Below are positions 1 to 64,000 of a DNA stretch of 64,000 nucleotides, piece by piece. Within the stretch, counting starts at the first letter, position 1. Each line of letters opens with the position of its first letter. The notes below the pieces were generated by a model, which saw only the letters and a list, made by a program, of their open reading frames with translations, ran no database searches and had not been told where the DNA came from. Source of the stretch: Arthrobacter sp. Hiyo4 (GTDB taxonomy: Bacteria > Actinomycetota > Actinomycetes > Actinomycetales > Micrococcaceae); NCBI GenBank assembly GCA_002370555.1, contig AP014718.1, positions 3,224,001-3,288,000 on the forward strand, in the 5' to 3' direction. A program made the translations under genes and the position numbers.

Positions 1-246
1 TCGGAACAGGCCGGACTGGGCGTGGCCGACGCGGCCGTCGCCGAGGCCCTGGCGGAAGGCAACCGGGCCTACGAGGAGAAGTTCGGGCAGGTGTTCCTGA
101 TCCGCGCCGCCGGCCGCAGCCGCGAGGAGATCCTGGCCGCCCTCAACACCAGGCTCGGCAACACCCCCGAAGCAGAACAAGCAATAATAGGCCAGCAGTT
201 GCGGGAAATCGCAGTGCTCCGACTCGAAGGACTGATCGGCAGATGA
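1..246 (+). CDS. uraD: OHCU decarboxylase, C-terminal part (5' end outside window)
   Basis: The open frame runs in from the window edge. The visible residues resemble the C-terminal half of 2-oxo-4-hydroxy-4-carboxy-5-ureidoimidazoline decarboxylase, with the family's FGQVFLIRAAGRS-like stretch (family usually FGFPFIICARG) and a terminal helical part that ends in RLEGLIGR. The enzyme decarboxylates OHCU to S-allantoin, the last step of urate oxidation. The stop codon overlaps the start of uraH by four bases (ATGA), so the two are translationally coupled. Usual length is about 165 residues, so roughly half is missing upstream. No frame problem is visible in this part. Confidence 0.9.
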   Translation, partial: SEQAGLGVADAAVAEALAEGNRAYEEKFGQVFLIRAAGRSREEILAALNTRLGNTPEAEQAIIGQQLREIAVLRLEGLIGR

Positions 247-584
247 GCACCTCCCACGTCACCACCCATGTACTGGACACGGGCTCCGGAAAACCGGCGG
301 CCGAGGTCCCGGTAACCCTCCACGTGCTCGACGGCGAGCGCTGGGTCCCGATCGCAGAGGGCGCCACCGACGCAGACGGACGCATCAAAGAGCTGGGGCC
401 GGAGCGGCTGCCGTCGGGGACCTACCGCCTGGCATTCGACACGGGCAAGTACTTCGCCGCCAGCGGCACCGAAACGTTCTTCCCGGAGGTGACCCTCACG
501 TTTGGCGTGGTGGAGCAGGAGCCGCACTACCACGTGCCGCTTCTGCTGAGCCCGTTCGCGTATTCCACGTACCGGGGCAGCTGA
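243..584 (+). CDS. uraH: 5-hydroxyisourate hydrolase (transthyretin-like)
   Basis: A 113-residue protein, the normal length for the family. It starts with the N-terminal signature S-HVTTHVLD-GKPA and ends with the diagnostic C-terminal YRGS. HIU hydrolase hydrolyses 5-hydroxyisourate to OHCU, directly before UraD, in the cytosol. Catalytic His (THVLD), Arg and the C-terminal Tyr-Arg-Gly-Ser are all visible. It overlaps uraD by four bases and is followed by a terminator-like hairpin, so it looks like the last gene of its operon. Uricase, its usual partner, is not adjacent in this window and lies at 21.1 kb. Confidence 0.96.
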   Translation: MSTSHVTTHVLDTGSGKPAAEVPVTLHVLDGERWVPIAEGATDADGRIKELGPERLPSGTYRLAFDTGKYFAASGTETFFPEVTLTFGVVEQEPHYHVPLLLSPFAYSTYRGS

Positions 585-617
585 GCCCACCGGCGCTACT
601 GCAACTGCGACAACAGG

Positions 618-646
618 AAGGGTCCGCGGCAATGCCGCGGACCCTT
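618..646 (+). terminator. Hairpin after uraH
   Basis: Perfect inverted repeat with 14-base arms (618-631 and 633-646, AAGGGTCCGCGGCA) separated by one base. There is only a short T-containing tail, so it is a strong hairpin but not a textbook rho-independent terminator. It closes the uraD-uraH operon. Confidence 0.75.
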
Positions 647-669
647 TCGCGCGCTCGGGATCCACACAC

Positions 670-688
670 CGGCCGCAGTCACAATCGG
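670..688 (+). promoter_or_regulatory. Shared intergenic motif CGGCCG-GTCACAATCGG, copy 1
   Basis: CGGCCGCAGTCACAATCGG. A near-identical 17-base string occurs at 11112-11128 and 20883-20899, each time in an intergenic stretch upstream of purine-related genes. It may be a regulator site. No family is assigned. Confidence 0.35.
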
Positions 689-725
689 TGATTTGGCCCG
701 CGTGGGCCATAACGGAACAAATTCC

Positions 726-754
726 TTGACAGTGGTACGGGTCACTTCTATTCT
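726..754 (+). promoter_or_regulatory. Promoter of the MFS/hydantoinase cluster
   Basis: A perfect -35 box TTGACA at 726-731, a 17-base spacer and a -10 box TATTCT at 749-754. The transcription start would fall near 761, inside the operator at 758-786. The leader to the GTG start at 932 is about 170 bases long. Confidence 0.8.
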
Positions 755-757
755 GAA

Positions 758-786
758 TTTTGGGATCCCAATTTGGGATCCCAAAA
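758..786 (+). promoter_or_regulatory. Double palindromic operator over the transcription start
   Basis: Two copies of the palindrome TTGGGATCCCAA lie 13 bases apart. Together they form a larger inverted repeat with 12-base arms TTTTGGGATCCC and GGGATCCCAAAA (758-769, 775-786) around AATTT. The position just downstream of the -10 box suits a repressor. The GntR/FCD protein encoded at 2349 is the obvious candidate to bind it. Confidence 0.75.
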
Positions 787-931
787 GATCGCGAACCGGA
801 TCCCAGGCCACAGTTCATGGCCCGGCTTCTCCGGATTTAGGCTCCAGGACGCCCCACCAGCGGCCTCCTGCCCCGCGAACACCCAAGCCTTTCTTCCCGC
901 CTGCAATCTCCCTCTCTGCAAAGGAGAAGTT

Positions 932-2280
932 GTGTCTCTTCAAAATACTGAAACCGCCGTACCGCTCCCCGATGACAAAACCGGCAAAACCGGCAAGGAC
1001 GGCGTGCAACGTCGCACCAACGTCCGCTGGAAAATGTTCCTGCTCCTGCTGGTCCTCGTCGCCGTCAATTACATCGACAGGGGCTCCATCTCGGTGGCCC
1101 TGCCCATCATCCAGAAGGAATTCAATCTCGCCCCCGAGCTCGTGGGCCTCCTGCTCTCCGCCTTCTTCTGGACCTACGCGCTGATGCAGGTCCCGGTAGG
1201 CCTCCTGATCGATAAGTTCGGTCCCCGCAAGGTCATGACGGCGTCGTGCGTCGGCTGGGGCGCCGCCACGGCCGCCTCGGGCCTGGCCGGCGGCTTCCTC
1301 AGCATGTTCATTGCCCGGCTGGGCATCGGCGTCACGGAAGCCGGCGTCATGCCGGCCGGAGGCAAGCTCAACGCGATCTGGATGCACAAGTCGGAGCGCG
1401 GACGCGGCGCCACCATCCTCGACGCCGGCGCGCCTCTTGGCGCCGGCCTGGGCGGCATCATCATTGCCGGCCTGATCGCCTCCACCGGCAGCTGGCGCCT
1501 CGCGTTCATCATCGCCGGCGCCGCCACCGTCCTGATGGGTCTGGCGGTCTGGTGGTACGTCCGCGACAATCCCCGCCTGCACCGCGGTGTCAACGACGCC
1601 GAGGCCGAATACATTGAAGCCTCCCACGCCGCCGAAGACGCTGCGGCCGAGCTCGACGGCAGCAAGGGCAAGCGCGCCCTTCTGCCGTACCTGAAATTCC
1701 GCTCCTTCTGGGCCATGTGCCTCGGCTGGCTGGGCTTCAACGGCGTCTTCTACGGACTGCTGACCTGGGGACCGCTCTACCTGGCCCAGGACAAGGGCTT
1801 CGACCTCAAGACCATCGGCTGGTCCACGTTCGTGATCTTCGGCGCCGGCTTTGTCGGCGAAATCCTGGGCGGTGCGATCGCCGACAAGTGGCAGTCCACC
1901 GGCGCCTCCGCCAACCGTGTGATGCGCACGCTCCTGGGCACCTCCAGTGTGGTGGTGATCGGCGGCCTGATCGGCGTCACCGTCGTGGCCGACCCCACCA
2001 CCGCAGTCGTCCTCCTGTCCGTGGTCATGTTCTTCCTCCGCTGGGTGGGCCTGTTCTGGAGCATCCCCTCCATCCTGGGCGGCCGGACCAACGCCGGCGT
2101 CCTGGGCGGGGCAATGAACTTCAGCGGCAACATCTCCGGCTTCGTGACCCCGATTGCGGTCGGCCTGATTGTCGGCGCCACCGGCTCCTACACCTGGGCG
2201 CTGCTGTACTTCGTGGGATCCGCGATCATCATGGGGTATCCGTCCTGACCCTGAACTACAACAAGCGGCTACCTGTCTAA
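932..2280 (+). CDS. MFS transporter, anion:cation symporter type (frameshift near 2236)
   Basis: About 450 residues with twelve predicted membrane segments. The first motif, NYIDRGSISVALP, followed by LLLSAFFWTYALMQVPVG and DKFGPRK, is typical of the ACS branch of MFS that imports organic anions such as galactonate or glucarate. The start is GTG at 932, preceded by AAGGAG at 921-926; an in-frame ATG further upstream has no such site. As read, the frame ends early at 2248 after IIMGYPS. Restoring one G in the run at 2233-2236 gives the expected tail ending NYNKRLPV, with a stop at 2280. It is the first gene behind the 758-786 operator and probably imports the substrate of the cluster. Confidence 0.85.
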
Positions 2281-2348
2281 GCTAGCCACACGCACCTGTT
2301 CCTGAAGCCGGGAACGCAACGCCAGACAAGAACCGAAAGTGGAGAAGC

Positions 2349-3032
2349 ATGCACAGCGCAGAAGAAACCCAGGACAAGGAACGCCCCCTTCGGGAGGCTG
2401 TCCGGGACACCCTCCGCAACAGGATCTTCGAAGGGCATTACGTTCCCGGCACCAGGCTGGTGGAACGCGACCTCGCCGCAGAATTCAACGTGTCACGGCT
2501 TCCCGTCCGCGAAGCGCTCCGCATGCTGCGCCAGGAAGGGCTCATCAGCGACAGGGGCGCCCGCGGAGCCGAGGTCAGCACCCTGAGTCCCAAAGACGTC
2601 GAGGACCTCTTCGATGTCAGGCAGTCCCTTGAGGTGCTTGCCTGCCGCCTGGCCGCCTCCCGCGCCACGCCCGAAGACCTCAGCGGCCTCAAAGGCTTGC
2701 TGGACGAAGCAGACCGCTGCCTGGCCAAGGGTGCCATCATGGAAGCCCACCGGGCCAACAGCGAATTCCACGATGCCATCACCCGGATCGCCGACAACGG
2801 CTTCCTCAAGTCCGCGCTGGAACCGCTCCAGGGCCGCATGCACTGGCTCTTCCGCCACGTCAGCGACCTTCCAGAGCTGATCGAAGAACACCTCGACCTC
2901 TACGCCGCCATCGCCAGCGGCGACCCGGAACGGGCAGCCGCCCAATCGGCGTCGCACATCGGCAAATACCGCGAACAGTTTCCGGAGGATTTCAGCCGGA
3001 CAGAACCCGCCCTTCATCGGAAGAACTTATGA
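2349..3032 (+). CDS. GntR-family regulator, FCD type
   Basis: A 227-residue repressor-type protein. An N-terminal winged helix (about residues 15-80: LREAVRDTLRNRIFEG, LVERDLAAEFNVSRLPVREALR) is followed by an FCD ligand domain (about 90-215) with the metal-site pattern D/N-x3-H (EFHDAI), then H after HVS and ASHIGKY near the end. The start ATG has GGAG four bases upstream. It overlaps the next gene (ATGA at 3029), so it belongs to the catabolic operon. It probably senses a substrate or intermediate of the hydantoinase pathway and binds the palindromes at 758-786. Confidence 0.9.
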   Translation: MHSAEETQDKERPLREAVRDTLRNRIFEGHYVPGTRLVERDLAAEFNVSRLPVREALRMLRQEGLISDRGARGAEVSTLSPKDVEDLFDVRQSLEVLACRLAASRATPEDLSGLKGLLDEADRCLAKGAIMEAHRANSEFHDAITRIADNGFLKSALEPLQGRMHWLFRHVSDLPELIEEHLDLYAAIASGDPERAAAQSASHIGKYREQFPEDFSRTEPALHRKNL

Positions 3033-3811
3033 AACTCCTTGTCATCAACCCCAACATCAGCGACGACGTTACCGCCCTGATCGAAGCGGAGGCCCTCCGC
3101 TCCGCCTCCTCCGGAACCGAACTTGTGGTCCGGACCGCCGGGTACGGCGTGGAATACATCGAAACCCGCTTTGAATCCCTGGTCGCGGCCGGAGCCGTCG
3201 CCGAAATCGTCGCCGAGTACACCCGCGACGGCGCCAGCATCGACGGCGTTGTGGTGGCCGCCTTCGGCGACCCCGGGATGCCGGCCCTGAAGGAACTCAC
3301 CGACATCCCCGTTATCGGAATCACCGAGGCGGCACTCTGCGCAGCGGCCCTGCAGGGGCACCGGTTCTCCATCATCGCCATCTCGGACCGGATCCGGCCC
3401 TGGTACCGGGACTGCGTGGAGCGCTTCGGGCTCGGCGGCCGGCTGGCATCGATCCGCTCCATCAACGAAGCCCTCCACGGCATCGCCTCGGTGCAGCAGG
3501 ACTTCGAGGCAACCCTGCTGGCACTCAGCCACCAGGCCGTCACGGAGGACGGGGCCGACGTCGTGATCCTCGCCGGAGCACCGCTCGCCGGCCTGGCCCG
3601 CGAACTCCGCGGGCAGATCGGCGTGCCCGTGGTGGACGGTATCTCCGCAGGCATCCGCATGGCAGAAGCGGTTGTTGGGCTCGATTCCGGACCGCACCGC
3701 GCCGGCGCCTTCGCACCGCCGCCGGCCAAGTCCCGCCGCGGCCTCACCGAGAACCTGGACGCCGCACTCAGCACCGCGCAGAACGCCTCCGCGCCCGCAC
3801 CGGCCAACTAG
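3029..3811 (+). CDS. Asp/Glu/hydantoin racemase-fold protein lacking both catalytic cysteines
   Basis: 260 residues, with the N-terminal signature LLVINPN of hydantoin and allantoin racemases. The family uses two cysteines, one in an ACFGDP-like motif and one in a GCAG-like motif. Here the first motif reads VVAAFGDPG, so Ala78 stands in for Cys, and the second reads ILAGAPLAGL, so Gly183 stands in for Cys. A two-base racemase mechanism therefore looks impossible, and the protein may be a lyase, decarboxylase or binding protein. The C-terminal 30 residues are Ala/Pro rich. It overlaps gntR by four bases and sits directly before the hydantoinase. The fold is certain; the reaction is unknown. 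Confidence 0.8.
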   Translation: MKLLVINPNISDDVTALIEAEALRSASSGTELVVRTAGYGVEYIETRFESLVAAGAVAEIVAEYTRDGASIDGVVVAAFGDPGMPALKELTDIPVIGITEAALCAAALQGHRFSIIAISDRIRPWYRDCVERFGLGGRLASIRSINEALHGIASVQQDFEATLLALSHQAVTEDGADVVILAGAPLAGLARELRGQIGVPVVDGISAGIRMAEAVVGLDSGPHRAGAFAPPPAKSRRGLTENLDAALSTAQNASAPAPAN

Positions 3812-3836
3812 CCACTCTCTATTTAGGAGGACACCG

Positions 3837-5271
3837 ATGTCCGACACCCCAGAACTCGTCATTGCCAACGGCACCGTGGTCAACAGCTTCGGCCGCCACC
3901 GGGCCCACGTTGTGGTCCGGGAGGGCCGCATCGACCAACTGGTGGACGCCGCCGAGCCTGTCCCCACCGCTACGCGCGTCATCGATGCCGCCGGCCTGCT
4001 GGTCATTCCCGGCGGCGTGGACGGACACTGCCACGTGGCCCAGATAACCGGGCGCTTCCGCACCCTCGATGACTACCGGACGACGTCGACGGCCGCCTTG
4101 TGGGGCGGCACCACCACCATCATCGACTTCGGCATCCCCGGGATGCCCGGGAAACCCCGCTGGACGCCGTGCTTTCCAAGAAGGCGCTGGCCCGGGAGTC
4201 CCGGTGTGACGTCGCGCTGCACGGCTCCGTGGTCAGCTGGGACGAAACGGTGCCCTGGCAGCTGGAGCAGCTCGCCGCCGAGGGCGTCCGGTCCGTCAAG
4301 ATGTACACCACCAACCGCGGCACCACCATGGCGGACGGGGACACCATCCTCAAGGTCATGCGCGAGATGGTCCGCCTGGACGGCCTCACCTACATCCATG
4401 CCGAGCACGACCCCATCATCTCGGACTGCACGCAGCAGCACGCGGACGATGGCCGGATCGGCGTCGAACACCTGCACCGCACCCGCCCCGAACTGGCCGA
4501 AGAGGTCTCGGTCAAGGAAACGCTGGCCATGGCCGAATACGCCGGCGCGCCTGTCTACTTTGTGCACCAGTCCACTCCCGGAGCCGTGGATCTGGTCACC
4601 GAGGCCCGCGGCCGCGGCCAGGAGGCCTACTCCGAGACCTGTCCCCACTACCTCACCCTCGACGACAGCGTCTACGGATCGGTAATGCCGGAGTGGTACG
4701 CCTGCTGCCCGCCCATGCGCAGCCCGCAGACCGTCGCCGCGCTCCGGGAACGGCTTGCCGACGGCGCCATCCACACCGTTGCCTCCGACCACTCCTGCTA
4801 CGACCTCACGCAAAAACGGGAGCGCCCGGACGACATCCGCGAAATGCCGCACGGACTCCCTGGCGTCGAAACCCGGATGCCCGTCACATTCACCGCCCTG
4901 ATGGAAGGAGCCCGCGACGCCCGGGTCGAGGACTTCGTCGAAGTCTTCGCCGCCGGCCCCGCCCGCATCAACGCCCTTCCCCGCAAGGGAACCATCGCCC
5001 CCGGGTTCGACGCCGACCTGGTCATCTTCGATCCGGTCGAGGAAAGAACCGTCGACGGCGACGCCCTGCACATGGGCACCGACTTCTCCCCGTTCGACGG
5101 CCGGACGCTCACGGGCTGGCCGGCCGTCGTCGTCTCCGCCGGACGCGTGGTGGTGGACAGCGACGGGTTCCACGACCCCGGTTCCGTGGGCCGCTTCGTG
5201 CCCGCCTCGGCTTCCGCGAGCATCTGGCCGCGACTTCCGTCCGTCCTGCCGCCACCCAGGCCACCCGCTAG
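3837..5271 (+). CDS. Dihydropyrimidinase / D-hydantoinase-type amidohydrolase (two frameshifts)
   Basis: About 478 residues once two single-base losses are restored, in the GGG run near 4150 and the CC run near 5212. The start is ATG 3837 with TTAGGAGG upstream. All metal-site elements of the cyclic amidohydrolase family are visible: the HxH in GGVDGHCHV, the carboxylated Lys in VRSVKMYTT, His in YIHAEHD, His in YFVHQST and Asp in VASDHSCYD. The enzyme hydrolyses a cyclic ureide or imide such as a hydantoin or dihydropyrimidine to the N-carbamoyl acid. No carbamoylase follows it, which is unusual for a hydantoin pathway. Allantoinase is encoded separately at 51.6 kb, so this enzyme probably has another substrate. 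Confidence 0.88.
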
Positions 5272-5279
5272 GAGCCCCC

Positions 5280-6011
5280 ATGCCTTCCACAACCCGCCCC
5301 AAGCGCATCGGCATGATCGTGCCGTCCTCCAACACCTGCCTCGAACCGCAAAGCTACCGGATCCTGGGCGACCGGGACGACGTCACTATCCACTTCGCCC
5401 GGATCCCGGTCATCCGGATTGCCCTGGACAAATCCTCGGACAAGCAGTTCGATGCCGCGGTGATGCGTTCGGCCGCCGAACTCCTCGCCACCGCCGATGT
5501 GGACGTCATCGCCTGGAACGGCACCTCCGGCTCCTGGCTCGGCGCCGACCATGACCGCCAGCTCGTGGAGGAAATCACGGATGCCACGGGCATCCCGGCC
5601 ACCACGTCCACCCTGGCGTACATGGAAGCGTTCCGGACCTTCGGCACCGAACGCATCGGGCTCTTCACTCCGTACACCGGGGACGTCAACGAACAGATCG
5701 TGGCGTCCTACCAACGGGACGGCATCAAGACCCTCAACCACCGCTTCCTTGGCCTGAGCGACAACGAGTCGTTCGCCCGGGTGACGGATGAGGAGATGCG
5801 TCCGGGGTCGCTGGAGCTTGCCGCGTCCAGGCCGGACGCCGTCATCTACCTCTGCACCAACCTCTACGGCGCCAACATCACCGCGGAAATTGAGGCCGAG
5901 ACTGACGTTCCCGTGCTGGACTCGGTGGCCGTAACGCTGTGGCATTGCCTCAGGATGGCTGGGGCACCGCTGCTGGACCCGCGCTGGGGCAGGCTCCTCA
6001 CGTCCGCCTGA
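5280..6011 (+). CDS. Maleate isomerase / arylmalonate decarboxylase-fold protein
   Basis: 243 residues of the Asp/Glu racemase superfamily with the N-terminal PSSNT motif of maleate cis-trans isomerases. Maleate isomerase has two catalytic cysteines. Arylmalonate decarboxylase keeps only the second and has Gly-Thr-Ser at the first site. Here the first site reads NGTSGS (Gly81-Thr82-Ser83) and the second reads LCTNLYG (Cys192); Tyr132 in TPYTGDVNE matches the decarboxylase's oxyanion-hole Tyr. The pattern thus favours decarboxylation or another one-cysteine reaction over isomerisation. It follows the hydantoinase by eight bases with AGGAG upstream, so the two probably act on consecutive intermediates. 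It is intact as read. Confidence 0.78.
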   Translation: MPSTTRPKRIGMIVPSSNTCLEPQSYRILGDRDDVTIHFARIPVIRIALDKSSDKQFDAAVMRSAAELLATADVDVIAWNGTSGSWLGADHDRQLVEEITDATGIPATTSTLAYMEAFRTFGTERIGLFTPYTGDVNEQIVASYQRDGIKTLNHRFLGLSDNESFARVTDEEMRPGSLELAASRPDAVIYLCTNLYGANITAEIEAETDVPVLDSVAVTLWHCLRMAGAPLLDPRWGRLLTSA

Positions 6012-6013
6012 AA

Positions 6014-6078
6014 GCAACGCGGGGTCAGATACGGCCGATTCTGGGCGTCTTATTGGGCCATATCCGACCCCGCGTTGC
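6014..6078. repeat. Intergenic hairpin repeat, family A copy 1
   Basis: 23-base arms (6014-6036, 6056-6078) beginning GCAACGCGGGGTCAG and pairing with two mismatches around a 19-base loop. The same element recurs at 9679, 11141 and 18814. It sits just after the stop of the preceding gene and may act as a terminator or REP-like element. Confidence 0.85.
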
Positions 6079-6165
6079 TTGTGGGGCTCCGTTAGCAGCC
6101 AAATGTGACCGTCCGCTCGCCTTGACGCGCGGATCGTCACCTAGATAATCTCGAGATGCAATAAA

Positions 6166-6186
6166 GTTTTCTCACAGAACGAAAAC
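6166..6186. promoter_or_regulatory. Possible IclR-type operator before aceE
   Basis: Inverted repeat GTTTTC (6166-6171) and GAAAAC (6181-6186) with a 9-base spacer, just upstream of aceE. It resembles the TTTCC-N7-GGAAA sites elsewhere in the window but diverges from them in the two C/G positions. Its membership is uncertain. Confidence 0.35.
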
Positions 6187-6222
6187 TTGAGCCAACTATT
6201 CAACGATGAAAAGAGGCTGGAC

Positions 6223-8985
6223 GTGGCTGCAGGAGAAGATACCTCCCATATCCTCAGCGGGTTGACAAACCAGCTGCCTGATCGTGATCCGGAAGAGACC
6301 GCCGAATGGCTGGAGTCCCTGGATGCCCTGATTCAGGAACAGGGCACCGAGCGTGCCCAATACATCATGCGGAGCCTGCTGCAGCGCGCCGGCGCGCAGA
6401 GCGTCGGCGTGCCGATGGTGACCACCACGGACTACGTGAATACCATCCCGGTGGACCAGGAAGCTCCGTTCCCCGGCAACGAAGAGTTCGAGCGCCGGTA
6501 CCGGGCGTACATGCGCTGGAATGCCGCCATCATGGTGCACCGGGCACAGCGGCCGAACATCGGCGTGGGCGGGCACATCTCCACGTACGCCGGGGCCGCC
6601 ACCTTGTACGAGGTCGGCTTCAACCACTTCTTCCGCGGCAAGGACCACCCGGCGGCGGTGACCAGGTTTTCTTCCAGGGCCACGCCTCCCCCGGCATGTA
6701 CGCCCGCGCGTTCATGGAAGGCCGGCTCGCCGAGGAGGACCTGGACGGATTCCGGCAGGAAAAGTCCAAGGAAGGCCACGCGCTCTCCTCCTACCCGCAC
6801 CCGCGCCTCATGCCGGAGTTCTGGGAATTCCCCACGGTCTCGATGGGCATCGGCCCGATGAACGCGATCTACCAGGCCCAGTCCAACCGGTACCTGCACA
6901 ACCGCGGTCTCAAGGACACCTCGGACCAGCAGGTCTGGGCGTTCCTGGGCGACGGCGAAATGGACGAGCCCGAGTCCCGCGGCCTGCTCCAGCTCGCCGC
7001 GAACGAGAACCTCGACAACCTCAACTTCGTGGTCAACTGCAACCTCCAGCGCCTGGACGGCCCCGTCCGCGGCAACGGCAAGATCATGCAGGAACTCGAG
7101 GCGTTCTTCCGCGGCGCGGGCTGGAACGTCATCAAGGTCGTCTGGGGCCGGGAGTGGGATGACCTGCTCACCCAGGACTCCGACGGCTCGCTCGTGAAGA
7201 TCATGAACGAGACCCCGGACGGTGACTACCAGACCTACAAGGCAGAATCCGGCGGGTTCGTCCGCGAGCACTTCTTCGGCAAAACCCCGCAGACCAAGGA
7301 CATGGTCGCGGACCTCTCCGATGACGGGATCTGGAACCTCAAGCGCGGCGGCCACGACTACCGCAAGGTCTACGCCGCGTACAAGGCTGCCACCGAATTC
7401 AAGGGCAAACCCACCGTCATCCTGGCCAAAACGGTCAAGGGCTACGGCCTCGGACCCCACTTCGAGGGCCGCAACGCGACCCACCAGATGAAAAAGCTCA
7501 CCCTCGATGACCTGAAGAAGTTCCGCGACCACCTGCGCATCCCCATCACGGACGAACAGCTCGACGCGGACCTCTACCGCCCCCGTACTACCACCCCGGC
7601 ATGGACTCCCCCGAGATCCAGTACCTGATGGAACGCCGCCGCGCCCTGGGCGGTTTCGTCCCCGAACGCCGGCCGGACCACACGCCAGTGGAGCTGCCGG
7701 AGGTCAAGACCTACGAGGTAGCCAAGCGCGGTTCCGGGAAGCAGCAGGCGGCCACCACCATGACCTTCGTGCGCCTGCTCAAGGACCTGCTCCGGGATAA
7801 GAATTTCGGACACCGCATTGTCCCCATCGTTCCGGATGAGGCCCGCACGTTCGGAATGGACGCGTTCTTCCCCACGGCGAAGATCTACAACCCCAAGGGC
7901 CAGAACTACCTGTCCGTGGACCGGGACCTGGTCCTGGCCTACAAGGAATCGGCCCAGGGCCAGCTGATCCACCCCGGCATCAACGAAGCTGGCGCGGTCG
8001 CGGCGTTCACCGCCGCCGGCACCGCCTACGCCACCCACGGCGTACCGCTGATCCCGGTGTACGTGTTCTACTCCATGTTCGGGTTCCAGCGCACCGGCGA
8101 CGCCTTCTGGGCCGCCGGGACCAGATGGCCCGCGGGTTCATCATCGGCGCCACCGCCGGGCGGACCACCCTGACCGGCGAAGGCCTCCAGCACGCCGACG
8201 GCCACTCCCCGCTGCTGGCCTCCACGAACCCGGCAGTGGTCACCTATGACCCGGCGTACGGGTACGAAATGGGCCACATCATCCGGGACGGCATCGAGCG
8301 CATGTACGGGCCGGCCGCAAGCGGCGATGGAACCGGACCTGCATCCGATAAGAACCTGATGTACTACATCACGGTCTACAACGAGCCGATCTCCCAGCCG
8401 GCCGAACCTGAGAACCTCGACGTCACCGGTGTACTGAAGGGCATTTACCGGGTGTCGGCGTCGGGGCTTGAAGGGCCCAAGAGCCAGATCCTGGCCTCGG
8501 GAGTCTCGGTTCCCTGGGCCTTGGATGCCCAGCGGATCCTCGCCGAGGACTGGGGCGTCTCCGCCGACGTCTGGTCCGTCACGTCCTGGAACGAACTGCG
8601 CCGCGACGGGCTCGCCGCCGAGGAAGAGGCGTTCCTGAACCCGGGCCAGCCGGCCCGCCTACCGTTTGTCACTCAGCAGCTCGCCGATGCGCAGGGGCCC
8701 GTGGTGGCGGTGACCGACTACATGAAGGCCGTCCCGGACCAGATCCGCCAGTTCCTCCCGCACCAGTTCGCTTCGCTCGGAGCCGACGGCTTCGGCTTCT
8801 CCGACACCCGGGCCGCAGCCCGCCGCTTCTTCAAGAACGACACCCACTCGATTGTGGTGAAGACCCTGCAGCTGCTCGCTTCGCGCGGTGAGGTGGACGG
8901 CGGCGTGCCCTCCTACGCGCTGGACCGCTACAAGCTGCTGGACGTCAACGCCGGGACCACCGGAGGCACCGGAGGCGACTCCTGA
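6223..8985 (+). CDS. aceE: Pyruvate dehydrogenase E1 component, homodimeric (three frameshifts)
   Basis: About 920 residues when three lost bases are restored: G near 6650, C near 7581 and G near 8118. It decarboxylates pyruvate with thiamine diphosphate and passes the acetyl group to E2. The thiamine diphosphate motif [10 protein letters not shown]...[12 protein letters not shown] is clear, as are [25 protein letters not shown] and the C-terminal SWNELRRDG block. The start is uncertain: GTG 6223 has AAGAGG six bases upstream and gives the [13 protein letters not shown] start expected for Arthrobacter, whereas a TTG at 6187 is also in frame. Loss of an essential central enzyme by three independent mutations is implausible, so this gene is a good argument for consensus errors. 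A strong terminator follows. Confidence 0.95.
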
Positions 8986-9001
8986 CCCCTTCATACAAAC
9001 A

Positions 9002-9044
9002 ACAGTTGACGGCAGTGTTCCCGCGGAACACTGCCGTCAACTGT
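9002..9044 (+). terminator. Terminator-like hairpin after aceE
   Basis: Perfect 20-base arms (9002-9021, ACAGTTGACGGCAGTGTTCC, and 9025-9044) around the loop CGC. There is no T run. It lies 16 bases after the aceE stop and ends that transcript. Confidence 0.8.
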
Positions 9045-9068
9045 CATGTGGCTGGATAGGCTGGGACG

Positions 9069-9704
9069 ATGGCTGATCTGGACAAACAACGCACGACGGC
9101 GGTGCTGCTTGCCGCCGGCGCCGGGACGCGGCTGGGGCTCGGGCCCAAGGCATTGCTCCGGTTCCAGGGCCGTACGCTCGTTGAAGTCCTGGCCGACGTT
9201 CTGCTCGCGGGCGGCTGCCGGGAAGTGGTGGCGGTACTCGGCGCGGACGCGGCAACGGTCCGCGCCGCCACCGATCTGAGCGCGCACCGGGTCATCGACA
9301 ACCCGGACTGGACCGGCGGAATGGGAAGTTCGTTCCGGGCGGGAGTCGCCGCAGCAGCCCCGGAGGACCATGTGCTGATCGCGCTGGTGGACCAGCCCCG
9401 CCTGACCGCAGAAACCGTCGCCCGGTTGCTGGCATCCCACCGGTCTGGCCGGGTGACGGCGGCCGCCTATCGTGGCAACGACGGAAAACTCCAGCGGGGA
9501 CATCCGCTGCTCCTGGATTCCAGCCTCCGCGCTGAGGCCACGGAAATGGCAACGGGCGACGCCGGGGCCCGCTATTTCCTCCAGGCCCATCCCGAACTGA
9601 TAGATCTCATCGATTGCAGTGACCTCTCCGCCGGTGAAGACCTCGACTCCCCCGGGCAGCTCTACCTGCTCGAAACAACAACGCGGGTCAGATACGGCCC
9701 ATAA
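9069..9704 (+). CDS. mocA: MobA/MocA-like nucleotidyltransferase
   Basis: 211 residues with the nucleotide-binding N-terminus VLLAAGAGTRLGLGPKALL and the VDQPRLT metal-site motif of the molybdopterin nucleotidyltransferases. MocA transfers CMP to molybdopterin to form the cytosine-dinucleotide cofactor used by xanthine-dehydrogenase-type hydroxylases. The neighbouring Mo-hydroxylase operon and XdhC support this over an unrelated NTP transferase, but the product is inferred. The last residues (TTTRVRYGP) and the stop come from the adjacent hairpin repeat. That repeat's left arm lacks one G relative to its right arm, so the true C-terminus is probably different and a little longer, with a stop near 9730. 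Confidence 0.75.
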   Translation: MADLDKQRTTAVLLAAGAGTRLGLGPKALLRFQGRTLVEVLADVLLAGGCREVVAVLGADAATVRAATDLSAHRVIDNPDWTGGMGSSFRAGVAAAAPEDHVLIALVDQPRLTAETVARLLASHRSGRVTAAAYRGNDGKLQRGHPLLLDSSLRAEATEMATGDAGARYFLQAHPELIDLIDCSDLSAGEDLDSPGQLYLLETTTRVRYGP

Positions 9705-9740
9705 AGCCTAGCAACATGGGCCGTATCTGACCCCGCGTTG
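9679..9740. repeat. Intergenic hairpin repeat, family A copy 2
   Basis: Left arm 9679-9702 and right arm 9716-9740 (ending CCCCGCGTTG) match perfectly except that the left arm has GGG where the right arm implies GGGG. This is internal evidence for a lost base. The left arm overlaps the 3' end of the mocA-like gene. Confidence 0.88.
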
Positions 9741-9752
9741 GTTTCATCGCGC

Positions 9753-10532
9753 TTAGCCCCGGCCGATGAACGGCATGCCCGCAGCAGTGATCACCACTGA
9801 GCCCACACTGGCCGACGGCGGCATGCCAGCCATCAGGAGCACGGCACGCGCGGCGTCCTGCACCGGGAAGGTGGGCTCCACCCTGCGGCTGCCGTCAGCC
9901 TGCAGGGCTCCGGAGTCCACACCGATGGTGGCCATGATGTCCGTGGCTGTGTTTCCGATGTCGATCTGGCCGCAGGTGATGCCGAAGCCCCTGCCATCCA
10001 GCTCAATGCTCTTGGTCAAGCCCGTCATGGCGTGCTTGGTGACGGTATAGGCCACTGTCCGCGGCCGCGGCGAATGCGCTGAAATGGACCCGTTGTTGAT
10101 GATCCGGCCACCCTGCGGGTTCTGGGATTTCATGGCCCGGACCGCCGCGGCGGCGCACAGCATCGCGCCGGTCAGGTTCACCGCCACCACCGCGTCCCAG
10201 TCCGCCACAGTGATTTCATCCACGGACGCGGCCGGACCGAACACGCCCGCGTTGTTGAACAGGACGTCAACCCTCCCCCATGTCGCGAGGGCTGCGGCGA
10301 AAAGGCGCTCGACGTCGTCGGGCACGGTCACGTCGCAGGGAACCGTCAGCGCCTGGCGGTGGCCGGCCGCGGACTCCAGCAGCGGAGCCTCACGGCGGCC
10401 GGCCAACACCACGCGGTACCCGTCGGCCAGCATGAGCCGCGCCACCGCCCTGCCAATCCCGGAGCCTGCACCGGTCACGACGGCGACCGGTGCAGGCCGG
10501 TGGGGATGTGCGGGCCGGTGGGTTGCAGTCAT
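9753..10532 (-). CDS. Short-chain dehydrogenase/reductase
   Basis: 259 residues, the classical SDR length. It has the cofactor motif TGAGSGIG near residue 20, NNAG near 92, and the catalytic Ser (NNGSIS) with YTVTK (Tyr-x3-Lys). The Arg residues following beta-strand 2 (AGRREAP) suggest NADP(H), though this is an inference. The substrate is unknown. It lies downstream of the broken permease/racemase remnant on the same strand, so it may once have been the end of a ureide operon. It is intact as read. Confidence 0.88.
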
Positions 10533-10574
10533 GGGTCGCTCCTTGCGTTGATGGCCGGGCCGTTGATGGCCGGG

Positions 10575-10769
10575 CTAAGGCGCAGCGGGCATGTTCGCTG
10601 CCGATATTGGCCAGCCTATGACGTTCTTGGGCCGCGGCGTGGCGTAGGTCCGGACCTTTGAGGTGCTCAGCCGCAGCCGGACCAGCGATTCGGCGATGGT
10701 GACCGCAGCCGCCTCGGTGATGTCCACCACCGGAACGTCGAGGAGCTCCTGGAGCCCCTCGCAGGAGTC
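10575..10769 (-). pseudogene. C-terminal fragment of an Asp/Glu (hydantoin/allantoin) racemase
   Basis: About 65 residues in the same frame as the preceding permease fragment and directly behind its TAG. The string CEGLQELLDVPVVDITEAA followed by LSTSKVRTYATPRPK matches the tail of hydantoin or allantoin racemases, including the conserved final Lys-Pro region. The N-terminal two thirds, with the first catalytic cysteine, are absent. The usual order permease then racemase suggests that a segment of roughly 1.5-2 kb spanning both genes was lost at about position 10770, by a real deletion or in assembly. Confidence 0.65.
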
Positions 10770-10976
10770 CTACCGCTTCGTCGGGGCAAGGTCGATGTTG
10801 TAGAGGGTGGGGCTGATGGTCCTGCCGGAGGCGGCGCTGGCTACATCGCAAAGCGTGTCGACACCCACGGAGGGGTGGGCTGCTTGGCCCAGGTCAACTG
10901 CTGTCTCAGGTGCCGGTTCGACGCCGGTCAACGGGGTTGTCTGCATCGTGATCTCACTTCTTGAAGATGTTTCCAT
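10770..10976 (-). pseudogene. N-terminal fragment of an NCS1 nucleobase/allantoin permease
   Basis: 68 residues, beginning METSSRSEITMQTTPLTG. The stretch RTISPTLYNIDLAPTKR resembles the cytoplasmic N-terminus of NCS1 cation symporters, just before the first membrane helix. The frame then hits TAG at 10770-10772 and continues in racemase sequence. A functional transporter needs about 480 residues, so the gene is not functional as read. An IclR-like palindrome upstream (11026-11045) shows that it was a regulated purine or ureide gene. Confidence 0.6.
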
Positions 10977-11025
10977 ATGTTCCGCAGTGGGATTATGCCG
11001 GAATTACCGGCAGAAGCGTCGTCGC

Positions 11026-11045
11026 TTTTTCCACAATGCGAAAAA
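11026..11045. promoter_or_regulatory. IclR-type operator (TTTTTCCACAATGCGAAAAA)
   Basis: Palindrome with TTTTCCA and CGAAAAA half-sites around five bases, upstream of the permease remnant. Its core (CCACAATGCGA) recurs in inverted orientation at 47143-47161 before the LctP-type permease. Confidence 0.65.
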
Positions 11046-11111
11046 TAGGTATCGAGTACTGAAATATCGGTATGACCCAGGTCACGCATCAGTCAAGGGG
11101 TCGCCGAATCA

Positions 11112-11128
11112 CGGCCGGTCACAAACGG
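11112..11128 (+). promoter_or_regulatory. Shared intergenic motif, copy 2
   Basis: CGGCCGGTCACAAACGG, differing at one base from the copy at 20883-20899. It is located between the permease-remnant promoter and the family A hairpin. Confidence 0.35.
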
Positions 11129-11140
11129 TTGCTTCGCCAG

Positions 11141-11203
11141 CAACGCGGGGTCAGATACCGCCTAATAAACCCCGTTCCATGGGCCGTATCTGACCCCGCG
11201 TTG
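11141..11203. repeat. Intergenic hairpin repeat, family A copy 3
   Basis: Left arm 11141-11162 and right arm 11179-11203, with the conserved CAACGCGGGGTCAGATAC core. It immediately follows the stop of the Mo-hydroxylase subunit (minus strand, 11207), as expected for a terminator. Confidence 0.85.
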
Positions 11204-11206
11204 GTC

Positions 11207-14066
11207 TTAGTGGGAGGGAACCAGCCCTCCTTCCTTCAAACCCAGGTAGATCTTGTCCCGGCCGATCGGCAGCTCAGCGAACCGGATCCCCGTGGCATTC
11301 CGGATGGCATTGGCCAGGGCCGGGGCCACAGGGTTGAACGGGCTCTCGCTCATGGATTTCGCCCCGAGCGGGCCACCTGGTCGTTGGTGGAAGCGAAGTA
11401 GACCTCGCTGCGCGGCACGTCCGCGAAGGACGGGATGTGGTACTGCCGAAGTATGTCCGTGGTGACCCGGCCGGCGTCGTCCACCCGGACCTCCTCATAC
11501 AGCGCGGCGCCCAGCGCCTGCGCGATGCCGCCCTCAATCTGGCCGCGGCACTGCCGCGGGTTGACCACCACGCCGGCGTCGGCCGCCTGCACGCTCTGCA
11601 GGATCCGCAGCTCCCCGTCCCGGTGTTGACCGCAACGCGGAAGCCGTGGACGTTGAACGCCACCGATCGAGGCGTCCCGTCCCAGCTGCCTTCGACGGCG
11701 AGCTGCATGCCCTGGTCCCGCGCGGCGTCGTGGATGTCCGAGAGCGGAACCCGCCGTCCGGCACAGTCCACACCGCCGTCGTCGAGCACGCATTCGGTCT
11801 CCGGCACACCGGTCAACGCCGCGGCGACGGTGACGATCCGGGAGGCCAGCCCGGTAGCCGCCATCAGGGTGGCCTTGCCGGCCACCACCGTCCCGGCCGA
11901 ACCGAACGCGCCGGTGTCGTGCTCCACGAGATCGGTATCGGACTGCCGCACGGCCACCTTGGCTGCCGTGGTGGACAGCGCCGTCGCGGCCAGCTGCGCG
12001 TGCACCGTGGTGGTGCCGTTGCCGAATTCGGCGGTCCCGACGTCGGCCGCGAACGTGCCGTCCGGAAGCAGGCTCACGCGGGTGTGGGCGAAGTGGCCGC
12101 GGGCGGGACGGTGTCGATCATGGACAGCGCGGAACCCTCCCCGGTGGCCCAGTCCGGACCGAGGTCGTCGAGCCCGGCGTCGCGGTAGCGCTGCTGGCCG
12201 CGGTCCAGGGCATCACGCACCAGGGAGATGCACTGGTCCAGGCCGTAGCTGCCGTAGTGGACGTCCTCCTCGGGCTCGGGGTTGGTGGAGAGCATGTCAT
12301 CGCCTTCGCGCACCATGTTCCGGCGCCGGAATTCCAGGGGATCCATGCCGATGCCGACAGCCAGCTCATCGATGGCCGACTCGATCGCGAAGATCATCTG
12401 GCTCAGCCCGTAGCCGCGGAATGCCCCGGCCGGCACGGTGTTCGTGTAGACGGCATGCGCGTCCACTTTCTTGTTGGCGCACTTGTACACGGCCAGCGAT
12501 TCCCCGCAGCCGTGGAACATCACACCCGGGGCGTGGTTCCCGTAGGCGCCGGTGTTGGTGACCACGTCCAGCTGCAGCGCGGTGAGGAGACCGTCCTTGC
12601 CGGCGCCGCCTTGAGCTTGATGGCGAAGGGGTGCCGCGTGGTGGTGGCGGTGAACTGCTCCGTGCGGGTGAACTCCACCTGGACCGGCCGGCGCAGCGTG
12701 AGCGCGGCGAGGGCAACGAGGTCCTCGGTGAGCACTTCCTGCTTGCCGCCGAAGCCGCCGCCCACGCGCCCGGCCACCACGCGGACGCGGTCCTCCGGCA
12801 GGTCGAACACCCGGCCCAGCGTGCGCCGGACCAGGAACGGGACCTGGCTGGAGGTCCGGACCACGAGGCGGTCTTCCTCGTCGAGCCAGGCGATGGACGA
12901 GTGCGTTTCCAGGGCGACGTGCTGCACGCGCTGGGTCCTGTACGTGTGCTCGTGGATGAAGTCCGCCGCGGCGAAACCGTCCGCCACACTGCCCAGCTCC
13001 GAGTGCAGCTCGGCCACGACGTTTTGCCGGGGACGCGAGATCCGGGCCTTCACGGCGTCCTTGTCCCCGTGCAGGGCCGGAGCGCCGGGAAGCATGGCGT
13101 CCTGCGGGCTGAAAACGGTGTCCAGCAGCTCGTATTCCACCTGCAGGGCGCGCGCCCCGGCCTCGGCGGCGCTCACGGATTCGGCCACGACGGCGGCAAC
13201 TCGCTGGCCGATGAACCGCACCACGTCGTCCAGCACGCGGGTGTCGTCGGGATCGTCCGTGTAGAGCTCGTGCTGGGCGGTGGAGAAGTGCTGCGCCGGG
13301 GCATCCTCGTGCGTGAAGACCGCGACGACGCCGGGCACCTGGAGCGCGGCAGTCCTGTCGATGGAGACGATCCGCGCGTGCGCGTGGGGTGAGCGCAGCA
13401 GTTTCAAGTGGAGCAGACCCGGGAGCTCTTCGGCGGGGACGTCCAGGGTGTAGCCGGCGGTTCCGGTGACGACGGCGAGGCCGCCGGGGCGGGCACGTTG
13501 TCGCCGAGCTGCCCGGCCCGGGCTGCCGTGGTGCCGGCGGCGGTTTCGGTGGCAGTGGTGCGGACCGCGGAAGCCGGACGGGCGGCGCCAGCTGCCGCGC
13601 CGCCGTCGTCGTAATTGTGCTTGTCGCGGGTCCCGCACACTGCGTCCGCGATGGAACGGTAGCCGGTGCAGCGGCAGAGGTTTCCCTTGAGGCTGCGGGG
13701 CAGATTGGCCTTCTGGTCGTCGTCGAAGGTGGCTGCGGTCATCATCATGCCGGCCGTGCAGAAGCCGCACTGGAAGCCCTGTTCGGCCAGGAACTGCTCC
13801 TGCACGGGGTGCAGCGCACCGCCCGTCACACCGGACGTCCCGGCGAGTCCTTCGATGGTGGTGACGGCCTTGCCGTCGGCGCGGACGGCCGGGTAGATGC
13901 AGCTGTGCACGGGGGTGCCGTCCACGTGCACGGTGCAGGCACCGCAGTCGCCGCCGTCGCAGCCTTTTTTCACGCCAAAATTGCCTTGTTCGCGCAGAAA
14001 GGTCCGCAGGCACTGGCCGGGGCGGGGCGTGGCCGGGGTGGCGGTGCCGTTGATTTCGATTGCCAT
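11207..14066 (-). CDS. Xanthine dehydrogenase-type subunit: fused 2Fe-2S and molybdopterin domains (five frameshifts)
   Basis: About 955 residues after restoring bases near 13484, 12606, 12091, 11622 and 11370. Residues 1-160 form the two 2Fe-2S modules ([25 protein letters not shown]...GNLCRCTGY). After a linker of about 60 residues rich in Ala, Thr and Gly comes the molybdopterin part, with [27 protein letters not shown] and the active-site Glu region [11 protein letters not shown]. It hydroxylates hypoxanthine or xanthine to urate if it is XDH; the neighbourhood of purine genes supports that, but related aldehyde or nicotinate hydroxylases cannot be excluded. It starts three bases after the FAD subunit stop. 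The operon order is xdhC, FAD subunit, this gene, then hairpin. Confidence 0.85.
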
Positions 14067-14068
14067 GC

Positions 14069-15020
14069 TCAGGCCTCCTTCTGCTGCTTGTTCTTTGCTG
14101 TGTCGGGTTGCGCGGTTGTTTCGGGTTGCGCGCTCGGCTGCGGCGACAAGGCGTGCGGCCGGCCGGCCCAGAAATCGCCCGACACGGTGAGCCGTTCCTC
14201 CAGCAGTTCCGCACGGATCTCCTCCGCGAGCCGGAGGGTCATGTCCCGGCGCCACTCGGGCAGCCCGTGGATGTCGTCGTGGTACAGCTCCGCGGGAATG
14301 GCCTTCCCGACGGCGGCCGCCAGGGCCGCGGGGCCAGCCATCTTGGCAGCGGTGAACCGCAGCTGCACGGGCGTTTGGTGGCGGCGGTGACGGTGAGGAC
14401 CAGGCCGCCGTCGGCGTCGCGCCGTCCGATCAGCAGGACTCCGGACCGGCCGAGGTTGCTGAGCGAGAGCCGCCGGAAGGCCACCTTCGAAGACAGTGCC
14501 GACGCCGGCAGGTGGATGCTGCGCAGGAGTTCCCCGGGTGCCAGGCTGTTTTGCCCGTCTCCGGTGATGAACGTGGCCACCGGGACGGTGCGGCTGCCGC
14601 CGCCGGGCCGAGGATGATGGCGGTGGCGTCCAGTCCTGCGCAGAGCGAGATCATGGGCCCGGCCGGGAGCGAGGTGCACAGGTTGCCGCCCACGGTGGAC
14701 ATGTTCCAGACCTTGAAGGACGCCACGAAGGAGTCGCAGCACGGACGGAACAGGTCCAGGCCCGGCCACTCCCTGCCGGCGACTTCGTCCGAACCCGGGA
14801 GTGCGTAGAGCTCCGCGACGGTGCAAGTGGCGGCCAGTTCAATCCCTGCACCGCTCACGGTCACGGCGGGCCAACCCGCTTGGCCAAGGTCCAGCAGCCG
14901 CTTCAGGACGGTACTCCCGTAGGAGAACAGCACCGTGCCGCCGGCCAGCCAGGCATCGCCGTCGCGCCATTCGGCGGGGTCCGTCGTGGGCACGACGGCC
15001 TCGATGGTGTTCATGTCCAT
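14069..15020 (-). CDS. Xanthine dehydrogenase-type FAD subunit (two frameshifts)
   Basis: About 317 residues after restoring a G near 14605 and a C near 14372. It begins [12 protein letters not shown] with AGGAG five bases upstream. The FAD-binding signature [18 protein letters not shown] is clear, and the N-terminal LAGGTVLFS corresponds to the AGGT pyrophosphate loop. It carries electrons from the Fe-S centres of the partner subunit to the acceptor, NAD or a quinone. It is encoded upstream of the fused Fe-S/Mo gene with a three-base gap, so the two are co-translated. The C-terminal about 30 residues are low complexity (Gln, Ala, Pro, Lys). Confidence 0.85.
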
Positions 15021-15119
15021 GGGTTCTCCTGGCGGGCTTCGTGGGTGGAGCGGGGTTCTGATGTGGGGTGGATGGGCCGCTGCCGTCCTTGAGCGAGGAT
15101 GCCCTGAGCGAGAATGCCT

Positions 15120-16267
15120 TCAGCGGCGCCGGCGTGGTGCTGCCCCGTCCGGCCGGCCACGGGAGGCGATGATCTCGGCCGTAATGGACACCGCGACCTC
15201 GGCAGGCGTGACGGCGCCCAGGTCGAGTCCGATGGGCGAATGGAGCCGCTCCAGCGCTTCGGCGGGCGTGCCGTCCGCGAGCAGCGCGTCGATGCGCTGC
15301 CGGTGGCTGCGCCGTGAGCCCATGGCGCCCACGTAGGCGAGGCCCAGGCCGAGCGCAGTTTCCAGCAGCGGGATATCGAACTTGGGGTCGTGGGTCAGCA
15401 CGCAGACCACGGTGCGGCCGTCCACGCGTCCTGCCGCTTCTTCTGCGGCAAGGTAGCGGTGCGGCCAGTCAGTGACCACCTGGTCGGCGGCGAGGAAGCG
15501 GCCCTGGTTCGAAAAAGCCGGCCGGGCATCACACAAGGTAACGTCATAGCCCAGCAGTTTCCCGGCCGGGAGCAGCGCGGCGCCGAAGTCGTTGGCGCCG
15601 AAGATCAGCATGCGGGCCGCGGGGAGCCGGCTTTCCACGAACAGCGTGATGGGTTCGGGGTGGGTCTGGTCCGAGCCGCCGGTGCAGCCGGCTGGAGGTG
15701 CAAGCCGGATAAGGCCCGCGCGGCCACCTTGGAGCAGTGGTTCGAGCTGGGCGGCTGCCGCGTAAACAGTGGCGGGATGGTCACCCACCAGCCGGGCAAG
15801 TTCCGGGGACTCCATGGCGCGGAACCGCACAGGATCCTGCACAACGACGGCTCCCCCACCGGCGTCGAGCCTGCGGATCAGTGCCAGGGCATCGGTGGAG
15901 TGGCGGCCCGCCAGGCTGTCCAGCATGGCGAAATCCATGGCTTCCAGCGAGGATCCGAGCGGCTGGATGTGGACTTCCAGCTCTCCTCCACAGGAGAGTC
16001 CGACGGCGAACGCGTCCTCGGCACTGTAGCCGAACGACTCAAGGCGGCTGCCGCCGTCGCGCATTACCGCAAGGGCGGCGTCAACCACGGCGCCCTCCAC
16101 GCATCCGCCGGAGAGGCTGCCCAGGACGTCCCCGTGTTCCGACACAAGCATGGACGTGCCGAGCGGCCGGGCACGGAGCCGCCCGCGGCCACGATGGTGG
16201 CCACGGCGCACCGCTGGCCGGAGACCGCGGGCCGCCAGCCGCCCAGGGAAGGTATTAGGTCCAGCAT
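15120..16267 (-). CDS. xdhC: XdhC/CoxI-family maturation factor (one frameshift)
   Basis: About 382 residues after restoring a C near 16170 joins the N-terminal MLDLIPSLGG...VATIVAAGGSVP to RPLGTSMLVSE. The family motif GSLSGGCVEG with its cysteine lies near residue 60, and the C-terminal Rossmann part has LIFGANDFGAAL and YVGAMGSRRSH. XdhC binds the molybdenum cofactor, promotes its sulfuration and inserts it into the Mo subunit. As first gene of the operon it has AAAGGACG before the ATG at 16267. Its presence supports the Mo-hydroxylase being a sulfurated xanthine-dehydrogenase-type enzyme. Confidence 0.88.
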
Positions 16268-16388
16268 GGCAACACGTCCTTTACCACTGGGATTCCGGAC
16301 GGGAAGCCTGTCCGGAACAGAGCGCGGTCTTGCCTCATAATCTCATTCCTTGCTGGTGTAGAGGGAAAGTCAGGGGAGTTGTTTTGGG

Positions 16389-16423
16389 GGACCGGGGCGG
16401 GGCCTCTAATCCCGCCCCGGTCC
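16389..16423. terminator. Intergenic hairpin between NCS2 permease and xdhC
   Basis: Perfect 13-base arms (GGACCGGGGCGGG, 16389-16401, and its complement 16411-16423) around nine bases. There is no T run on either side, so termination is only likely. The rest of 16268-16562 holds no gene that I can support. Confidence 0.6.
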
Positions 16424-16562
16424 GTGACGGCGCAGCCGCACCCCACCGCCGCCCGCCGTTGTGGGTTCCGGTGCTGCGAACCACGGCGGCGGACGCCTAC
16501 TCGATGCGGTGGGTGCGGATGGACCGCCGTTTGAGGCGCCCGAAGGGGCGGTTACGCCGGGC

Positions 16563-18097
16563 CTACACGCCCAGCAGGGCGTTGATCGGCCCGCGGGCGA
16601 AGTAGATGATGAAGCCCGCGGTGACCACCCACATGAGCGGATGGACCTTCCTGGCCCGGCCGGACGCCGCGCTGATGACCGCGAAGGAGATGAATCCGAC
16701 GCCGATGCCGTTGGCGATCGAGTAGGTCAGCGGCATGGTGATGATGGTCAGGAAAGCCGGCAGTGCGATCGAGAACTTGCTGAACTTGATCTCGCGGATC
16801 TGTGCCATCATCATGGCGCCCACCACCACCAGGGCGGCTGCAGCCACTTCGAGCGGCACCACCGAGGTCAGCGGAGTAAAGAACATCGAGCCCAGGAACA
16901 GCACGCCGGTAACCACGGAGGCCAGGCCGGTGCGTGCACCTTCGCCGATGCCTGCCGCGGAATCGATGTAGACGGTGTTGGACGAGCCGGACGTTCCGCC
17001 GCCCACCACTGCGCCCATGCCTTCGACGATGAAGGCCGACTTCAGCCGGGGGAACGTGCCGTCCTTGTGCGCCACTCCGGCGCTCTTGGCGAGCCCGGTC
17101 ATGGTGCCCATGGCGTCGAAGAAGTTGGTGAACACCAGGGTGAAGACCAGCATGGTGGCGGCCAGGCCGCCGATCCGTGAGAACGAGCCGAAGAGATCGA
17201 ACTGGCCCACCAGGCTGAAGTCCGGGGCGGAGACCAGCTGGCCGGCGAGCACGGGCACGTTGAGGTGCCAGCCGCCGGGGTTGTCGGCGCTGCCGGGACC
17301 GATATGCATGGTGGCCTCGACGACGGCGGCGAGGGCTGTGGTGGCGACGATTCCGATCAGGAGGCCGCCCTGGATCCTGCGGGCCACGAGGATTCCCATG
17401 ACCAGCAGGCCGACGATGAAGACGAGGGTGGGGATGGAGGTGATGGAGCCGTCGTTGCCGAGCTGGACCGGCGGGCCGCCTTTGGTGGGGCGGACGAAGC
17501 CGGAATCCACAAAGCCGATGAAGGCGATGAACAGGCCGATGCCGACGGTGATGGCGGCCTTGAGTTCCTTGGGGACTGCCTTGAAGATCGCCGTCCGGGC
17601 ACCCGTGGCGCCGAAGAGGACAATCAGGACACCGTTGATAACCACCAGGCCCATGGCTTCGGGCCAGGTCACGTCCTGGATGACGGCCACTGCCAGGAAC
17701 GAGTTGATGCCCAGGCCCGCTGCGAGCCCGAACGGCAGGTTGGCAACGAGGCCGAACACGATGGTCATAACGCCGGCGGTGAGCCCGGTAACTGCCCCAC
17801 CTGCGCCGCCGAGAGCCAGCCTCCGGCGACGTCCGTGGGGGCGTTCTCGGCCGAGAAACCGCCCAGGATCAGCGGGTTGAGGATCACGATGTAGGCCATC
17901 GTGAAGAACGTGACAATGCCGCCGCGGAATTCGCGGGCCAGCGTGGAGCCACGCTTGGTGATCTGGAAGAAACTATCCAGGAAGGATTTCGACGCCGGGG
18001 GCCGGGGTGCCGCCGTGTGCTCTGCGCCTTCGGGCGCAGCCTGCTTTTCAGCTGCGGTTCGCATTTCTGCGGGGTCCAGGATTGTCATGTCAGCCAC
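16563..18097 (-). CDS. NCS2 permease, AzgA-type purine transporter (one frameshift)
   Basis: About 510 residues. The N-terminal 110 residues (to GGWLSAAQVG) join the rest after restoring one G near 17803. The AzgA-type signature ANLPFGLAAGLGINSF (usually GLNAF), the FFDAMGTMTGLA stretch and GGGTSGSSNTVYIDSAAG are all present. AzgA proteins import adenine, guanine or hypoxanthine with protons. The chosen start is GTG 18097, with AGGA five bases upstream; an ATG nine bases on is possible. It follows the guanine deaminase gene by six bases, so uptake and deamination of guanine look coupled. Confidence 0.88.
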
Positions 18098-18103
18098 CGG
18101 ATC

Positions 18104-18598
18104 CTAGTAGTCAATCCTGGAATCGTGCGTGTTCCAGGTGTTGAACGGTTCCAGGATGGCGGGAGCCTGGGGGTCGCCCAGTTCCAGCTTGGCGACCGGC
18201 ATCAATGCATCCCGGTCCTCGTTCTCGAAGTACTCGTAGAAGACCGCGTCGTCGAAGCCGACGGAGGCTGCGTCGTGCCGGTCAGCGGCGAAAACCACGT
18301 TGCCGATCCGGGCCCACAGGGCCGAGGCCAGGCACATGGGGCAGGGCTCGCAGCTGGTGAAGAGGGTGGCTCCGCTGAGATCGAACGTGCCGAGTTCGCG
18401 GCAGGCATTGCGGATGGCGGTGACCTCGGCATGGGCCGTGGGGTCGTTCGTGGCGGTGACCCGGTTGACGCCTTCGAAGGCGCGGCCATCCGCGGTGACA
18501 ACGACGGCGCCGAACGGGCCGCCGCTGTTCAGGACGTTGGCTGTTGCCAGTTTTATGGATGTGGCCAGAAAATGCTCGGCCGTGACGGTTGTACTCAT
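18104..18598 (-). CDS. guaD: Guanine deaminase, cytidine-deaminase-fold type
   Basis: 164 residues, close to the Bacillus-type guanine deaminase (about 156). Zinc ligands and the catalytic Glu lie in HAEVTAIRNAC and SCEPCPMC. It converts guanine to xanthine, which feeds the xanthine dehydrogenase encoded nearby. A general nucleoside or tRNA deaminase is possible by fold, but the tail and the AzgA-type neighbour favour guanine. It is intact. The leader upstream contains a long hairpin (18662-18703) and the palindrome at 18790-18808. Confidence 0.85.
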   Translation of the reverse strand: MSTTVTAEHFLATSIKLATANVLNSGGPFGAVVVTADGRAFEGVNRVTATNDPTAHAEVTAIRNACRELGTFDLSGATLFTSCEPCPMCLASALWARIGNVVFAADRHDAASVGFDDAVFYEYFENEDRDALMPVAKLELGDPQAPAILEPFNTWNTHDSRIDY

Positions 18599-18661
18599 TT
18601 TTGCGACTTCCTTAGTGGCAAGGAAGCCCAGTAACCCGACGGGGACGCGCCAGTGATACGG

Positions 18662-18703
18662 CTACCAGGCTTCAGCATGTGCTTTTGAAGGTTCGCCTGG
18701 TAG
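18662..18703 (-). other. Leader hairpin of the guanine deaminase operon
   Basis: Nine-base arms CTACCAGGC (18662-18670) and GCCTGGTAG (18695-18703), with an inner TTCA/TGAA pairing, about 65-105 bases upstream of the guaD start. It could be a structured leader. I see no match to a riboswitch consensus that I know, and no terminator run follows. Confidence 0.35.
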
Positions 18704-18789
18704 ATAGCTTCCGGAGTCCGGGTGCCCGCCTTTGGCAAGATCGAGATTAGCACCGGACCTGTGATCAGCGCCATAGTTTCTGGAAACTT

Positions 18790-18808
18790 AATTTCGTGAT
18801 GTGAAATT
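18790..18808. promoter_or_regulatory. IclR-type operator between guaD and the deaminase gene
   Basis: AATTTCGTGATGTGAAATT: half-sites AATTTCG and TGAAATT around five bases, in the divergent region. It fits the looser form of the motif found in this window (TTYCG-N5-YGRAA). Confidence 0.55.
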
Positions 18809-18813
18809 CCATA

Positions 18814-18877
18814 GCAACGCGGGGTCATATCTTGCCCATCCGGAGGCGCCGAACGGGCCATATGTGACCCGCGTTGC
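18814..18877. repeat. Intergenic hairpin repeat, family A copy 4
   Basis: Begins GCAACGCGGGGTCATAT and ends with the complement GACCCGCGTTGC, where the right arm has one C fewer than the left arm implies. As in copy 2, this points to a lost homopolymer base. Here the element lies in a divergent promoter region, which argues against a pure terminator role. Confidence 0.8.
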
Positions 18878-18983
18878 ATTGACTTCCGTCGCGGCAGCAC
18901 CCTAGGCTGGCGCCACCTGGATCAGCAGACAGGGCCTAACTGAGCTGGAACGCATTTGTTGCCGACCAGACAAGGAGCCATCC

Positions 18984-20377
18984 ATGGCCCACCCGCATAC
19001 CCCGTCCCCCGTCTCACCTCCCGCCCGTCCCCGTCCAGGCTCTGGATCAAGAACCCGCTCGCCGCTTTCACCGCCAACGGGCTCGACGCAGGTGGCGGCA
19101 TCGTGGTCAGCGGCGGCATCATCACCGAGCTGGTTCCGGCCGGCGGGCAGCCGTCCGCTCCCTGTTCCGCCGTCTTCGATGCTTCCGCGCACGTCCTGCT
19201 GCCGGGCCTGATCAACACGCACCACCACTTCTACCAAACGCTCACGCGCGCCTGGGGTCCGGTGGCCAACGCCCCACTGTTCCCGTGGCTGCAGAACCTC
19301 TATCCGGTCTGGGCGCGCCTGACTCCGGTCAGCCTGGAAGTCGCGGTGAAAGTGGCCCTGGCCGAGCTGCTGCTCTCCGGCTGCACCACGGCAGCCGACC
19401 ACCACTACCTGTTCCCCGCGGGACTGGAGGACGCGATCGACGTGGAGGTCGGCGTCGTACGCGAACTGGGCATGCGGGCCACCCTCACACGCGGCTCCAT
19501 GACGCTGGGAACGGACGACGGCGGCCTGCCGCCGCAGTCCACCGTGCAGCGGCCGGAGGTCATCCTTGCGGACAGCGAGCGGCTGATCCGCGAGTACCAC
19601 GAGCGCGGCGACGGCGCCGTCATCCAGATTGCGCTGGCCCCTTGCTCGCCGTTCTCGGTGACCAAGGAAATCATGGCCGAGAGCGCAGCCATGGCAGAGC
19701 GGCTGGACGTCCGGCTGCACACGCACCTCGCCGAGACCATCGACGAGGAGGACTTCTGCCAGTCGATGTTTGGCCTGCGCACCGTGGACTACCTGGACAG
19801 CGTCGGCTGGCTGGGCAACCGCACCTGGCTGGGCCACGGCATCCACTTCGACGACGACGAGATCGCCCGGCTGGGGGCCGCGGGCACCGCCGTCGCGCAC
19901 TGCCCGACGTCGAACATGCGGCTCGCGTCAGGCACCGCACGCGTGCTGGAACTCGAGGCCGCCGGCGTGCCGGTGGGGCTGGGCGTGGACGGATCGGCTT
20001 CGAACGACGCTTCCAACATGATCCTCGAGGCCCGGCAAGCGCTGTACCTGCAGCGGCTGCGCTACGGCGCTTCCGTGCCGGTGGAGCGCGCGCTCGGCTG
20101 GGCGACGCGGGGCTCGGCAGCCGTGCTGGGGCGCTCCGATATTGGTCAACTGGCGCCGGGGATGCAGGCCGACCTGGCACTCTTCCGCCTCGACGACCTG
20201 CGCTTCTCCGGGAGCCACGACCCGGTGGCTGCGCTGCTGCTGTGCGGCGCGGACCGCGCGGACCGGGTGATGGTTAGCGGGCAATGGCGCGTGGTGGATG
20301 GGCAGATTCCGGGCCTGGATGTCGCCGGGCTCATCGCAGAGCACTCGGCTGCGGCGCGGAAGCTCGTGAACGGCTAG
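18984..20377 (+). CDS. 8-oxoguanine deaminase-like amidohydrolase (one frameshift)
   Basis: About 465 residues. ATG 18984 has AAGGAG six bases upstream; one C must be restored near 19037 to join MAHPHTPSP to RLWIKNPLAAF. An alternative in-frame start upstream (18956) lacks a ribosome site. Metal ligands are in LINTHHHFYQTLTR, HTHLAET, GHGIHF and the Asp of DGSASND. The PLFPWLQNLYPVW region is characteristic of 8-oxoguanine deaminases, which release urate from oxidised guanine. Related s-triazine and hydroxyatrazine hydrolases share the fold, so the substrate is an inference from motifs and context. It lies between the guanine deaminase and uricase genes. Confidence 0.82.
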
Positions 20378-20434
20378 GCCCGGGCAGGCTGCGGGCTCCG
20401 TCCGTTCCCGACGACGCGGAAAATGGCTGGCGAC

Positions 20435-20486
20435 GCGCACATGCCCTGTCGCTACCGATATATCGGTAGCGACAGGGCATATGCGC
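20435..20486. repeat. 52-base near-perfect palindrome without a loop
   Basis: Centred between 20460 and 20461; the inner 40 bases (20441-20480, with TCGGTAGCGACAGGGCAT on the right) are fully self-complementary with no spacer, and one mismatched pair follows at 20440/20481. It lies 58 bases after the deaminase stop. A loopless palindrome is unusual for a terminator; a REP-type element or a cruciform-forming site is possible. Confidence 0.8.
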
Positions 20487-20589
20487 ATCATGGGGCCTTT
20501 CGCGCGTTCCACGGCGCACAGCCAGGCCCACACCCGCAGGGTTCGCTGTCCGAGCTTGCGAGGAGAGGGGGCTGCTGGGGATGGAGCTG

Positions 20590-20762
20590 TCAGGGACGCT
20601 GCCGGCCGAATACCGGGAGCGCGCGCATCCAGCGGGAGAACCCGCCTGCACGGTCACAGTCGGCCGGAATGTAGAAGTCGGGATCCGTGGCGCCGAACGG
20701 CAGGTACAGCTCCTGGCCGGGGCCGGGAAATCCACGACGTTGTTCTTATCCTTCGAGTCCAT
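20590..20762 (-). CDS. Small or truncated protein of unknown function (one frameshift)
   Basis: The reading frame begins MDSKDKNNVVDFP behind a strong ribosome site (GAGGAGG, seven bases before the ATG). After restoring one base near 20720 it continues as GQELYLPFGATDPDFYIPAD and ends VFGRQRP, about 57 residues. I do not recognise a family. A good promoter (20829-20857) and an IclR-type operator precede it, so the start of a real, regulated purine-region gene is present. Its short length next to other truncated genes suggests that only the 5' end survives. Confidence 0.45.
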
Positions 20763-20790
20763 CTGTTCCTCCTCGTTCTTGCTGCTTAGC

Positions 20791-20809
20791 TTTTCCGCAC
20801 TTCGGAAAA
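20791..20809. promoter_or_regulatory. IclR-type operator, best palindrome (TTTTCCGCACTTCGGAAAA)
   Basis: Perfect seven-base half-sites TTTTCCG and CGGAAAA around CACTT. It lies in the leader of the small minus-strand gene. A second, weaker half-site (ATGTGGAAATTC) lies at 20821-20832, over the -10 box. Confidence 0.72.
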
Positions 20810-20828
20810 CTTTTATTGTTATGTGGAA

Positions 20829-20857
20829 ATTCTATGAGCGTCGGGGGTCTGCGTCAA
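20829..20857 (-). promoter_or_regulatory. Promoter of the small minus-strand gene
   Basis: On the minus strand: -35 TTGACG (20857-20852), a 17-base spacer and -10 TAGAAT (20834-20829). The operator at 20791-20809 lies about 20 bases downstream of the -10 box. Confidence 0.7.
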
Positions 20858-20882
20858 GACCCCGGACGCGGGGACGCATCAC

Positions 20883-20899
20883 CGGCCGGTCACAATCGG
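20883..20899 (+). promoter_or_regulatory. Shared intergenic motif, copy 3
   Basis: CGGCCGGTCACAATCGG; see copies at 670-688 and 11112-11128. It is upstream of the leader ORF and uricase. Confidence 0.35.
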
Positions 20900-20926
20900 A
20901 AAGTACATAACAATTCCCGGGAGGTG

Positions 20927-20986
20927 ATGTACACCACTGGCCAGAGTGGGCTACGCTTTTTTCACTTCGTGGCGCAGGTCACGTAA
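20927..20986 (+). CDS. Putative 19-residue leader peptide before uricase
   Basis: ATG 20927 follows GGGAGG two to three bases upstream. The peptide starts MYTTGQSGLRFF and ends VAQVT with TAA at 20984-20986. It ends 27 bases before a perfect rho-independent terminator (21014-21045), itself about 95 bases before uricase. This is the geometry of a leader-peptide attenuator. The residues do not show an obvious run of one amino acid, so control by translation speed is only a hypothesis. A small RNA ending at the terminator is an alternative. Confidence 0.4.
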   Translation: MYTTGQSGLRFFHFVAQVT

Positions 20987-21013
20987 CCTGGGAGCAGCAG
21001 GCAGGGTCGTAAT

Positions 21014-21045
21014 GAGCTGGCATCAATGGATGCCGGCTCTTTTTT
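21014..21045 (+). terminator. Rho-independent terminator upstream of uricase
   Basis: Stem GAGCTGGCATC (21014-21024) pairs with GATGCCGGCTC (21029-21039, one G:U pair), loop AATG, followed by six T (21040-21045). This is the clearest intrinsic terminator in the window, yet it lies in front of a gene on the same strand, which suggests attenuation or a short RNA. Confidence 0.85.
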
Positions 21046-21140
21046 GTTGGGTCGGCTCCACCAGAACCGCGTTGGAAATACGCGCTTAATTTCGTTGGTG
21101 GACCTTGAAGGTTCCACCTCGCAGAAGTTGGGATATGACC

Positions 21141-22045
21141 ATGAGCAACAAAATCGTCCTCGGCGACAACCAGTACGGCAAGGCAGAAGTCCGCGTCGTC
21201 AAAGTCACCCGCGACACCGACCGCCACCAGATCGAAGACCTGAACGTCACCTCGCAGCTGCGTGGTGATTTCGAGGCTGCGCACCTTCAGGGCGACAACG
21301 CCCACGTCGTCGCCACGGACACGCAGAAGAACACCATCTACGCCTTCGCCAGGGCGGGCGTTGGCTCCCCGAAGCCTTCCTTCTTCGCCTCAGCGAGCAC
21401 TTCACGTCAGGCTTCGACTGGGTTACGGGCGGCCGCTGGGAAGCCGAGTCCTACACCTGGGACCGCATCCAGTCGCACGGCTCCGAACACGACCACAGCT
21501 TTGTCCGGAACGGGCAGGAAGTCCGTACCGCCGTCGTGGTCCGGGACGGCAACACCACGCACCTGATCTCCGGCTCAAGGACCTGACAGTCCTGAAGACC
21601 ACCCAGTCCGGCTTTGTGGGCTACCCGCGAGACAAGTACACCACCCTGCCCGAGACCACCGACCGCATCCTGGCCACGGATGTTTCCGCCCGCTGGCGCT
21701 ACAGCACTGGCCTGGACCACGCGGCCACGGACTTCAACAAGAGCTATGAGGACATCAAAGCCTGCTGCTCGAGGGCTTCACGGAGAACTACTCCCACGCC
21801 CTGCAGCAGACCCTGTTCGACATGGGCAAGAAGGTCCTGGAAGCACACGGCGAAGTGGACGAGATCAAATTCTCGATGCCCAACAAGCACCACTTCCTGG
21901 TTGACCTCAGCCCGTTCGGGCTCGACAACCCAACGAGGTCTTCTTCGCCGCGGACCGCCCCTACGGCCTGATCGAGGCCACGGTCCAGCGTGAAAACTCA
22001 GGTACTGCCCCCGCCGCCTGGAACGGCATCGCCGGCTTCTGCTGA
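21141..22045 (+). CDS. Uricase (urate oxidase), four frameshifts
   Basis: About 303 residues after restoring one base near 21381, 21572, 21763 and 21931, all in G or C runs. The cofactor-free enzyme oxidises urate to 5-hydroxyisourate, the substrate of UraH. The catalytic Lys region (NQYGKAEVRVVKV) and Thr region (ATDTQKNTIYAFAR) are both visible, and MPNKHHFLVDLSPF matches the family's conserved C-terminal stretch. The chosen start is ATG 21141 (MSNKIVLGDNQYG); ATG 21135 is also in frame, and neither has a strong ribosome site. The protein ends ENSGTAPAAWNGIAGFC. The urate-type permease gene follows. Confidence 0.93.
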
Positions 22046-22056
22046 TCCACCACGCT

Positions 22057-22097
22057 GGTGGAGCCCGTCGTGCCCCTGGGTTTCGACGGGTTCAACC
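22057..22097. terminator. Hairpin after uricase
   Basis: Arms GGTGGAGCCCGTCG (22057-22070) and CGACGGGTTCAACC (22084-22097) pair with two mismatches. The string TTTCGACGGGTTCAACCA is of a kind seen repeatedly in actinobacterial intergenic hairpins. Confidence 0.5.
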
Positions 22098-22148
22098 ACC
22101 GGACCACCCCCGGCGATTGAGCCGGGCCCGCCCGCCCCAAAGCTCCAA

Positions 22149-22215
22149 ATTGTTAGCCAGACATTGTTAGCCAGACGAAGGCGTCTGCCATGAACCAAGA
22201 AAGTCTGCCATGAAC
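22149..22215 (+). repeat. Short duplications before the NCS2 permease
   Basis: ATTGTTAGCCAGAC occurs twice in tandem (22149-22176). GTCTGCCATGAAC then occurs twice 20 bases apart (22183-22195, 22203-22215); the second copy contains the permease start codon. The first copy's ATG opens only a seven-codon frame. Confidence 0.75.
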
Positions 22216-23702
22216 AGCAAGAAGAATTCCCGGCCCGCGTCGACCAGTTCCGCGGCCGCCCCGAGGACAAGCGCCTCTCCATCGGAAGCACGTTCGCGTA
22301 CGGCTTCCAGCACGTTTTGACCATGTATGGCGGCATCATCGCCCCGCCGCTCATCATCGGAGCCGCGGCCGGCATGTCCGCCACGGACATCGGCCTGCTC
22401 ATCGCGGCCTGCCTGTTTGTGGGCGGCCTCGCCACGATCCTGCAGACCGTGGGCATCCCGTTCTTCGGATCGCAACTGCCGCTGGTCCAGGGCGTCTCGT
22501 TCGCCGGCGTCTCCACTATGGTGGCGATCGTACAGGGCGGCGGCGGCATCCAGGCCGTTTTCGGCTCGGTGATGGTGGCGTCCCTGATCGGCCTGGCCAT
22601 CACGCCGCTCTTCTCCAAAATCATCAAGTTCTTCCCGCCCGTGGTCACCGGTACTGTCATCACTACGATCGGCCTGACCCTCATGCCGGTCGCCGCGAAC
22701 TGGGCCATGGGCGGCAACGCCAAGGCCGAGAACTACGGGAGCGTGGCCAACATCGGCCTCGCCGCGGCCACCATGGGCATCGTCCTTCTGCTGAGCAAGG
22801 TGGGCAACGCAGCCATCTCCCGGCTGTCCATCCTGCTGGCCATGGTGATCGGCACCGTGATCGCCCTGTTCACGGGCATGGCGGACTTCTCCAAAGTGGG
22901 CCAGGGCGACGCTGTTGCCTTCCCCACGCCGTTCGCTTTTGGCCTGCCGACTTTTGAGATTGCGGCGATCATTTCGATGCTGATTGTCATCCTGGTGACG
23001 CTCACCGAGACCTCGGCGGACATCATCGCTGTCGGGGAGATCGTGGACACCAAGGTGGACTCGCGCCGCATCGGCGACGGCCTGCGGGCGGACATGCTCT
23101 CAAGCGCCATCTCGCCCCTGTTCAACTCCTTCACCCAGAGCGCCTTCGCCCAGAATGTGGGCCTGGTGGCCATCACCGGCATTAAGAGCCGCTTCGTGGT
23201 GAGCGCCGGCGGGCTCATCCTGGTGATCCTGGGCCTGCTGCCCATCCTTGGCCGGGTGGTCGCAGCGGTTCCGACACCCGTCCTGGGCGGCGCCGGCGTC
23301 GTACTCTTTGGAACGGTGGCCGCCAGCGGCATCCGCACGCTCGCCAAGGTGGAGTACAAGAACAACATGAACCTGGTCATCGTGGCCGCATCCGTCGGCT
23401 TTGGCATGATCCCGATTGCGGCCCCGAAGTTCTACGACCAGTTCCCCTCCTGGTTCTCCACGATCTTCCACTCGGGCATCAGCTCGGCCGCCGTTATGGC
23501 TATCCTGCTGAACCTGCTTTTCAACCACCTCAAGGCCGGCAACTCGGACAACCAGTCAGTGTTTGTGGCCGGCACCGCCCGGGTGGTCACCGAAGCCGAC
23601 TTGAAGATCTTGGCCGACGGCGACCGTTACGAGGGCGGCAAGCTCATCGACGCCGAGGGTAAGGAAGTCCCGGTGGAGTCGTCGTCGAAGTCTGACCACT
23701 AA
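22210..23702 (+). CDS. NCS2 (NAT) permease, urate/xanthine type (one frameshift)
   Basis: About 498 residues with 12-14 membrane helices. Start ATG 22210; restoring a C near 22230 gives MNSKKNSPARVDQF leading into RLSIGSTFAYGFQHVLTMYGG. The NAT signature region (TETSADIIAVGEIV, SAISPLFNSFTQSAFAQNVGLVAITGI) and the helix 1 His (GFQHVL) are typical of urate or xanthine:H+ symporters such as UacT and PucJ/K. Its place directly after uricase favours urate. The final 60 residues form a hydrophilic tail (ADGDRYEGGKLIDAEGKEV). It converges with the IclR gene, with a bidirectional hairpin between them. Confidence 0.88.
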
Positions 23703-23731
23703 TCCCCACCACCACCAAGCACCCAAACCAA

Positions 23732-23796
23732 AGCGCGAACTGGCAGCAAATCCCCTCAAATGTGGAATTTGAGGGTATTACCTGCCAGTTCGCGCT
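23732..23796. terminator. Two-tier hairpin between convergent genes
   Basis: Outer arms AGCGCGAACTGGCAG (23732-23746) and complement (23782-23796) are perfect over 15 bases. Inner arms CCCTCAAAT (23753-23761) and ATTTGAGGG (23767-23775) form a second stem. It probably serves as a bidirectional terminator for the NCS2 and IclR genes. Confidence 0.8.
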
Positions 23797-23812
23797 CTTG
23801 TGGTTGGGGGCG

Positions 23813-24568
23813 TCAGTTCTGGTTGAGCTCCGCCGAGATCGCCATCGCGGCCTGGCGCAGCAGCGGCACGGCACGGTCGGCGAAACTCTGGTCAACGCGG
23901 CTGATCGGCCCGGAGACCGAGATGGCGGCCGGGGTGGGCGCGTTGGGCACGGCCATCGCGAAGCAGCGCACGCCGAGCTCCTGCTCTTCCTCGTCGATGG
24001 AATAGCCGCGTTCACGGATCAGCTTGAGATCGGCCAGGAGGGAATCGATGTCGCCGATGCTCTTGGCCGTGGGGGTGGGCATGCCGGTGCGGGCCACTAT
24101 TCCGCGCACCACCTCGTCGTCCAGCTGGGCCAGGATCGCCTTGCCCACGCCGGTGTCGTGCGTGTGGGCGCGGCGTCCCACCTCCGTGAACATGCGCATG
24201 GAGTGCATGGACGGCACCTGGGCCACGTAGATGACCATGTCCGAGTCCAGCACGGCCATGTTGGAGGTTTCGCCGAGGCGCTCCACGAGGTTCTTCAGCT
24301 GCGGGCGGGCCACGGCTCCGAGCTGCTTGCTGGCGCCTTCGCCAAGCCGGATCAGCCGGGGACCCAGTGCGTAGCGGCGGTTGGGCAGCTGGCGGATGTA
24401 GCCAAGCGAGACCAGCGTGCGCAGCAGGCGGTGGATGGTGGGCAGGGGCAGATCCGTGGTGGAGGAGAGCTCGCTGAGCGTCACGTCTCCGCCCGCGTCT
24501 GTGATGAGTTCCAGCAGTTCGAAGACGCGCTCGACGGACTGCACGCCTCCGGAGGCTTTTTCAGCCAT
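23813..24568 (-). CDS. IclR-family regulator, AllR-like
   Basis: 251 residues: an N-terminal winged helix (about 8-70; SVERVFELLELI, LSELSSTTDLPLPTIHRLLRTL) and a C-terminal IclR effector domain (about 85-250; TGVGKAILAQLDD, RGYSIDEEEQELGVRCFAMAV). It is divergent from malic enzyme/malate synthase/ureidoglycine aminohydrolase. IclR proteins such as E. coli AllR sense glyoxylate or allantoin and repress glyoxylate and ureide genes. The palindromes at 24604 and 24720 in the shared promoter region, and similar ones before many operons here, make it the best candidate for the regulon's repressor. It is intact. Confidence 0.88.
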   Translation of the reverse strand: MAEKASGGVQSVERVFELLELITDAGGDVTLSELSSTTDLPLPTIHRLLRTLVSLGYIRQLPNRRYALGPRLIRLGEGASKQLGAVARPQLKNLVERLGETSNMAVLDSDMVIYVAQVPSMHSMRMFTEVGRRAHTHDTGVGKAILAQLDDEVVRGIVARTGMPTPTAKSIGDIDSLLADLKLIRERGYSIDEEEQELGVRCFAMAVPNAPTPAAISVSGPISRVDQSFADRAVPLLRQAAMAISAELNQN

Positions 24569-24603
24569 TCCGTTGCCTCCTTGGGCTCAGATTCTGACAA
24601 CTC

Positions 24604-24622
24604 TTATCCACATCGTGAAAAG
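24604..24622. promoter_or_regulatory. IclR-type operator, regulator-proximal
   Basis: TTATCCACATCGTGAAAAG, 36 bases upstream of the IclR start codon; it suits autoregulation. Half-sites TTATCCA and TGAAAAG around five bases. Confidence 0.6.
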
Positions 24623-24694
24623 ACTTGCTTAGAACACTCAACATACAGCACCGCCGGGCCGGACGCGATGCCCCCAAACATGACCGCCAGAGGG

Positions 24695-24723
24695 TTGCAT
24701 TTCCACTTGGCAGATAATAATAT
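24695..24723 (+). promoter_or_regulatory. Promoter of the malic enzyme operon
   Basis: -35 TTGCAT (24695-24700), a 17-base spacer and -10 TAATAT (24718-24723). The operator at 24720-24738 overlaps the -10 box and the start point. Confidence 0.75.
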
Positions 24724-24738
24724 CCATAATACGAAAAC
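24720..24738. promoter_or_regulatory. IclR-type operator over the malic enzyme promoter
   Basis: ATATCCATAATACGAAAAC, with half-sites ATATCCA and CGAAAAC around TAATA. Its position over the -10 box implies repression. Confidence 0.65.
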
Positions 24739-24788
24739 ATTAGGTTGCATAAGCGGTCCGGAAACGGACCCCACGAGGAGGAAATCCA

Positions 24789-26183
24789 ATGGCGAACCCG
24801 AGCCCCGGAAATTCGATCACCCTGCGCGTCGCGGCGCCGTCCAGCTTCACCGCCACGAGTGAACTTGCTGCCGCCGTCGGCGCGGCCGGCGCAGCCATCA
24901 CGGCGCTTGACGTCACCGAATCCCACCACGACACCCTGGTTGTGGACGTCACCTGCAACACCACCGACGACGACCACGCCGCCCGCGTCAAGGACGCCCT
25001 GAACGCGCTCGACGGCGTCACGGTCCAGCACGTCTCGGACCGCACCTTCCTCATGCACCTCGGCGGCAAACTCGAGGTGGTCCCCAAGGTAGCCCTGCGC
25101 AACCGCGACGACCTCTCCCGCGCCTACACTCCCGGCGTCGCCCGTGTCTGCCTCGCGATCGCCGAAGACCCGGCAGCGGCCCGCAACCTGACCGTCAAGC
25201 GCAACACCATCGCCGTCCTCACCGACGGTTCGGCCGTCCTGGGCCTGGGCAACATAGGCCCCGCCGCGGCACTGCCCGTCATGGAGGGCAAAGCCGCCCT
25301 GTTCAAGCAGTTCGCCAACGTTGACGCCTGGCCGGTCTGCCTGGACACCCAGGACACCGAGGAGATCATCATGATCGCCAAGGCCATGGCCCCCGTCTAC
25401 GGCGGCATCAACCTTGAGGACATCGCGGCGCCGCGCTGCTTTGAAATTGAGAGGCGCCTGCGCGACGAACTCGACATCCCCGTCTTCCACGACGACCAGC
25501 ACGGCACCGCCATCGTCACCCTGGCCGCCCTCCACAACGCCCTGCGCGTGGTGGACAAGAAGCTCCCCGAGGTCCGCATTGTTGTCTCGGGCGTCGGCGC
25601 CGCCGGCTCGGCCATCATCCAGCTCCTCAAGGCCCAGGGCGCCCAGCACATCGTTGCCGCGGGCCGCTCCGGCGCCATCCACTCGGGCGAGCAGTACGAC
25701 GACGAGCACCGCGCCTGGATTGCCGCGAACACCAACGAGGAAGGCTTCTCCGGAACCCTGCACGAAGCCATGGCCGGTGCCGACGTCTTCATCGGCGTCA
25801 GCGCCCCGCACGTGATCGGCGAAGAGCAGGTCGCCGCCATGGCCGAGAATGCGATCGTCTTCGCCATGGCCAACCCAACCCCGGAGATCGACCCTGTCAT
25901 TGCGTCCAAGCACGCCGCCGTGGTGGCCACGGGCCGCAGCGATTTCCCCAACCAGATCAACAACGTGCTGGCCTTCCCGGGCTTCTTCCGCGGCCTGCTC
26001 GACGCCGGCGCGAGCGACATCACGCCGGAGATGCTGGTGGCCGCCGCAGACGCCATTGCCAACCGGGTAGCTGACGACGAGCTCAACGCGAGCTACATTA
26101 TCCCCAGCGTCTTCGATCCTCATGTAGCCGCCGATGTGGCTGCCGCAGTGGCAGGCGCCGCTCACGCCGCCCGCGCTCTCTAG
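24789..26183 (+). CDS. Malic enzyme with N-terminal ACT-like domain
   Basis: 464 residues. Residues 10-90 look like an ACT-type regulatory domain ([38 protein letters not shown]). The catalytic part follows with [12 protein letters not shown], the Lys region [23 protein letters not shown], the metal-site FHDDQHGTA and the Rossmann [11 protein letters not shown]. It decarboxylates malate to pyruvate, so together with malate synthase it converts glyoxylate plus acetyl-CoA to pyruvate. A ribosome site (GAGGAGG) precedes the ATG. First gene of an IclR-controlled operon; intact. Confidence 0.93.
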
Positions 26184-26199
26184 AAAAGGACTTACGAAT

Positions 26200-27798
26200 A
26201 TGGCTATCACTGTTACTGACCGCCAGCCGGTCGCCCGCGCCGAAGAGATCCTCACCCCGAAAGCCCTGGCCTTCGTCGAGGAGCTGCACCGGCGCTTCGC
26301 CGGCACGCGCAACGAGCTGCTCGAGGCCCGCCAGGCCAAGCGCGACGGCGTTGCCCGCACCAGCCGCCTGGATTTCCTCCCGGAGACGCAGGAAATCCGC
26401 GACGGCGACTGGAAGGTCGCCGAGGCGCCCGCCGCGCTGCAGGACCGCCGCGTCGAGATGACCGGCCCGGCCACCCCGGCCAAGATGGCCATCAACGCCC
26501 TGAACTCCGGCGCCAAGGTGTGGCTGGCGGACCTCGAGGACGCCAGCACGCCCACGTGGCCCAACGTCATCGATTCCATCCTGAACCTGCGCGACGCCGC
26601 AACCGGCACCCTGGCCTACACCTCGCCCGATGGCAAGGAATACACGCTCCGCACCGACGCGCCGCTGGCTGTTGTGGTGGCCCGCCCCCGCGGCTGGCAC
26701 ATGCCGGAAAGGCACCTGCTGATCGACGGCGAACCCGCCGTGGGTGCGCTGGTGGACTTCGGCCTGCACTTCTTCCACACAGCCAAGCAGCTGCTGCTCA
26801 ACGGCCACGGCCCGTACTACTACCTGCCCAAGATGGAAAGCCACCTTGAGGCCCGACTCTGGAATGATGTGTTCGTCTTCGCCCAGGACTTCCTCGGCAT
26901 CCCGCAGGGCAGCGTCCGCGCGACCATGCTGATCGAAACCATCCCGGCCGCCTTCGAAATGGACGAGTTCCTCTACGAGCTCCGGGACCACGCCTCGGGC
27001 CTTAACGCCGGCCGCTGGGACTACCTGTTCAGCATCATCAAGTACTTCCGCGACGCCGGCGAGGAGTTTGTGCTCCCGGACCGCGCCTCGGTGGTCATGA
27101 CGGCTCCGTTCATGCGGGCCTACACCGAGCTGCTGGTGAAGACCTGCCACAAGCGCGGCGCCTTCGCCATGGGCGGCATGGCCGCCGTCATCCCCAACCG
27201 CCGGCACCCCGAGGTCACCGAAGCAGCCTTCGCCAAGGTCCGTGCGGACAAGACCCGCGAGGCCAACGACGGGTTCGACGGCTCCTGGGTGGCCCACCCG
27301 GACCTGGTCCCCACCTGCCGAGAGGTGTTCGACGCCGTCCTGGGCGAGCGCCCCAACCAGCTGGACAAGCAGCGCCCCGAGGTTTCGGTTACCGCTGACC
27401 AGCTGATCGACATCGCCTCGGCTGACGGCCAGGTCACCGAAGGCGGGCTGCGCCTGAACCTGTATGTCGCCGTCGCCTATACCGCCGTCTGGCTCTCCGG
27501 CAACGGCGCCGTGGCCATCCACAACCTCATGGAGGACGCCGCCACCGCCGAGATCTCCCGCTCGCAGGTCTGGCAGCAGATCCGCAACAAGTCCGTCCTC
27601 GCCGACACCGGAAACACCGTCACCCGCGAACTGGTCGAAAAGATCCTGGGCGAGGAAACGGAACGGCTCCGGACCGAATTCGGCGACGAGGCCTTCCGTC
27701 TGTACTACCAGCCGGCCAGCAAGCTGATCGCCGAGATCTGCCTGTCCGAGGACTACACGGACTTCCTCACCACTCCGGCCTACGAACTGGTGGGCTGA
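26200..27798 (+). CDS. aceB: Malate synthase A
   Basis: 532 residues, the A-isoform length. It condenses glyoxylate with acetyl-CoA to malate. Visible signatures: DLEDASTPTW (Mg-binding region), catalytic Arg region VVARPRGWHMPERH, IETIPAAFEMDEFLYELRDH, GRWDYLFSIIKYF and the catalytic Asp near HNLMEDAATAEISRSQVWQ. The start is ATG 26200 with AAAAGGA upstream, 16 bases after the malic enzyme stop. A second, unrelated-length malate synthase (G form) is at 44.3 kb. Intact. Confidence 0.96.
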   Translation: MAITVTDRQPVARAEEILTPKALAFVEELHRRFAGTRNELLEARQAKRDGVARTSRLDFLPETQEIRDGDWKVAEAPAALQDRRVEMTGPATPAKMAINALNSGAKVWLADLEDASTPTWPNVIDSILNLRDAATGTLAYTSPDGKEYTLRTDAPLAVVVARPRGWHMPERHLLIDGEPAVGALVDFGLHFFHTAKQLLLNGHGPYYYLPKMESHLEARLWNDVFVFAQDFLGIPQGSVRATMLIETIPAAFEMDEFLYELRDHASGLNAGRWDYLFSIIKYFRDAGEEFVLPDRASVVMTAPFMRAYTELLVKTCHKRGAFAMGGMAAVIPNRRHPEVTEAAFAKVRADKTREANDGFDGSWVAHPDLVPTCREVFDAVLGERPNQLDKQRPEVSVTADQLIDIASADGQVTEGGLRLNLYVAVAYTAVWLSGNGAVAIHNLMEDAATAEISRSQVWQQIRNKSVLADTGNTVTRELVEKILGEETERLRTEFGDEAFRLYYQPASKLIAEICLSEDYTDFLTTPAYELVG

Positions 27799-27801
27799 GT
27801 C

Positions 27802-29094
27802 ATGGCGGTCTCCCCCACGCCGTCGCTCTCCGCGGCGGACCTTGCCGCCATCGACGCACAGCTGGCCGCCACCGACCAGCTGCTGGAACGCAATTACCCG
27901 GGCGACGACGGCACCCGCCAGCCCGTGCACACCGTGTACGTGCCGGCGGACCGTTTCACGCCGTCGTTCGCTGCCGACTGGGGCGCCCAGGCGCTTACGA
28001 CGGCGGAGGCGCACGGCGGGCTCGAGAAGCTCGGCGCGCTGATGGGCCAGGAGCCGGAGCTGGCTGCCGCCGTCGCCGCACGGGTTGCGGCAAAGCTGCG
28101 GACGGAACCGATCGAGGACCTACGCCTGGATTTCGAGGATGGCTACGGCGACCGCGGCGATGAGGCAGAGGACGTGGCAGCGGTTGCCGCGGCCAACGCT
28201 GTGGCCACCGCCGTTGCGGCCGGCACCGCGCCGCCGTTCATCGGCATCCGCTTCAAGTGCTTCGAGGCGCCCACCCGGGCCCGCGGCCTGAAGACGCTGG
28301 ACCTGTTCGTCTCCACGCTCGCGCAGGCCGGCGAACTTCCGGCCGGGCTCATCCTGACCCTGCCCAAGGTCACCACCGTGGCCCAGGTCCAGGCGATGGA
28401 CTTAGCGGTGTCCCGGCTGGAGGAAGTCCACGGGCTTCGCGCCGGCCGGCTCCGCTTCGAGGTCCAGGTGGAAACGCCGCAGCTGATCCTCGGGCCGGAA
28501 GGCACCTCCCCGGTGGCGCAGCTGCCGCACGTGGTTCCGGGACGCATCAGCGCCCTGCACTACGGCACCTACGACTACTCCGCGTCGCTGCAGATCTCGG
28601 CCGAATACCAGTCCATGGAGCACCCCGTGGCGGACTACGCCAAGGAAGTCATGCAGCTGGCCGTCGCCGGCACGGGCATCCGACTCTCCGACGGTTCCAC
28701 CAACATCATCCCGGTGGGCGACGCGGTCGAGGATGCCTGGAAGCTGCACGGACGCCTCGTACGCCGTTCGCTGGAGCGGGGCTACTACCAGGGCTGGGAC
28801 CTGCACGCCGCCCAGCTGCCCAGCCGTTTCGCCGCCACCTACGCCTTCTACCGGCAAGGGCTTCCGGCCGCAGCGGCACGCCTGCGCACCTACGTGGAAC
28901 GAGACAACGCAGACGGCACCGAAGGCGGGGTCATGGACGAACCCGCCACCGCCCGGGCCCTGGCCGCCTTCGTCCTGCGCGGCGTCCAGTGCGGCGCGGT
29001 GGGGACCGAAGAGGTCCAGGCGCTCGCCGGCGTCGAACTTTCCCAGCTGACCGCACTGGCGCACCCGCGGCTGGCACACTCCACCTCAAAGTAA
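27802..29094 (+). CDS. DUF6986 protein, HpcH/citrate-lyase-like TIM barrel
   Basis: 430 residues, starting three bases after aceB. Elements LRLDFEDGYGDRGDEAEDVA and RFEVQVETPQLILGPEG resemble the acid and metal-binding motifs of the HpcH/HpaI aldolase and citrate lyase beta barrel, and LHYGTYDYSASLQI is conserved in the group. I know it as a protein of unknown function that recurs beside malate synthase and allantoin genes in actinobacteria. A role in C-C cleavage or CoA-ester chemistry around glyoxylate is likely but unproven. Intact. Confidence 0.75.
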   Translation: MAVSPTPSLSAADLAAIDAQLAATDQLLERNYPGDDGTRQPVHTVYVPADRFTPSFAADWGAQALTTAEAHGGLEKLGALMGQEPELAAAVAARVAAKLRTEPIEDLRLDFEDGYGDRGDEAEDVAAVAAANAVATAVAAGTAPPFIGIRFKCFEAPTRARGLKTLDLFVSTLAQAGELPAGLILTLPKVTTVAQVQAMDLAVSRLEEVHGLRAGRLRFEVQVETPQLILGPEGTSPVAQLPHVVPGRISALHYGTYDYSASLQISAEYQSMEHPVADYAKEVMQLAVAGTGIRLSDGSTNIIPVGDAVEDAWKLHGRLVRRSLERGYYQGWDLHAAQLPSRFAATYAFYRQGLPAAAARLRTYVERDNADGTEGGVMDEPATARALAAFVLRGVQCGAVGTEEVQALAGVELSQLTALAHPRLAHSTSK

Positions 29095-29101
29095 GGATCC
29101 A

Positions 29102-29917
29102 ATGATGGGCAAGTACTACTACCCCCAGGGCGGCCTGCCGCCGCAGACGCACCTCACCACGGAGCGGGCCATCGTCACGGAGGCCTACACGGTCATCCCC
29201 AAGGGCGTCATGACCGACATCGTGACCAGCACCCTGCCGGGTTTCTCCAACACCCGCTCCTGGATCCTGGCCCGCCCGATCTCCGGGTTTGCCACCACGT
29301 TCTCGCAGCTGATCGTGGAGATCGGCCCCGGCGGCGGCGCTCCGAAGGCCGAGTTTGAGCCCGGCGTTGAGGGCGTCGTCTTTGTCACCAAGGGCAAGGT
29401 CAACCTGACGCTCGACGGCGAACTGCACCAACTGGAGGAAGGCGGCTACGCCTACCTGGCCGCCGGTGCCACCTGGGGCCTTGAGAACGTCTCGGATGAC
29501 ATTGTCTCCTTCCAATGGATCCGCAAGGCCTACGAGCGGCTCGAAGGTTACGAGGCCAAGTCCTTCGTCACCAGCGATGCCGAGGTGGAACCCACCGCGA
29601 TGCCGGATACCAACGGCGCCTGGAAGACCACCCGCTTCACGGATTCGTCCGACCTGGCCCACGACATGCAGGTGAACATCGTGACGTTCCAGCCCGGCGG
29701 GGTCATCCCGTTCCCGGAGACCCACGTCATGGAGCACGGCCTGTACGTCCTGGAGGGCAAGGCCATGTACCTGCTCAACAGCGACTGGGTCGAGGTGGAG
29801 GCCGGCGACTTCATATGGCTGCGCGCCTTCTGCCCGCAGGCCTGCTACGCGGGCGGCCCGGGCGAGTTCCGCTACCTGCTTTACAAGGACATGAACCGCC
29901 AGATCAAGCTGACCTAG
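29102..29917 (+). CDS. allE: (S)-ureidoglycine aminohydrolase (bicupin)
   Basis: 271 residues with two cupin domains (about 55-135 and 185-265). It begins KYYYPQGGLPPQ and has the Mn-site region FPETHVMEHGLYVLEGKAMY in the second cupin and the C-terminal YKDMNRQ of the family. It hydrolyses S-ureidoglycine to S-ureidoglycolate and ammonia, after allantoate amidohydrolase. The amidohydrolase itself (AllC) is not found in this window. Last gene of the malic enzyme operon, followed by a perfect hairpin. Intact. Confidence 0.94.
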   Translation: MMGKYYYPQGGLPPQTHLTTERAIVTEAYTVIPKGVMTDIVTSTLPGFSNTRSWILARPISGFATTFSQLIVEIGPGGGAPKAEFEPGVEGVVFVTKGKVNLTLDGELHQLEEGGYAYLAAGATWGLENVSDDIVSFQWIRKAYERLEGYEAKSFVTSDAEVEPTAMPDTNGAWKTTRFTDSSDLAHDMQVNIVTFQPGGVIPFPETHVMEHGLYVLEGKAMYLLNSDWVEVEAGDFIWLRAFCPQACYAGGPGEFRYLLYKDMNRQIKLT

Positions 29918-29968
29918 GCCGCCTTACGCCGGCCGCCTCTTACAGGCTGGCTCCTACCGGCTGGCCGC

Positions 29969-30001
29969 CGAAATCGCCGGAACACTGTTCCGGCGATTTC
30001 G
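29969..30001 (+). terminator. Terminator-like hairpin after allE
   Basis: Perfect 16-base arms (CGAAATCGCCGGAACA, 29969-29984; complement 29986-30001) separated by one base. The AT-containing base of the stem and no T run suggest a strong but atypical terminator. Confidence 0.75.
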
Positions 30002-30013
30002 CGTTAACACCCA

Positions 30014-30052
30014 TTCCCACCCCACGGAAAATAAATTCCCGCTCCATGGGAA
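30014..30052. promoter_or_regulatory. Two tandem IclR-type sites before the second IclR gene
   Basis: TTCCC-N7-GGAAA (30014-30030) and TTCCC-N7-GGGAA (30036-30052), centres 22 bases apart, so on the same helix face. They probably serve autoregulation by the IclR protein encoded at 30096. Confidence 0.6.
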
Positions 30053-30095
30053 CATTTTGAGGCCATGAACGATTCCAGCCACTAACGTCGGTGCT

Positions 30096-30851
30096 ATGCA
30101 GACAGATCCGAACCATTCCGGGACTGCGGACGGCAGCGCCTCGCGGTCCGTCGGCATCCTGCTCGAATTCGCGCGGCACCGGACCCTGACTGCAGCCCAG
30201 ATCAGCGAGGCAACGGGCATCCCCGCCAGCGCCGTGTACCGGCACCTGACACTGCTGGTGCAGTCCGGGCTGGTGGCGCAGACCAGGCGCCGCGGGCAGT
30301 ACAGTGCCGGCCCGGAAACCCTGCGCCTCGCCGCCAACTTCCACCAGGAAGCCATGGTCAAGGGCCGCATCTCGGAGCAGCTACAGCTGCTCTCGGATGA
30401 AACCCAGGAGCTGGCCGCCTACCTGGTGGTCCGCGGTGCGGAGGCACTGTGCGTGGATGCCATCGAAGGCTCCCAGATGCTGCGCTGCAGTTATTCGCCG
30501 GGCCGCTCGCTTCCCCTGCTGAAGGGCGCCAGCGCCATGGCCCTGCTGGCGCACCTGGACCCCCAGGAGCAGAGCAGGATCGTGGCCGGCCTCGGGCTCA
30601 GCTCCGAGGAGGCAGACAACCTGAACCACGAGCTCCAGCTCGTCCTGGGCCGCGGCTTCGGCCTCAGCTACGGGGCGGTGGATGCGGGCGTCTGGGGCGT
30701 CAGTTTCCCCGTGTTCGACGACGGCGGCCGGCTTTTGGGTGCCGTCAGCACCATGGCTCCGGCGGACCGGGCGGTCCGGCGCGAAAAGCAACTCATAGCA
30801 AGCACCCGTGACGCCGCATTGGCGCTCGGACACGGAGAAGGATCCCGATGA
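30096..30851 (+). CDS. IclR-family regulator of the formimidoylglutamase gene
   Basis: 251 residues: winged helix (about 15-75; SVGILLEFARHRTLTAAQISEATGIPASAVYRHLTLL) and effector domain (about 85-245; SPGRSLPLLKGASAMALLAHL). Its stop overlaps the start of hutG (ATGA at 30848), so it controls or is co-produced with histidine degradation. It is distinct from the 23813 regulator in sequence and carries its own tandem sites upstream. A hut regulator is the natural guess. Intact. Confidence 0.85.
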   Translation: MQTDPNHSGTADGSASRSVGILLEFARHRTLTAAQISEATGIPASAVYRHLTLLVQSGLVAQTRRRGQYSAGPETLRLAANFHQEAMVKGRISEQLQLLSDETQELAAYLVVRGAEALCVDAIEGSQMLRCSYSPGRSLPLLKGASAMALLAHLDPQEQSRIVAGLGLSSEEADNLNHELQLVLGRGFGLSYGAVDAGVWGVSFPVFDDGGRLLGAVSTMAPADRAVRREKQLIASTRDAALALGHGEGSR

Positions 30852-31813
30852 CCAACCCCACCACCCAGCACACATGGACAGGCCGCGACGACGGCCCTGG
30901 CCCAGAGCACCGGCGCTGGCACCACGCAGTGAACACGGCCCAGGCCGGCACTGTCCAGAAAGGCGCTGCCGGGATCGCCGTCCTTGGGTTCCGCAGCGAT
31001 GAAGGCGTCCGCCGGAACAAAGGCCGGGTAGGCGCCGTCGACGGTCCCTCAAGCATCCGTTCCGCCCTGGCACCCATGGCGGCGCCCGCGGAACTCCTGG
31101 TCCACGACCTCGGCGACACCAGCGTGGTGGACGCCGACCTCGAGGACGGCCAGGAGCGGCTCGGTGCGGCCGTCCGCCAGGCCCTGGACGCGGGCCACCT
31201 GCCCGTCGTTCTGGGCGGCGGCCACGAAACCGCCTTCGGCACGTACACGGGCCTCCGCGCCAGCCAGGTCGCCGACGGACGCCGGATCGGCATCATCAAC
31301 CTGGACGCGCATTTCGACCTCCGCGCGGAGGCCACCCCGTCCTCTGGCACGCCGTTCCGGCAGGTCGCCGAAGCCGAGCGTGCCCTCGGCCACCAATTCA
31401 GCTACACGGTGGTGGGCATCAGCCAGCCCGGCAACACCGGGGCCCTGTTCCAGACAGCCCGGGAGCTCGGCGTCACGTACCTCCTGGACGAGGAATGCAC
31501 CGAGTCCAGGACCGAGCAGGTCCGGCAGTTCACGCAGGACTTCATCGACTCCGTGGACGTCGTCTACCTGACGATCGACCTCGACGTCCTCCCCGCGTAC
31601 GTCGCCCCCGGTGTCAGCGCACCGGCGTCGTACGGGGTTCCGCTCTCAGTAGTGCTGGAAGTGTGCCGCCAGCTGGGCCGCTCTCCCAAGCTCGCCGTCG
31701 TCGACGTCGTCGAACTGAACCCCAGGTTCGACATCGACTCCCGCACCGCCCGAACGGCCGCACGCCTCATCCACACGATCGCCACAGAGCGATCGGGGCA
31801 CCGGCATACCTAG
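30848..31813 (+). CDS. hutG: Formimidoylglutamase (ureohydrolase)
   Basis: 321 residues of the arginase/agmatinase fold. The dinuclear Mn site is complete: GGGHET, NLDAHFDLR and TIDLDVLP. The N-terminal SDEGVRRNKGRVGAVDGPSSIR is typical of HutG rather than agmatinase. It hydrolyses N-formimino-glutamate to glutamate and formamide, the last histidine-degradation step. The other hut genes are not in this window. It overlaps the IclR gene by four bases. Intact. Confidence 0.9.
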   Translation: MTNPTTQHTWTGRDDGPGPEHRRWHHAVNTAQAGTVQKGAAGIAVLGFRSDEGVRRNKGRVGAVDGPSSIRSALAPMAAPAELLVHDLGDTSVVDADLEDGQERLGAAVRQALDAGHLPVVLGGGHETAFGTYTGLRASQVADGRRIGIINLDAHFDLRAEATPSSGTPFRQVAEAERALGHQFSYTVVGISQPGNTGALFQTARELGVTYLLDEECTESRTEQVRQFTQDFIDSVDVVYLTIDLDVLPAYVAPGVSAPASYGVPLSVVLEVCRQLGRSPKLAVVDVVELNPRFDIDSRTARTAARLIHTIATERSGHRHT

Positions 31814-31848
31814 CCGGAAGCCCGCCTCCCCTCCCCAGAAACTCACGG

Positions 31849-32058
31849 TCAGGGCTCGGTAGCCGTCCGCGGTTCAGGTTCAATTGCCCACGCGGCTTCG
31901 TGCAGGAGACTGGCCAGCCGCCGCTGGAGGCGGGCCAGCCTCCTGCGTGCGCGCCCGGCCTGTCGTGGTGCCACAACGGGTGCATCCGGCAAGGCGCTGC
32001 GGCTGTCGTTGTTTATGACGTGGACGACTGCCCAAGCCATCATCAGCGAATTATCCAT
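31849..32058 (-). CDS. Small hypothetical protein
   Basis: 69 residues. It begins MDNSLMMAWAVVHVINND and continues with a basic amphipathic stretch (RRRLARLQRRLASLLHEAAW). No family is recognised. The ribosome site is weak (AAGAAAAG). It lies 60 bases after the aldo/keto reductase remnant on the same strand. The clean frame and plausible helix support a real gene, but high-GC shadow coding is possible. Confidence 0.4.
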   Translation of the reverse strand: MDNSLMMAWAVVHVINNDSRSALPDAPVVAPRQAGRARRRLARLQRRLASLLHEAAWAIEPEPRTATEP

Positions 32059-32118
32059 GGTTCTTTTCTTGTTCGGTGGGCTCTGGCTTTCGGGTTTGCA
32101 CTTCCCGGTGCGGATTGG

Positions 32119-33012
<894 letters not shown>

Positions 33013-33077
33013 TTATGCATTCAACCCTAGGCACGCCGGCAGGCCGTGTCAGCAGGTATGCCATTCCCTCCTTTTCC

Positions 33078-33094
33078 TAGGACTGGCAGTCCTA
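33078..33094. promoter_or_regulatory. Operator between aldo/keto reductase and XRE regulator
   Basis: Perfect palindrome TAGGACTGGCAGTCCTA (8-base arms, one central base) in the divergent promoter region. Probably bound by the XRE protein encoded at 33132. Confidence 0.7.
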
Positions 33095-33131
33095 CCTTCG
33101 TCACTGGAATGCGGGGACGCCGGCTTGGACA

Positions 33132-34046
33132 ATGGAAGGCATGGGTCAGAGCGCGGAGTTTGGAAAGTTCCTGAAGGCAATGCGGTCGCGACTGACGCCG
33201 GAGCAGGCCGGGATAGCCGCGACCACCGGCGGCAGGCGCGTCCCCGGGCTGCGACGCGAGGAAATCGCGCGCCTTGCGGATGTGAGCACCGACTACTACA
33301 CCCGGCTCGAACAAGGCCGGAACATCCACCCGTCCCGGGCGGTGATGAATTCAGTGGCGAGGGCCCTGCGCCTGGATCCTGGCGAGCAGGCGCACATGTT
33401 CGACCTTCTGGGGAACTGCGCGAAGTCCCAGCATTCACCCATTCCGGAACAGGTTGTCCGGCCGGCTCTCCGCCAACTCCTGGACGCCGTGGGCAACGTT
33501 CCCGCCCTGGTCCTGGGCCGCCGCACAGATGTTCTGGCCGGCAACCGCCTGGCGTTCCTTCTGCTTGCGGAATTCCCGGCCATGCCGGCGGCGGAGCGGA
33601 ACCTCACCCGCTGGATCTTCCTCGATCCGCGCTCCCACGATCTCTTCCGGGACTGGGAGACCGTGGCGGCCGAAGCCGTCGGGACCCTGCGCGCGGATAT
33701 CGGCCGGCACCCCAACGACCCCCAGGCCAATCAACTCGTCGGCGAACTCGCAGTGCACAGCGAACGCTTCCGCCAATGGTGGGCCGGACACCGGCTGGCC
33801 ACGGGGTCCGCAGGCAGCGTCCGGCTGCACCATCCCGTCGTCGGGGACCTGGAACTGAACTTCGAAGACCTGGCGATTCCCGACGATCCGGACCAGGTGC
33901 TGCGGGTGTATTCAGCGAAGCCGGACTCGCCGTCGGCCGATTCCCTGACCCTGCTCGGCAGCTTCGGCGCCGAAGTGCTGGCCGCCGCGGCAGCCCCTAG
34001 GGCCACCGAAGACACGGACGCGTCCGGCGCCGGCAAGGCGCCCTGA
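33132..34046 (+). CDS. XRE-type regulator with MmyB-like ligand domain
   Basis: 304 residues. The helix-turn-helix is at about 15-85 (LRREEIARLADVSTDYYTRLEQGR), followed by the MmyB-like domain (about 105-275) with NRLAFLLLAEFP, NLTRWIFLDP and VGELAVHSERFRQWWAGH. Such proteins often repress a divergent oxidoreductase gene, as here. ATG 33132 and 33141 are both possible starts; neither has a good ribosome site. Ligand unknown. Intact. Confidence 0.88.
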   Translation: MEGMGQSAEFGKFLKAMRSRLTPEQAGIAATTGGRRVPGLRREEIARLADVSTDYYTRLEQGRNIHPSRAVMNSVARALRLDPGEQAHMFDLLGNCAKSQHSPIPEQVVRPALRQLLDAVGNVPALVLGRRTDVLAGNRLAFLLLAEFPAMPAAERNLTRWIFLDPRSHDLFRDWETVAAEAVGTLRADIGRHPNDPQANQLVGELAVHSERFRQWWAGHRLATGSAGSVRLHHPVVGDLELNFEDLAIPDDPDQVLRVYSAKPDSPSADSLTLLGSFGAEVLAAAAAPRATEDTDASGAGKAP

Positions 34047-34177
34047 CTTCCGGGAAGGACAGCGGGTCACATCCTGCGGTGGGCGTCTGTGACAAGACCT
34101 GTCACCGGCCCCGTGGTAGTCGTCGTAGGTCACGCACGGGCTCTCCGGTGCGGACCTACACGACCCGAAGGATGGAA

Positions 34178-34986
34178 ATGCGCAGCGCCAAAGTAATGAC
34201 CAGGAAGTCTTTGATCGTTGGATCCGGGCTGGGGCTGCTGGCACTTGTCACCGGCTGCAGCAGGTCCGCCGCCGGGCCACGGCACCCTCGCCGTCCGCCT
34301 CCGCAGTTCCCCGCACCTGGTCCTACGAAGGCGCCGAGGGTCCCGAACATTGGGGCGCCTTGAGCTCCGGCTTCGGCTCGTGCTCGTCCGGCACCGCCCA
34401 GTCTCCCATCGACGTCGGCGGCGGTTCTGGCCTTTCGCCGGCGCCGCTCGCCCTGGCCTACTCCCTTTCGGAAGGCGAGATGACGGACAACGGCCACACC
34501 ACCGAACTGCGTGCCCTCACGGCCCAGGGCATCACGGTTGGCGGCAAGGAGTACGCGTTCAAGCAGATGCACTTCCATGCCCCGTCCGAGCACACGTTGG
34601 GCGGCGCCCGCTACGATGCCGAGTTCCACTTCGTCCACCAGACCGACGACGGCGGGCTGGCCGTCGTCGGGATCCTCGCCACGGTGGGGGCTACCAATGC
34701 GCCGTGGGCGCCGTTCACGGACGGCGTGCCCGCCGCAGCCGGTGGGCAGAAGGTGCCGGCCGGCGTCGTGGACTTCCCGGCACTGTTCCCGGCGTCGCTG
34801 GATCATTTCGCGTACGACGGCAGCCTGACCACTCCGCCCTGCTCGGAAGGCGTGCGCTGGCTGCTCCTCGAGACGCCCATCGAGCTGGGAGCCGGACAGC
34901 TTGCCACACTGCGCGCGGCGCACGCGGGCAACAGCCGGCCGGTCCAGCCGCTCAACGGGAGGGACGTCGTCGCGGTGGACCGATAG
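34178..34986 (+). CDS. Alpha-carbonic anhydrase, lipoprotein (one frameshift)
   Basis: About 269 residues after restoring one base near 34275. The signal peptide carries a lipobox (LALVTGC), so the mature enzyme should be anchored outside the membrane. The zinc ligands are in MHFHAPSEH (two His) and AEFHFVHQ, and the substrate pocket has TTPPCSEGVRW; QSPIDV is the family's N-terminal signature. It interconverts CO2 and bicarbonate at the cell surface. The start ATG 34178 has GAAGG six bases upstream; ATG 34172 is an alternative. It is a stand-alone gene facing the threonine dehydratase. Confidence 0.9.
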
Positions 34987-34990
34987 CACC

Positions 34991-35922
34991 TCAGACGGTG
35001 GCGGGGTCCGTGTTGGCGCCGCAGAGGATCACCGCCACGCGTTCCCCGTCCACCGGGACGTAGGCGCCGGAAAGCAGAGCGGCGAAGGCCGTGGCCGCGC
35101 CGTGCTCCACGATGATGCGGTACTGATCCCACAGCAGGGAGCGGGCGGCCACGATGTCCTCGTCGGAGACCAGCACGGCGCGGACGCCGGTACGGATGGC
35201 CACTTCGAAGCCGATCCGGCCAAGCTGCCGGGCCCCCAGGGAGTCGGCGGCGATCCCGGAGACGGCCACGTCCACGGGGGTTCCAGCGGCGAGCGCGGCA
35301 TGCAGGGTGGGCGTGGATTCGGACTCGACGCCCACCACTTTGGCCCGGCCCTCCACGGCGGCCGCGACCCCCGCCATAAGCCCCCGCCGCCCACGGCCAC
35401 CACCACGGTGTCCACGTCGCCCAGCTGCTCCAGCAGCTCCGTTCCGATGGTGCCGGCCCCGGCCGCGATCTCGGGCTGGTCGTAGGCATGGCAGTAGACC
35501 GCGCCCGTCTCGGCGGCGTAGGCCATCGCGGCGTCGAACGCCTCGGAGTATTCGGCCCCGCGCTGGACCACGTTGGCGCCGATGTCCCAGAGCTTCTTGA
35601 CCTTCACGGCCGGGGCGGACTCGGGCACGAACACTGTGGCAGGGACCCCCACTTGCGTGGCCGCGTAGGCGTTGGCTAGGCCGGCGTTGCCGCCGGAGGC
35701 CACCACAATGCCGACGTCGTCCTTCAGCTCGCCGCGCTCCCGGCAGGCCAGGACCCGGTTGAACGCGCCCCGGGCCTTGAACGTGCCGGTGTGCTGCATG
35801 AACTCGCACTTGAGCCACACCTCGCCGGGGAACTGGCCGCGGTCAGCCGCCAGCACGGGCGTGACGCGGATCCTCCCCGCAATCCGGGCAGCGGCTTCGT
35901 CGACGTCGGTGCGTGTGATCAT
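34991..35922 (-). CDS. Threonine/serine dehydratase-like PLP enzyme (one frameshift)
   Basis: About 311 residues after restoring one base near 35378 in GGCGGCGGGGG. The PLP Lys is in TGTFKARGAFN, the phosphate-binding loop is VAVGGGGLMAG, and SGGNAGLA is the usual substrate loop. It deaminates threonine or serine, or a related hydroxyamino acid such as hydroxyaspartate; there is no C-terminal ACT domain, so it is the catabolic type. ATG 35922 with GAGGAT upstream is preferred over an in-frame TTG at 35958. Its stop lies five bases from the end of the convergent carbonic anhydrase gene. Confidence 0.85.
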
Positions 35923-36042
35923 GGGGAAATCCTCGATCCGGGGTAGGGCTTGGTTCAACGTTCAGGCTATCGCCCGCATAGACTTTCGCCGGCCATCCGG
36001 CGATAGAATCCCCCAAACACGAGGCAAGGTCCAGGGTGATCC

Positions 36043-36609
36043 GTGGCACGTGCTGCAGGGCCTCCAGCGGTGGCCGCAACAAGGGAAGTCAAGCCGGCCG
36101 GAGTATGGCGGCGGCTGCTCGCCTTGCTGCTCGACAACGTCGTTATCCTCGCGTGGATGGCTTTCCTGGGGCTTCTCTCGTTCCTGACCTATGTCGTTAC
36201 GGGATCTCTGCCGGACACCTTGGAACCCTTGGACCGCTCGGCAGCCAGGTGCTGTACTTCTTTCTGCTGACCTTCGTTGTTGGTGTCTATCTGTACCTCT
36301 GCGAGTCGGGTCCGCACCATGCAACGTGGGGCAAGCGCCGGCTGGCGGTGGCGGGCATCGACGGCGCGGCGCCATCCCGCAGACGGATCCTGGTCCGCAC
36401 CGTGGTGAAGCTGCTGCCGTGGGAGGCGGCCCATTTCTTCGTGTGGCAGATGATGTGGACGTTCTACCAGCCCGGCTATGATGCCGCGCCGCCCGCGTGG
36501 GTTTCTGGGGCTGCAGGCTTCAGCTGCCGCGGCATTGGTTTACATCGCCATGGTGGTGTTCACGGGCCGCGGACCGCACGATCGCGCGGCCTGGACGGTG
36601 GTGGTCTGA
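36043..36609 (+). CDS. RDD-family membrane protein (two frameshifts)
   Basis: About 189 residues after restoring bases near 36217 and 36500. The first helix contains WRRLLALLLDNVVILAWMAFLGLL with the Arg and Asp of the RDD name, then LYFFLLTFVVGVYLYLCE, TWGKRRLAVAGID and a last helix VYIAMVVFTGRGPH. The function of RDD proteins is unsettled; some are linked to transport. The start is GTG 36043. It is convergent with the AAA ATPase gene. Confidence 0.75.
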
Positions 36610-36630
36610 CGGCACCCAGCAGGAACTTGA

Positions 36631-37727
36631 TCAGCGAGCAGTGGGATGCGATGTCAGGTATTCGCGGAGACCTGGGATGGCGAAGTCCACGAGCCCGTGC
36701 CCGGCGGGTTCGATGAGTCCCGCATCCATGAGGCGGGTGCGGTAATTGCCTACCGCGTTTGGCCGCATTCCGGTGCGTTTGCCGATGTCCGTGGTCGACG
36801 ACGCCCGGCGGTCTTCGGCCATAGCCTGCAGAAAATCCCGGTCCCTGCCGGACGTGGTTGAAAGTGCCGCTTCGATGACCACACGTTCGTTCCGGCGTCG
36901 GGCGGCGGCCACGGCCCGAGCCACGGCTTCGGCATCCAGATCATCAGAAGCCTTTTCCGACTCCTGCCACAAGTGGTAGCCGACAAGCTGGATCAGAAAC
37001 GGATACCCGCCGGTCGCCTCTGCCGCTTCCCTGGCTAGGTTGGCGCTCAACGGGATCCGGGCCTCAGCGAAGGTTTCAGAGAACGAGCGCTCCACTTCGG
37101 TGATGGAAGCCGCGTGGAGATCGATCCGATCAGCACGCCGGAGGAAGGTAGCCACGCCTTCGTTGAGCAAGTCCGACACCGCAGCGGGCAACCCGGCGAA
37201 GATGAGGCCAATGGGAAGGCCTTCACGGATGAAGTGCTGCACATCTGCGGCGAGCCGGGACAACTCTGCCCGATCTGCTGCATGGATTTCGTCGACGGTA
37301 ATGACCAGTCCGGTCCCGCGTTGAGCCAGCAGACGCAGAAGCGCTGCCCGCGGCGCGCCAGTCGACTTGCTCTTCGGGCGCGAGCTGGGTCGTGACGGAG
37401 AATCCGGCAACGGACAACGCCGTGACCCGGCGGCCTGTAGGCCCATCCCCAGATCGTTCGTGAGCAGGCGCATCGACTCTCCGATCCGCCTCACAAATCC
37501 CCCTGTGGCCGTTTCGGAAACTACTGCCCAGCCGTTGTTCAGTGCCAAGTCTTCTGCCGCACCCAGCATCACGGTCTTGCCGATGCCCCTGGCACCGGTA
37601 AAGATTGTCAGAAGACCTGGCGCCCTGATCCGATGCGCAGCCCGTAGGCAAACTCGTCGAGCACTCCCCCGCGGCCGATGAGGTCAGGCGGATTCGCTCC
37701 CGCGGTCGGCCGAAAAGGGTTCTCCAT
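36631..37727 (-). CDS. AAA-type ATPase with C-terminal winged helix (three frameshifts)
   Basis: About 366 residues after restoring bases near 37620, 37430 and 37345. ATG 37727 has AGGAG six bases upstream. Walker A is in FTGARGIGKTVML, Walker B in GLVITVDEIHAAD; the lid region has EATGGYPFLIQLVGYHLW and the C-terminal 80 residues look like a winged helix (RTGMRPNAVGNYRTRL). It resembles Orc1/Cdc6-like or STAND-type ATPases found singly in actinobacteria, often of prophage or defence context. No partner gene is visible here. Function unknown. Confidence 0.75.
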
Positions 37728-37797
37728 CAGGGCTCCTGTGAATGTCTGTGTATCTTGTGAATCTTGTGAATTTCACACTACCCGACTCGTCCTCGGC

Positions 37798-38033
37798 TCA
37801 CGCTGGCTCGGACACCTCAAGGTGAATGTGAACCTGACCGCCCACACTAATGCTGACCGTGGTCCTGATGGCCTTTTTGGCGGGCAGCACGTAGGAGCCG
37901 CTCTTACTGTCCGGGAAGAGCGACGTGGACCAGCCGGCCCCGGAGATGACTGCTCTGGAAGCGTGAGGAAGTACCACCCTGCTTCTCCGGGATAGAGCCA
38001 CAGCCTGGCCGTGAACGAATACTCCAGCGCCAC
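37798..38033 (-). CDS. DUF1905 protein, apparently shortened (frame break near 37950)
   Basis: The N-terminal ARLWLYPGEAGWYFLTLP and C-terminal GWSTSLFPDSKSGSYVLPAKKAIR are the two hallmarks of DUF1905 proteins, but in different frames. Restoring one base joins them. Even then about 20 residues of the usual middle (the RGFGSV region) are missing, so the gene is either deleted internally or a short variant. Start GTG 38033. Function of the family is unknown. It is divergent from the broken F420-type reductase. Confidence 0.6.
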
Positions 38034-38098
38034 GTTTTGAGTATGGCATGCGACCCTTGGGGCGAAATATCCCCACGAGCGCCGGCGTTGCCCCGGAT

Positions 38099-38518
38099 AT
38101 GAGAACCATCGGAATCATCGGAGCAGGACACATTGGCAGCAAGGTTGCCCGCAGAGCGGTGGAACTCGGCTACGACGTGGTGATCCGACGCCGGCGAAAC
38201 CACATCTTCCGCGCTGGTGCAGGAACACCTGCCCGCATCCAAGGTGGCGAAGGGCTTCAACCACATCCGGTACAGCGAGATCACCACGGACGGCACGCCT
38301 CCCGGCACCCCGAACCGCCGGGCCCTGGCCACCGCAAGCGACTACGCCGAGGCCAGCGAGCTCGTGACAAAGCTGTATGACGAGTTCGGCTTCGATACGG
38401 TGGACCTCGGCCGCTCTCCGAGAGCTGGCGCGCGGAGCCGGGCCGTCCGGCGAATGTGGTGCGGCAGAACGCTGCTGAACTCAGCGAGACCCTGGCCAAG
38501 GCGCCGCGGACCGTCTGA
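38099..38518 (+). pseudogene. NADP/F420-type reductase, internally deleted
   Basis: It begins MRTIGIIGAGHIGSKVARRAVELGYDVVI, a complete Rossmann start, and at about 38192 jumps to DAGETTSSALVQEHLPASKV in another frame, followed by GFNHIRYSEITTDGTPPGTPNR. A normal NADPH-dependent F420 reductase-like protein has roughly 75 more residues between these blocks. A further base is missing near 38412, before LSESWRAEPGRPANVV. The 3' end (LSETLAKAPRTV) is intact. The internal loss cannot be a homopolymer error, so this is a pseudogene or an assembly join. Confidence 0.75.
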
Positions 38519-38818
38519 CGTTTAGGGGGTGGTTCCGGCGTTGTTCATCTCCGTCAATTACGTCCTGGGCACACGATTGCCGGAGCGGGACCCGCAGGAA
38601 TTGGCAGGCGCGGCCCTCGGGGAGTTCGTCCGCCGGCGTCGGCGTCGCTGAAGGCCCGGACTCAGCCGCGGGATCCGTGCCAGAACTAGCTCGGTCCCCC
38701 GCATTCGCGCAGATCTTTTGGGCTGTCCACAGGTCCATGGAGGTCATTCCTTTCTACAATTTAAGTGGCGGCATAGGCGGCAATCAGCCGAACCGGCCGC
38801 ACCACAAGGAGGACCGCA
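38519..38818. other. Intergenic stretch without a supported gene
   Basis: About 300 bases. On the plus strand one frame reads VNYVLGTRLPERDPQELAG and ends in a run of Arg before TGA near 38651, which could be the tail of a lost gene; I cannot assign it. No promoter or hairpin of note apart from the ribosome site of the next gene. Confidence 0.4.
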
Positions 38819-38995
38819 ATGGGTTTGGGTGACAGGATCCACAACGCCGCGGAGAGGCTTCACGGCAAGGGAAAAAAGGCCGCCGGTGAGGTCAGCGGAA
38901 ACGACCGCATGAGGGCAGAAGGCAAGGCCCGCGCAGTCCGGGCCGACCTCAAGCAAGCCGGCGAAAAGATCAGGCACGCCTTCAAGCGGCACTAA
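38819..38995 (+). CDS. CsbD-like small protein
   Basis: 58 residues, beginning MGLGDRIHNAAERLHGKGKK, with AAGGAGG seven bases upstream. Highly charged, Lys/Ala/Glu rich and predicted helical (GEVSGNDRMRAEGKARAVRA), as in CsbD/YjbJ proteins induced by general or cell-envelope stress. Biochemical role unknown. Followed by a good intrinsic terminator; a monocistronic unit. Confidence 0.85.
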   Translation: MGLGDRIHNAAERLHGKGKKAAGEVSGNDRMRAEGKARAVRADLKQAGEKIRHAFKRH

Positions 38996-39007
38996 GTATC
39001 GTCAATC

Positions 39008-39042
39008 GAACGGGCGGCTCTGCCAGGAGTCGCCCGTTCTTT
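39008..39042 (+). terminator. Intrinsic terminator after the CsbD gene
   Basis: Arms GAACGGGCGGCTC (39008-39020) and GAGTCGCCCGTTC (39027-39039) with one mismatch, loop TGCCAG, followed by TTTA. Confidence 0.85.
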
Positions 39043-39093
39043 ATGCCCGGTCGGAAGGAGATTACTGCCCCACCCTCCCAACCCACACACCCC

Positions 39094-39122
39094 TTGACTC
39101 GCGCGCCCACCTTCCCTAAACT
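39094..39122 (+). promoter_or_regulatory. Promoter of the glycerate-pathway operon
   Basis: -35 TTGACT (39094-39099), a 17-base spacer and -10 TAAACT (39117-39122), upstream of hyi. Confidence 0.75.
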
Positions 39123-39160
39123 TTTCATAAAGCAGAATCTAAATTCCACAAAGCGGAAAC
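39121..39160. promoter_or_regulatory. Two adjacent IclR-type operators before hyi
   Basis: CTTTTCATAAAGCAGAATC (39121-39139) and AATTCCACAAAGCGGAAAC (39142-39160). Centres 21 bases apart and starting right at the -10 box: a clear repression geometry. Confidence 0.7.
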
Positions 39161-39217
39161 TCGAGAAGAGCCAGGCGAGCGGAAAATGGATCAAAGCCCT
39201 CCTCGGAAGGACCTACG

Positions 39218-40017
39218 ATGACGTACACAGTGAACTGCTCCATCCTCTTGACGGAACTCCCCTGCTCGAGCGCCCCGCAGCCGCAAAGGCGGCCGGCTTT
39301 GACGCCGTCGAGTTCTGGTGGCCATTCGAGACCTCCGTCCCCACGGACGCCCAGATCACCGGGTTTGAGAACGCCATCAAGGATGCCGGCGTCCAGCTCA
39401 CGGGCCTGAACTTCAACGCCGGCAACATGCCGGGCGGCGACCGCGGCCTGGTCTCCTGGCCCGCGCGTTCCACCGAATTCCTGGACAACATCGACGTCGT
39501 CGCCGGCATCGGCGAGCGCCTCGGCTGCAAGGCCTTCAACGCCCTCTACGGCAACCGCGTCGACGGCGAATCGGCCGAGAAGCAGGACGCCATCGGCGCC
39601 GAAAACCTCGCCGCGGCAGCTGCCGGCGTCGCAGGCATCGGCGGCACCGTCCTCCTCGAACCCGTCAGCGGCGCCGCCAAGTACCCGCTCCTCACGGCAG
39701 CGGACGCCCTCAAGGTGATCGCCCGCGTCAAGGCTGAATCCGGCGCGGAGAACATCAAGCTCCTCGCGGACTTCTACCACCTGGCAGTCAACGGGGACGA
39801 CGTCGCAGCCGTCATCGAAAACCACGCCAAGGACTTCGGCCACATCCAGATTGCCGACAACCCCGGCCGCGGGGCTCCCGGAACCGGTGAGCTTCCCCTC
39901 GGCGAATGGATCGCCCGCAGCCGCGAACTCGGCTACGACGGGTACATCGGCCTCGAATACAAGGAACCGGCGGAAACCGCGTTCAGCTGGGCCATCCGCC
40001 AGCGCGTCGCCCGCTAA
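39218..40017 (+). CDS. hyi: Hydroxypyruvate isomerase (one frameshift)
   Basis: About 267 residues after restoring a C near 39266 joins MTYTVNCSILLTELP to LLERPAAAKAAGFDAVEFWWPF. The TIM-barrel active-site Glu residues are in GGTVLLEPVSG and YIGLEYKEP. It interconverts hydroxypyruvate and tartronate semialdehyde and is a regular companion of Gcl. First gene of the run hyi, tartronate semialdehyde reductase, gcl, glycerate kinase; ribosome site GGAAGGAC before ATG 39218. Confidence 0.92.
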
Positions 40018-40027
40018 TCCCCACTAG

Positions 40028-40093
40028 CCCAACTGAGTAGCAGCAGATGCTGTTTAGAGCCCTCAAAACGACATCTACTGCGACCTAGTTGGG
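40028..40093. repeat. Imperfect intergenic hairpin after hyi
   Basis: 28-base arms starting CCCAACTGAGTAGCAG (40028-40055) and ending CGACCTAGTTGGG (40066-40093), with several mismatches. It looks like a dispersed REP-type element; only one copy is seen here. Confidence 0.7.
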
Positions 40094-40140
40094 TCCGGCT
40101 TCCGGATTCACCACCACAGACTTTCAGTAAAGGAACCACA

Positions 40141-41019
40141 ATGAGCAACGTTGCAGTCATCGGACTCGGAATCATGGGCCTGCCCATGGCCATCAACCTC
40201 GTCAAGGCCGGCCACACCGTCACCGGCTTCAACCGCAGCCAGGACAAGATCGACAAGCTCGTCTCCGAGGGCGGCCAGGGTGCCACGAGCATCGCGGACG
40301 CCGTCAAGGACGCCGACGTCGTCATCACCATGGTGCCGGACTCCCCCGACGTTGAGGGGGTAGTCAGCGGCCCCGACGGCGTCTTCGCCAACGCGAAGAA
40401 GGGCACCCTGTGGATCGACGCGTCCAGCATCCGCCCGGACGTCGCCAAGCGCCTCTCCGACGATGCCAAAGAAGCCGGCATCCGCCCCCTCGATGCCCCG
40501 GTCTCCGGCGGCGAACAAGGCGCCATCAACGCAGTTCTCTCCATCATGGTAGGCGGCGAGGCAGCCGACTTCGAGGCAGCACAGGATGTCCTGAACGCCG
40601 TCGGCAAAACCATCGTCCATGTGGGCCCCGCCGGCTCCGGCCAGACCGTCAAGGCGGCCAACCAGCTGATCGTGGCCGTCAACATCCAGGTCCTCGGCGA
40701 AGCAATCGCATTCCTTGAGGCCTACGGCGTGGACACCGACGCCGCCCTCAAGGTCCTCGGCGGCGGCCTGGCCGGCTCCAAGGTCCTCGACCAGAAGGGC
40801 CAGAAGATGCTGGACCGCAACTTCGACCCCGGCTTCCGCCTCGCCCTCCACCACAAGGACCTCGGCATCGTCACCTCCGCCGCCCGCGAAGCCAACGTCG
40901 CCGTACCGCTGGGCGCCGTCGTCGCGCAGCTCGTCGCCGCAACCGTCAACCAGGGCGACGGCGGCCTCGACCACTCCGGCCTCTTCAAGCAGGTCCTGCA
41001 GCTCAGCGGCCGCAAGTAG
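40141..41019 (+). CDS. glxR: 2-hydroxy-3-oxopropionate (tartronate semialdehyde) reductase
   Basis: 292 residues, beta-hydroxyacid dehydrogenase family. Cofactor loop GLGIMGLPMAINL, substrate-site DAPVSGGEQGA and catalytic Lys in GSGQTVKAANQLIVA. It reduces tartronate semialdehyde to D-glycerate with NAD(P)H, between Gcl and glycerate kinase. FNRSQDK after strand 2 suggests NADP. Intact, with AAAGGAACC upstream. Confidence 0.95.
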   Translation: MSNVAVIGLGIMGLPMAINLVKAGHTVTGFNRSQDKIDKLVSEGGQGATSIADAVKDADVVITMVPDSPDVEGVVSGPDGVFANAKKGTLWIDASSIRPDVAKRLSDDAKEAGIRPLDAPVSGGEQGAINAVLSIMVGGEAADFEAAQDVLNAVGKTIVHVGPAGSGQTVKAANQLIVAVNIQVLGEAIAFLEAYGVDTDAALKVLGGGLAGSKVLDQKGQKMLDRNFDPGFRLALHHKDLGIVTSAAREANVAVPLGAVVAQLVAATVNQGDGGLDHSGLFKQVLQLSGRK

Positions 41020-41034
41020 AAGCAGCCCCGTAAT

Positions 41035-41102
41035 GGGGCACTTCGACACGGACACGCCGGCCGCCGTCGTAATTTACGACGCCGACTCCCCCAAAGTGCC
41101 CC
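41035..41102. repeat. Intergenic nested hairpin between glxR and gcl
   Basis: Outer arms GGGGCACTT (41035-41043) and AAGTGCCCC (41094-41102); inner stem GTCGTAA (41066-41072) and TTACGAC (41074-41080) with a one-base loop. It may attenuate read-through into gcl or be a mobile hairpin element. Confidence 0.65.
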
Positions 41103-41162
41103 GCGACGGTTCGCCGGGCCTCCCCTCAGCACACCCAAAAACAGACTTTCAAGGAGTACACC

Positions 41163-42950
41163 ATGGCTAAGATGCGCACCGTTGACGCTGCCGTCGCGAT
41201 CCTGGTAAAGGAAGGCGCCATCGAGGCGTTCGGCCTGCCAGGGGCGGCAATCAACCCGTTCTACTCGGCAATGCGGAAGAACGGCGGCGTCCGCCACACC
41301 CTGGCCCGCCACGTTGAAGGCGCCAGCCACATGGCGGACGGCTACTCCCGGGCCAAGGACGGCCACATCGGCATCTGTATCGGCACCTCGGGCCCTGCCG
41401 GGACGGACATGATCACCGGCCTGTACGCGGCCTGGGCGGACTCCATCCCCATGCTCTGTATCACCGGCCAGGCCCCCGTGGCCAAGCTGCACAAGGAAGA
41501 CTTCCAGGCCGTGGACATCCAGACCATCGCCGCCCCGGTCACCAAGATGGCCATGACCATCATGGAGCCCGGCCAGGTTCCGGGCGCCTTCCAGAAGGCC
41601 TTCCAGCTGATGCGCTCCGGCCGTCCGGGCCCGGTCCTGCTGGACCTGCCGTTCGACGTGCAGATGGCCGAGATCGATTTCGATATCGACGCCTACGAGC
41701 CCATCGTTGTCCAGAAGCCTACGGCCAGCCGCAAGCAGTTGGAAAAGGCGCTGGACATGCTGACCGTAGCCGAGCGACCGCTGATTGTGGCCGGCGGCGG
41801 CATCATCAACGCCGGCGCCTCCGCGCAGCTGGTGGAGCTGGCCGAACTGCTGAACGTTCCGGTCATCCCCACGCTGATGGGCTGGGGTTCCATCCCGGAC
41901 GACCACGTGCTGATGGCCGGCATGGTGGGCCTGCAGACCAGCCACCGCTACGGCAACGAGACCATGCTGGCCTCCGACTTCGTCATCGGCATCGGCAACC
42001 GCTGGCCAACCGCCACACCGGCGGCCTGGACACCTACACGGTCGGCCGCAAGTTCGTGCACATCGACATCGAGCCCACCCAGATCGGCCGTGTGTTCTCG
42101 CCGGACCTGGGCATCGCGTCCGACGCCGGTGCGGCGCTGGACGGGCTGATTGAGCTGGCACGCGAGCGCCAGGCGGCTAAGTCCCTGCCGGACTACGCCG
42201 GCTGGGTTGCCGAGTGCACTGCACGCAAGGGCTCCCTGCAGCGCAAGACGCACTTCGAGAACGTGCCGATCAAGCCGCAGCGTGTGTACGAGGAGATGAA
42301 CAAGGCGTTCGGCAAGGACACCACCTACGTGTCCACCATCGGCCTGTCGCAGATCGCCGGCGCGCAGCTGCTGCACGTTTTCGGCCCGCGCAAGTGGATC
42401 AACGCCGGCCAGGCAGGCCCCTGGGCTGGACCGCCCGGCCGCCCTGGGCGTGGTCCGCGGCAAGCCGGACGAGACCGTGGTTGCCCTTTCCGGTGACTAC
42501 GACTTCCAGTTCATGATCGAAGAGCTGGCCGTGGGCGCGCAGTTCAACCTGCCGTACATCCACGTGGTGGTGAACAACTCCTACCTGGGCCTGATACGCC
42601 AGTCGCAGCGCGGCTTCGAGATGGAACAGAACGTGTCCCTGGCGTTCGAGAACATCAACTCCACTTATCTCTCAGCGACCGCAGCGGGCTACGGTGTGGA
42701 CCACGTCAAGGTGGCCGAGGGCCTGGGCTGCAAGGCCATCCGCGTGGAAAACCCGGCAGACCTGCCGGCCGCGTTCGACAAGGCCAAGGCCCTGATGGGC
42801 GAGTTCAAGGTTCCCGTGGTGGTTGAGGTGATCCTGGAAAAGATCACCAACATCTCCATGGGCGTTGAAATCAACGCCGTGAACGAGTTCGAGGACCTGG
42901 CCGAAACCGCTGCGGACGCCCCCACGTCCATCCTGGCCCTGCAGGCCTAA
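41163..42950 (+). CDS. gcl: Glyoxylate carboligase (three frameshifts)
   Basis: About 597 residues after restoring a G near 42005 and C residues near 42421 and 42435. Thiamine-diphosphate enzyme that joins two glyoxylates to tartronate semialdehyde and CO2. [16 protein letters not shown] has Val in the position of the usual catalytic Glu, as known for Gcl. The cofactor motif is [15 protein letters not shown]...[14 protein letters not shown]. It starts with ATG 41163 behind AAGGAGTACACC. One base separates its stop from the glycerate kinase start. Confidence 0.95.
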
Positions 42951-42951
42951 C

Positions 42952-44235
42952 ATGCGGATCGTGATCGCACCGGACAAGTTCAAGGGATCCCTGTCCGCCC
43001 CGGAGGTGTGCGAGTATCTGGAAAGGGGCCTGCAGCAGGCGGCCGACGGTCACCTGGACATCCTCCGGATTCCCGTGGCCGACGGCGGCGAGGGCACCCT
43101 CGATGCCGCCGTCGGCTCCGGCTTCACCCGCCGGAGCGCCACGGTCACCGGCCCCACCGGCGAACCCGTCCAGGCGGACTTTGCCGTCCGCGGCCACGAG
43201 GCCGTCATCGAGATGGCGGCGGCCTCGGGCCTGGCCCTCCTCCCGCAGGTGCGCGGCGGCGGCCAGCCGGATTCGGCCACCGCCACCACGGCCACAAGCC
43301 TGGGCACCGGCCAGCTGATCCGTGCGGCCCTGGATGCCGGCTGCCGGCGGATCGTGCTGGGCGTCGGGGGCAGCGCGAATACCGACGGCGGCGCTGGCGT
43401 CCTCCAAGGCCTCGGCGCCAGGCTCCTCGATGCTGAAGGCCGCGAGCTTCCGGCCGGCGGCGCCGCCCTTGCCCTGCTGGACCGGATCGACTTCAGCGGG
43501 TTCGAACCCCGGCTGAAGGACACACGCTTTGTGCTGGCGTCCGACGTCGACAATCCCCTCCTGGGCCTGCAAGGCGCCGCGGCGATTTTCGGACCGCAGA
43601 AAGGAGCCACTCAACTGGACGTCAATGCCCTCGATGCCGCCCTGGCCAGGTTCGTTGATGTCCTGGCCGGGGAAATCGGGCACCGCGCCCTCACCGCTGC
43701 GGAAGCCCCAGGCTCGGGAGCAGCCGGCGGAGTAGGTTACGCCGCCATCGCGGTACTGGCAGCGGCGCGCCGTCCCGGCATCGACGTCGTTCTCGAATTC
43801 ACGGGACTGGCGGAACGTCTGGCCGGTGCGGACCTGGTGATCACAGGAGAAGGCAGTCTGGATGAGCAAAGCCTGCTAGGCAAGGCACCCCTGGGCGTCG
43901 CCCGTTCAGCCGCCGACCAGGGTGTTCCGGTAATCGCCGTCTGCGGCCGGAACACGCTGTCCCCGGACCAGGCAAGCGCCGCAGGCTTCGAGGCCGTCTA
44001 CGCCTTGACCGAGCTTGAAAGCAATCTAAACAGGTGCATGGCGGAGGCGCAGCAGCTCCTGGAAGAGTTGGGCGCTCAGATCAGCGGGAGGTTGGCAGCC
44101 CACCGGCTGACACGTACGAGGCTGATCACTGATCGAACCTTTGCCGGTGGGGCATCCGGACGGGTGGTGGGGGACCATCTCCGGACCGATCAGGGTGCCG
44201 ATATGAACGGGCTTTCCTTGTTACCACAGCATTGA
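42952..44235 (+). CDS. glxK: Glycerate kinase, type 1, with an atypical C-terminal tail
   Basis: 427 residues; the family is about 380. IAPDKFKGSLSA, VADGGEGTLDA, VGGSANTDGGAG and ITGEGSLDEQSLLGKAP are the GarK/GlxK signatures. It phosphorylates glycerate to 2-phosphoglycerate (or 3-), the exit to glycolysis. After the usual end (LLEELGAQISGRLA) about 45 residues continue to MNGLSLLPQH; this tail looks like read-through and may come from a lost base. A fragment of a second glycerate kinase 3' end occurs at 51417. Confidence 0.9.
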   Translation: MRIVIAPDKFKGSLSAPEVCEYLERGLQQAADGHLDILRIPVADGGEGTLDAAVGSGFTRRSATVTGPTGEPVQADFAVRGHEAVIEMAAASGLALLPQVRGGGQPDSATATTATSLGTGQLIRAALDAGCRRIVLGVGGSANTDGGAGVLQGLGARLLDAEGRELPAGGAALALLDRIDFSGFEPRLKDTRFVLASDVDNPLLGLQGAAAIFGPQKGATQLDVNALDAALARFVDVLAGEIGHRALTAAEAPGSGAAGGVGYAAIAVLAAARRPGIDVVLEFTGLAERLAGADLVITGEGSLDEQSLLGKAPLGVARSAADQGVPVIAVCGRNTLSPDQASAAGFEAVYALTELESNLNRCMAEAQQLLEELGAQISGRLAAHRLTRTRLITDRTFAGGASGRVVGDHLRTDQGADMNGLSLLPQH

Positions 44236-44260
44236 CAGGCGCCGCTGGGCTCGTTAGGTT
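44232..44260 (+). promoter_or_regulatory. Promoter of the malate synthase G operon
   Basis: -35 TTGACA (44232-44237), a 17-base spacer and -10 TAGGTT (44255-44260). The -35 box overlaps the glycerate kinase stop codon. Confidence 0.65.
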
Positions 44261-44278
44261 CTTATATATTGAAATAAT

Positions 44279-44297
44279 CTTTCCGCTTTACGGAATA
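44279..44297. promoter_or_regulatory. IclR-type operator before malate synthase G
   Basis: CTTTCCGCTTTACGGAATA: TTTCCG and CGGAAT half-sites around five bases, just downstream of the predicted start point. Confidence 0.68.
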
Positions 44298-44316
44298 ATT
44301 GGAATGGATAGGGAAC

Positions 44317-46502
44317 ATGTCGAACCGAATGGAAACCAACGGCCTCAACGTTGCCGAAGGGCTCTATGCCTTCGTCCGGGATGAGGCGCTGCCGGGCACT
44401 GGGATCGAGGAGGAGACATTTTGGAGCGGCGCCGCGGCGCTGATCGGGCAGTTCTCACCCCAGGTGCGCGACCTGCTGAGCGTCCGTGACCGTATGCAGC
44501 AGCAGATCGACGAGTTTCACCGCTCAGCCGGGCATCTAGCGATGGACCCCGAGGCCTACGAGTCCTTCCTGCGCGAGATCGGCTACCTCCTGGACGAGCC
44601 GGCTGACTTCAGCATCACGACCGAGGGCGCCGACCCAGAGATTGCGACCGTTTCGGGTCCGCAGCTCGTCGTACCGCTGCTAAACGCCCGCTTCGCAGCC
44701 AACGCGGCCAACGCCCGCTGGGGCTCCCTCTATGACGCGCTCTACGGCACCGACGTCATCGACGAGGAGGAGGGCCGCGAACGCACGGGTGGCTACAACC
44801 CCACCCGCGGTGCCGCCGTCGTCGCCCGCGGCCGGCAGTTCCTCGACGAGAACACCCCCCTCGCCAGCGGCTCCCATGCCGACGTCACTGCCTACCGGGT
44901 GGTCGACGGCGCCCTCGTCGCCGAGACCGCCGAGGGCGCGTTGCGCCTGGCGGAGCCTCCCAGTTCGCCGGCTACCGAGGCGCACCATCCGAGCCCGAAT
45001 CCCTGCTGCTCGTGCACCACGGGCTGCACGTCGAGATCCAGATCGACCGCACGAACCTGATCGGAGGGGGCACCGCTGCCGGCGTCAAGGACATCGTGCT
45101 CGAGTCCGCCCTGACCACGATCATGGACCTCGAGGACTCCGTCGCGGCCGTAGACGCCGCGGACAAGGTGGCGGGCTACCGCAACTGGCTCCGACTCATG
45201 CAGCGCACGCTGACCACCGAGGTCGAGAAGGGCGGCCGTACCCACACCCGCCGGCTCAACCCCGACCGCGTATACACGGCGCCTGACGGCGCGGGGCTGA
45301 CTCTGCCCGGCCGCTCGCTGTTGCTCATCCGCCAGGTGGGACACCTCATGACGAGCGACGCCGTTCTCGACGCATCAGGGGATCCGGTTCCGGAGGAGAT
45401 CCTCGACGCACTCTTCACGGGCCTCGGCTCGGTGCACGACCTGCGCGGGCCTTACGCCGGCGGCAACTCGCGGACCGGTTCCGCGTACATCGTCAAGCCG
45501 AAGATGCACGGGCCGCAGGAAGTCGCTGTCGCCTGCGCCCTGCTCGCCGGCGCAGAAACCGTACTCGGCCTCGCCCCGCTCACCCTCAAGATCGGCATCA
45601 TGGACGAGGAGCGCCGCACCTCTGCGAACCTCAAAGCGTGCATCTTCGAGGCCCGCGAGCGGGTGGTGTTCATCAACACCGGCTTCCTGGACCGCACGGG
45701 CGACGAGATCCATACCTCGATGCTCGCCGGACCCATGGTACGCAAGGCCGATATGCGCTCGGCCAGCTGGATCAAGGCATACGAAGACGCCAACGTCGAC
45801 ATCGGACTCGAGTGCGGATTCCGCGGCCGGGCGCAGATCGGCAAGGGCATGTGGGCGGCGCCGGACAACCTTGCGGACATGCTCGTCCAGAAGGTTGCCC
45901 ACCCGCGTGCGGGCGCCGACTGCGCATGGGTTCCGTCGCCGACTGCGGCGACCCTGCACGCAATCCACTACCACGAGGTCGACGTCGACGCGCAGCAGGC
46001 AAAGCTCGGTCGGGAGCGCCGTTCAATCCTGTCGGAGCTCCTCACCATCCCGCTCGGCAACCCGGCCGGGTGGGACGCCGAAGCACGGCGCACCGAACTG
46101 GACAACAACATCCAGAGCACACTGGGTTACGTCGTCCGCTGGGTCAACGCCGGCGTCGGCTGTTCCAAGGTTCCGGACATTCACGGTACCGCCCTCATGG
46201 AGGACCGGGCCACTTGCAGGATTAGCTCGCAGCATGTCGCCAACTGGCTCCTGCACGGCGTCATCACCAAGGACGAGGTGGAGGAGTCGCTGCGCCGCAT
46301 GGCCGCGGTGGTTGACCAGCAGAACGCATCCGACCCGGACTACCTGCCGATGTCCCAGGGCTTCGACACCGAGGCCTTTCTGGCGGCCCGCGAGCTCGTA
46401 CTTGAGGGCGCCGCGCAGCCGTCCGGATACACCGAACCGGTTCTGCACCGGCGACGCGCCACGCAGAAAAACATCGACAACCTCGCCAGGAGCACCTCAT
46501 GA
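44317..46502 (+). CDS. glcB: Malate synthase G (one frameshift)
   Basis: About 729 residues after restoring one base near 44955. Typical G-form features: N-terminal alpha domain, [28 protein letters not shown], the catalytic block [50 protein letters not shown] and near the C-terminus [14 protein letters not shown]. It condenses glyoxylate with acetyl-CoA. ATG 44317 is chosen; an in-frame TTG at 44299 is less likely. It overlaps glcG by four bases, so it belongs to the glycolate module. This is the second malate synthase of the window. Confidence 0.95.
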
Positions 46503-46927
46503 GCATTGACCTAGTGACTGCCCAGTCCATCATCGCCAAGGCCCTCGCGACGGGTCAGCAGCACGGCTTCAAGCCGCTGACCGTCGTCGTGCTTGACGCA
46601 GGGGGGCACGTCACCGCCGTCGCCCGCCAGGACGGCGCTTCGAATAACCGCTTTGAAATTGCCCAAGGCAAGGCGTACGGCGCCCTCGCTCTCGGGATGG
46701 GCTCCCGGGCCCTCATGGAGCGGGCCGAGCAGCAAGCGTACTTCATCGCCGCTGCGACAGCCGCTCTCGGAGGCCGCCTGATCCCGGTGCCTGGTGGAGT
46801 CCTCATACGCGATGCAGAAGGTGCGATCAAGGGTGCCGTGGGCATCAGCGGGGACAGTTCAGACAACGACGAGACCGCGGCGGCAACGGCGATCGAGGCG
46901 GCCGGCCTCACGGCGCAGACGGCCTGA
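46499..46927 (+). CDS. glcG: GlcG/HbpS-family protein
   Basis: 142 residues with the family's [35 protein letters not shown] and [23 protein letters not shown]. GlcG is a conserved member of glycolate operons whose biochemical role is unsettled; the related HbpS binds haem. It overlaps the malate synthase G stop (ATGA), indicating co-translation. Intact. Confidence 0.88.
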
Positions 46928-47099
46928 CCACCAGCCAGGTTACGTGATTTACCGGTCCCGCGCGGGATATACCAGACCGCGCGGGCCCGGCGCTTCGCTG
47001 GGCGCTGATACGTAACCTTTGGCCGTCTCGTCATCCGACTCAGGAAGCCTTTCTGCGGGATGAGCGTCGAAAACTTGCTCGTAAAGACCATTGACTAAC

Positions 47100-47108
47100 G
47101 GTCAGACC
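47100..47108. promoter_or_regulatory. Possible FadR/PdhR-type GntR site (GGTCAGACC)
   Basis: Palindrome GGT-N3-ACC, the core recognised by PdhR/LldR-like GntR-FCD regulators. A GntR-FCD gene lies at the end of this gene set (50633). The flanks are only partly symmetrical. Confidence 0.45.
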
Positions 47109-47120
47109 AATACGTAAGGT

Positions 47121-47161
47121 GAATCACAAAGCAGAATTATACTCTCGCATTGTGGAAATAG
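47121..47161. promoter_or_regulatory. Two IclR-type operators before the LctP-type permease
   Basis: GAATCACAAAGCAGAATTA (47121-47139) and CTCTCGCATTGTGGAAATA (47143-47161). The second is the reverse complement of the core at 11026-11045. Confidence 0.6.
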
Positions 47162-47284
47162 GGCACTGATATGCATTTTGCGGCTTATGTCCTAAGGCCA
47201 TCCGAGGACCTGCCGGCGAAGTTGCCGCGTTCTACTCTGTGCGCAAGCTAGACCGTATCCGCTCCAAATACAAAGGAGTTTTTT

Positions 47285-49032
47285 GTGAGCACTTACCAGC
47301 AAGTAGTGGACCCCCTCTGGGGTTCACTGGGCCTGTCCGCCCTCTGCGCGGCGTTCCCGTTGATCCTCTTGTTTGTCCTGTTGGGAGTCTTCCGTGTGAA
47401 GGCCGCAAAAGCTGCCTTGGTTAGCCTGCTGCTGTCCATTGTGTTGGCCATCGTTGTGTGGCAGATGCCCCTGGACCAAGCTCTCAGCGCTAGTGCCGCC
47501 GGTGCCTTCTACGGGCTCTTTCCCATCCTTTGGATCCTGGTGAATGCCCTCTGGGTGTACAAACTCACCGTCGCCACTCCGTGGTTCGATGCCCTTGGCA
47601 GAACCATCAGGTCGATTTCAAATGACCTGCGGATCCTCGCCATCCTGATCGCTTTTTGCTTCGGCGCGCTGCTGGAATCATTGGCCGGCTTTGGCGCGCC
47701 GGTGGCCATTACCGCGGCGATGCTGATGGCTGCTGGTATGAAACCGCTCAAGTCCGCCGTCGTTTCACTCCTTGCCAACACCGCACCGGTGGCGTTCGGC
47801 GCAATGGCTGCTCCGATCATCGCCCTGAACGGTGTCACCGGCCTGCCGCTGCACGACCTGTCTTCGATGGCCGGGCGCCAGACCCCCTTCATCGCGCTGG
47901 TCGTCCCGCTGCTGCTCGTTTTTATTGTGGACGGCAGGCGCGGAGTCAAGCAGACCTGGCCCGTGGCGCTCGTGGCCGGTGCGGTATTCGGCACCTTCCA
48001 GTTCATTACGTCAAACTACTTCGCTGTGGAACTGACCGACGTTGTGGCCGCTGTGGCCACGGTGGTTGCTGTGCTGGTGATGCTCCGTTTCTGGCACCCG
48101 CGCGAGATTATCGACATGTCCGGGGAGGTCCGTGACGCAGAGGAGCCGGAAGGAGGGACGTCAGGGCCCGCTAAGTCGGGCGGCTCCGCCGTCGGACGGG
48201 TTCCGGCTTCCGCCTCCGTAACCGAGGCTGTTTCCGCTGCTGCGACGACCAAGGTCCTGATCCCGGCTGGCTCCACTGTGCAGCGGCCGGGTGCGCGGGA
48301 AATATGGATGGCTGTGGCCCCATACCTGATTATCATGACCATCTTTTCCATCGCGCAGATCCCGGTTGTCAAGAGCTGGCTGAGCGCTGTGGGAAGCGTG
48401 ACCTTCGCTTGGCCAGGGCTGGACGTTGTGGACGCGAACGGCAAGGCTGTTGCCGCCCAAAAGTTCAAGTTCGACCACCTCAAGGCGACGGGCACGCTGC
48501 TGCTGATATCTGGCATCATCACCATGGTCCTGTACCGCGTTTCGGCTGCCAGTGGCGTGAAAATCTTCTGGGAGACCCTGAAGCAGCTGCGCTGGACCAT
48601 CGTCACCGTGACCGCCGTCCTCGCGCTTTCGTTCGTGATGAACCTTTCCGGCCAGACGACCTCCTTGGGCATGGCCCTGGCCTCGGCTGGCGGATTCTTC
48701 GCTGTCCTCTCGCCGGTGATCGGTTGGCTGGGAGTCGCGCTGACTGGATCTGACACGTCATCAAACTCACTGTTCGGCCAGTTGCAGGTTGCCGCCGCCG
48801 AGCAGACGGGCTTGTCGCCGGTACTTATGGCAGCAACCAATTCCTCCGCTGGCGTCATGGGAAAGATGCTGTCGCTGCAAAACCTGGCCGTAGCTTCGGC
48901 TGCTGTTGGCTTGAGGGAGCTGAGAGTACGCTGTTCCGAAAGCTCCTGGGCTGGAGCCTGGCCCTCCTAGCCGTCATGATCGTCCTGGTCGTTCTGCAGT
49001 CGACCCCGATCCTTGGCTGGATGGTCCCCTAG
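47285..49032 (+). CDS. LctP/GlcA-type lactate/glycolate permease (one frameshift)
   Basis: About 582 residues and 12 or more membrane helices. GTG start with AAAGGAG six bases upstream. ILWILVNALWVYKLTV, GALLESLAGFGAPVAITAAML and SGQTTSLGMALA...TGSDTSSNSLFG are LctP signatures. Restoring one G near 48912 gives the normal C-terminus ending STPILGWMVP. It imports lactate or glycolate; the GlcD, GlcG and malate synthase G neighbours favour glycolate. A Gly/Pro/Ser-rich insert of about 50 residues sits in the central loop (EEPEGGTSGPAKSGG). Confidence 0.9.
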
Positions 49033-49118
49033 GCTCCTCCTGACCACCTGCCTATCCGGCGCCGGGGGAGCCGTTCCGCCAGGCGCTATCCAAGCAAGAA
49101 ACAAAGAGGTTTCCTTAC

Positions 49119-50488
49119 ATGAGCACAACAACAGCACTCACAGCATCGGCAGCTCTTTTGAACGCCAGTGCGAACTCGTCTACTGACCTGGACGAACGTG
49201 TCCGGGTCAGCACGGACCGGTCCGGTTACATTCCGCCCAGCCTCCCGGACGGCGTCGTGTACGCCACCAGCACGGAGGAAGTAGTTGCCACCATGAAACT
49301 TGCGGCGGCGCACAACGTTCCGGTGGTTCCGCGTGGCGCCGGAACCGGTTTGGCGGCGGGAGCTTCGGCCCACGCCGGCGAAGTGGTCCTTGACCTGGCC
49401 CGGATGAACAAGATCCTCCACATCGACCCGGTGGAGCAACTGGCGGTGGTCGAACCCGGCGTACTCAACGCTGAAGTGAACGCCGCGGCTGGGGCCCATG
49501 GTCTTTTCTACGCACCGGATCCCGCAAGTACGGCAATTTGTTCCATTGGTGGCAACATCGCCACGAACGCCGGCGGGATGTGGTGCGCAAAGTACGGCGT
49601 GACACGGGAATCTGTCCTGGCGCTCCGCGTGGTGTTGCCGGACGGCCGGATCCTGAAAACCGGGCGGCAAACCATTAAGGGCGTCACGGGCTATGACCTG
49701 AATGCCCTGATGATCGGTTCTGAAGGAACGCTGGGAGTTGTGGTGGAGGCTACGCTGCGCCTGCGCCCACGGCCCATCCAGACTGCCACAGTGGCCGCCT
49801 ATTTCCCGGACGTCGCCGCCGCCGCCCTGGCGGCATCCGCCATCATCGCCGCCCGGCTGCAGCCCTCGGTGCTGGAACTCATGGACGGCCCCACGCTGGA
49901 GGCCGTGGACGCGGCTCACGGCACCAACCATCGCTCCAAGGGCGGCGCCTTCCTGTTGGCCCAGACCGACGGGTACGGCGCGTTCCTGGAGCAGGATGTT
50001 CTGCTCCAGGCCATAGAACCATTCGCCAGTTACATCGAGAAGGCCGTTGATACTGCAGCTGCTGACGCGCTTGTGTCCACACGCCGCGAGGCGATCCCGT
50101 CGCTTGAGCGGCTTGGTCGTGTCTCAATTTGCGACATCGGCGTGCCACGGAACCGTTTGGCAGATGTCTTCGCAGGACTGGAAGACATTTCCCGCAAGAC
50201 CGGAGTACGAATTTTCAACATTGCCACGCAGCCGATGGAAACCTTCACCCCATGATCGTGGTCGGCGCCGACGAATCCATTACGGAGGGGCCGGCCAAGG
50301 CCGCACTCGGCGAAATGTTCTACTTGGCAAAGCGCCTTGGCGGGACGCTCACGGGCGAGCACGGCGTCGGTCTGCTCAAGCGTGACTGGCTTGAGGACGA
50401 GCTGGGCAGCTTGTCGCTGGAACTTCAGCGGTCCATCCGCAGTGTGTTCGATCCCCAGGGAATTCTAAACCCTGGCAAAGCCATCTGA
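49119..50488 (+). CDS. FAD-linked glycolate/D-lactate oxidase, GlcD-like (one frameshift)
   Basis: About 457 residues after restoring one C near 50223. FAD PP-loop PRGAGTGLAAGA, SIGGNIATNAGGMWCAKYGVTRESVLALRVVLPDG, and the C-terminal HAADGNLHP and GTLTGEHGVGLLKRDWL blocks define the GlcD/DLD family. It oxidises glycolate to glyoxylate (or D-lactate to pyruvate). No separate GlcE/GlcF subunits are present, so it may be a single-subunit enzyme. ATG 49119. It follows the permease by 86 bases. Confidence 0.9.
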
Positions 50489-50632
50489 CTGGACTACACA
50501 GCGGCTATGCAGCTTCTGGGTAAGGGGAAAGGGATGGCGGCTGCCTGACAGTTTCCGTTGTCCCTTTCCTTGCCTAACCCTCTCGGACAAGACCGTAACT
50601 GATAATGACACCCGGTAGGGCAGGATTGAAGT

Positions 50633-51355
50633 ATGACCGATTTAGCGGCCCCCTCACCGAAGCGGACTTATGATGCACTCCTCCAAGATGTTGAGGAAGG
50701 CCTACGCTCCGGGCGCTTCAAAACGGGGGACCAACTCCCCGGGGAGCGCATCCTGGCGGAAAAATACGGTATTTCCCGGGCATCAGTGCGAGAGGCAATG
50801 CGCATCCTGGATGTCGTAGGTGTCATCCGCAGCCCGAGCGGGGCGGGCCCCAAATCCGGTGCAGTCATCGTCTCTGAACCTTCGGCAGGACTGTCGTCCA
50901 CTCTTCGCCTTCATATTGCCAGCAGCCGGCTTGCCGTCAAAGACATCGTCGAAACGCGGATTCTCCTCGAAACATGGGCCGCCCAGGCGGGAGCTCAACA
51001 TGACAATCCACAAGGTATCCAGCGAGCACGGGAGCACCTCGTGGCCATGGATGACCCCGACATCGATTACGAAACATTCCACAAAATGGACGCACAGTTC
51101 CATCTCGCCCTCAGCGCACTTGCCGGCAACACGGTCATTGATACGGTCATGGACTCTCTCAGCGGCTCAATCCGTGGCTACATCAAGGATGCCCTGGTGT
51201 CCCTGGGAGAACGGCATATCGTTCTCGCCAAGCTCAGGGCCCAGCACCACGCAATCTTTGACGCCGTTGAAGCCAAGAACGGGAGCCTCGCAGCTGACTT
51301 GCTCCGGAACCATATCGTGTGGCTGTATGAGCAAACCGCAAACGCACACTCCTAA
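50633..51355 (+). CDS. GntR-FCD regulator of the glycolate module
   Basis: 240 residues. Winged helix at about 10-80 (GDQLPGERILAEKYGISRASVREAMRIL) and FCD domain at about 95-225 with metal ligands in KMDAQFHLAL (Asp, His) and AQHHAIFDAV and LRNHIVW (His). Closest in style to GlcC, LldR and PdhR, which sense glycolate, lactate or pyruvate. It probably binds the GGTCAGACC site before the permease. Intact; AGTATG start without an obvious ribosome site. Confidence 0.87.
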   Translation: MTDLAAPSPKRTYDALLQDVEEGLRSGRFKTGDQLPGERILAEKYGISRASVREAMRILDVVGVIRSPSGAGPKSGAVIVSEPSAGLSSTLRLHIASSRLAVKDIVETRILLETWAAQAGAQHDNPQGIQRAREHLVAMDDPDIDYETFHKMDAQFHLALSALAGNTVIDTVMDSLSGSIRGYIKDALVSLGERHIVLAKLRAQHHAIFDAVEAKNGSLAADLLRNHIVWLYEQTANAHS

Positions 51356-51416
51356 GCGCCCTCGCTGCCCACGGCGGGCGTCTCAAAGATCGACGACAGC
51401 GAAATCTTATCTGTGC

Positions 51417-51653
51417 GCTGCGGCACGCGCCGGAATCCCCGTGCTGGCCGTCTGCGGCCGCAGTACGCTGAGCCCGGAACAGCTTAGGGAAGCCGGGTTC
51501 AAGGCCGTTCACGCCCTGACCGATTTTGAGTCCAATGTAGAGAAATGTATGGCCGAAGCAGGCCCGCTGCTTGAAGAATTAGGTAAGCACATCGGCGTGC
51601 ACCTGCCTGCGAGTGCAGCGCGTACCGACACCAAGGAGAACGTCCATGTCTGA
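51417..51653 (+). pseudogene. 3' fragment of a second glycerate kinase
   Basis: About 78 residues in one frame from CAAARAGIPVLAVCGRSTLSPEQ to DTKENVHV, with TGA at 51651-51653. It matches the C-terminal 70 residues of the glycerate kinase at 42952 (GVPVIAVCGRNTLSPDQ; YALTELESN against HALTDFESN; CMAEA) but with only about 70 percent nucleotide similarity by eye, so it is not a recent copy. The catalytic part is missing. Its stop overlaps the allantoinase start by eight bases, showing that a glycerate kinase gene once preceded allB in an operon. Confidence 0.8.
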
Positions 51654-53005
51654 AGAAACCACCCCGGCGGCCGGCGCGTTTGACCTGGTCATCCGCGGCC
51701 AGCGCATCCTCACCACTGCCGGCATCACCGCCCGCGAAGTGGGCATCCGCGGCGGCGTGATCATCGCCATCGAGCCGTTCGGCAACGGCCTCACCGGCAC
51801 GCAGGTCATTGACCTGGCCGACGACGAAACCCTCATCCCCGGCCTCGTGGACACGCACGTCCACGTCAACGAGCCCGGCCGCACCGAGTGGGAGGGCTTC
51901 GCGTCCGCCACCCGCGCAGCGGCCGCCGGCGGTGTCACCACCATCATCGACATGCCGCTGAACTCCATCCCGCCCACCACCACAGTGGAGAACCTCAAGC
52001 TCAAGCGCGAGGTCGCCGAGGACCAGGCATTTGTGGACGTCGGATTCTGGGGCGGCGCCGTGCCGGGCAACAAGAAGGACCTTCGCGGCCTGCATGACGA
52101 GGGCGTCTTCGGGTTCAAGTGCTTCCTGCTGCACTCCGGCGTGGACGAGTTCCCGCACCTCGAAGCGGACGAGATGGAGGAGGACATGGCAGAGCTCAAG
52201 TCCTTCGACTCGCTCATGCTCGTCCACGCCGAGGACTCCCACGCAATCGACCGCGCCCCGCACCCCGGCGGCGACCACTACGAAACGTTCCTGGCCTCCC
52301 GCCCCCGCGGCGCCGAGAACAAGGCCATCGCCGAGGTCATCGAGCGGGCCCGCTGGACCGGCGCCCGCGCCCACATCCTGCACCTCTCGTCCTCCGATGC
52401 GCTGCCCATGATCGCGAGCGCAAAGCGCGACGGCGTCCACCTCACCGTGGAGACGTGCCCGCACTACCTCACCCTGATGGCCGAGGAAATCCCGACGGCG
52501 CCACCGCGTACAAGTGCTGCCCGCCGATCCGTGAGGCCTCCAACCGCGAGCTGCTCTGGAAGGGCCTGCAGGACGGCACCATCGACTGCATCGTCTCGGA
52601 CCACTCCCCGTCCACCCTGGACCTGAAGGACCTGGAAAACGGCGACTTCGCCGTGGCCTGGGGCGGCGTCTCCTCGCTGCAGCTGGGGCTGTCCCTGATC
52701 TGGACCGAGGCCGGCATCGCGGCATCGCGCTGGAACAGGTGGTGTCCTGGATGGCGGAGAAGCCCGCCGCCCTGGCCCGCCTGCACAACAAGGGCCAGCT
52801 GGCCCTCGGCTACGACGCGGACTTCTCCATCTTCGCGCCGGACGACGCGTTCGTGGTCGACGTCACCAAGCTCAAGCACAAGAACCCCATCACGCCCTAC
52901 GACGGCAAGGCGCTCTCCGGCGTCGTCCGCAAAACGTTCCTTCGCGGCAACGAGATCGACGGCCGCACGCCCAGCGGCAAGCTGATCCGCCGCGGCGGCG
53001 TCTGA
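51646..53005 (+). CDS. allB: Allantoinase (two frameshifts)
   Basis: About 453 residues after restoring bases near 52496 and 52718. Metal ligands: [20 protein letters not shown], carboxylated Lys in [37 protein letters not shown] and [19 protein letters not shown] is specific to allantoinase among cyclic amidohydrolases. It hydrolyses allantoin to allantoate. AAGGAGAA precedes ATG 51646. Followed by the winged-helix gene at 12 bases. Confidence 0.95.
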
Positions 53006-53016
53006 GGCGCAGCGCG

Positions 53017-53717
53017 ATGGCCGTCAACGTCCATGCACCATACCCGCCGCAGCACGCCGGCTCCCGTGTTGGCGTTATTCCGGGCGCCCGTCCCGGCCTC
53101 CAGCCAGGGCTTCAGCCGCACGGGCTGGCAGTGTGGCTCCAGCCTTGTGAAGGCCAGGACATCGACCCGGCGGTCTGGGCCCAGGCCGCCCAAGCGGTCC
53201 TGGCGCGTGCCCGCCAGCTCGCTCCGGAAGCCGGAGTCCACCTGCGGACCGCGGCCGGAACCGGAACGTCCGGTTTCGAGGGTTCAGACGGTCCCGGCGT
53301 TTCCGACGGCGGCGCTACTGTTCCGGAAACGGCGTCCGACGCCGGAAACGGCACCGCCGCCGTCGTCGCCCCGCCAGTCTCCCTGGCCGGGCGGCGCAGC
53401 ATCGTGGCAGTGGATCTGGCCGCGGACACCATCCTTCTGGATGGTGTCCGGTCAGCTTCACCCACATGGAATTCAGCCTCCTGAGGTACCTCGTGGAAAA
53501 CCAGTCGCGGACGATTCAACGTGAAGAACTGCAACGCGTCCTCGAGTCCCTGGACTGCCCCGGCGCGGCCTTCCGCTCCATCGACGTGTATGTTGGACGC
53601 GTCCGGCGCAAGCTGGGCTCGGCCCGCCACGCCATCGCCACGGTGCGCGGCGGCGGCTACCAGTTTGTGCCCGGACCGGGCAGCACGGTCCGCGGACCCG
53701 CGGAATACTGCATCTAG
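53017..53717 (+). CDS. Winged-helix DNA-binding protein (one frameshift)
   Basis: About 234 residues after restoring one base near 53450. The C-terminal 80 residues are an OmpR/PhoB-type winged helix (FSLLRYLVENQSRTIQREEL, SIDVYVGRVRRKLG, IATVRGGGYQFVPG). The N-terminal half (about 1-130) has no receiver domain; it is Gly/Pro/Ala rich with a possible small alpha/beta part (LAVWLQPCEGQDIDPAVWA). It could be a stand-alone regulator. The junction after allB suggests co-transcription, but a link to purines is not shown. Confidence 0.75.
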
Positions 53718-53798
53718 GCAGCCCGTTGCACCCATTGATTGATCGCCGGCCACGGCGGTTGCCCCACAAGTCGTTGCCCACAAGTTAAGGATCGAAAC

Positions 53799-54266
53799 AT
53801 GACCCAGAAACTCCTTGCCGGAACCCAGGCCCCCGATTTCGCGCTGCTCAACGCCTCCGGCCACAAGGTCGCCCTCTCCGATTACCGCGGACGCAACGTC
53901 ATTGTGTACTTCTACCCGGAGGCCGCCACCCCAGGTTGCACCACCGAGGCCTGCGACTTCCGCGACAACCTCGCCAGCCTGCAGTCCTCCGGCTACGAGG
54001 TCCTGGGCATCTCCCCGGACGCGCCGGAGAAGCTGGCGGCCTTCACCGGCGACTTCGCCCTGACGTTCCCGCTGCTCTCCGACGAAGACCACGCCGTGGC
54101 GCTGGCCTACGGCGCCTGGGGCGAGAATCTGGTGAACGGCGAAGTGGTTGACGGCCTGGTCCGTTCCACCGTGGTGCTGGACGGCGAAGGCAAAGTCACG
54201 CTCACGCAGTACCAGATCAAGGCCCAGGGCCACGTCGCAGCGCTCAGGGCAGAGCTCGGCCTCTAG
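53799..54266 (+). CDS. bcp: Peroxiredoxin, Bcp/PrxQ type
   Basis: 155 residues. The peroxidatic Cys and resolving Cys are five residues apart in TPGCTTEACDFRD, typical of the alpha-type PrxQ/Bcp subgroup. It reduces hydroperoxides with thioredoxin. Start ATG 53799 behind AAGGATCG. Monocistronic, followed by a family B hairpin. Intact. Confidence 0.95.
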   Translation: MTQKLLAGTQAPDFALLNASGHKVALSDYRGRNVIVYFYPEAATPGCTTEACDFRDNLASLQSSGYEVLGISPDAPEKLAAFTGDFALTFPLLSDEDHAVALAYGAWGENLVNGEVVDGLVRSTVVLDGEGKVTLTQYQIKAQGHVAALRAELGL

Positions 54267-54312
54267 GGAAACCAGCGCGAACGAGCACTTGCGGCCCCAG
54301 CCGAACGGACGC

Positions 54313-54338
54313 ACGACGGCGGGACCTCCCGCCGTCGT
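54313..54338. repeat. Hairpin repeat, family B copy 1 (ACGACGGCGGG-ACCT-CCCGCCGTCGT)
   Basis: Perfect 11-base arms around ACCT, between the convergent Bcp and D-threonine aldolase-like genes. Copies at 55948 and 62184. The upstream GCGCGAACG...CACTTG...GCCGAACGGAC context is shared with the second copy. Confidence 0.85.
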
Positions 54339-54354
54339 AGCTGCTTCTTGGGGA

Positions 54355-55452
54355 CTATTTGTTGCGTCCGCGTGCAGCCACGTGCCAGCGGTCCACGATT
54401 TCGCCGCCGCTGACCACGGTGACGTTGTCGACGAGGTTCATGGCGATGCAGACGTGATTGGGGACCACACGCAGCCGGTCTCCGAGAGCCGGCAGCGTTG
54501 CCTCCGCGGGCCAGACGACGGTGGCGTGGTGTTCTGACAGTGCGCTAATTCGGGCTTCCGGATGGTCCAGGAGCCGCCCGAAGCCGGTGGCCCAGCCGGG
54601 CCGGTCCCCGCCGAGGATTTTGCTGCCGGAGTCCAGGATGACCCTTCGCGGTATGACGTCGGTGCCTTCATGCCGGCTGACGACTGTCGCCGCGATGGTC
54701 AGTGCGATGTCTTCGGCCGCGCAGCGATCCAGTTCCAGCTGTTGGGCATCCCCGAAGACGTACACGCCGGGCCTGACTTCCGTGGCTCCGGAGCCGCCCG
54801 TGAGCGTGGCGGTGGGCGTGGACCCGCCGCTGACGTGGGTGATGGGGAACCCTGCCGCGGTGAGCAGCTCGGCGGTCTTGCCGAGGGCCAACCGTTCCTC
54901 GTCCGCGGCCTTCAGCGGCATGCCGGGGGCATAGCTGTGCCCCGGAAACGTGAAAATTCCCGTGACCCGCAGGCCGGCCCACGCTGCGGCCTGGGCAACG
55001 TCGAGCGCGGCGTCGGGTGATATCCCGCTGCGGTGATGGCCGCTGTCGATCTCCAGCAGCACTTCAATCTCCCCCACGGCAGCGCCGAGCGACGCGGCCA
55101 TGATTTCGGCTGCTTCCCGCGAGTCCAGACCTACTGCGATCCTGGCTTTTGCTGCAAGGCGCCGGAGCCGTTCAGCCTGCCGCGGACCGACCCAGAGCGG
55201 ATACGCGATGAAGATGTCCTTGGCCCCGTGCTCCGCAAAGACTTCGGCCTCTCCGAGGGTGGCCACAGTCAGCCCGATGGCTCCGGCTGCCAGCTGCATT
55301 TCAGCGATTTCGGGCACTTTGTGCGTCTTGACATGCGGCCGAAGGTGCAGGCCCTTGGCCCGGACTGCCGTTGCCATGCGGTCGATATTCCGCTGGAGCA
55401 CGTCCCTGTCGATGATGATCTCAGGTGTGTCGATTTCCTCTGGGATGGTCAT
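54355..55452 (-). CDS. D-threonine aldolase / D-serine dehydratase-like PLP enzyme
   Basis: 365 residues of the alanine-racemase-like PLP fold. DTPEIIIDRDVLQRNI, the PLP Lys in LRPHVKTHK and the metal site VPNHVCIAMNLVD near the C-terminus are diagnostic. It cleaves D-threonine or other D-beta-hydroxy amino acids to glycine plus aldehyde, or deaminates D-serine. Divergent from the cupin gene, with TGTATACA between them. Intact. Confidence 0.88.
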   Translation of the reverse strand: MTIPEEIDTPEIIIDRDVLQRNIDRMATAVRAKGLHLRPHVKTHKVPEIAEMQLAAGAIGLTVATLGEAEVFAEHGAKDIFIAYPLWVGPRQAERLRRLAAKARIAVGLDSREAAEIMAASLGAAVGEIEVLLEIDSGHHRSGISPDAALDVAQAAAWAGLRVTGIFTFPGHSYAPGMPLKAADEERLALGKTAELLTAAGFPITHVSGGSTPTATLTGGSGATEVRPGVYVFGDAQQLELDRCAAEDIALTIAATVVSRHEGTDVIPRRVILDSGSKILGGDRPGWATGFGRLLDHPEARISALSEHHATVVWPAEATLPALGDRLRVVPNHVCIAMNLVDNVTVVSGGEIVDRWHVAARGRNK

Positions 55453-55491
55453 CTTTTACACTCTACGTGGAATGCGTCATCGCATACTCTG

Positions 55492-55499
55492 TGTATACA
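55492..55499. promoter_or_regulatory. Palindrome TGTATACA in divergent promoter
   Basis: An 8-base palindrome between the D-threonine aldolase-like gene and the cupin gene, of the TGTATACA type recognised by several GntR-FCD regulators. No regulator gene is adjacent. Confidence 0.4.
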
Positions 55500-55532
55500 A
55501 TACTGACCTCGGTGAGGACTGAAGGAGATGCA

Positions 55533-55910
55533 ATGCGCAAACCAGAGCTGGAGTTCCACGAACCGCTCGCCGGCTGGCAGAAGACAAACGGCGACGCCGA
55601 ACACGGCATCTGGGCGCAGATCCTCGCTGCGGATCCGCTGAGCGGAGATTCGACCCTGCTTCAACGCTATGAGCCCGGCGCCGACACCACGGCCAGCGGC
55701 GTGATCGTCCACGACTACTGGGAAGAGGTCATGCTTCTCTCGGGCGAACTCACCGATGTGACCCTCGGGAAGACTTTTACAGCCGGGATGTACGCGTGCC
55801 CTCCGCCCGGCATGCCCCACGGGCCTTACCTCAGCGGCGCCGGCTGCAGCATGCTCGTTGTTGTTCGGCCTTCCCCGGAACCTGGCGCGAACGGACACTT
55901 GGGGCCCTAG
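55533..55910 (+). CDS. Single-domain cupin protein
   Basis: 125 residues; GAAGGAG five bases before ATG 55533. Cupin motif elements HDYWEEVMLLSGEL and GMYACPPPGMPHGPYLS. The substrate is unknown; the family includes small dioxygenases and sensor-like proteins. The C-terminus (EPGANGHLGP) and stop are encoded by the start of a family B repeat context, so the authentic end may differ. Divergent from the PLP enzyme, which may act on the same D-hydroxyamino acid. Confidence 0.75.
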   Translation: MRKPELEFHEPLAGWQKTNGDAEHGIWAQILAADPLSGDSTLLQRYEPGADTTASGVIVHDYWEEVMLLSGELTDVTLGKTFTAGMYACPPPGMPHGPYLSGAGCSMLVVVRPSPEPGANGHLGP

Positions 55911-55947
55911 CCGAGCGGACACTTGAGGCCCTGGCCCGGCGGACGTT

Positions 55948-55972
55948 CGACGGCGGGGGCCTCCCGCCGTCG
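55948..55972. repeat. Hairpin repeat, family B copy 2
   Basis: Arms CGACGGCGGG (55948-55957) and CCCGCCGTCG (55963-55972) with loop GGCCT, then TCCCCTTTTCG. It lies about 20 bases beyond the point where the sugar kinase gene on the minus strand breaks off. Confidence 0.85.
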
Positions 55973-55991
55973 TCCCCTTTTCGTTAATGCC

Positions 55992-56090
55992 CTAACCCGG
56001 TCCGCAACGGAACGGACATCTGCCCGAGTGCGGGTCCGGGTACATGATGACGTCCACCAGCGATTCGCCGATGACGGTGATAATGGTCAA
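55992..56090 (-). pseudogene. N-terminal fragment of a PfkB-type sugar kinase
   Basis: 32 residues from a TTG whose last bases overlap the alcohol dehydrogenase stop (TTGA). ITVIGESLVDVIM plus DPHSG is the usual start of PfkB-family fructokinase or ribokinase-like enzymes, which run to about 300 residues. The frame then ends in TAG at 55994-55992. A kinase as the last gene of a polyol ABC operon would be normal, so about 850 bases appear to be lost between this point and the family B hairpin. Confidence 0.7.
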
Positions 56091-57145
56091 CGGCCCGGGT
56101 AGACGACGGCTTTGAGCTGGCCGGGCTGCTTGCCCGCTTTCAGGGCCTGTTCGGACTCGGCAAGGGTGAACCTTCCGGTCACGAGGATGTCCAGGTCCAC
56201 GTTTCCGTCGGCGATCAGTTGGATCGCCAGCGGCCAGGTGTTGGTGTAGCGGAACACGCCGGAGAGCCAGATTTCCCGGTTCTGGATGTACGAAACAGGG
56301 AGTTCGACGTCGTCCGCCCCGAGCCCCACCAGGATGACCCTGCCGGCCGGTCCTACGGCCTTGATCCCGGAACGGACCGCCTGCGGTGCGCCGGAAGCGT
56401 CGATGAACGCATCGACGTCGAGCCCTTCCACACTGTCCGTCTTGGCGTTCAGCGCGTGCGTTGCCCCGTGTTCGAGCGCGAACTCGAGCCGGTCCGCGGC
56501 GATGTCCGTGATGTAGATTTCGGACGCGCCGAAGGCGCGTGCGGCCTGGGCGGCGATGATGCCGATCGGGCCGGCGCCGGCGATCAGGACGCGGCTGCCG
56601 GGCTTGATCCCTGCACGCTCGCAGGCCCAGAGCCCGACGGAGAGGGGTTCGATGAGGGCGGCCGCCTCGTCGCTGACGCTGTCCGGGATGTCGTAGGCGA
56701 AGTCGGACTGGATGCTGACGTATTCGGCGAAGGCGCCGTCGATCGGAGGGGTGGCGTAGAACTCGATGTCCGGGCACAGGTTGTAGCGGCCGGCCTTGCA
56801 CTGCTTGCAGGTGCGGCAGGGGCGCTGGGGTTCGACGGCGACGCGGTTGCCGATGCGGGCCGGGTCAACGGCGCTTCCGACGGCGGCGATCCGGCCGGAG
56901 AGTTCGTGGCCCAGGATCAGCGGGTGGTCCACCACGTAGTCGCCGATCCGGCCGTGCTCGTAGTAGTGGACGTCACTGCCGCAGACACCGACGGCGGCCA
57001 CCTGCACCAGGACCTGGTCGGCGTCGAGGCGCGGAACGGGAAGGGTTTCCATGGCCATGTGGCCCTGGCGCTTCAGGACGGAGGCCCGCATGGTGGCCGG
57101 CAGTTCGGGGTGTGCGTGATGGCGGGACTGGGTGGGTGTGGTCAT
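56087..57145 (-). CDS. Zinc-dependent polyol dehydrogenase (sorbitol/xylitol type)
   Basis: 352 residues, medium-chain dehydrogenase. Catalytic zinc ligands in VGVCGSDVHYYEHGRIG and GHELSG; the structural-zinc region reads PCRTCKQCKAGRYNLC; the cofactor loop GAGPIGIIAAQAA is followed by TDIAADRL (Asp, so NAD). HGRIGDYVVDHPLILGHE is typical of sorbitol, xylitol or L-iditol dehydrogenases. It oxidises the imported polyol. The last complete gene of the ABC operon on the minus strand. Start ATG 57145 with AAGGAAT upstream. Intact. Confidence 0.9.
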   Translation of the reverse strand: MTTPTQSRHHAHPELPATMRASVLKRQGHMAMETLPVPRLDADQVLVQVAAVGVCGSDVHYYEHGRIGDYVVDHPLILGHELSGRIAAVGSAVDPARIGNRVAVEPQRPCRTCKQCKAGRYNLCPDIEFYATPPIDGAFAEYVSIQSDFAYDIPDSVSDEAAALIEPLSVGLWACERAGIKPGSRVLIAGAGPIGIIAAQAARAFGASEIYITDIAADRLEFALEHGATHALNAKTDSVEGLDVDAFIDASGAPQAVRSGIKAVGPAGRVILVGLGADDVELPVSYIQNREIWLSGVFRYTNTWPLAIQLIADGNVDLDILVTGRFTLAESEQALKAGKQPGQLKAVVYPGR

Positions 57146-57192
57146 CAGAAGATTCCTTAGTACGAGGGAGGCGGCCGGCTGCGGTGCCGGGG

Positions 57193-58109
57193 CTACTTCA
57201 CGGCGCCGAGTGAGAGGCCCTGGACGAGCTTGTCCTGAGCGGCGAAGCCGGCAAACAGCACGGGAAGGGAGATCACGACGGCGGCGGCGCAGACCTTGGC
57301 GAGGAAGAGGCCCTGGCTGGAGACAAACCCGGTGAGGAAGACCGGCGCGGTTCCGGCCATTACGCCGGTGAGGACACGGGCCAGCAGCAGTTCGTTCCAG
57401 CTGAAGATGAAGCAGATTAGTGCCGTCGCGGCGATGCCGGGCATGGCGACGGGAGCGATGATCTTGCGGAGGGTGAGGAGCAGGCCGGCGCCGTCGATCT
57501 GGGCGGCTTCCAGCATTTCCACCGGCACTTCGGCGAGGAAGGAGCGCATCATCCAGACCGCAATGGGCAGGTTCATTGACGTGTACATCAGGATCAGGAA
57601 CCAGATGTTGTCCAGTGCGCCCACCGTCTTGGCGAACAGGAACAGCGGCAGTATCGCCGCGACCACCGGCATCATTTTCGTGGAGAGGAAGAAGAACATC
57701 ACGTCGGTCCACTTCTTGACCGGCCTGATGGACAGTGCGTACGCCGCGGGGATGGCCAGGGCCAGGACAACGACCGTGGACAGGATGGATGCAGTTGCCG
57801 AGTTGATCAGCGGCGGCCAGGGGCTCACCCCGGAGCTTGCGCCAAAGAACTCCGCGTAGGCGTCCAGGGTCAGGTTCGCCGCGACAGACGGCGGGTTCGT
57901 GGCGGCGTCCGTTTCGGAGTGGAACGACGTCAGGATCATCCACAGGACCGGGGCGGCGAACAGCAGGGCGAGCAGCCAGGCGGCGAGGCCGGCGGCGGTG
58001 TTGTTGCGGGTGGGGTCCATGCGGGACTTGCCGCGCCGCCGGGCCCGACGTTCATTGCGGTGGGGCCAGCGGGCGTGTTGCGGGGTGCGGCAGGGGTGAG
58101 GGTGCTCAT
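57193..58109 (-). CDS. ABC transporter permease, MalG/CUT1 type (one frameshift)
   Basis: About 306 residues after restoring one base near 58050 joins MSTLTPAAPRNTP to RRRGKSRMDPTRNNTAAG. Six helices; the EAA loop reads EMLEAAQIDGAGLLLTLRKIIAPVAMPG. The start is ATG 58109 behind AAGGAGG, overlapping the upstream permease by four bases. It is the second membrane subunit of a carbohydrate importer, probably for sorbitol or mannitol. The ATPase (MsiK-like) is not encoded here. Confidence 0.9.
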
Positions 58110-59074
58110 CGTGCTGCCTCCTTCTTGAAGAGCGAAAAGACGGTGCGGAGGGCGAAGGTCGCCACGATGATGGTGCCGATGACCACCACGACACCGGCGG
58201 CTGAGGCCAGGCCGTATTCGTTGGCGAAGTAGAAGGTCTGGTAGATGGCGTAGGGCAGGTTGGCGGTGCCCAGGCCGCCAGACGTAAGCGTGAACACTGC
58301 ATCGAAGTTCTGCACGATGTAGATGGCTCCGAGCAGGCCGCCGAGTTCCAGGTACTGGCGCAGGTGCGGCAGCGTGAGGTGGCGGAAGATCGCCCAGGGC
58401 GTGGCGCCGTCCATCTGGGCGGCTTCCATGGTGTCCATGGGCCGGGACTGAAGGCCCGCGAGCAGGATGAGCATCATGAACGGCGTCCACTGCCAGACCA
58501 GTGAGACGATCACAGCCATCAAGGGCGTTTGCGAGAGCAGGTCCGGCTGCGGCGGTGTGTCGCTGCCGAACAGTGACCAGATCCAGGTCAGGGTGCCGTT
58601 GATCAGGCCGTACGTGGGGTTGAGCAGGGCGTGCTTCCAGATGAGGGCCGCGGCTACGGGAACCACCAGGAACGGTGCAATCAGCAACGTGCGGGCGAGA
58701 CCGCGCCCAATGAACTTCTTGTCCAGCAGCAGTGCCAGCCCTAGCCCGATGAGCAGACTGGCCAGGACGACGGAGACGGTCAGCACGATGGTTGTGAAGA
58801 TGGCCTGGCGCAGGTCCGCGTTAGTGAGGACCTGGATGTAGTTGTCGAGCCCGGCGAACCCGGTCTGGTCCGGACGCAGGCTGTTCCAGTTGAGGAAGGA
58901 AATGATCAGGGTCACCACGAACGGCAGCTGGGTGACGATGATGAGGAAAATCAGGGCCGGCAGCAGCGGCGCACGCCGAGCCCAGGCCAGGGCGCGTTCA
59001 CGGGACCTGGCGTTCTTGGAAGGTTTCGTTGCGCTGTGCCCGGTGCGGGCGGTGCGCGCTGTTGCGGTAGTCAT
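58106..59074 (-). CDS. ABC transporter permease, MalF/CUT1 type
   Basis: 322 residues with six helices: LLPALIFLIIVTQLPFVVTLI at the start, and EAA loop DTMEAAQMDGATPWAIFRHLTLPHL. First membrane subunit of the CUT1-type importer; pairs with the next permease. SFLNWNSLRPDQTGFAGLDNY matches polyol importers such as SmoF. Intact; overlaps the downstream permease gene by four bases. Confidence 0.93.
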   Translation of the reverse strand: MTTATARTARTGHSATKPSKNARSRERALAWARRAPLLPALIFLIIVTQLPFVVTLIISFLNWNSLRPDQTGFAGLDNYIQVLTNADLRQAIFTTIVLTVSVVLASLLIGLGLALLLDKKFIGRGLARTLLIAPFLVVPVAAALIWKHALLNPTYGLINGTLTWIWSLFGSDTPPQPDLLSQTPLMAVIVSLVWQWTPFMMLILLAGLQSRPMDTMEAAQMDGATPWAIFRHLTLPHLRQYLELGGLLGAIYIVQNFDAVFTLTSGGLGTANLPYAIYQTFYFANEYGLASAAGVVVVIGTIIVATFALRTVFSLFKKEAAR

Positions 59075-59135
59075 GGTGTTCTCCTGCGGTTCTGTGGCCC
59101 GCCTCCAGGCGGGCCACAGATCCGGTTGTGGGGGG

Positions 59136-60484
59136 TTACTTCTTGTACTTGTCGCCGATTTTCTGGGCAGCTTCCTGGCCCTTGGCCAGTGCGTCAGCCA
59201 CGGTGCCCTGGCCGGCGATGGCCGAGCTCACACCCTGGGAGACAGTGGTGCCCAGGTCGGCGAACTCGGGGATGCCGACGAACTGGATGCCAACCACGGG
59301 GCGTTCCTGAACGCCTGGATTCTTCGGGTCGGCGTTTTCAATGGCGGAGCGTTCTGCCTCGAAGAACGGGGCGGCCTTTTGGAAGTCGGCGTTCTCGTAG
59401 GTGGAGATGCGCTTGCCGGACGGAACCTTGGCCCAGCCCAGTTTTGACGCCACCAGTTCCTCGTACTCCTTCGAGCTTGCCCAGGCAATGAACTTGCCTG
59501 CTGCGTCCTGCTTCTTGGACGCAGCCTGGACGCCCCATGACCATGTCCACAGCCAGCCGGAGGAGTCAGTCTTCTTCACGGGAGCCTGGGCGTAACCGAT
59601 CTTGCCCTTCACCGGAGAAGCATCTGCTTCCAGGGCGCCGGCGGCTGACGTGGCGTCATACCACATGGCCACTTTGCTCTGGCTCATGTTGTTCAGGCAC
59701 TCGGTGAATCCGGCCTGGGCAGCGCCTGCTTCACCGTGCTCGCGCACCAGTTTGGTATAGAACTCTGTGGCCTCGGTGAATTCGGGGAGTTGACCTTGGC
59801 GTTCCAGTCCTTGTCGAACCAGGTGCCGCCGAAGGTGTTCACCACCGTGGTCAGCGGTGCGAAGACCTGGCCCCAGCCCGGCTGGCCACGGAGGCAGATG
59901 CCCTTCATTCCCGGGGCTGCGCCGTCGGCCTGCGCCGCTATCTCAGCCACCTCATCCCACGTGGGCTTCTCTGGCATCGTCAGGCCCTTGGCCTCCAGGA
60001 TGTCCTTCCGGTACATCAGGAAGGAGGATTCGCCGTAGAACGGTTCGCCATAGAGCTTGCCGTCCGTGCCGGTGAGGGAGGCTGTGTAGGCCGGCAGGAT
60101 GTCGTCCTGGTCGAACTCCGCGTCGTTGGCCACGCTGTCAAGCGGCGCGAGCCACTTGTTCGCGGAGTAGAACGGGATCTCGTAGTTGGACAGGGATGCG
60201 ACATCGTACTGGCCCGCCTGGCTGGAAAACTCCTGGCTGATCTTGGCCCGGACATCGTTCTCCGGCAGGATCGTGTAATTGACCTTGATGCCGGTGTCCT
60301 TGGTGAAGTTGTCAGCGGTGAGCTTCTGCAGGTCCTCCATTTGGGGGTTGTTCACCATCAGGACGTTGATGCTGTTTTGGTCCCCGGCGGTGGTCCCACC
60401 GCCGGCTCCGGAGCAGGCGGACGCAGACAGTGCAAGACACAGGGCACCGGCGGCCAGCGAGGCAGCGCGCATTTTTGAGCGCAT
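59136..60484 (-). CDS. Extracellular solute-binding lipoprotein of the polyol importer (one frameshift)
   Basis: About 450 residues after restoring a C near 59790. Lipobox LSASACSG after a 20-residue signal; AAGGAG six bases before ATG 60484 (a second ATG follows four codons later). SINVLMVNNPQMEDLQKLT and YGEPFYGESSFLMYRKDIL are typical of family 1 carbohydrate-binding proteins of the polyol branch. It captures the sugar alcohol for the two permeases. The operon faces an AraC regulator across a 269-base divergent region. Confidence 0.92.
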
Positions 60485-60753
60485 TAAGGACTCCTTTGTT
60501 CTTCATGGGGGTGCACAGTCACCTTGTTCCGGCTGCTTTGCCGAGGTAGGGACTGAAGCGGGCACTGGATCTACAAGTTGGTGTCCCGCTGATGTTCCTC
60601 AACATTAGGCCTGTGGGATAGGGCACAACTAGCGTCCTGGTTGCCAATTTCTGATACTTATTTTCCGGTCCATTTCGAGGCAGTAGGCGTTAGTCTGGGG
60701 AAAGATTGCCTAAAGCTGTCCATAATTCATAAGACCCAGTACGGAGATTCCCC

Positions 60754-61676
60754 ATGACTGCCGCGGACACCGCCGACGGAGCAACGGCCAGGCTGGCCGA
60801 ACGGCTGCTGGGAATGCGGGCCAGCCGGGAGGTCATCCCGGCGGACCCGCACCATTCGGTCCGGTGGCACGAGCATGACTACCCCACCGCGGCGGCCCGC
60901 TGGAATTACCACCCCGAGTACGAGATCCACCTGATCAGGAAAGGGACGGGCAAGTTCATTGTCGGGACCACATCGGCACGTTCGAGGCCGGGCATGTGTC
61001 CCTGGTGGGATCAGGACTGCCCCACGACTGGGTCAGCGACCTCGAACCCGGCGAGGTCATTGCCGGCCGGGACGCCCTGATCCAGTTCGACGGGAAGTGG
61101 GTGGAACAGACCGCCGAGCTGGTTCCGGAACTGGCCGAAATCAAGCCTCTGCTGGAACAATCAGCACGCGGGATCGAGTTCCTCGGGAGCACGGCCCGGG
61201 CTGCGGCTGCATCCATCGAAGCGATGGGCGCCTCCACCGGGCTGGGGCGGCTCCAGTACCTGCTGGAACTGTTTGCCATTCTTGCGCGCTCGCCGCAGGA
61301 CGACCGGCGCTACCTCGCTGACGAATGGTTCAGGCCGCAGCTGGACGGCCAGGCCGCGGCCGTGGTGGACATCGTCCTGGAGTACGTGTTCGGCAATCAC
61401 GCCGGCAGCGTCAAGATGTCCGAAGCGGCAGTGCTGGTGGGAATGCCCGAGCCGACGTTCTCGAAATACTTCAAGCGCGCCACCGGCCAGAATTTCAGCG
61501 ATCTGGTCCGGAAACTCCGCCTGGCCCATGCCCGGCGCCTGCTCGAGCACAGCGACAAACCCATCTCGGACATTTGCTATGAAGTCGGGTTTTCCAACCT
61601 GTCCAACTTCAACCGGCATTTCCTGAACGACGCCAGCGAAACGCCCCGGAGCTACCGCCAACGGATGCGGGGCTGA
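60754..61676 (+). CDS. AraC-family regulator of the polyol operon (one frameshift)
   Basis: About 308 residues after restoring a G near 60967. An N-terminal cupin-like sensing domain (ARWNYHPEYEIHLIRKGTGKFIVGDHIG) and two C-terminal AraC helix-turn-helix motifs (VKMSEAAVLVGMPEPTFSKYFKRATG; PISDICYEVGFSNLSNFNRHFLN). Divergent from the solute-binding protein gene, so it probably activates the polyol operon. Start ATG 60754 with GGAGA upstream. Confidence 0.9.
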
Positions 61677-61744
61677 CCAACATCCGACGTGCCCAAAGCG
61701 ACCGGCGGACTACAGTGGAATCCAACTTTTCGAGGAGGCTGTGC

Positions 61745-62168
61745 ATGGAGAACGAACCAACGTCGCCGCAGGCCAGCGATCCCGGGCCCTTCTATCACGG
61801 CACCAAAGCCGATCTGAGGCCTGGGGACCTGCTGAAACCCGGCAACACGTCGAATTACGGGGAGCGGAAGACTGCGAACTATGTCTATCTGACTGCCACG
61901 TTGGATGCGGCTACCTGGGGAGCCGAACTCGGCCTAGGCGAGGGACCGGGCAGGATCTACCGCGTGGAACCCACGGGCTCCTTTGAGGATGACCCCAATC
62001 TGACGGACAAGAAGTTCCCGGGCAACCCCACCAGGTCCTACCGAACCCGAGAGCCCTCAGGGTAATTGACGAGATCTTGGATTGGCAGCCCCATTCCCCG
62101 AGGTGCTTCAGGACATGCGGAACCACCTTGAAGAACTCAAACGGCTGGGCATCGAGGCTATCAACTGA
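61745..62168 (+). CDS. arr: Rifampin ADP-ribosyltransferase, Arr-like (two frameshifts)
   Basis: About 141 residues after restoring C residues near 62057 and 62099. Family signature GPFYHGTKADLRPGDLL, SNYGERKTANYVYLTATLDAA, GRIYRVEPTGSFEDDPNLTDKKFPGNPTRSYR, then REPLRVIDEILDWQPHSPE. Catalytic His in YHGTK and Asp in EDDPNLTDK are visible. Arr inactivates rifamycins by ADP-ribosylation; chromosomal copies are common in actinobacteria. AGGAGG before ATG 61745. Confidence 0.92.
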
Positions 62169-62996
62169 ACTCCTGCGGAGCGCACGACGGCGGGACCTCC
62201 CGCCGTCGTCCGCTCTCCGTTTCAGAGGGCTGCTTGGCGGCGATGAACTGCCGGATCCACGGGATGGTTTCCGGACGGTCCAGGTGGAGGCCGTGGCCGC
62301 CGCCGGGGACCTTGACCAGCGTGGAGCGGCGGATGTGCCGGTGCAGCTGGAGGGCGTTGGGCATGGGCGTCAGGGCGTCGTCGGTGCCGTGGAGGATGAG
62401 GGTGGGAGATTCGATGGAGCCGAGCCGGCTCCACGCATCGTGGTCCCGGCTGGCGCGGAAGTGGCGTGCCTTGGCCCAAGCGGAGGCCCGTGAGTTGAAG
62501 AAAGTTAGGACCGCCTCGGGGTGGTCGGCGGCCCATTCCGGCGCGAAGAACAGCGGTTCGAGGCGCGCGGTATCGCCGCTGACCAGCGCCTCCATGGTGT
62601 CCTTGGTGGGCTCGGCCCGGCCAGTGCGCCTCCGCTCGTCGCAGCAAGCATCAGCGCGCGAACACGCTGCGGGTGGTCGATGGCGAGCCACTGGGCCACC
62701 CGCCCGCCCATGGAGTGGCCGTACACGTGCGCACTGTCCACGTTCGCCGCTTTGAGGACTGCAGCCGCATCGGCAGCGAGGAGCCGCGTTGTGTAGCGGC
62801 CGGCGTCGCCATTGCTGCTCCCGCCGATCCCGCGGTGGTCGAAGCGGATGACGCGGAAATGCTCAGCGAGTGCCTTGGCCGTTGGTCCCCAGCCGTCCAT
62901 GGCTGTTGCCTGGCCGGCGATCAGGAGCAGGGGTTCGCCCTGCCCTTCTTCGACCCACGCCAGTTCGGCGCCGTCGGGTGCCAGGGCAATCTTCAC
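62161..62996 (-). CDS. Alpha/beta-hydrolase (one frameshift)
   Basis: About 270-278 residues after restoring one base near 62615. Nucleophile Ser in VYGHSMGGRVAQW, oxyanion HG/RF region VIRFDHRGIGGSS, acid in LILHGTDDALTP and His in GGGHGLHLDRPE. Substrate unknown; similar to 3-oxoadipate enol-lactonase-like hydrolases. The C-terminal 20 residues as read run through the family B hairpin; in a neighbouring frame the protein would end before it near 62222, which is more plausible. Confidence 0.82.
62184..62209. repeat. Hairpin repeat, family B copy 3
   Basis: Identical in stem and loop to copy 1 (54313-54338): ACGACGGCGGG, ACCT, CCCGCCGTCGT. Between the convergent arr and hydrolase genes, so it works as a bidirectional terminator. 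Confidence 0.88.
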
Positions 62997-63088
62997 CGTG
63001 ACACTCTATCTTTCCAGCGGTCGGGCCGCTGTGGTGCAGGGCACTGCGGACATAGACGGGCCAGCCCGGCAAGTTTTCCGGAGAGCCC

Positions 63089-63755
63089 TTAGTTTGCCAC
63101 TACCCAGATGGCTTCTGCCGCGGAGAGGCCCAGGTCAACGTCACGGTCCCCGACCCGAATCGTGGTCACATCCGCATACGGGCGGTGTGCCAATACTTGG
63201 AGCCGGGTGTCCGGTCCCAGCCCGAGCTGGGTGAAGTACCGGAGCATGTCCGCGTCCGCGTCCGAGATTCTTGTGATGGTGACCGTCCGTTCCGGCTCCA
63301 CGGAGGTCAGGGATCCCCTGCGGGCGATGCGGTAGCCCATTTCCCGAGGGGATCGGGTCTCCGTGCGGATCCCTGGTGGGGAAACCGAGCTTCTCGTCAA
63401 TGCGTTGGATCATGGTGTCGGAAACGGCGTGCTCGAGGATCTCGGCCTCGTCGTGCACTTCGTCCCAGCCGTATCCCAGAACCTGCACGAGGAATGTTTC
63501 CAGGAGGCGGTGCCTGCGCACCATTTCGACGGCGTGTGCCCGGCCGGCGGGCGTCAGTTCGATGCTGCCATAGGGGGCATGCGTGACCAGGCCCTGCTTG
63601 GCCAGCCGACGGATGCCGTCCGAAACGGTTGACGGTTTCACCGCCATCCGCTCGGCCATGGCGCCAACGGTGATGGGAGCCTCGGCCCATTCCGTTGAGG
63701 ACCAGATCATCTTCAGGTAGTCCTGCGCGGAAGCTGTCAGCTCGGAGACGGTCAT
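63089..63755 (-). CDS. DtxR-family metal-dependent regulator (one frameshift)
   Basis: About 223 residues after restoring one base near 63346 (IPS-REMGYRIA). Helix-turn-helix at about 25-60 (ITVGAMAERMAVKPSTVSDGIRRLAKQGLV), dimer/metal domain with HDEAEILEHAVSD, and a C-terminal SH3/FeoA-like domain (TRISDADADMLRYFTQLGLGPDTRLQVL). Manganese- or iron-sensing repressor. Divergent from a Tat-signal protein gene with a DtxR-box-like palindrome between them. Confidence 0.9.
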
Positions 63756-63782
63756 ATCCCCATATTACCCGCCGAACATGAA

Positions 63783-63800
63783 TGTTAGACTGGGCTAACA
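63783..63800. promoter_or_regulatory. DtxR-box-like operator
   Basis: TGTTAGACTGGGCTAACA: six-base perfect half-sites TGTTAG and CTAACA. Resembles the TTAGGnnAGnCTAA pattern of DtxR/IdeR sites. Lies between the DtxR gene and the gene at 63826. Confidence 0.7.
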
Positions 63801-63825
63801 AAACTGTTTGACTTACGGAGACGAA

Positions 63826-64000
63826 ATGGACGGCATGCCGAAACCAGCGGAAAAGACGCTGCCGACCCGGCGTGCCATGCTCACGGGAGCCGCGGCGTTC
63901 GCCGCCGCGCCTGCGCTTGCCGGCTGGGTGCCGTTGGATTCCAAGGATCCCGGACATCACGCCGGACACGGCACGGTGTCAGGTCAGGCAGCGAAGACTT
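63826..64000 (+). CDS. Tat-signal secreted protein, N-terminal part (3' end outside window)
   Basis: 58 residues visible. GGAG five bases before ATG. Twin Arg in LPTRRAMLTGAAAFAAAPA followed by a hydrophobic stretch and Ala-rich cleavage region, then a His-rich segment (DPGHHAGHG). Product unknown; secreted metalloproteins such as multicopper oxidases fit the His-rich start and the DtxR-type regulator. Too short to decide. Confidence 0.6.
   Translation, partial: MDGMPKPAEKTLPTRRAMLTGAAAFAAAPALAGWVPLDSKDPGHHAGHGTVSGQAAKT

Follow-up and report, generated by a model that had tools for sequence, protein, structure and literature searches.

A conserved five-gene operon, probably for a cyclic ureide, encodes two racemase-fold proteins that lack the catalytic cysteine pair in soil bacteria related to Arthrobacter

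Gene order, control region and reading frames

The window, by which we mean the whole 64,000-nucleotide stretch that was analysed, derives from Arthrobacter sp. Hiyo4 (GCA_002370555.1, contig AP014718.1, positions 3,224,001-3,288,000 of the forward strand). It contains five consecutive genes on the + strand: an MFS transporter (932..2280, GTG start at 932); a GntR-FCD regulator (2349..3032; PF00392, PF07729); R1 (3029..3811), an Asp/Glu/hydantoin-racemase-family protein without either catalytic Cys; HYD (3837..5271), a hydantoinase/dihydropyrimidinase-type amidohydrolase of a distinct subfamily; and R2 (5280..6011), a protein of the Amdase Pfam family. The transporter matches Pfam MFS_1, and its best NCBIfam match, TIGR00893, is below the cut-off of that family. 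Outside the conserved five-gene set, and also on the + strand, are the end of uraD (OHCU decarboxylase, 1-243) and uraH (hydroxyisourate hydrolase, 243-584).

A sigma-70-type promoter, TTGACA-17-TATTCT (726..754, + strand), scores 10/12; one was found in the segment 580-1000, versus 0.1 expected in shuffled sequences. It is followed by a double operator (758..786, no strand), the presumed GntR site, in which the palindrome TTGGGATCCCAA occurs twice, at 760 and at 773, 13 bp apart; from base composition, about 0.002 are expected per 64 kb. These observations confirm the very good promoter and double palindrome of the original prediction, and we infer that the GntR protein binds to the pair. The operator 12-mer is present at 60 of 73 relative loci. 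In a search of 36 genomes, TTTGGGATCCCAA was located in 18/18 genomes with the cluster, where it occurs only at the cluster, and in none of the 18 searched genomes without it, such that no co-regulated genes were found elsewhere in the 36.

Neither the transporter gene nor HYD is a single open frame in the window, a feature overlooked in the original prediction. Relative to the locus L061, the transporter frame breaks near 2236 and the HYD frame near 4135; a second HYD break, near 5205, was recognized when open reading frames were compared by eye with the L061 protein. Because aceE, next door, is also fragmented (four pieces in three frames), as is the allantoinase homologue of the window (about 51628-53002, three pieces), the assembly is rich in indels. 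Both HYD and the transporter are one frame in L061 and are matched without a change of frame in the other same-genus relatives. Since aceE is equally broken in the same assembly while the relatives are intact, sequencing error is likelier than decay as the source of these breaks, and pseudogene decay was rejected. The breaks, together with the loss of catalytic Cys from R1, could also be read to mean that R1 and R2 are vestigial or non-catalytic, serving as regulators or scaffolds, and that the window copy is decaying. We regard this as highly improbable, given not only the intact frames of relatives but also dN/dS values well below 1 for the window versus five relatives (about 0.13-0.21 for R1 and about 0.12-0.17 for R2) and the invariance of the motifs described below.

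Distribution and genomic surroundings of the cluster

The five-gene operon is genuine and conserved in soil bacteria related to Arthrobacter. R1 and R2 are both present, at an identity of at least 79%, in 26 of 37 same-genus genomes; mapping located all five genes in each of the 25 relatives that these 26 include. The complete set is found at 22 of the 26 mapped named loci, of which 10 duplicate other records, 54 further loci at ≤37% identity having been left unmapped. Of 20 family loci that were chosen, 17 have R1, HYD and R2 together, and Nocardia, Glutamicibacter and a Microbacterium MAG have the cluster as well. The association of the three is not strict, since HYD is found without R1 and R2 at L104, L113, L116, L117, L119-L121, L143, L144 and L146. 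Thus, the genome-neighbourhood search proposed with the original prediction revealed that the five-gene set recurs, and the prediction of a single regulated unit is borne out by synteny and by the operator.

The absence of a carbamoylase gene, as originally claimed, holds for the cluster but not for the genome, where one match to TIGR01879 (carbamoylase) lies over the cut-off elsewhere, adjoined by a second piece. A candidate for the absent N-carbamoyl step is an amidase-signature protein, whose gene some relatives have within or next to the cluster; in some, an MHS transporter and the amidase lie inside it. In the window genome no match to the amidase was obtained at E 1e-60, and the nearest match to a FAH-type gene is 38% identical; lacking close matches there, both were rejected as cluster members and are considered accessory only.

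The surroundings of some copies are informative about substrate class. One copy (L107/L239) lies at the end of a urate-degradation island that encodes urate oxidase, HIU hydrolase, UraD, xanthine permease, malate synthase and ureidoglycine aminohydrolase, each of them scoring above its curated cut-off. In addition, uraD-uraH adjoins the cluster in the window, L061, L081 and L130, a xanthine permease adjoins L137, and the HYD gene of L104 overlaps an NCS1 permease gene. Using a marker list (uraD, HIUH, UGlyAH, NCS1, NCS2) that was made after some flanks had been seen, and in contexts that are not independent, we counted markers at 9/69 cluster loci (7/59 minus duplicate records) versus 0/40 control regions, hand-picked from 15 of the genomes. 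The 9 include L085, whose NCS1 gene is on the strand opposite to R2 and outside the operon; a molybdenum-cofactor-type nucleotidyltransferase beside L096 and L106 fell far under its cut-off and was left uncounted. No marker lies within about 5.5 kb at 60/69 loci, and references for urate oxidase, PuuE, allantoinase and AllR gave no flank match within about 5.5 kb of cluster loci. In the aggregate, genome context suggests purine-ureide catabolism.

Active-site residues of HYD, R1 and R2

HYD residues H64, H66, K155, H188, H244 and D318, which we take to be the binuclear metal residues of hydantoinase/dihydropyrimidinase, are invariant in 10/10 sequences. The HYD orthologues (at least 47% identity) separate from other hydantoinases found (at most 37%), and the protein of the intact relative L061 is below every NCBIfam cut-off shown, including those for D-hydantoinase (TIGR02033; 351 bits, cut-off 393.25) and allantoinase (TIGR03178; 251 bits, cut-off 357.85). 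The original prediction had placed allantoinase elsewhere, and the separate, fragmented homologue mentioned above is, over its three pieces, 77-94% identical to an allantoinase-like gene beside AllR in the genome G030. Because HYD keeps the metal residues, and because some copies of the cluster have ureide or purine neighbours, it is likely that HYD opens a cyclic ureide, as predicted; the substrate class of the operon as a whole is probably a cyclic ureide.

R1 passes PF01177 with 150.7 bits. Alignment with solved hydantoin and allantoin racemases places Ala78 and Gly183 at the two catalytic sites, and both sites are Cys-free, with Ala78/Gly183 invariant, in 56/56 distinct orthologues. (The orthologue sets for R1 and R2, of 56 and 57 distinct sequences, comprise the best match per locus at >55% identity.) Judged from its sequence, R1 is not a Cys/Cys racemase and could be non-catalytic. 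A structure model of R1, for which no alignment was supplied, was of poor quality (pLDDT 51) and was left unused. R1 is nonetheless homologous to allantoin/hydantoin racemases (E 5e-36), and a Gly at the first site is seen in PfAllR (PDB 5lfd) and in AllR-like proteins of relatives, so that R1 and/or R2 might act as epimerases on either the hydantoin or the product made from it, in the manner of hydantoin-racemase/hydantoinase operons. However, the second Cys, which PfAllR keeps, is missing from R1, and Ala-Ile stands where KpAllR has the substrate-binding pair Thr118/Thr119. Also, a separate R1 homologue (34-37% identity) is present in 21 of the 26 R1-bearing genomes, and the only copy examined closely, in G030 (L236), is AllR-like and adjoins an allantoinase homologue. 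A stereochemical service is, on these grounds, quite unlikely. No second R1 homologue was found in the window genome.

R2 passes Pfam Amdase (PF17645) with 105.6 bits against a cut-off of 25.9. Alignments with arylmalonate decarboxylase (AMDase) and maleate isomerase place Gly81 and Cys192 at its catalytic sites, and both residues are invariant in 57/57 distinct orthologues. Rather than revealing other cysteines in the active sites, the alignments thus confirmed the residues originally predicted, Ala78/Gly183 in R1 and Gly81/Cys192 in R2. The R2 pair matches G74/C188 of AMDase, and T82, S83 and Y132 match the dioxyanion-hole residues T75, S76 and Y126, S83 being Ala in a few orthologues.

These likenesses, and a fold close to that of AMDase, favour the original view that R2 is a genuine malonate decarboxylase of the AMDase kind, whose substrate would be what a cyclic ureide or imide yields on ring opening. 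Yet the AMDase arrangement is retained only in part. In the leaving-group pocket, N162 replaces V156 and F165, still hydrophobic, replaces M159; T193 replaces G189; and, by eye against the published pattern, P15 is followed by S16 where AMDase has P14 P15. As for the pocket residues L40, V43 and Y48, the phmmer alignment of R2 begins at AMDase residue 44, and residue 48 falls in a poorly conserved stretch. Against the NCBIfam equivalog for AMDase (NF052327), R2 scores 93 and 87 bits, far below the cut-off of 225. PMC4996985 deems arylmalonate activity highly unlikely in proteins without the hydrophobic pocket; the same source reports mandelate-racemase-like and tripartite-transporter genes as partners of AMDase, neither of which was recognized during an unsystematic look at the cluster flanks inspected. 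Because the leaving-group pocket is changed, AMDase-style decarboxylation by R2 is disfavoured, and we consider the original view rather unlikely; decarboxylation as such is possible. An identity with ectoine EutA (TIGR02990; 114 and 107 bits, cut-off 318) was rejected as far under cut-off.

R2 residues C192, N18, Y132 and N162 align with maleate isomerase 4fq7, in which the Asn/Tyr/Asn set presumably binds the dicarboxylate, and Gly81 occupies the position of its nucleophilic first Cys. The R2 structure model, from 18 aligned sequences (pLDDT 87.9), matches maleate isomerase with Z 30.5, AMDase with Z 29.2 and named racemases with Z of at most 17.0. The first two scores being about level, the fold does not decide between AMDase and maleate isomerase; pocket residues and fold together place maleate isomerase at least as close to R2 as AMDase. 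The Gly/Cys arrangement alone is compatible with racemase chemistry as well, since allantoin racemase 5lfd also has Gly at its first site. The original statement that the two proteins are not racemases is supported for R1, with respect to a Cys/Cys mechanism.

The polar, dicarboxylate-type pocket of R2 with its one thiol would also suit a C-N or C-O lyase, in which Cys192 would take the alpha proton of a ring-opened di-acid, the enediolate would sit in the Thr82/Ser83/Tyr132 hole, and the leaving group would be urea, ammonia or water. Ureide pathways often end in ureidoglycolate-type chemistry. No such named lyase is found among the sequence or structure matches of R2, however, and the proposal is speculative and rather improbable.

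Proposed pathway and relation to known systems

We propose, as a reading whose merits we judge evenly balanced, that the cluster is an operon, induced by its substrate, for the catabolism of a cyclic ureide that comes from outside the cell and is of the type met in purine degradation. The MFS protein would import the compound, probably as an anion; the GntR-FCD protein, at the TTGGGATCCCAA pair, would repress as long as it has no pathway intermediate bound; and HYD would open the ring to an N-carbamoyl acid. In import, repression and ring opening, taken as a class, we have good confidence. More tentatively, R2 may bind the ring-opened di-acid and carry out one-cysteine enediolate chemistry, with one carboxylate on Thr82/Ser83/Tyr132, the second near Asn18/Asn162, and Cys192 as the sole thiol to act as acid or base; this would lead to decarboxylation or elimination, not racemization. 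It is doubtful, though conceivable, that R1 uses the same scaffold for a step that needs no cysteine (as a lyase, a tautomerase or by binding). An amidase-signature or fumarylacetoacetate-hydrolase-type protein might take over downstream in some relatives.

Very unlikely in our estimation, but specific, is a new purine or oxidized-nucleobase branch in which a carboxylated hydantoin yields a ureido-malonate for two cysteine-depleted racemase-fold enzymes. With alloxanate (5-hydroxyhydantoin-5-carboxylate) as candidate, HYD would give 2-hydroxy-2-ureidomalonate, ureidoglycolate would arise from this by R2-catalysed decarboxylation, and glyoxylate and urea would then be formed by R1 or an accessory lyase. 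If true, this route would supply a natural role for an AMDase-type protein; the natural substrate of AMDase was still to be identified as of 2016, according to PMC4996985.

In the open-licence PMC literature we found no paper joining arylmalonate decarboxylase with hydantoinase (the operon may still be published elsewhere), none joining 5-hydroxyhydantoin with hydantoinase, and none joining Arthrobacter, hydantoinase, urate and gene cluster; by title, the five-gene set was not found there, and none of the papers on alloxanic acid or alloxanate was evidently about bacterial catabolism.

When a racemase-fold protein lacks the catalytic cysteine pair, annotation readily passes it over as a 'racemase' or 'maleate isomerase'. 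In the present case, two such proteins are accompanied in several actinobacterial genera by the same hydantoinase subfamily, transporter and operator. This operator, together with strains whose genes are intact, offers a direct route to the inducer, which would reveal the natural role of cofactor-free enediolate enzymes related to AMDase, and the purine-ureide neighbours at some copies shorten the list of candidate compounds.

The hydantoin-utilization operons of Arthrobacter have the order hyuP-hyuA-hyuH-hyuC. They resemble this cluster in having a transporter, a racemase-family protein and a hydantoinase; the cluster differs in its lack of a carbamoylase gene, in a racemase-family protein without Cys and in an extra Amdase-family protein, and an ordinary hyu operon was rejected on the first two counts. 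The oxidative pyrimidine (barbiturate) pathway, which includes ureidomalonase, shares with the cluster a ring opening and, in some relatives, an amidase-signature protein; uracil oxidase and barbiturase were not recognized by eye in the cluster flanks inspected, and this pathway was rejected for want of recognized partner genes. HYD shares its fold family and metal-site residues with dihydropyrimidinase/D-hydantoinase and allantoinase, whereas its loops after HCH and after Lys are unlike those of textbook hydantoinases. R1 belongs to the family of the allantoin/hydantoin racemases (AllR, HyuA) and has the FGDPG motif in common with KpAllR, yet it lacks both Cys and the Thr pair of KpAllR and has its own conserved YIETR and WY motifs. 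With AMDase (EC 4.1.1.76), R2 shares fold, Pfam family, Gly at site 1, a single Cys at site 2 and a dioxyanion hole of Thr-Ser and Tyr; it differs in its polar pocket (Asn162, Phe165), in Ser16 and Thr193, and in scoring under the NCBIfam cut-off. Maleate cis-trans isomerase (EC 5.2.1.1) is its best structural match and shares the PSSN, PY and SDN motifs and the second Cys, whereas R2 has Gly81 for the nucleophilic Cys, followed by Thr-Ser in place of Leu-Val.

Layout of the operon and quality of the assembly

Scans for open reading frames, domains and motifs bore out every originally predicted position: a promoter at 726-754, two TTGGGATCCCAA palindromes at 760 and 773, and forward-strand genes for an MFS transporter (932..2280), a GntR-FCD regulator (2349..3032), a racemase-family protein, R1 (3029..3811), a hydantoinase/dihydropyrimidinase-type amidohydrolase, HYD (3837..5271), and an Amdase-Pfam protein, R2 (5280..6011). 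The genome, from an Arthrobacter-type organism, is one contig of 3.78 Mb (completeness 92%, contamination 5%). We observed frame breaks in HYD near 4135 and 5205 and in MFS near 2236, relative to Arthrobacter sp. SO3 (L061 and L122, one record), which is among the closest cluster copies and in which both genes are uninterrupted. An indel-rich assembly accounts for these breaks better than decay of one operon, because other genes are also fragmented: aceE (6187-8985), directly downstream of the cluster, matches in four pieces and three frames, the window's allantoinase homologue (51628-53002) matches in three pieces, and the genome's single above-cut-off match to TIGR01879, the hydantoinase/carbamoylase family, has a second piece adjoining it. 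Between R2 and aceE, inspection by eye showed a long imperfect inverted repeat at 6012-6085 (AAGCAACGCGGGGTC ... GACCCCGCGTTGCTT), which may be a terminator or a mobile repeat.

Conservation of the five genes and their operator

Protein searches for R1 and R2 covered 59 genomes, 37 of them same-genus (the window's own counted). R2 was present at 79% identity or more in 26 of these 37, its own included, and R1 in the identical 26; all 25 same-genus relatives with both proteins have the five genes, in one genome split across two contigs, and L063 and L074 have two extra genes after MFS. In a family sample HYD was matched at E 1e-60 in 60 of 295 genomes, with an identity gap between the orthologue group (at least 51%) and other hydantoinases (36% or less). 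R1, HYD and R2 occurred together in 17 of 20 family loci that we chose from the HYD-matching set, the remaining three being a contig end, a GntR-HYD-NCS1 locus (L104) and a 51% HYD without R1 or R2 (L113). L104 (1-3490, G155), at a contig start, is a reduced operon, and the same genome has a full five-gene copy (L105). At E 1e-80 the order-wide HYD search matched 16 of 396 genomes and the phylum-wide search 2 of 396, own included. Seven order-level loci came from other families: one (L115) with five genes and six with HYD and no R1 or R2, counting L118, a short and little informative contig. Among the matches listed for named genomes, all five genes were found in 22 of 26 mapped loci (10 duplicates of other records counted; 54 more matches, at 37% identity or less, left unmapped), carriers including Nocardia albiluteola, N. 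terrae, Glutamicibacter sp. PS and a Microbacterium MAG. An R2 match of only 53 residues, 75% identical (L028, G033:C11:1281454-1281612), is apparently the remnant of a lost copy; a search around it (L088) found none of the other cluster genes.

The sequence TTGGGATCCCAA occurred in 60 of 73 relative loci (duplicates counted). Four of the 13 loci free of it (L107, L112, L115 and L137, all five-gene) have copies with one or two mismatches near the MFS start; the rest either sit at contig ends or have no R1/R2. When 36 genomes were searched with a 13-base operator pattern, 18 were positive, precisely the 18 cluster carriers among them, and every site lay at the cluster; the reversed control pattern was found in 4 of the 36. 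In L063, L074 and L142, where genes for an MHS-type transporter and an amidase-signature protein separate MFS from GntR, the same operator also stands upstream of this pair; in Glutamicibacter (L111, identical to L138) the pair adjoins R2.

Neighbouring genes and substrate class

We screened the flanks of cluster loci with 13 reference proteins, using as controls 40 regions of 16 kb that we placed in 15 of the genomes. Genes for uraD/HIUH, ureidoglycine aminohydrolase or an NCS1 or NCS2 permease flanked 9 of 69 cluster loci (L061, L081, L085, L104, L107, L122, L123, L130 and L137) versus 0 of 40 controls, or 7 of 59 without ten duplicate records. A fumarylacetoacetate-hydrolase-type gene flanked 7 of 69 loci versus 1 of 40 controls (5 of 59 distinct loci: L061, L097, L101, L109 and L135), and the urate oxidase, PuuE, allantoinase and allantoin racemase (AllR) references had no match in these flanks. 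The window's cluster also has purine/ureide marker genes alongside. At L107/L239 the operon ends a urate-degradation island with urate oxidase, HIU hydrolase, UraD, xanthine permease, malate synthase and ureidoglycine aminohydrolase, all above cut-off. In L104, HYD overlaps the NCS1 gene, which among equivalogs scores best against allantoin permease, below the cut-off; L116, with HYD and no R1 or R2, neighbours an NCS1-type permease and an SDR. The purine/ureide neighbours favour a purine-type substrate class, evidence that we grade as moderate because the marker list was compiled after part of the flanks had been viewed and the contexts are not all independent.

The island around the 51% HYD of L113 (G322, ~1-11 kb) includes two nucleoside-hydrolase-like genes, a sugar-type ABC transporter, an SDR, a PuuE-like protein and a hydroxyacid-dehydrogenase-like protein. 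The one nucleoside hydrolase scanned was nearest to pyrimidine-type enzymes, below cut-off; possibly, the island encodes a modified-nucleoside ureide pathway.

Active sites and proposed chemistry

Alignment to solved relatives placed Ala78 and Gly183 of R1, and Gly81 and Cys192 of R2, at the two catalytic positions, as in the original prediction. Counting the best match per locus at more than 55% identity, motifs AAFGDPG and LAGA of R1 were invariant in 56 of 56 distinct sequences and WNGT and LCTN of R2 in 57 of 57. For the window versus five relatives, dN/dS was ~0.13-0.21 for R1 and ~0.12-0.17 for R2; thus, both appear to be under purifying selection.

R2 exceeds the Pfam Amdase cut-off, and shares with maleate isomerase PSSN, PY and Asn162 (the Val156 position of arylmalonate decarboxylase, AMDase), residues that bind the dicarboxylate in maleate isomerase. 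Its predicted structure (pLDDT 87.9) resembles two enzymes about equally: maleate isomerase, at Z 30.5 with rmsd 1.9 over 235 aligned residues, and AMDase, at Z 29.2 with rmsd 2.0 over 230. Two function-unknown structures came next, and named racemases reached Z 17.0 or less. Among the 12 criteria for AMDase in Table 4 of PMC4996985, R2 agrees at G74/C188, T75-S76 and Y126, and departs at P15, G189, V156 and, as written, LMGTSLSF and ILLSCGGL. Phe165 occupies the AMDase M159 position, and counterparts of L40, V43 and Y48 fall where alignment is not safe. In AMDase, V156 helps to form the pocket in which the departing carboxylate is destabilised. PMC12576825 places the leaving carboxylate of AMDase in a hydrophobic pocket and reports simulations of an engineered mutant, in which a very high barrier is the likely result when both carboxylates are stabilised. 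The R2 pocket is polar, unlike that of AMDase, which argues against simple AMDase chemistry.

The Gly/Cys pair is itself not peculiar to AMDase: a racemase, P. fluorescens AllR (5lfd), also has Gly instead of Cys at site 1, with Cys at site 2. The pair recurs in AllR-like proteins from relatives (L236 14317-15201 in G030, the same gene in L091; and L094 in G036), and the L236 gene adjoins an allantoinase homologue. A second cluster type (L087, L089 and L090; G016, G022 and G012) encodes an R2-like protein in which site 1 reads GTSGSW and site 2 is Gly, thus with no catalytic Cys at either. Nearby are two PuuE-like proteins, a biuret/ureidoacrylate-amidohydrolase-like protein, metallo-beta-lactamase-fold proteins, a cupin and an amidase, the L090 genes named by domain scan and the others by eye.

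The reading with most support is that the operon is dedicated to a cyclic ureide of the purine-degradation type, which would be imported and then opened by HYD; R2 might act through one cysteine by cofactor-free enediolate chemistry, and R1 by a cysteine-independent reaction. The outcome may be decarboxylation, elimination or residual epimerisation, and an alloxanate route is the boldest candidate, proposed on chemical grounds. Since tests of defining features went against these assignments, we class R2 neither with AMDase nor with maleate isomerase, and do not call R1 a Cys/Cys racemase; that they may work by chemistry related to those families is a separate, putative claim. In the allantoin racemase KpAllR, a Thr pair binds substrate (PMC12661438), and R1 aligns Ala-Ile at these positions. 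Whereas P. fluorescens AllR and the AllR-like proteins of relatives keep Cys at the second site, R1 has Cys at neither.
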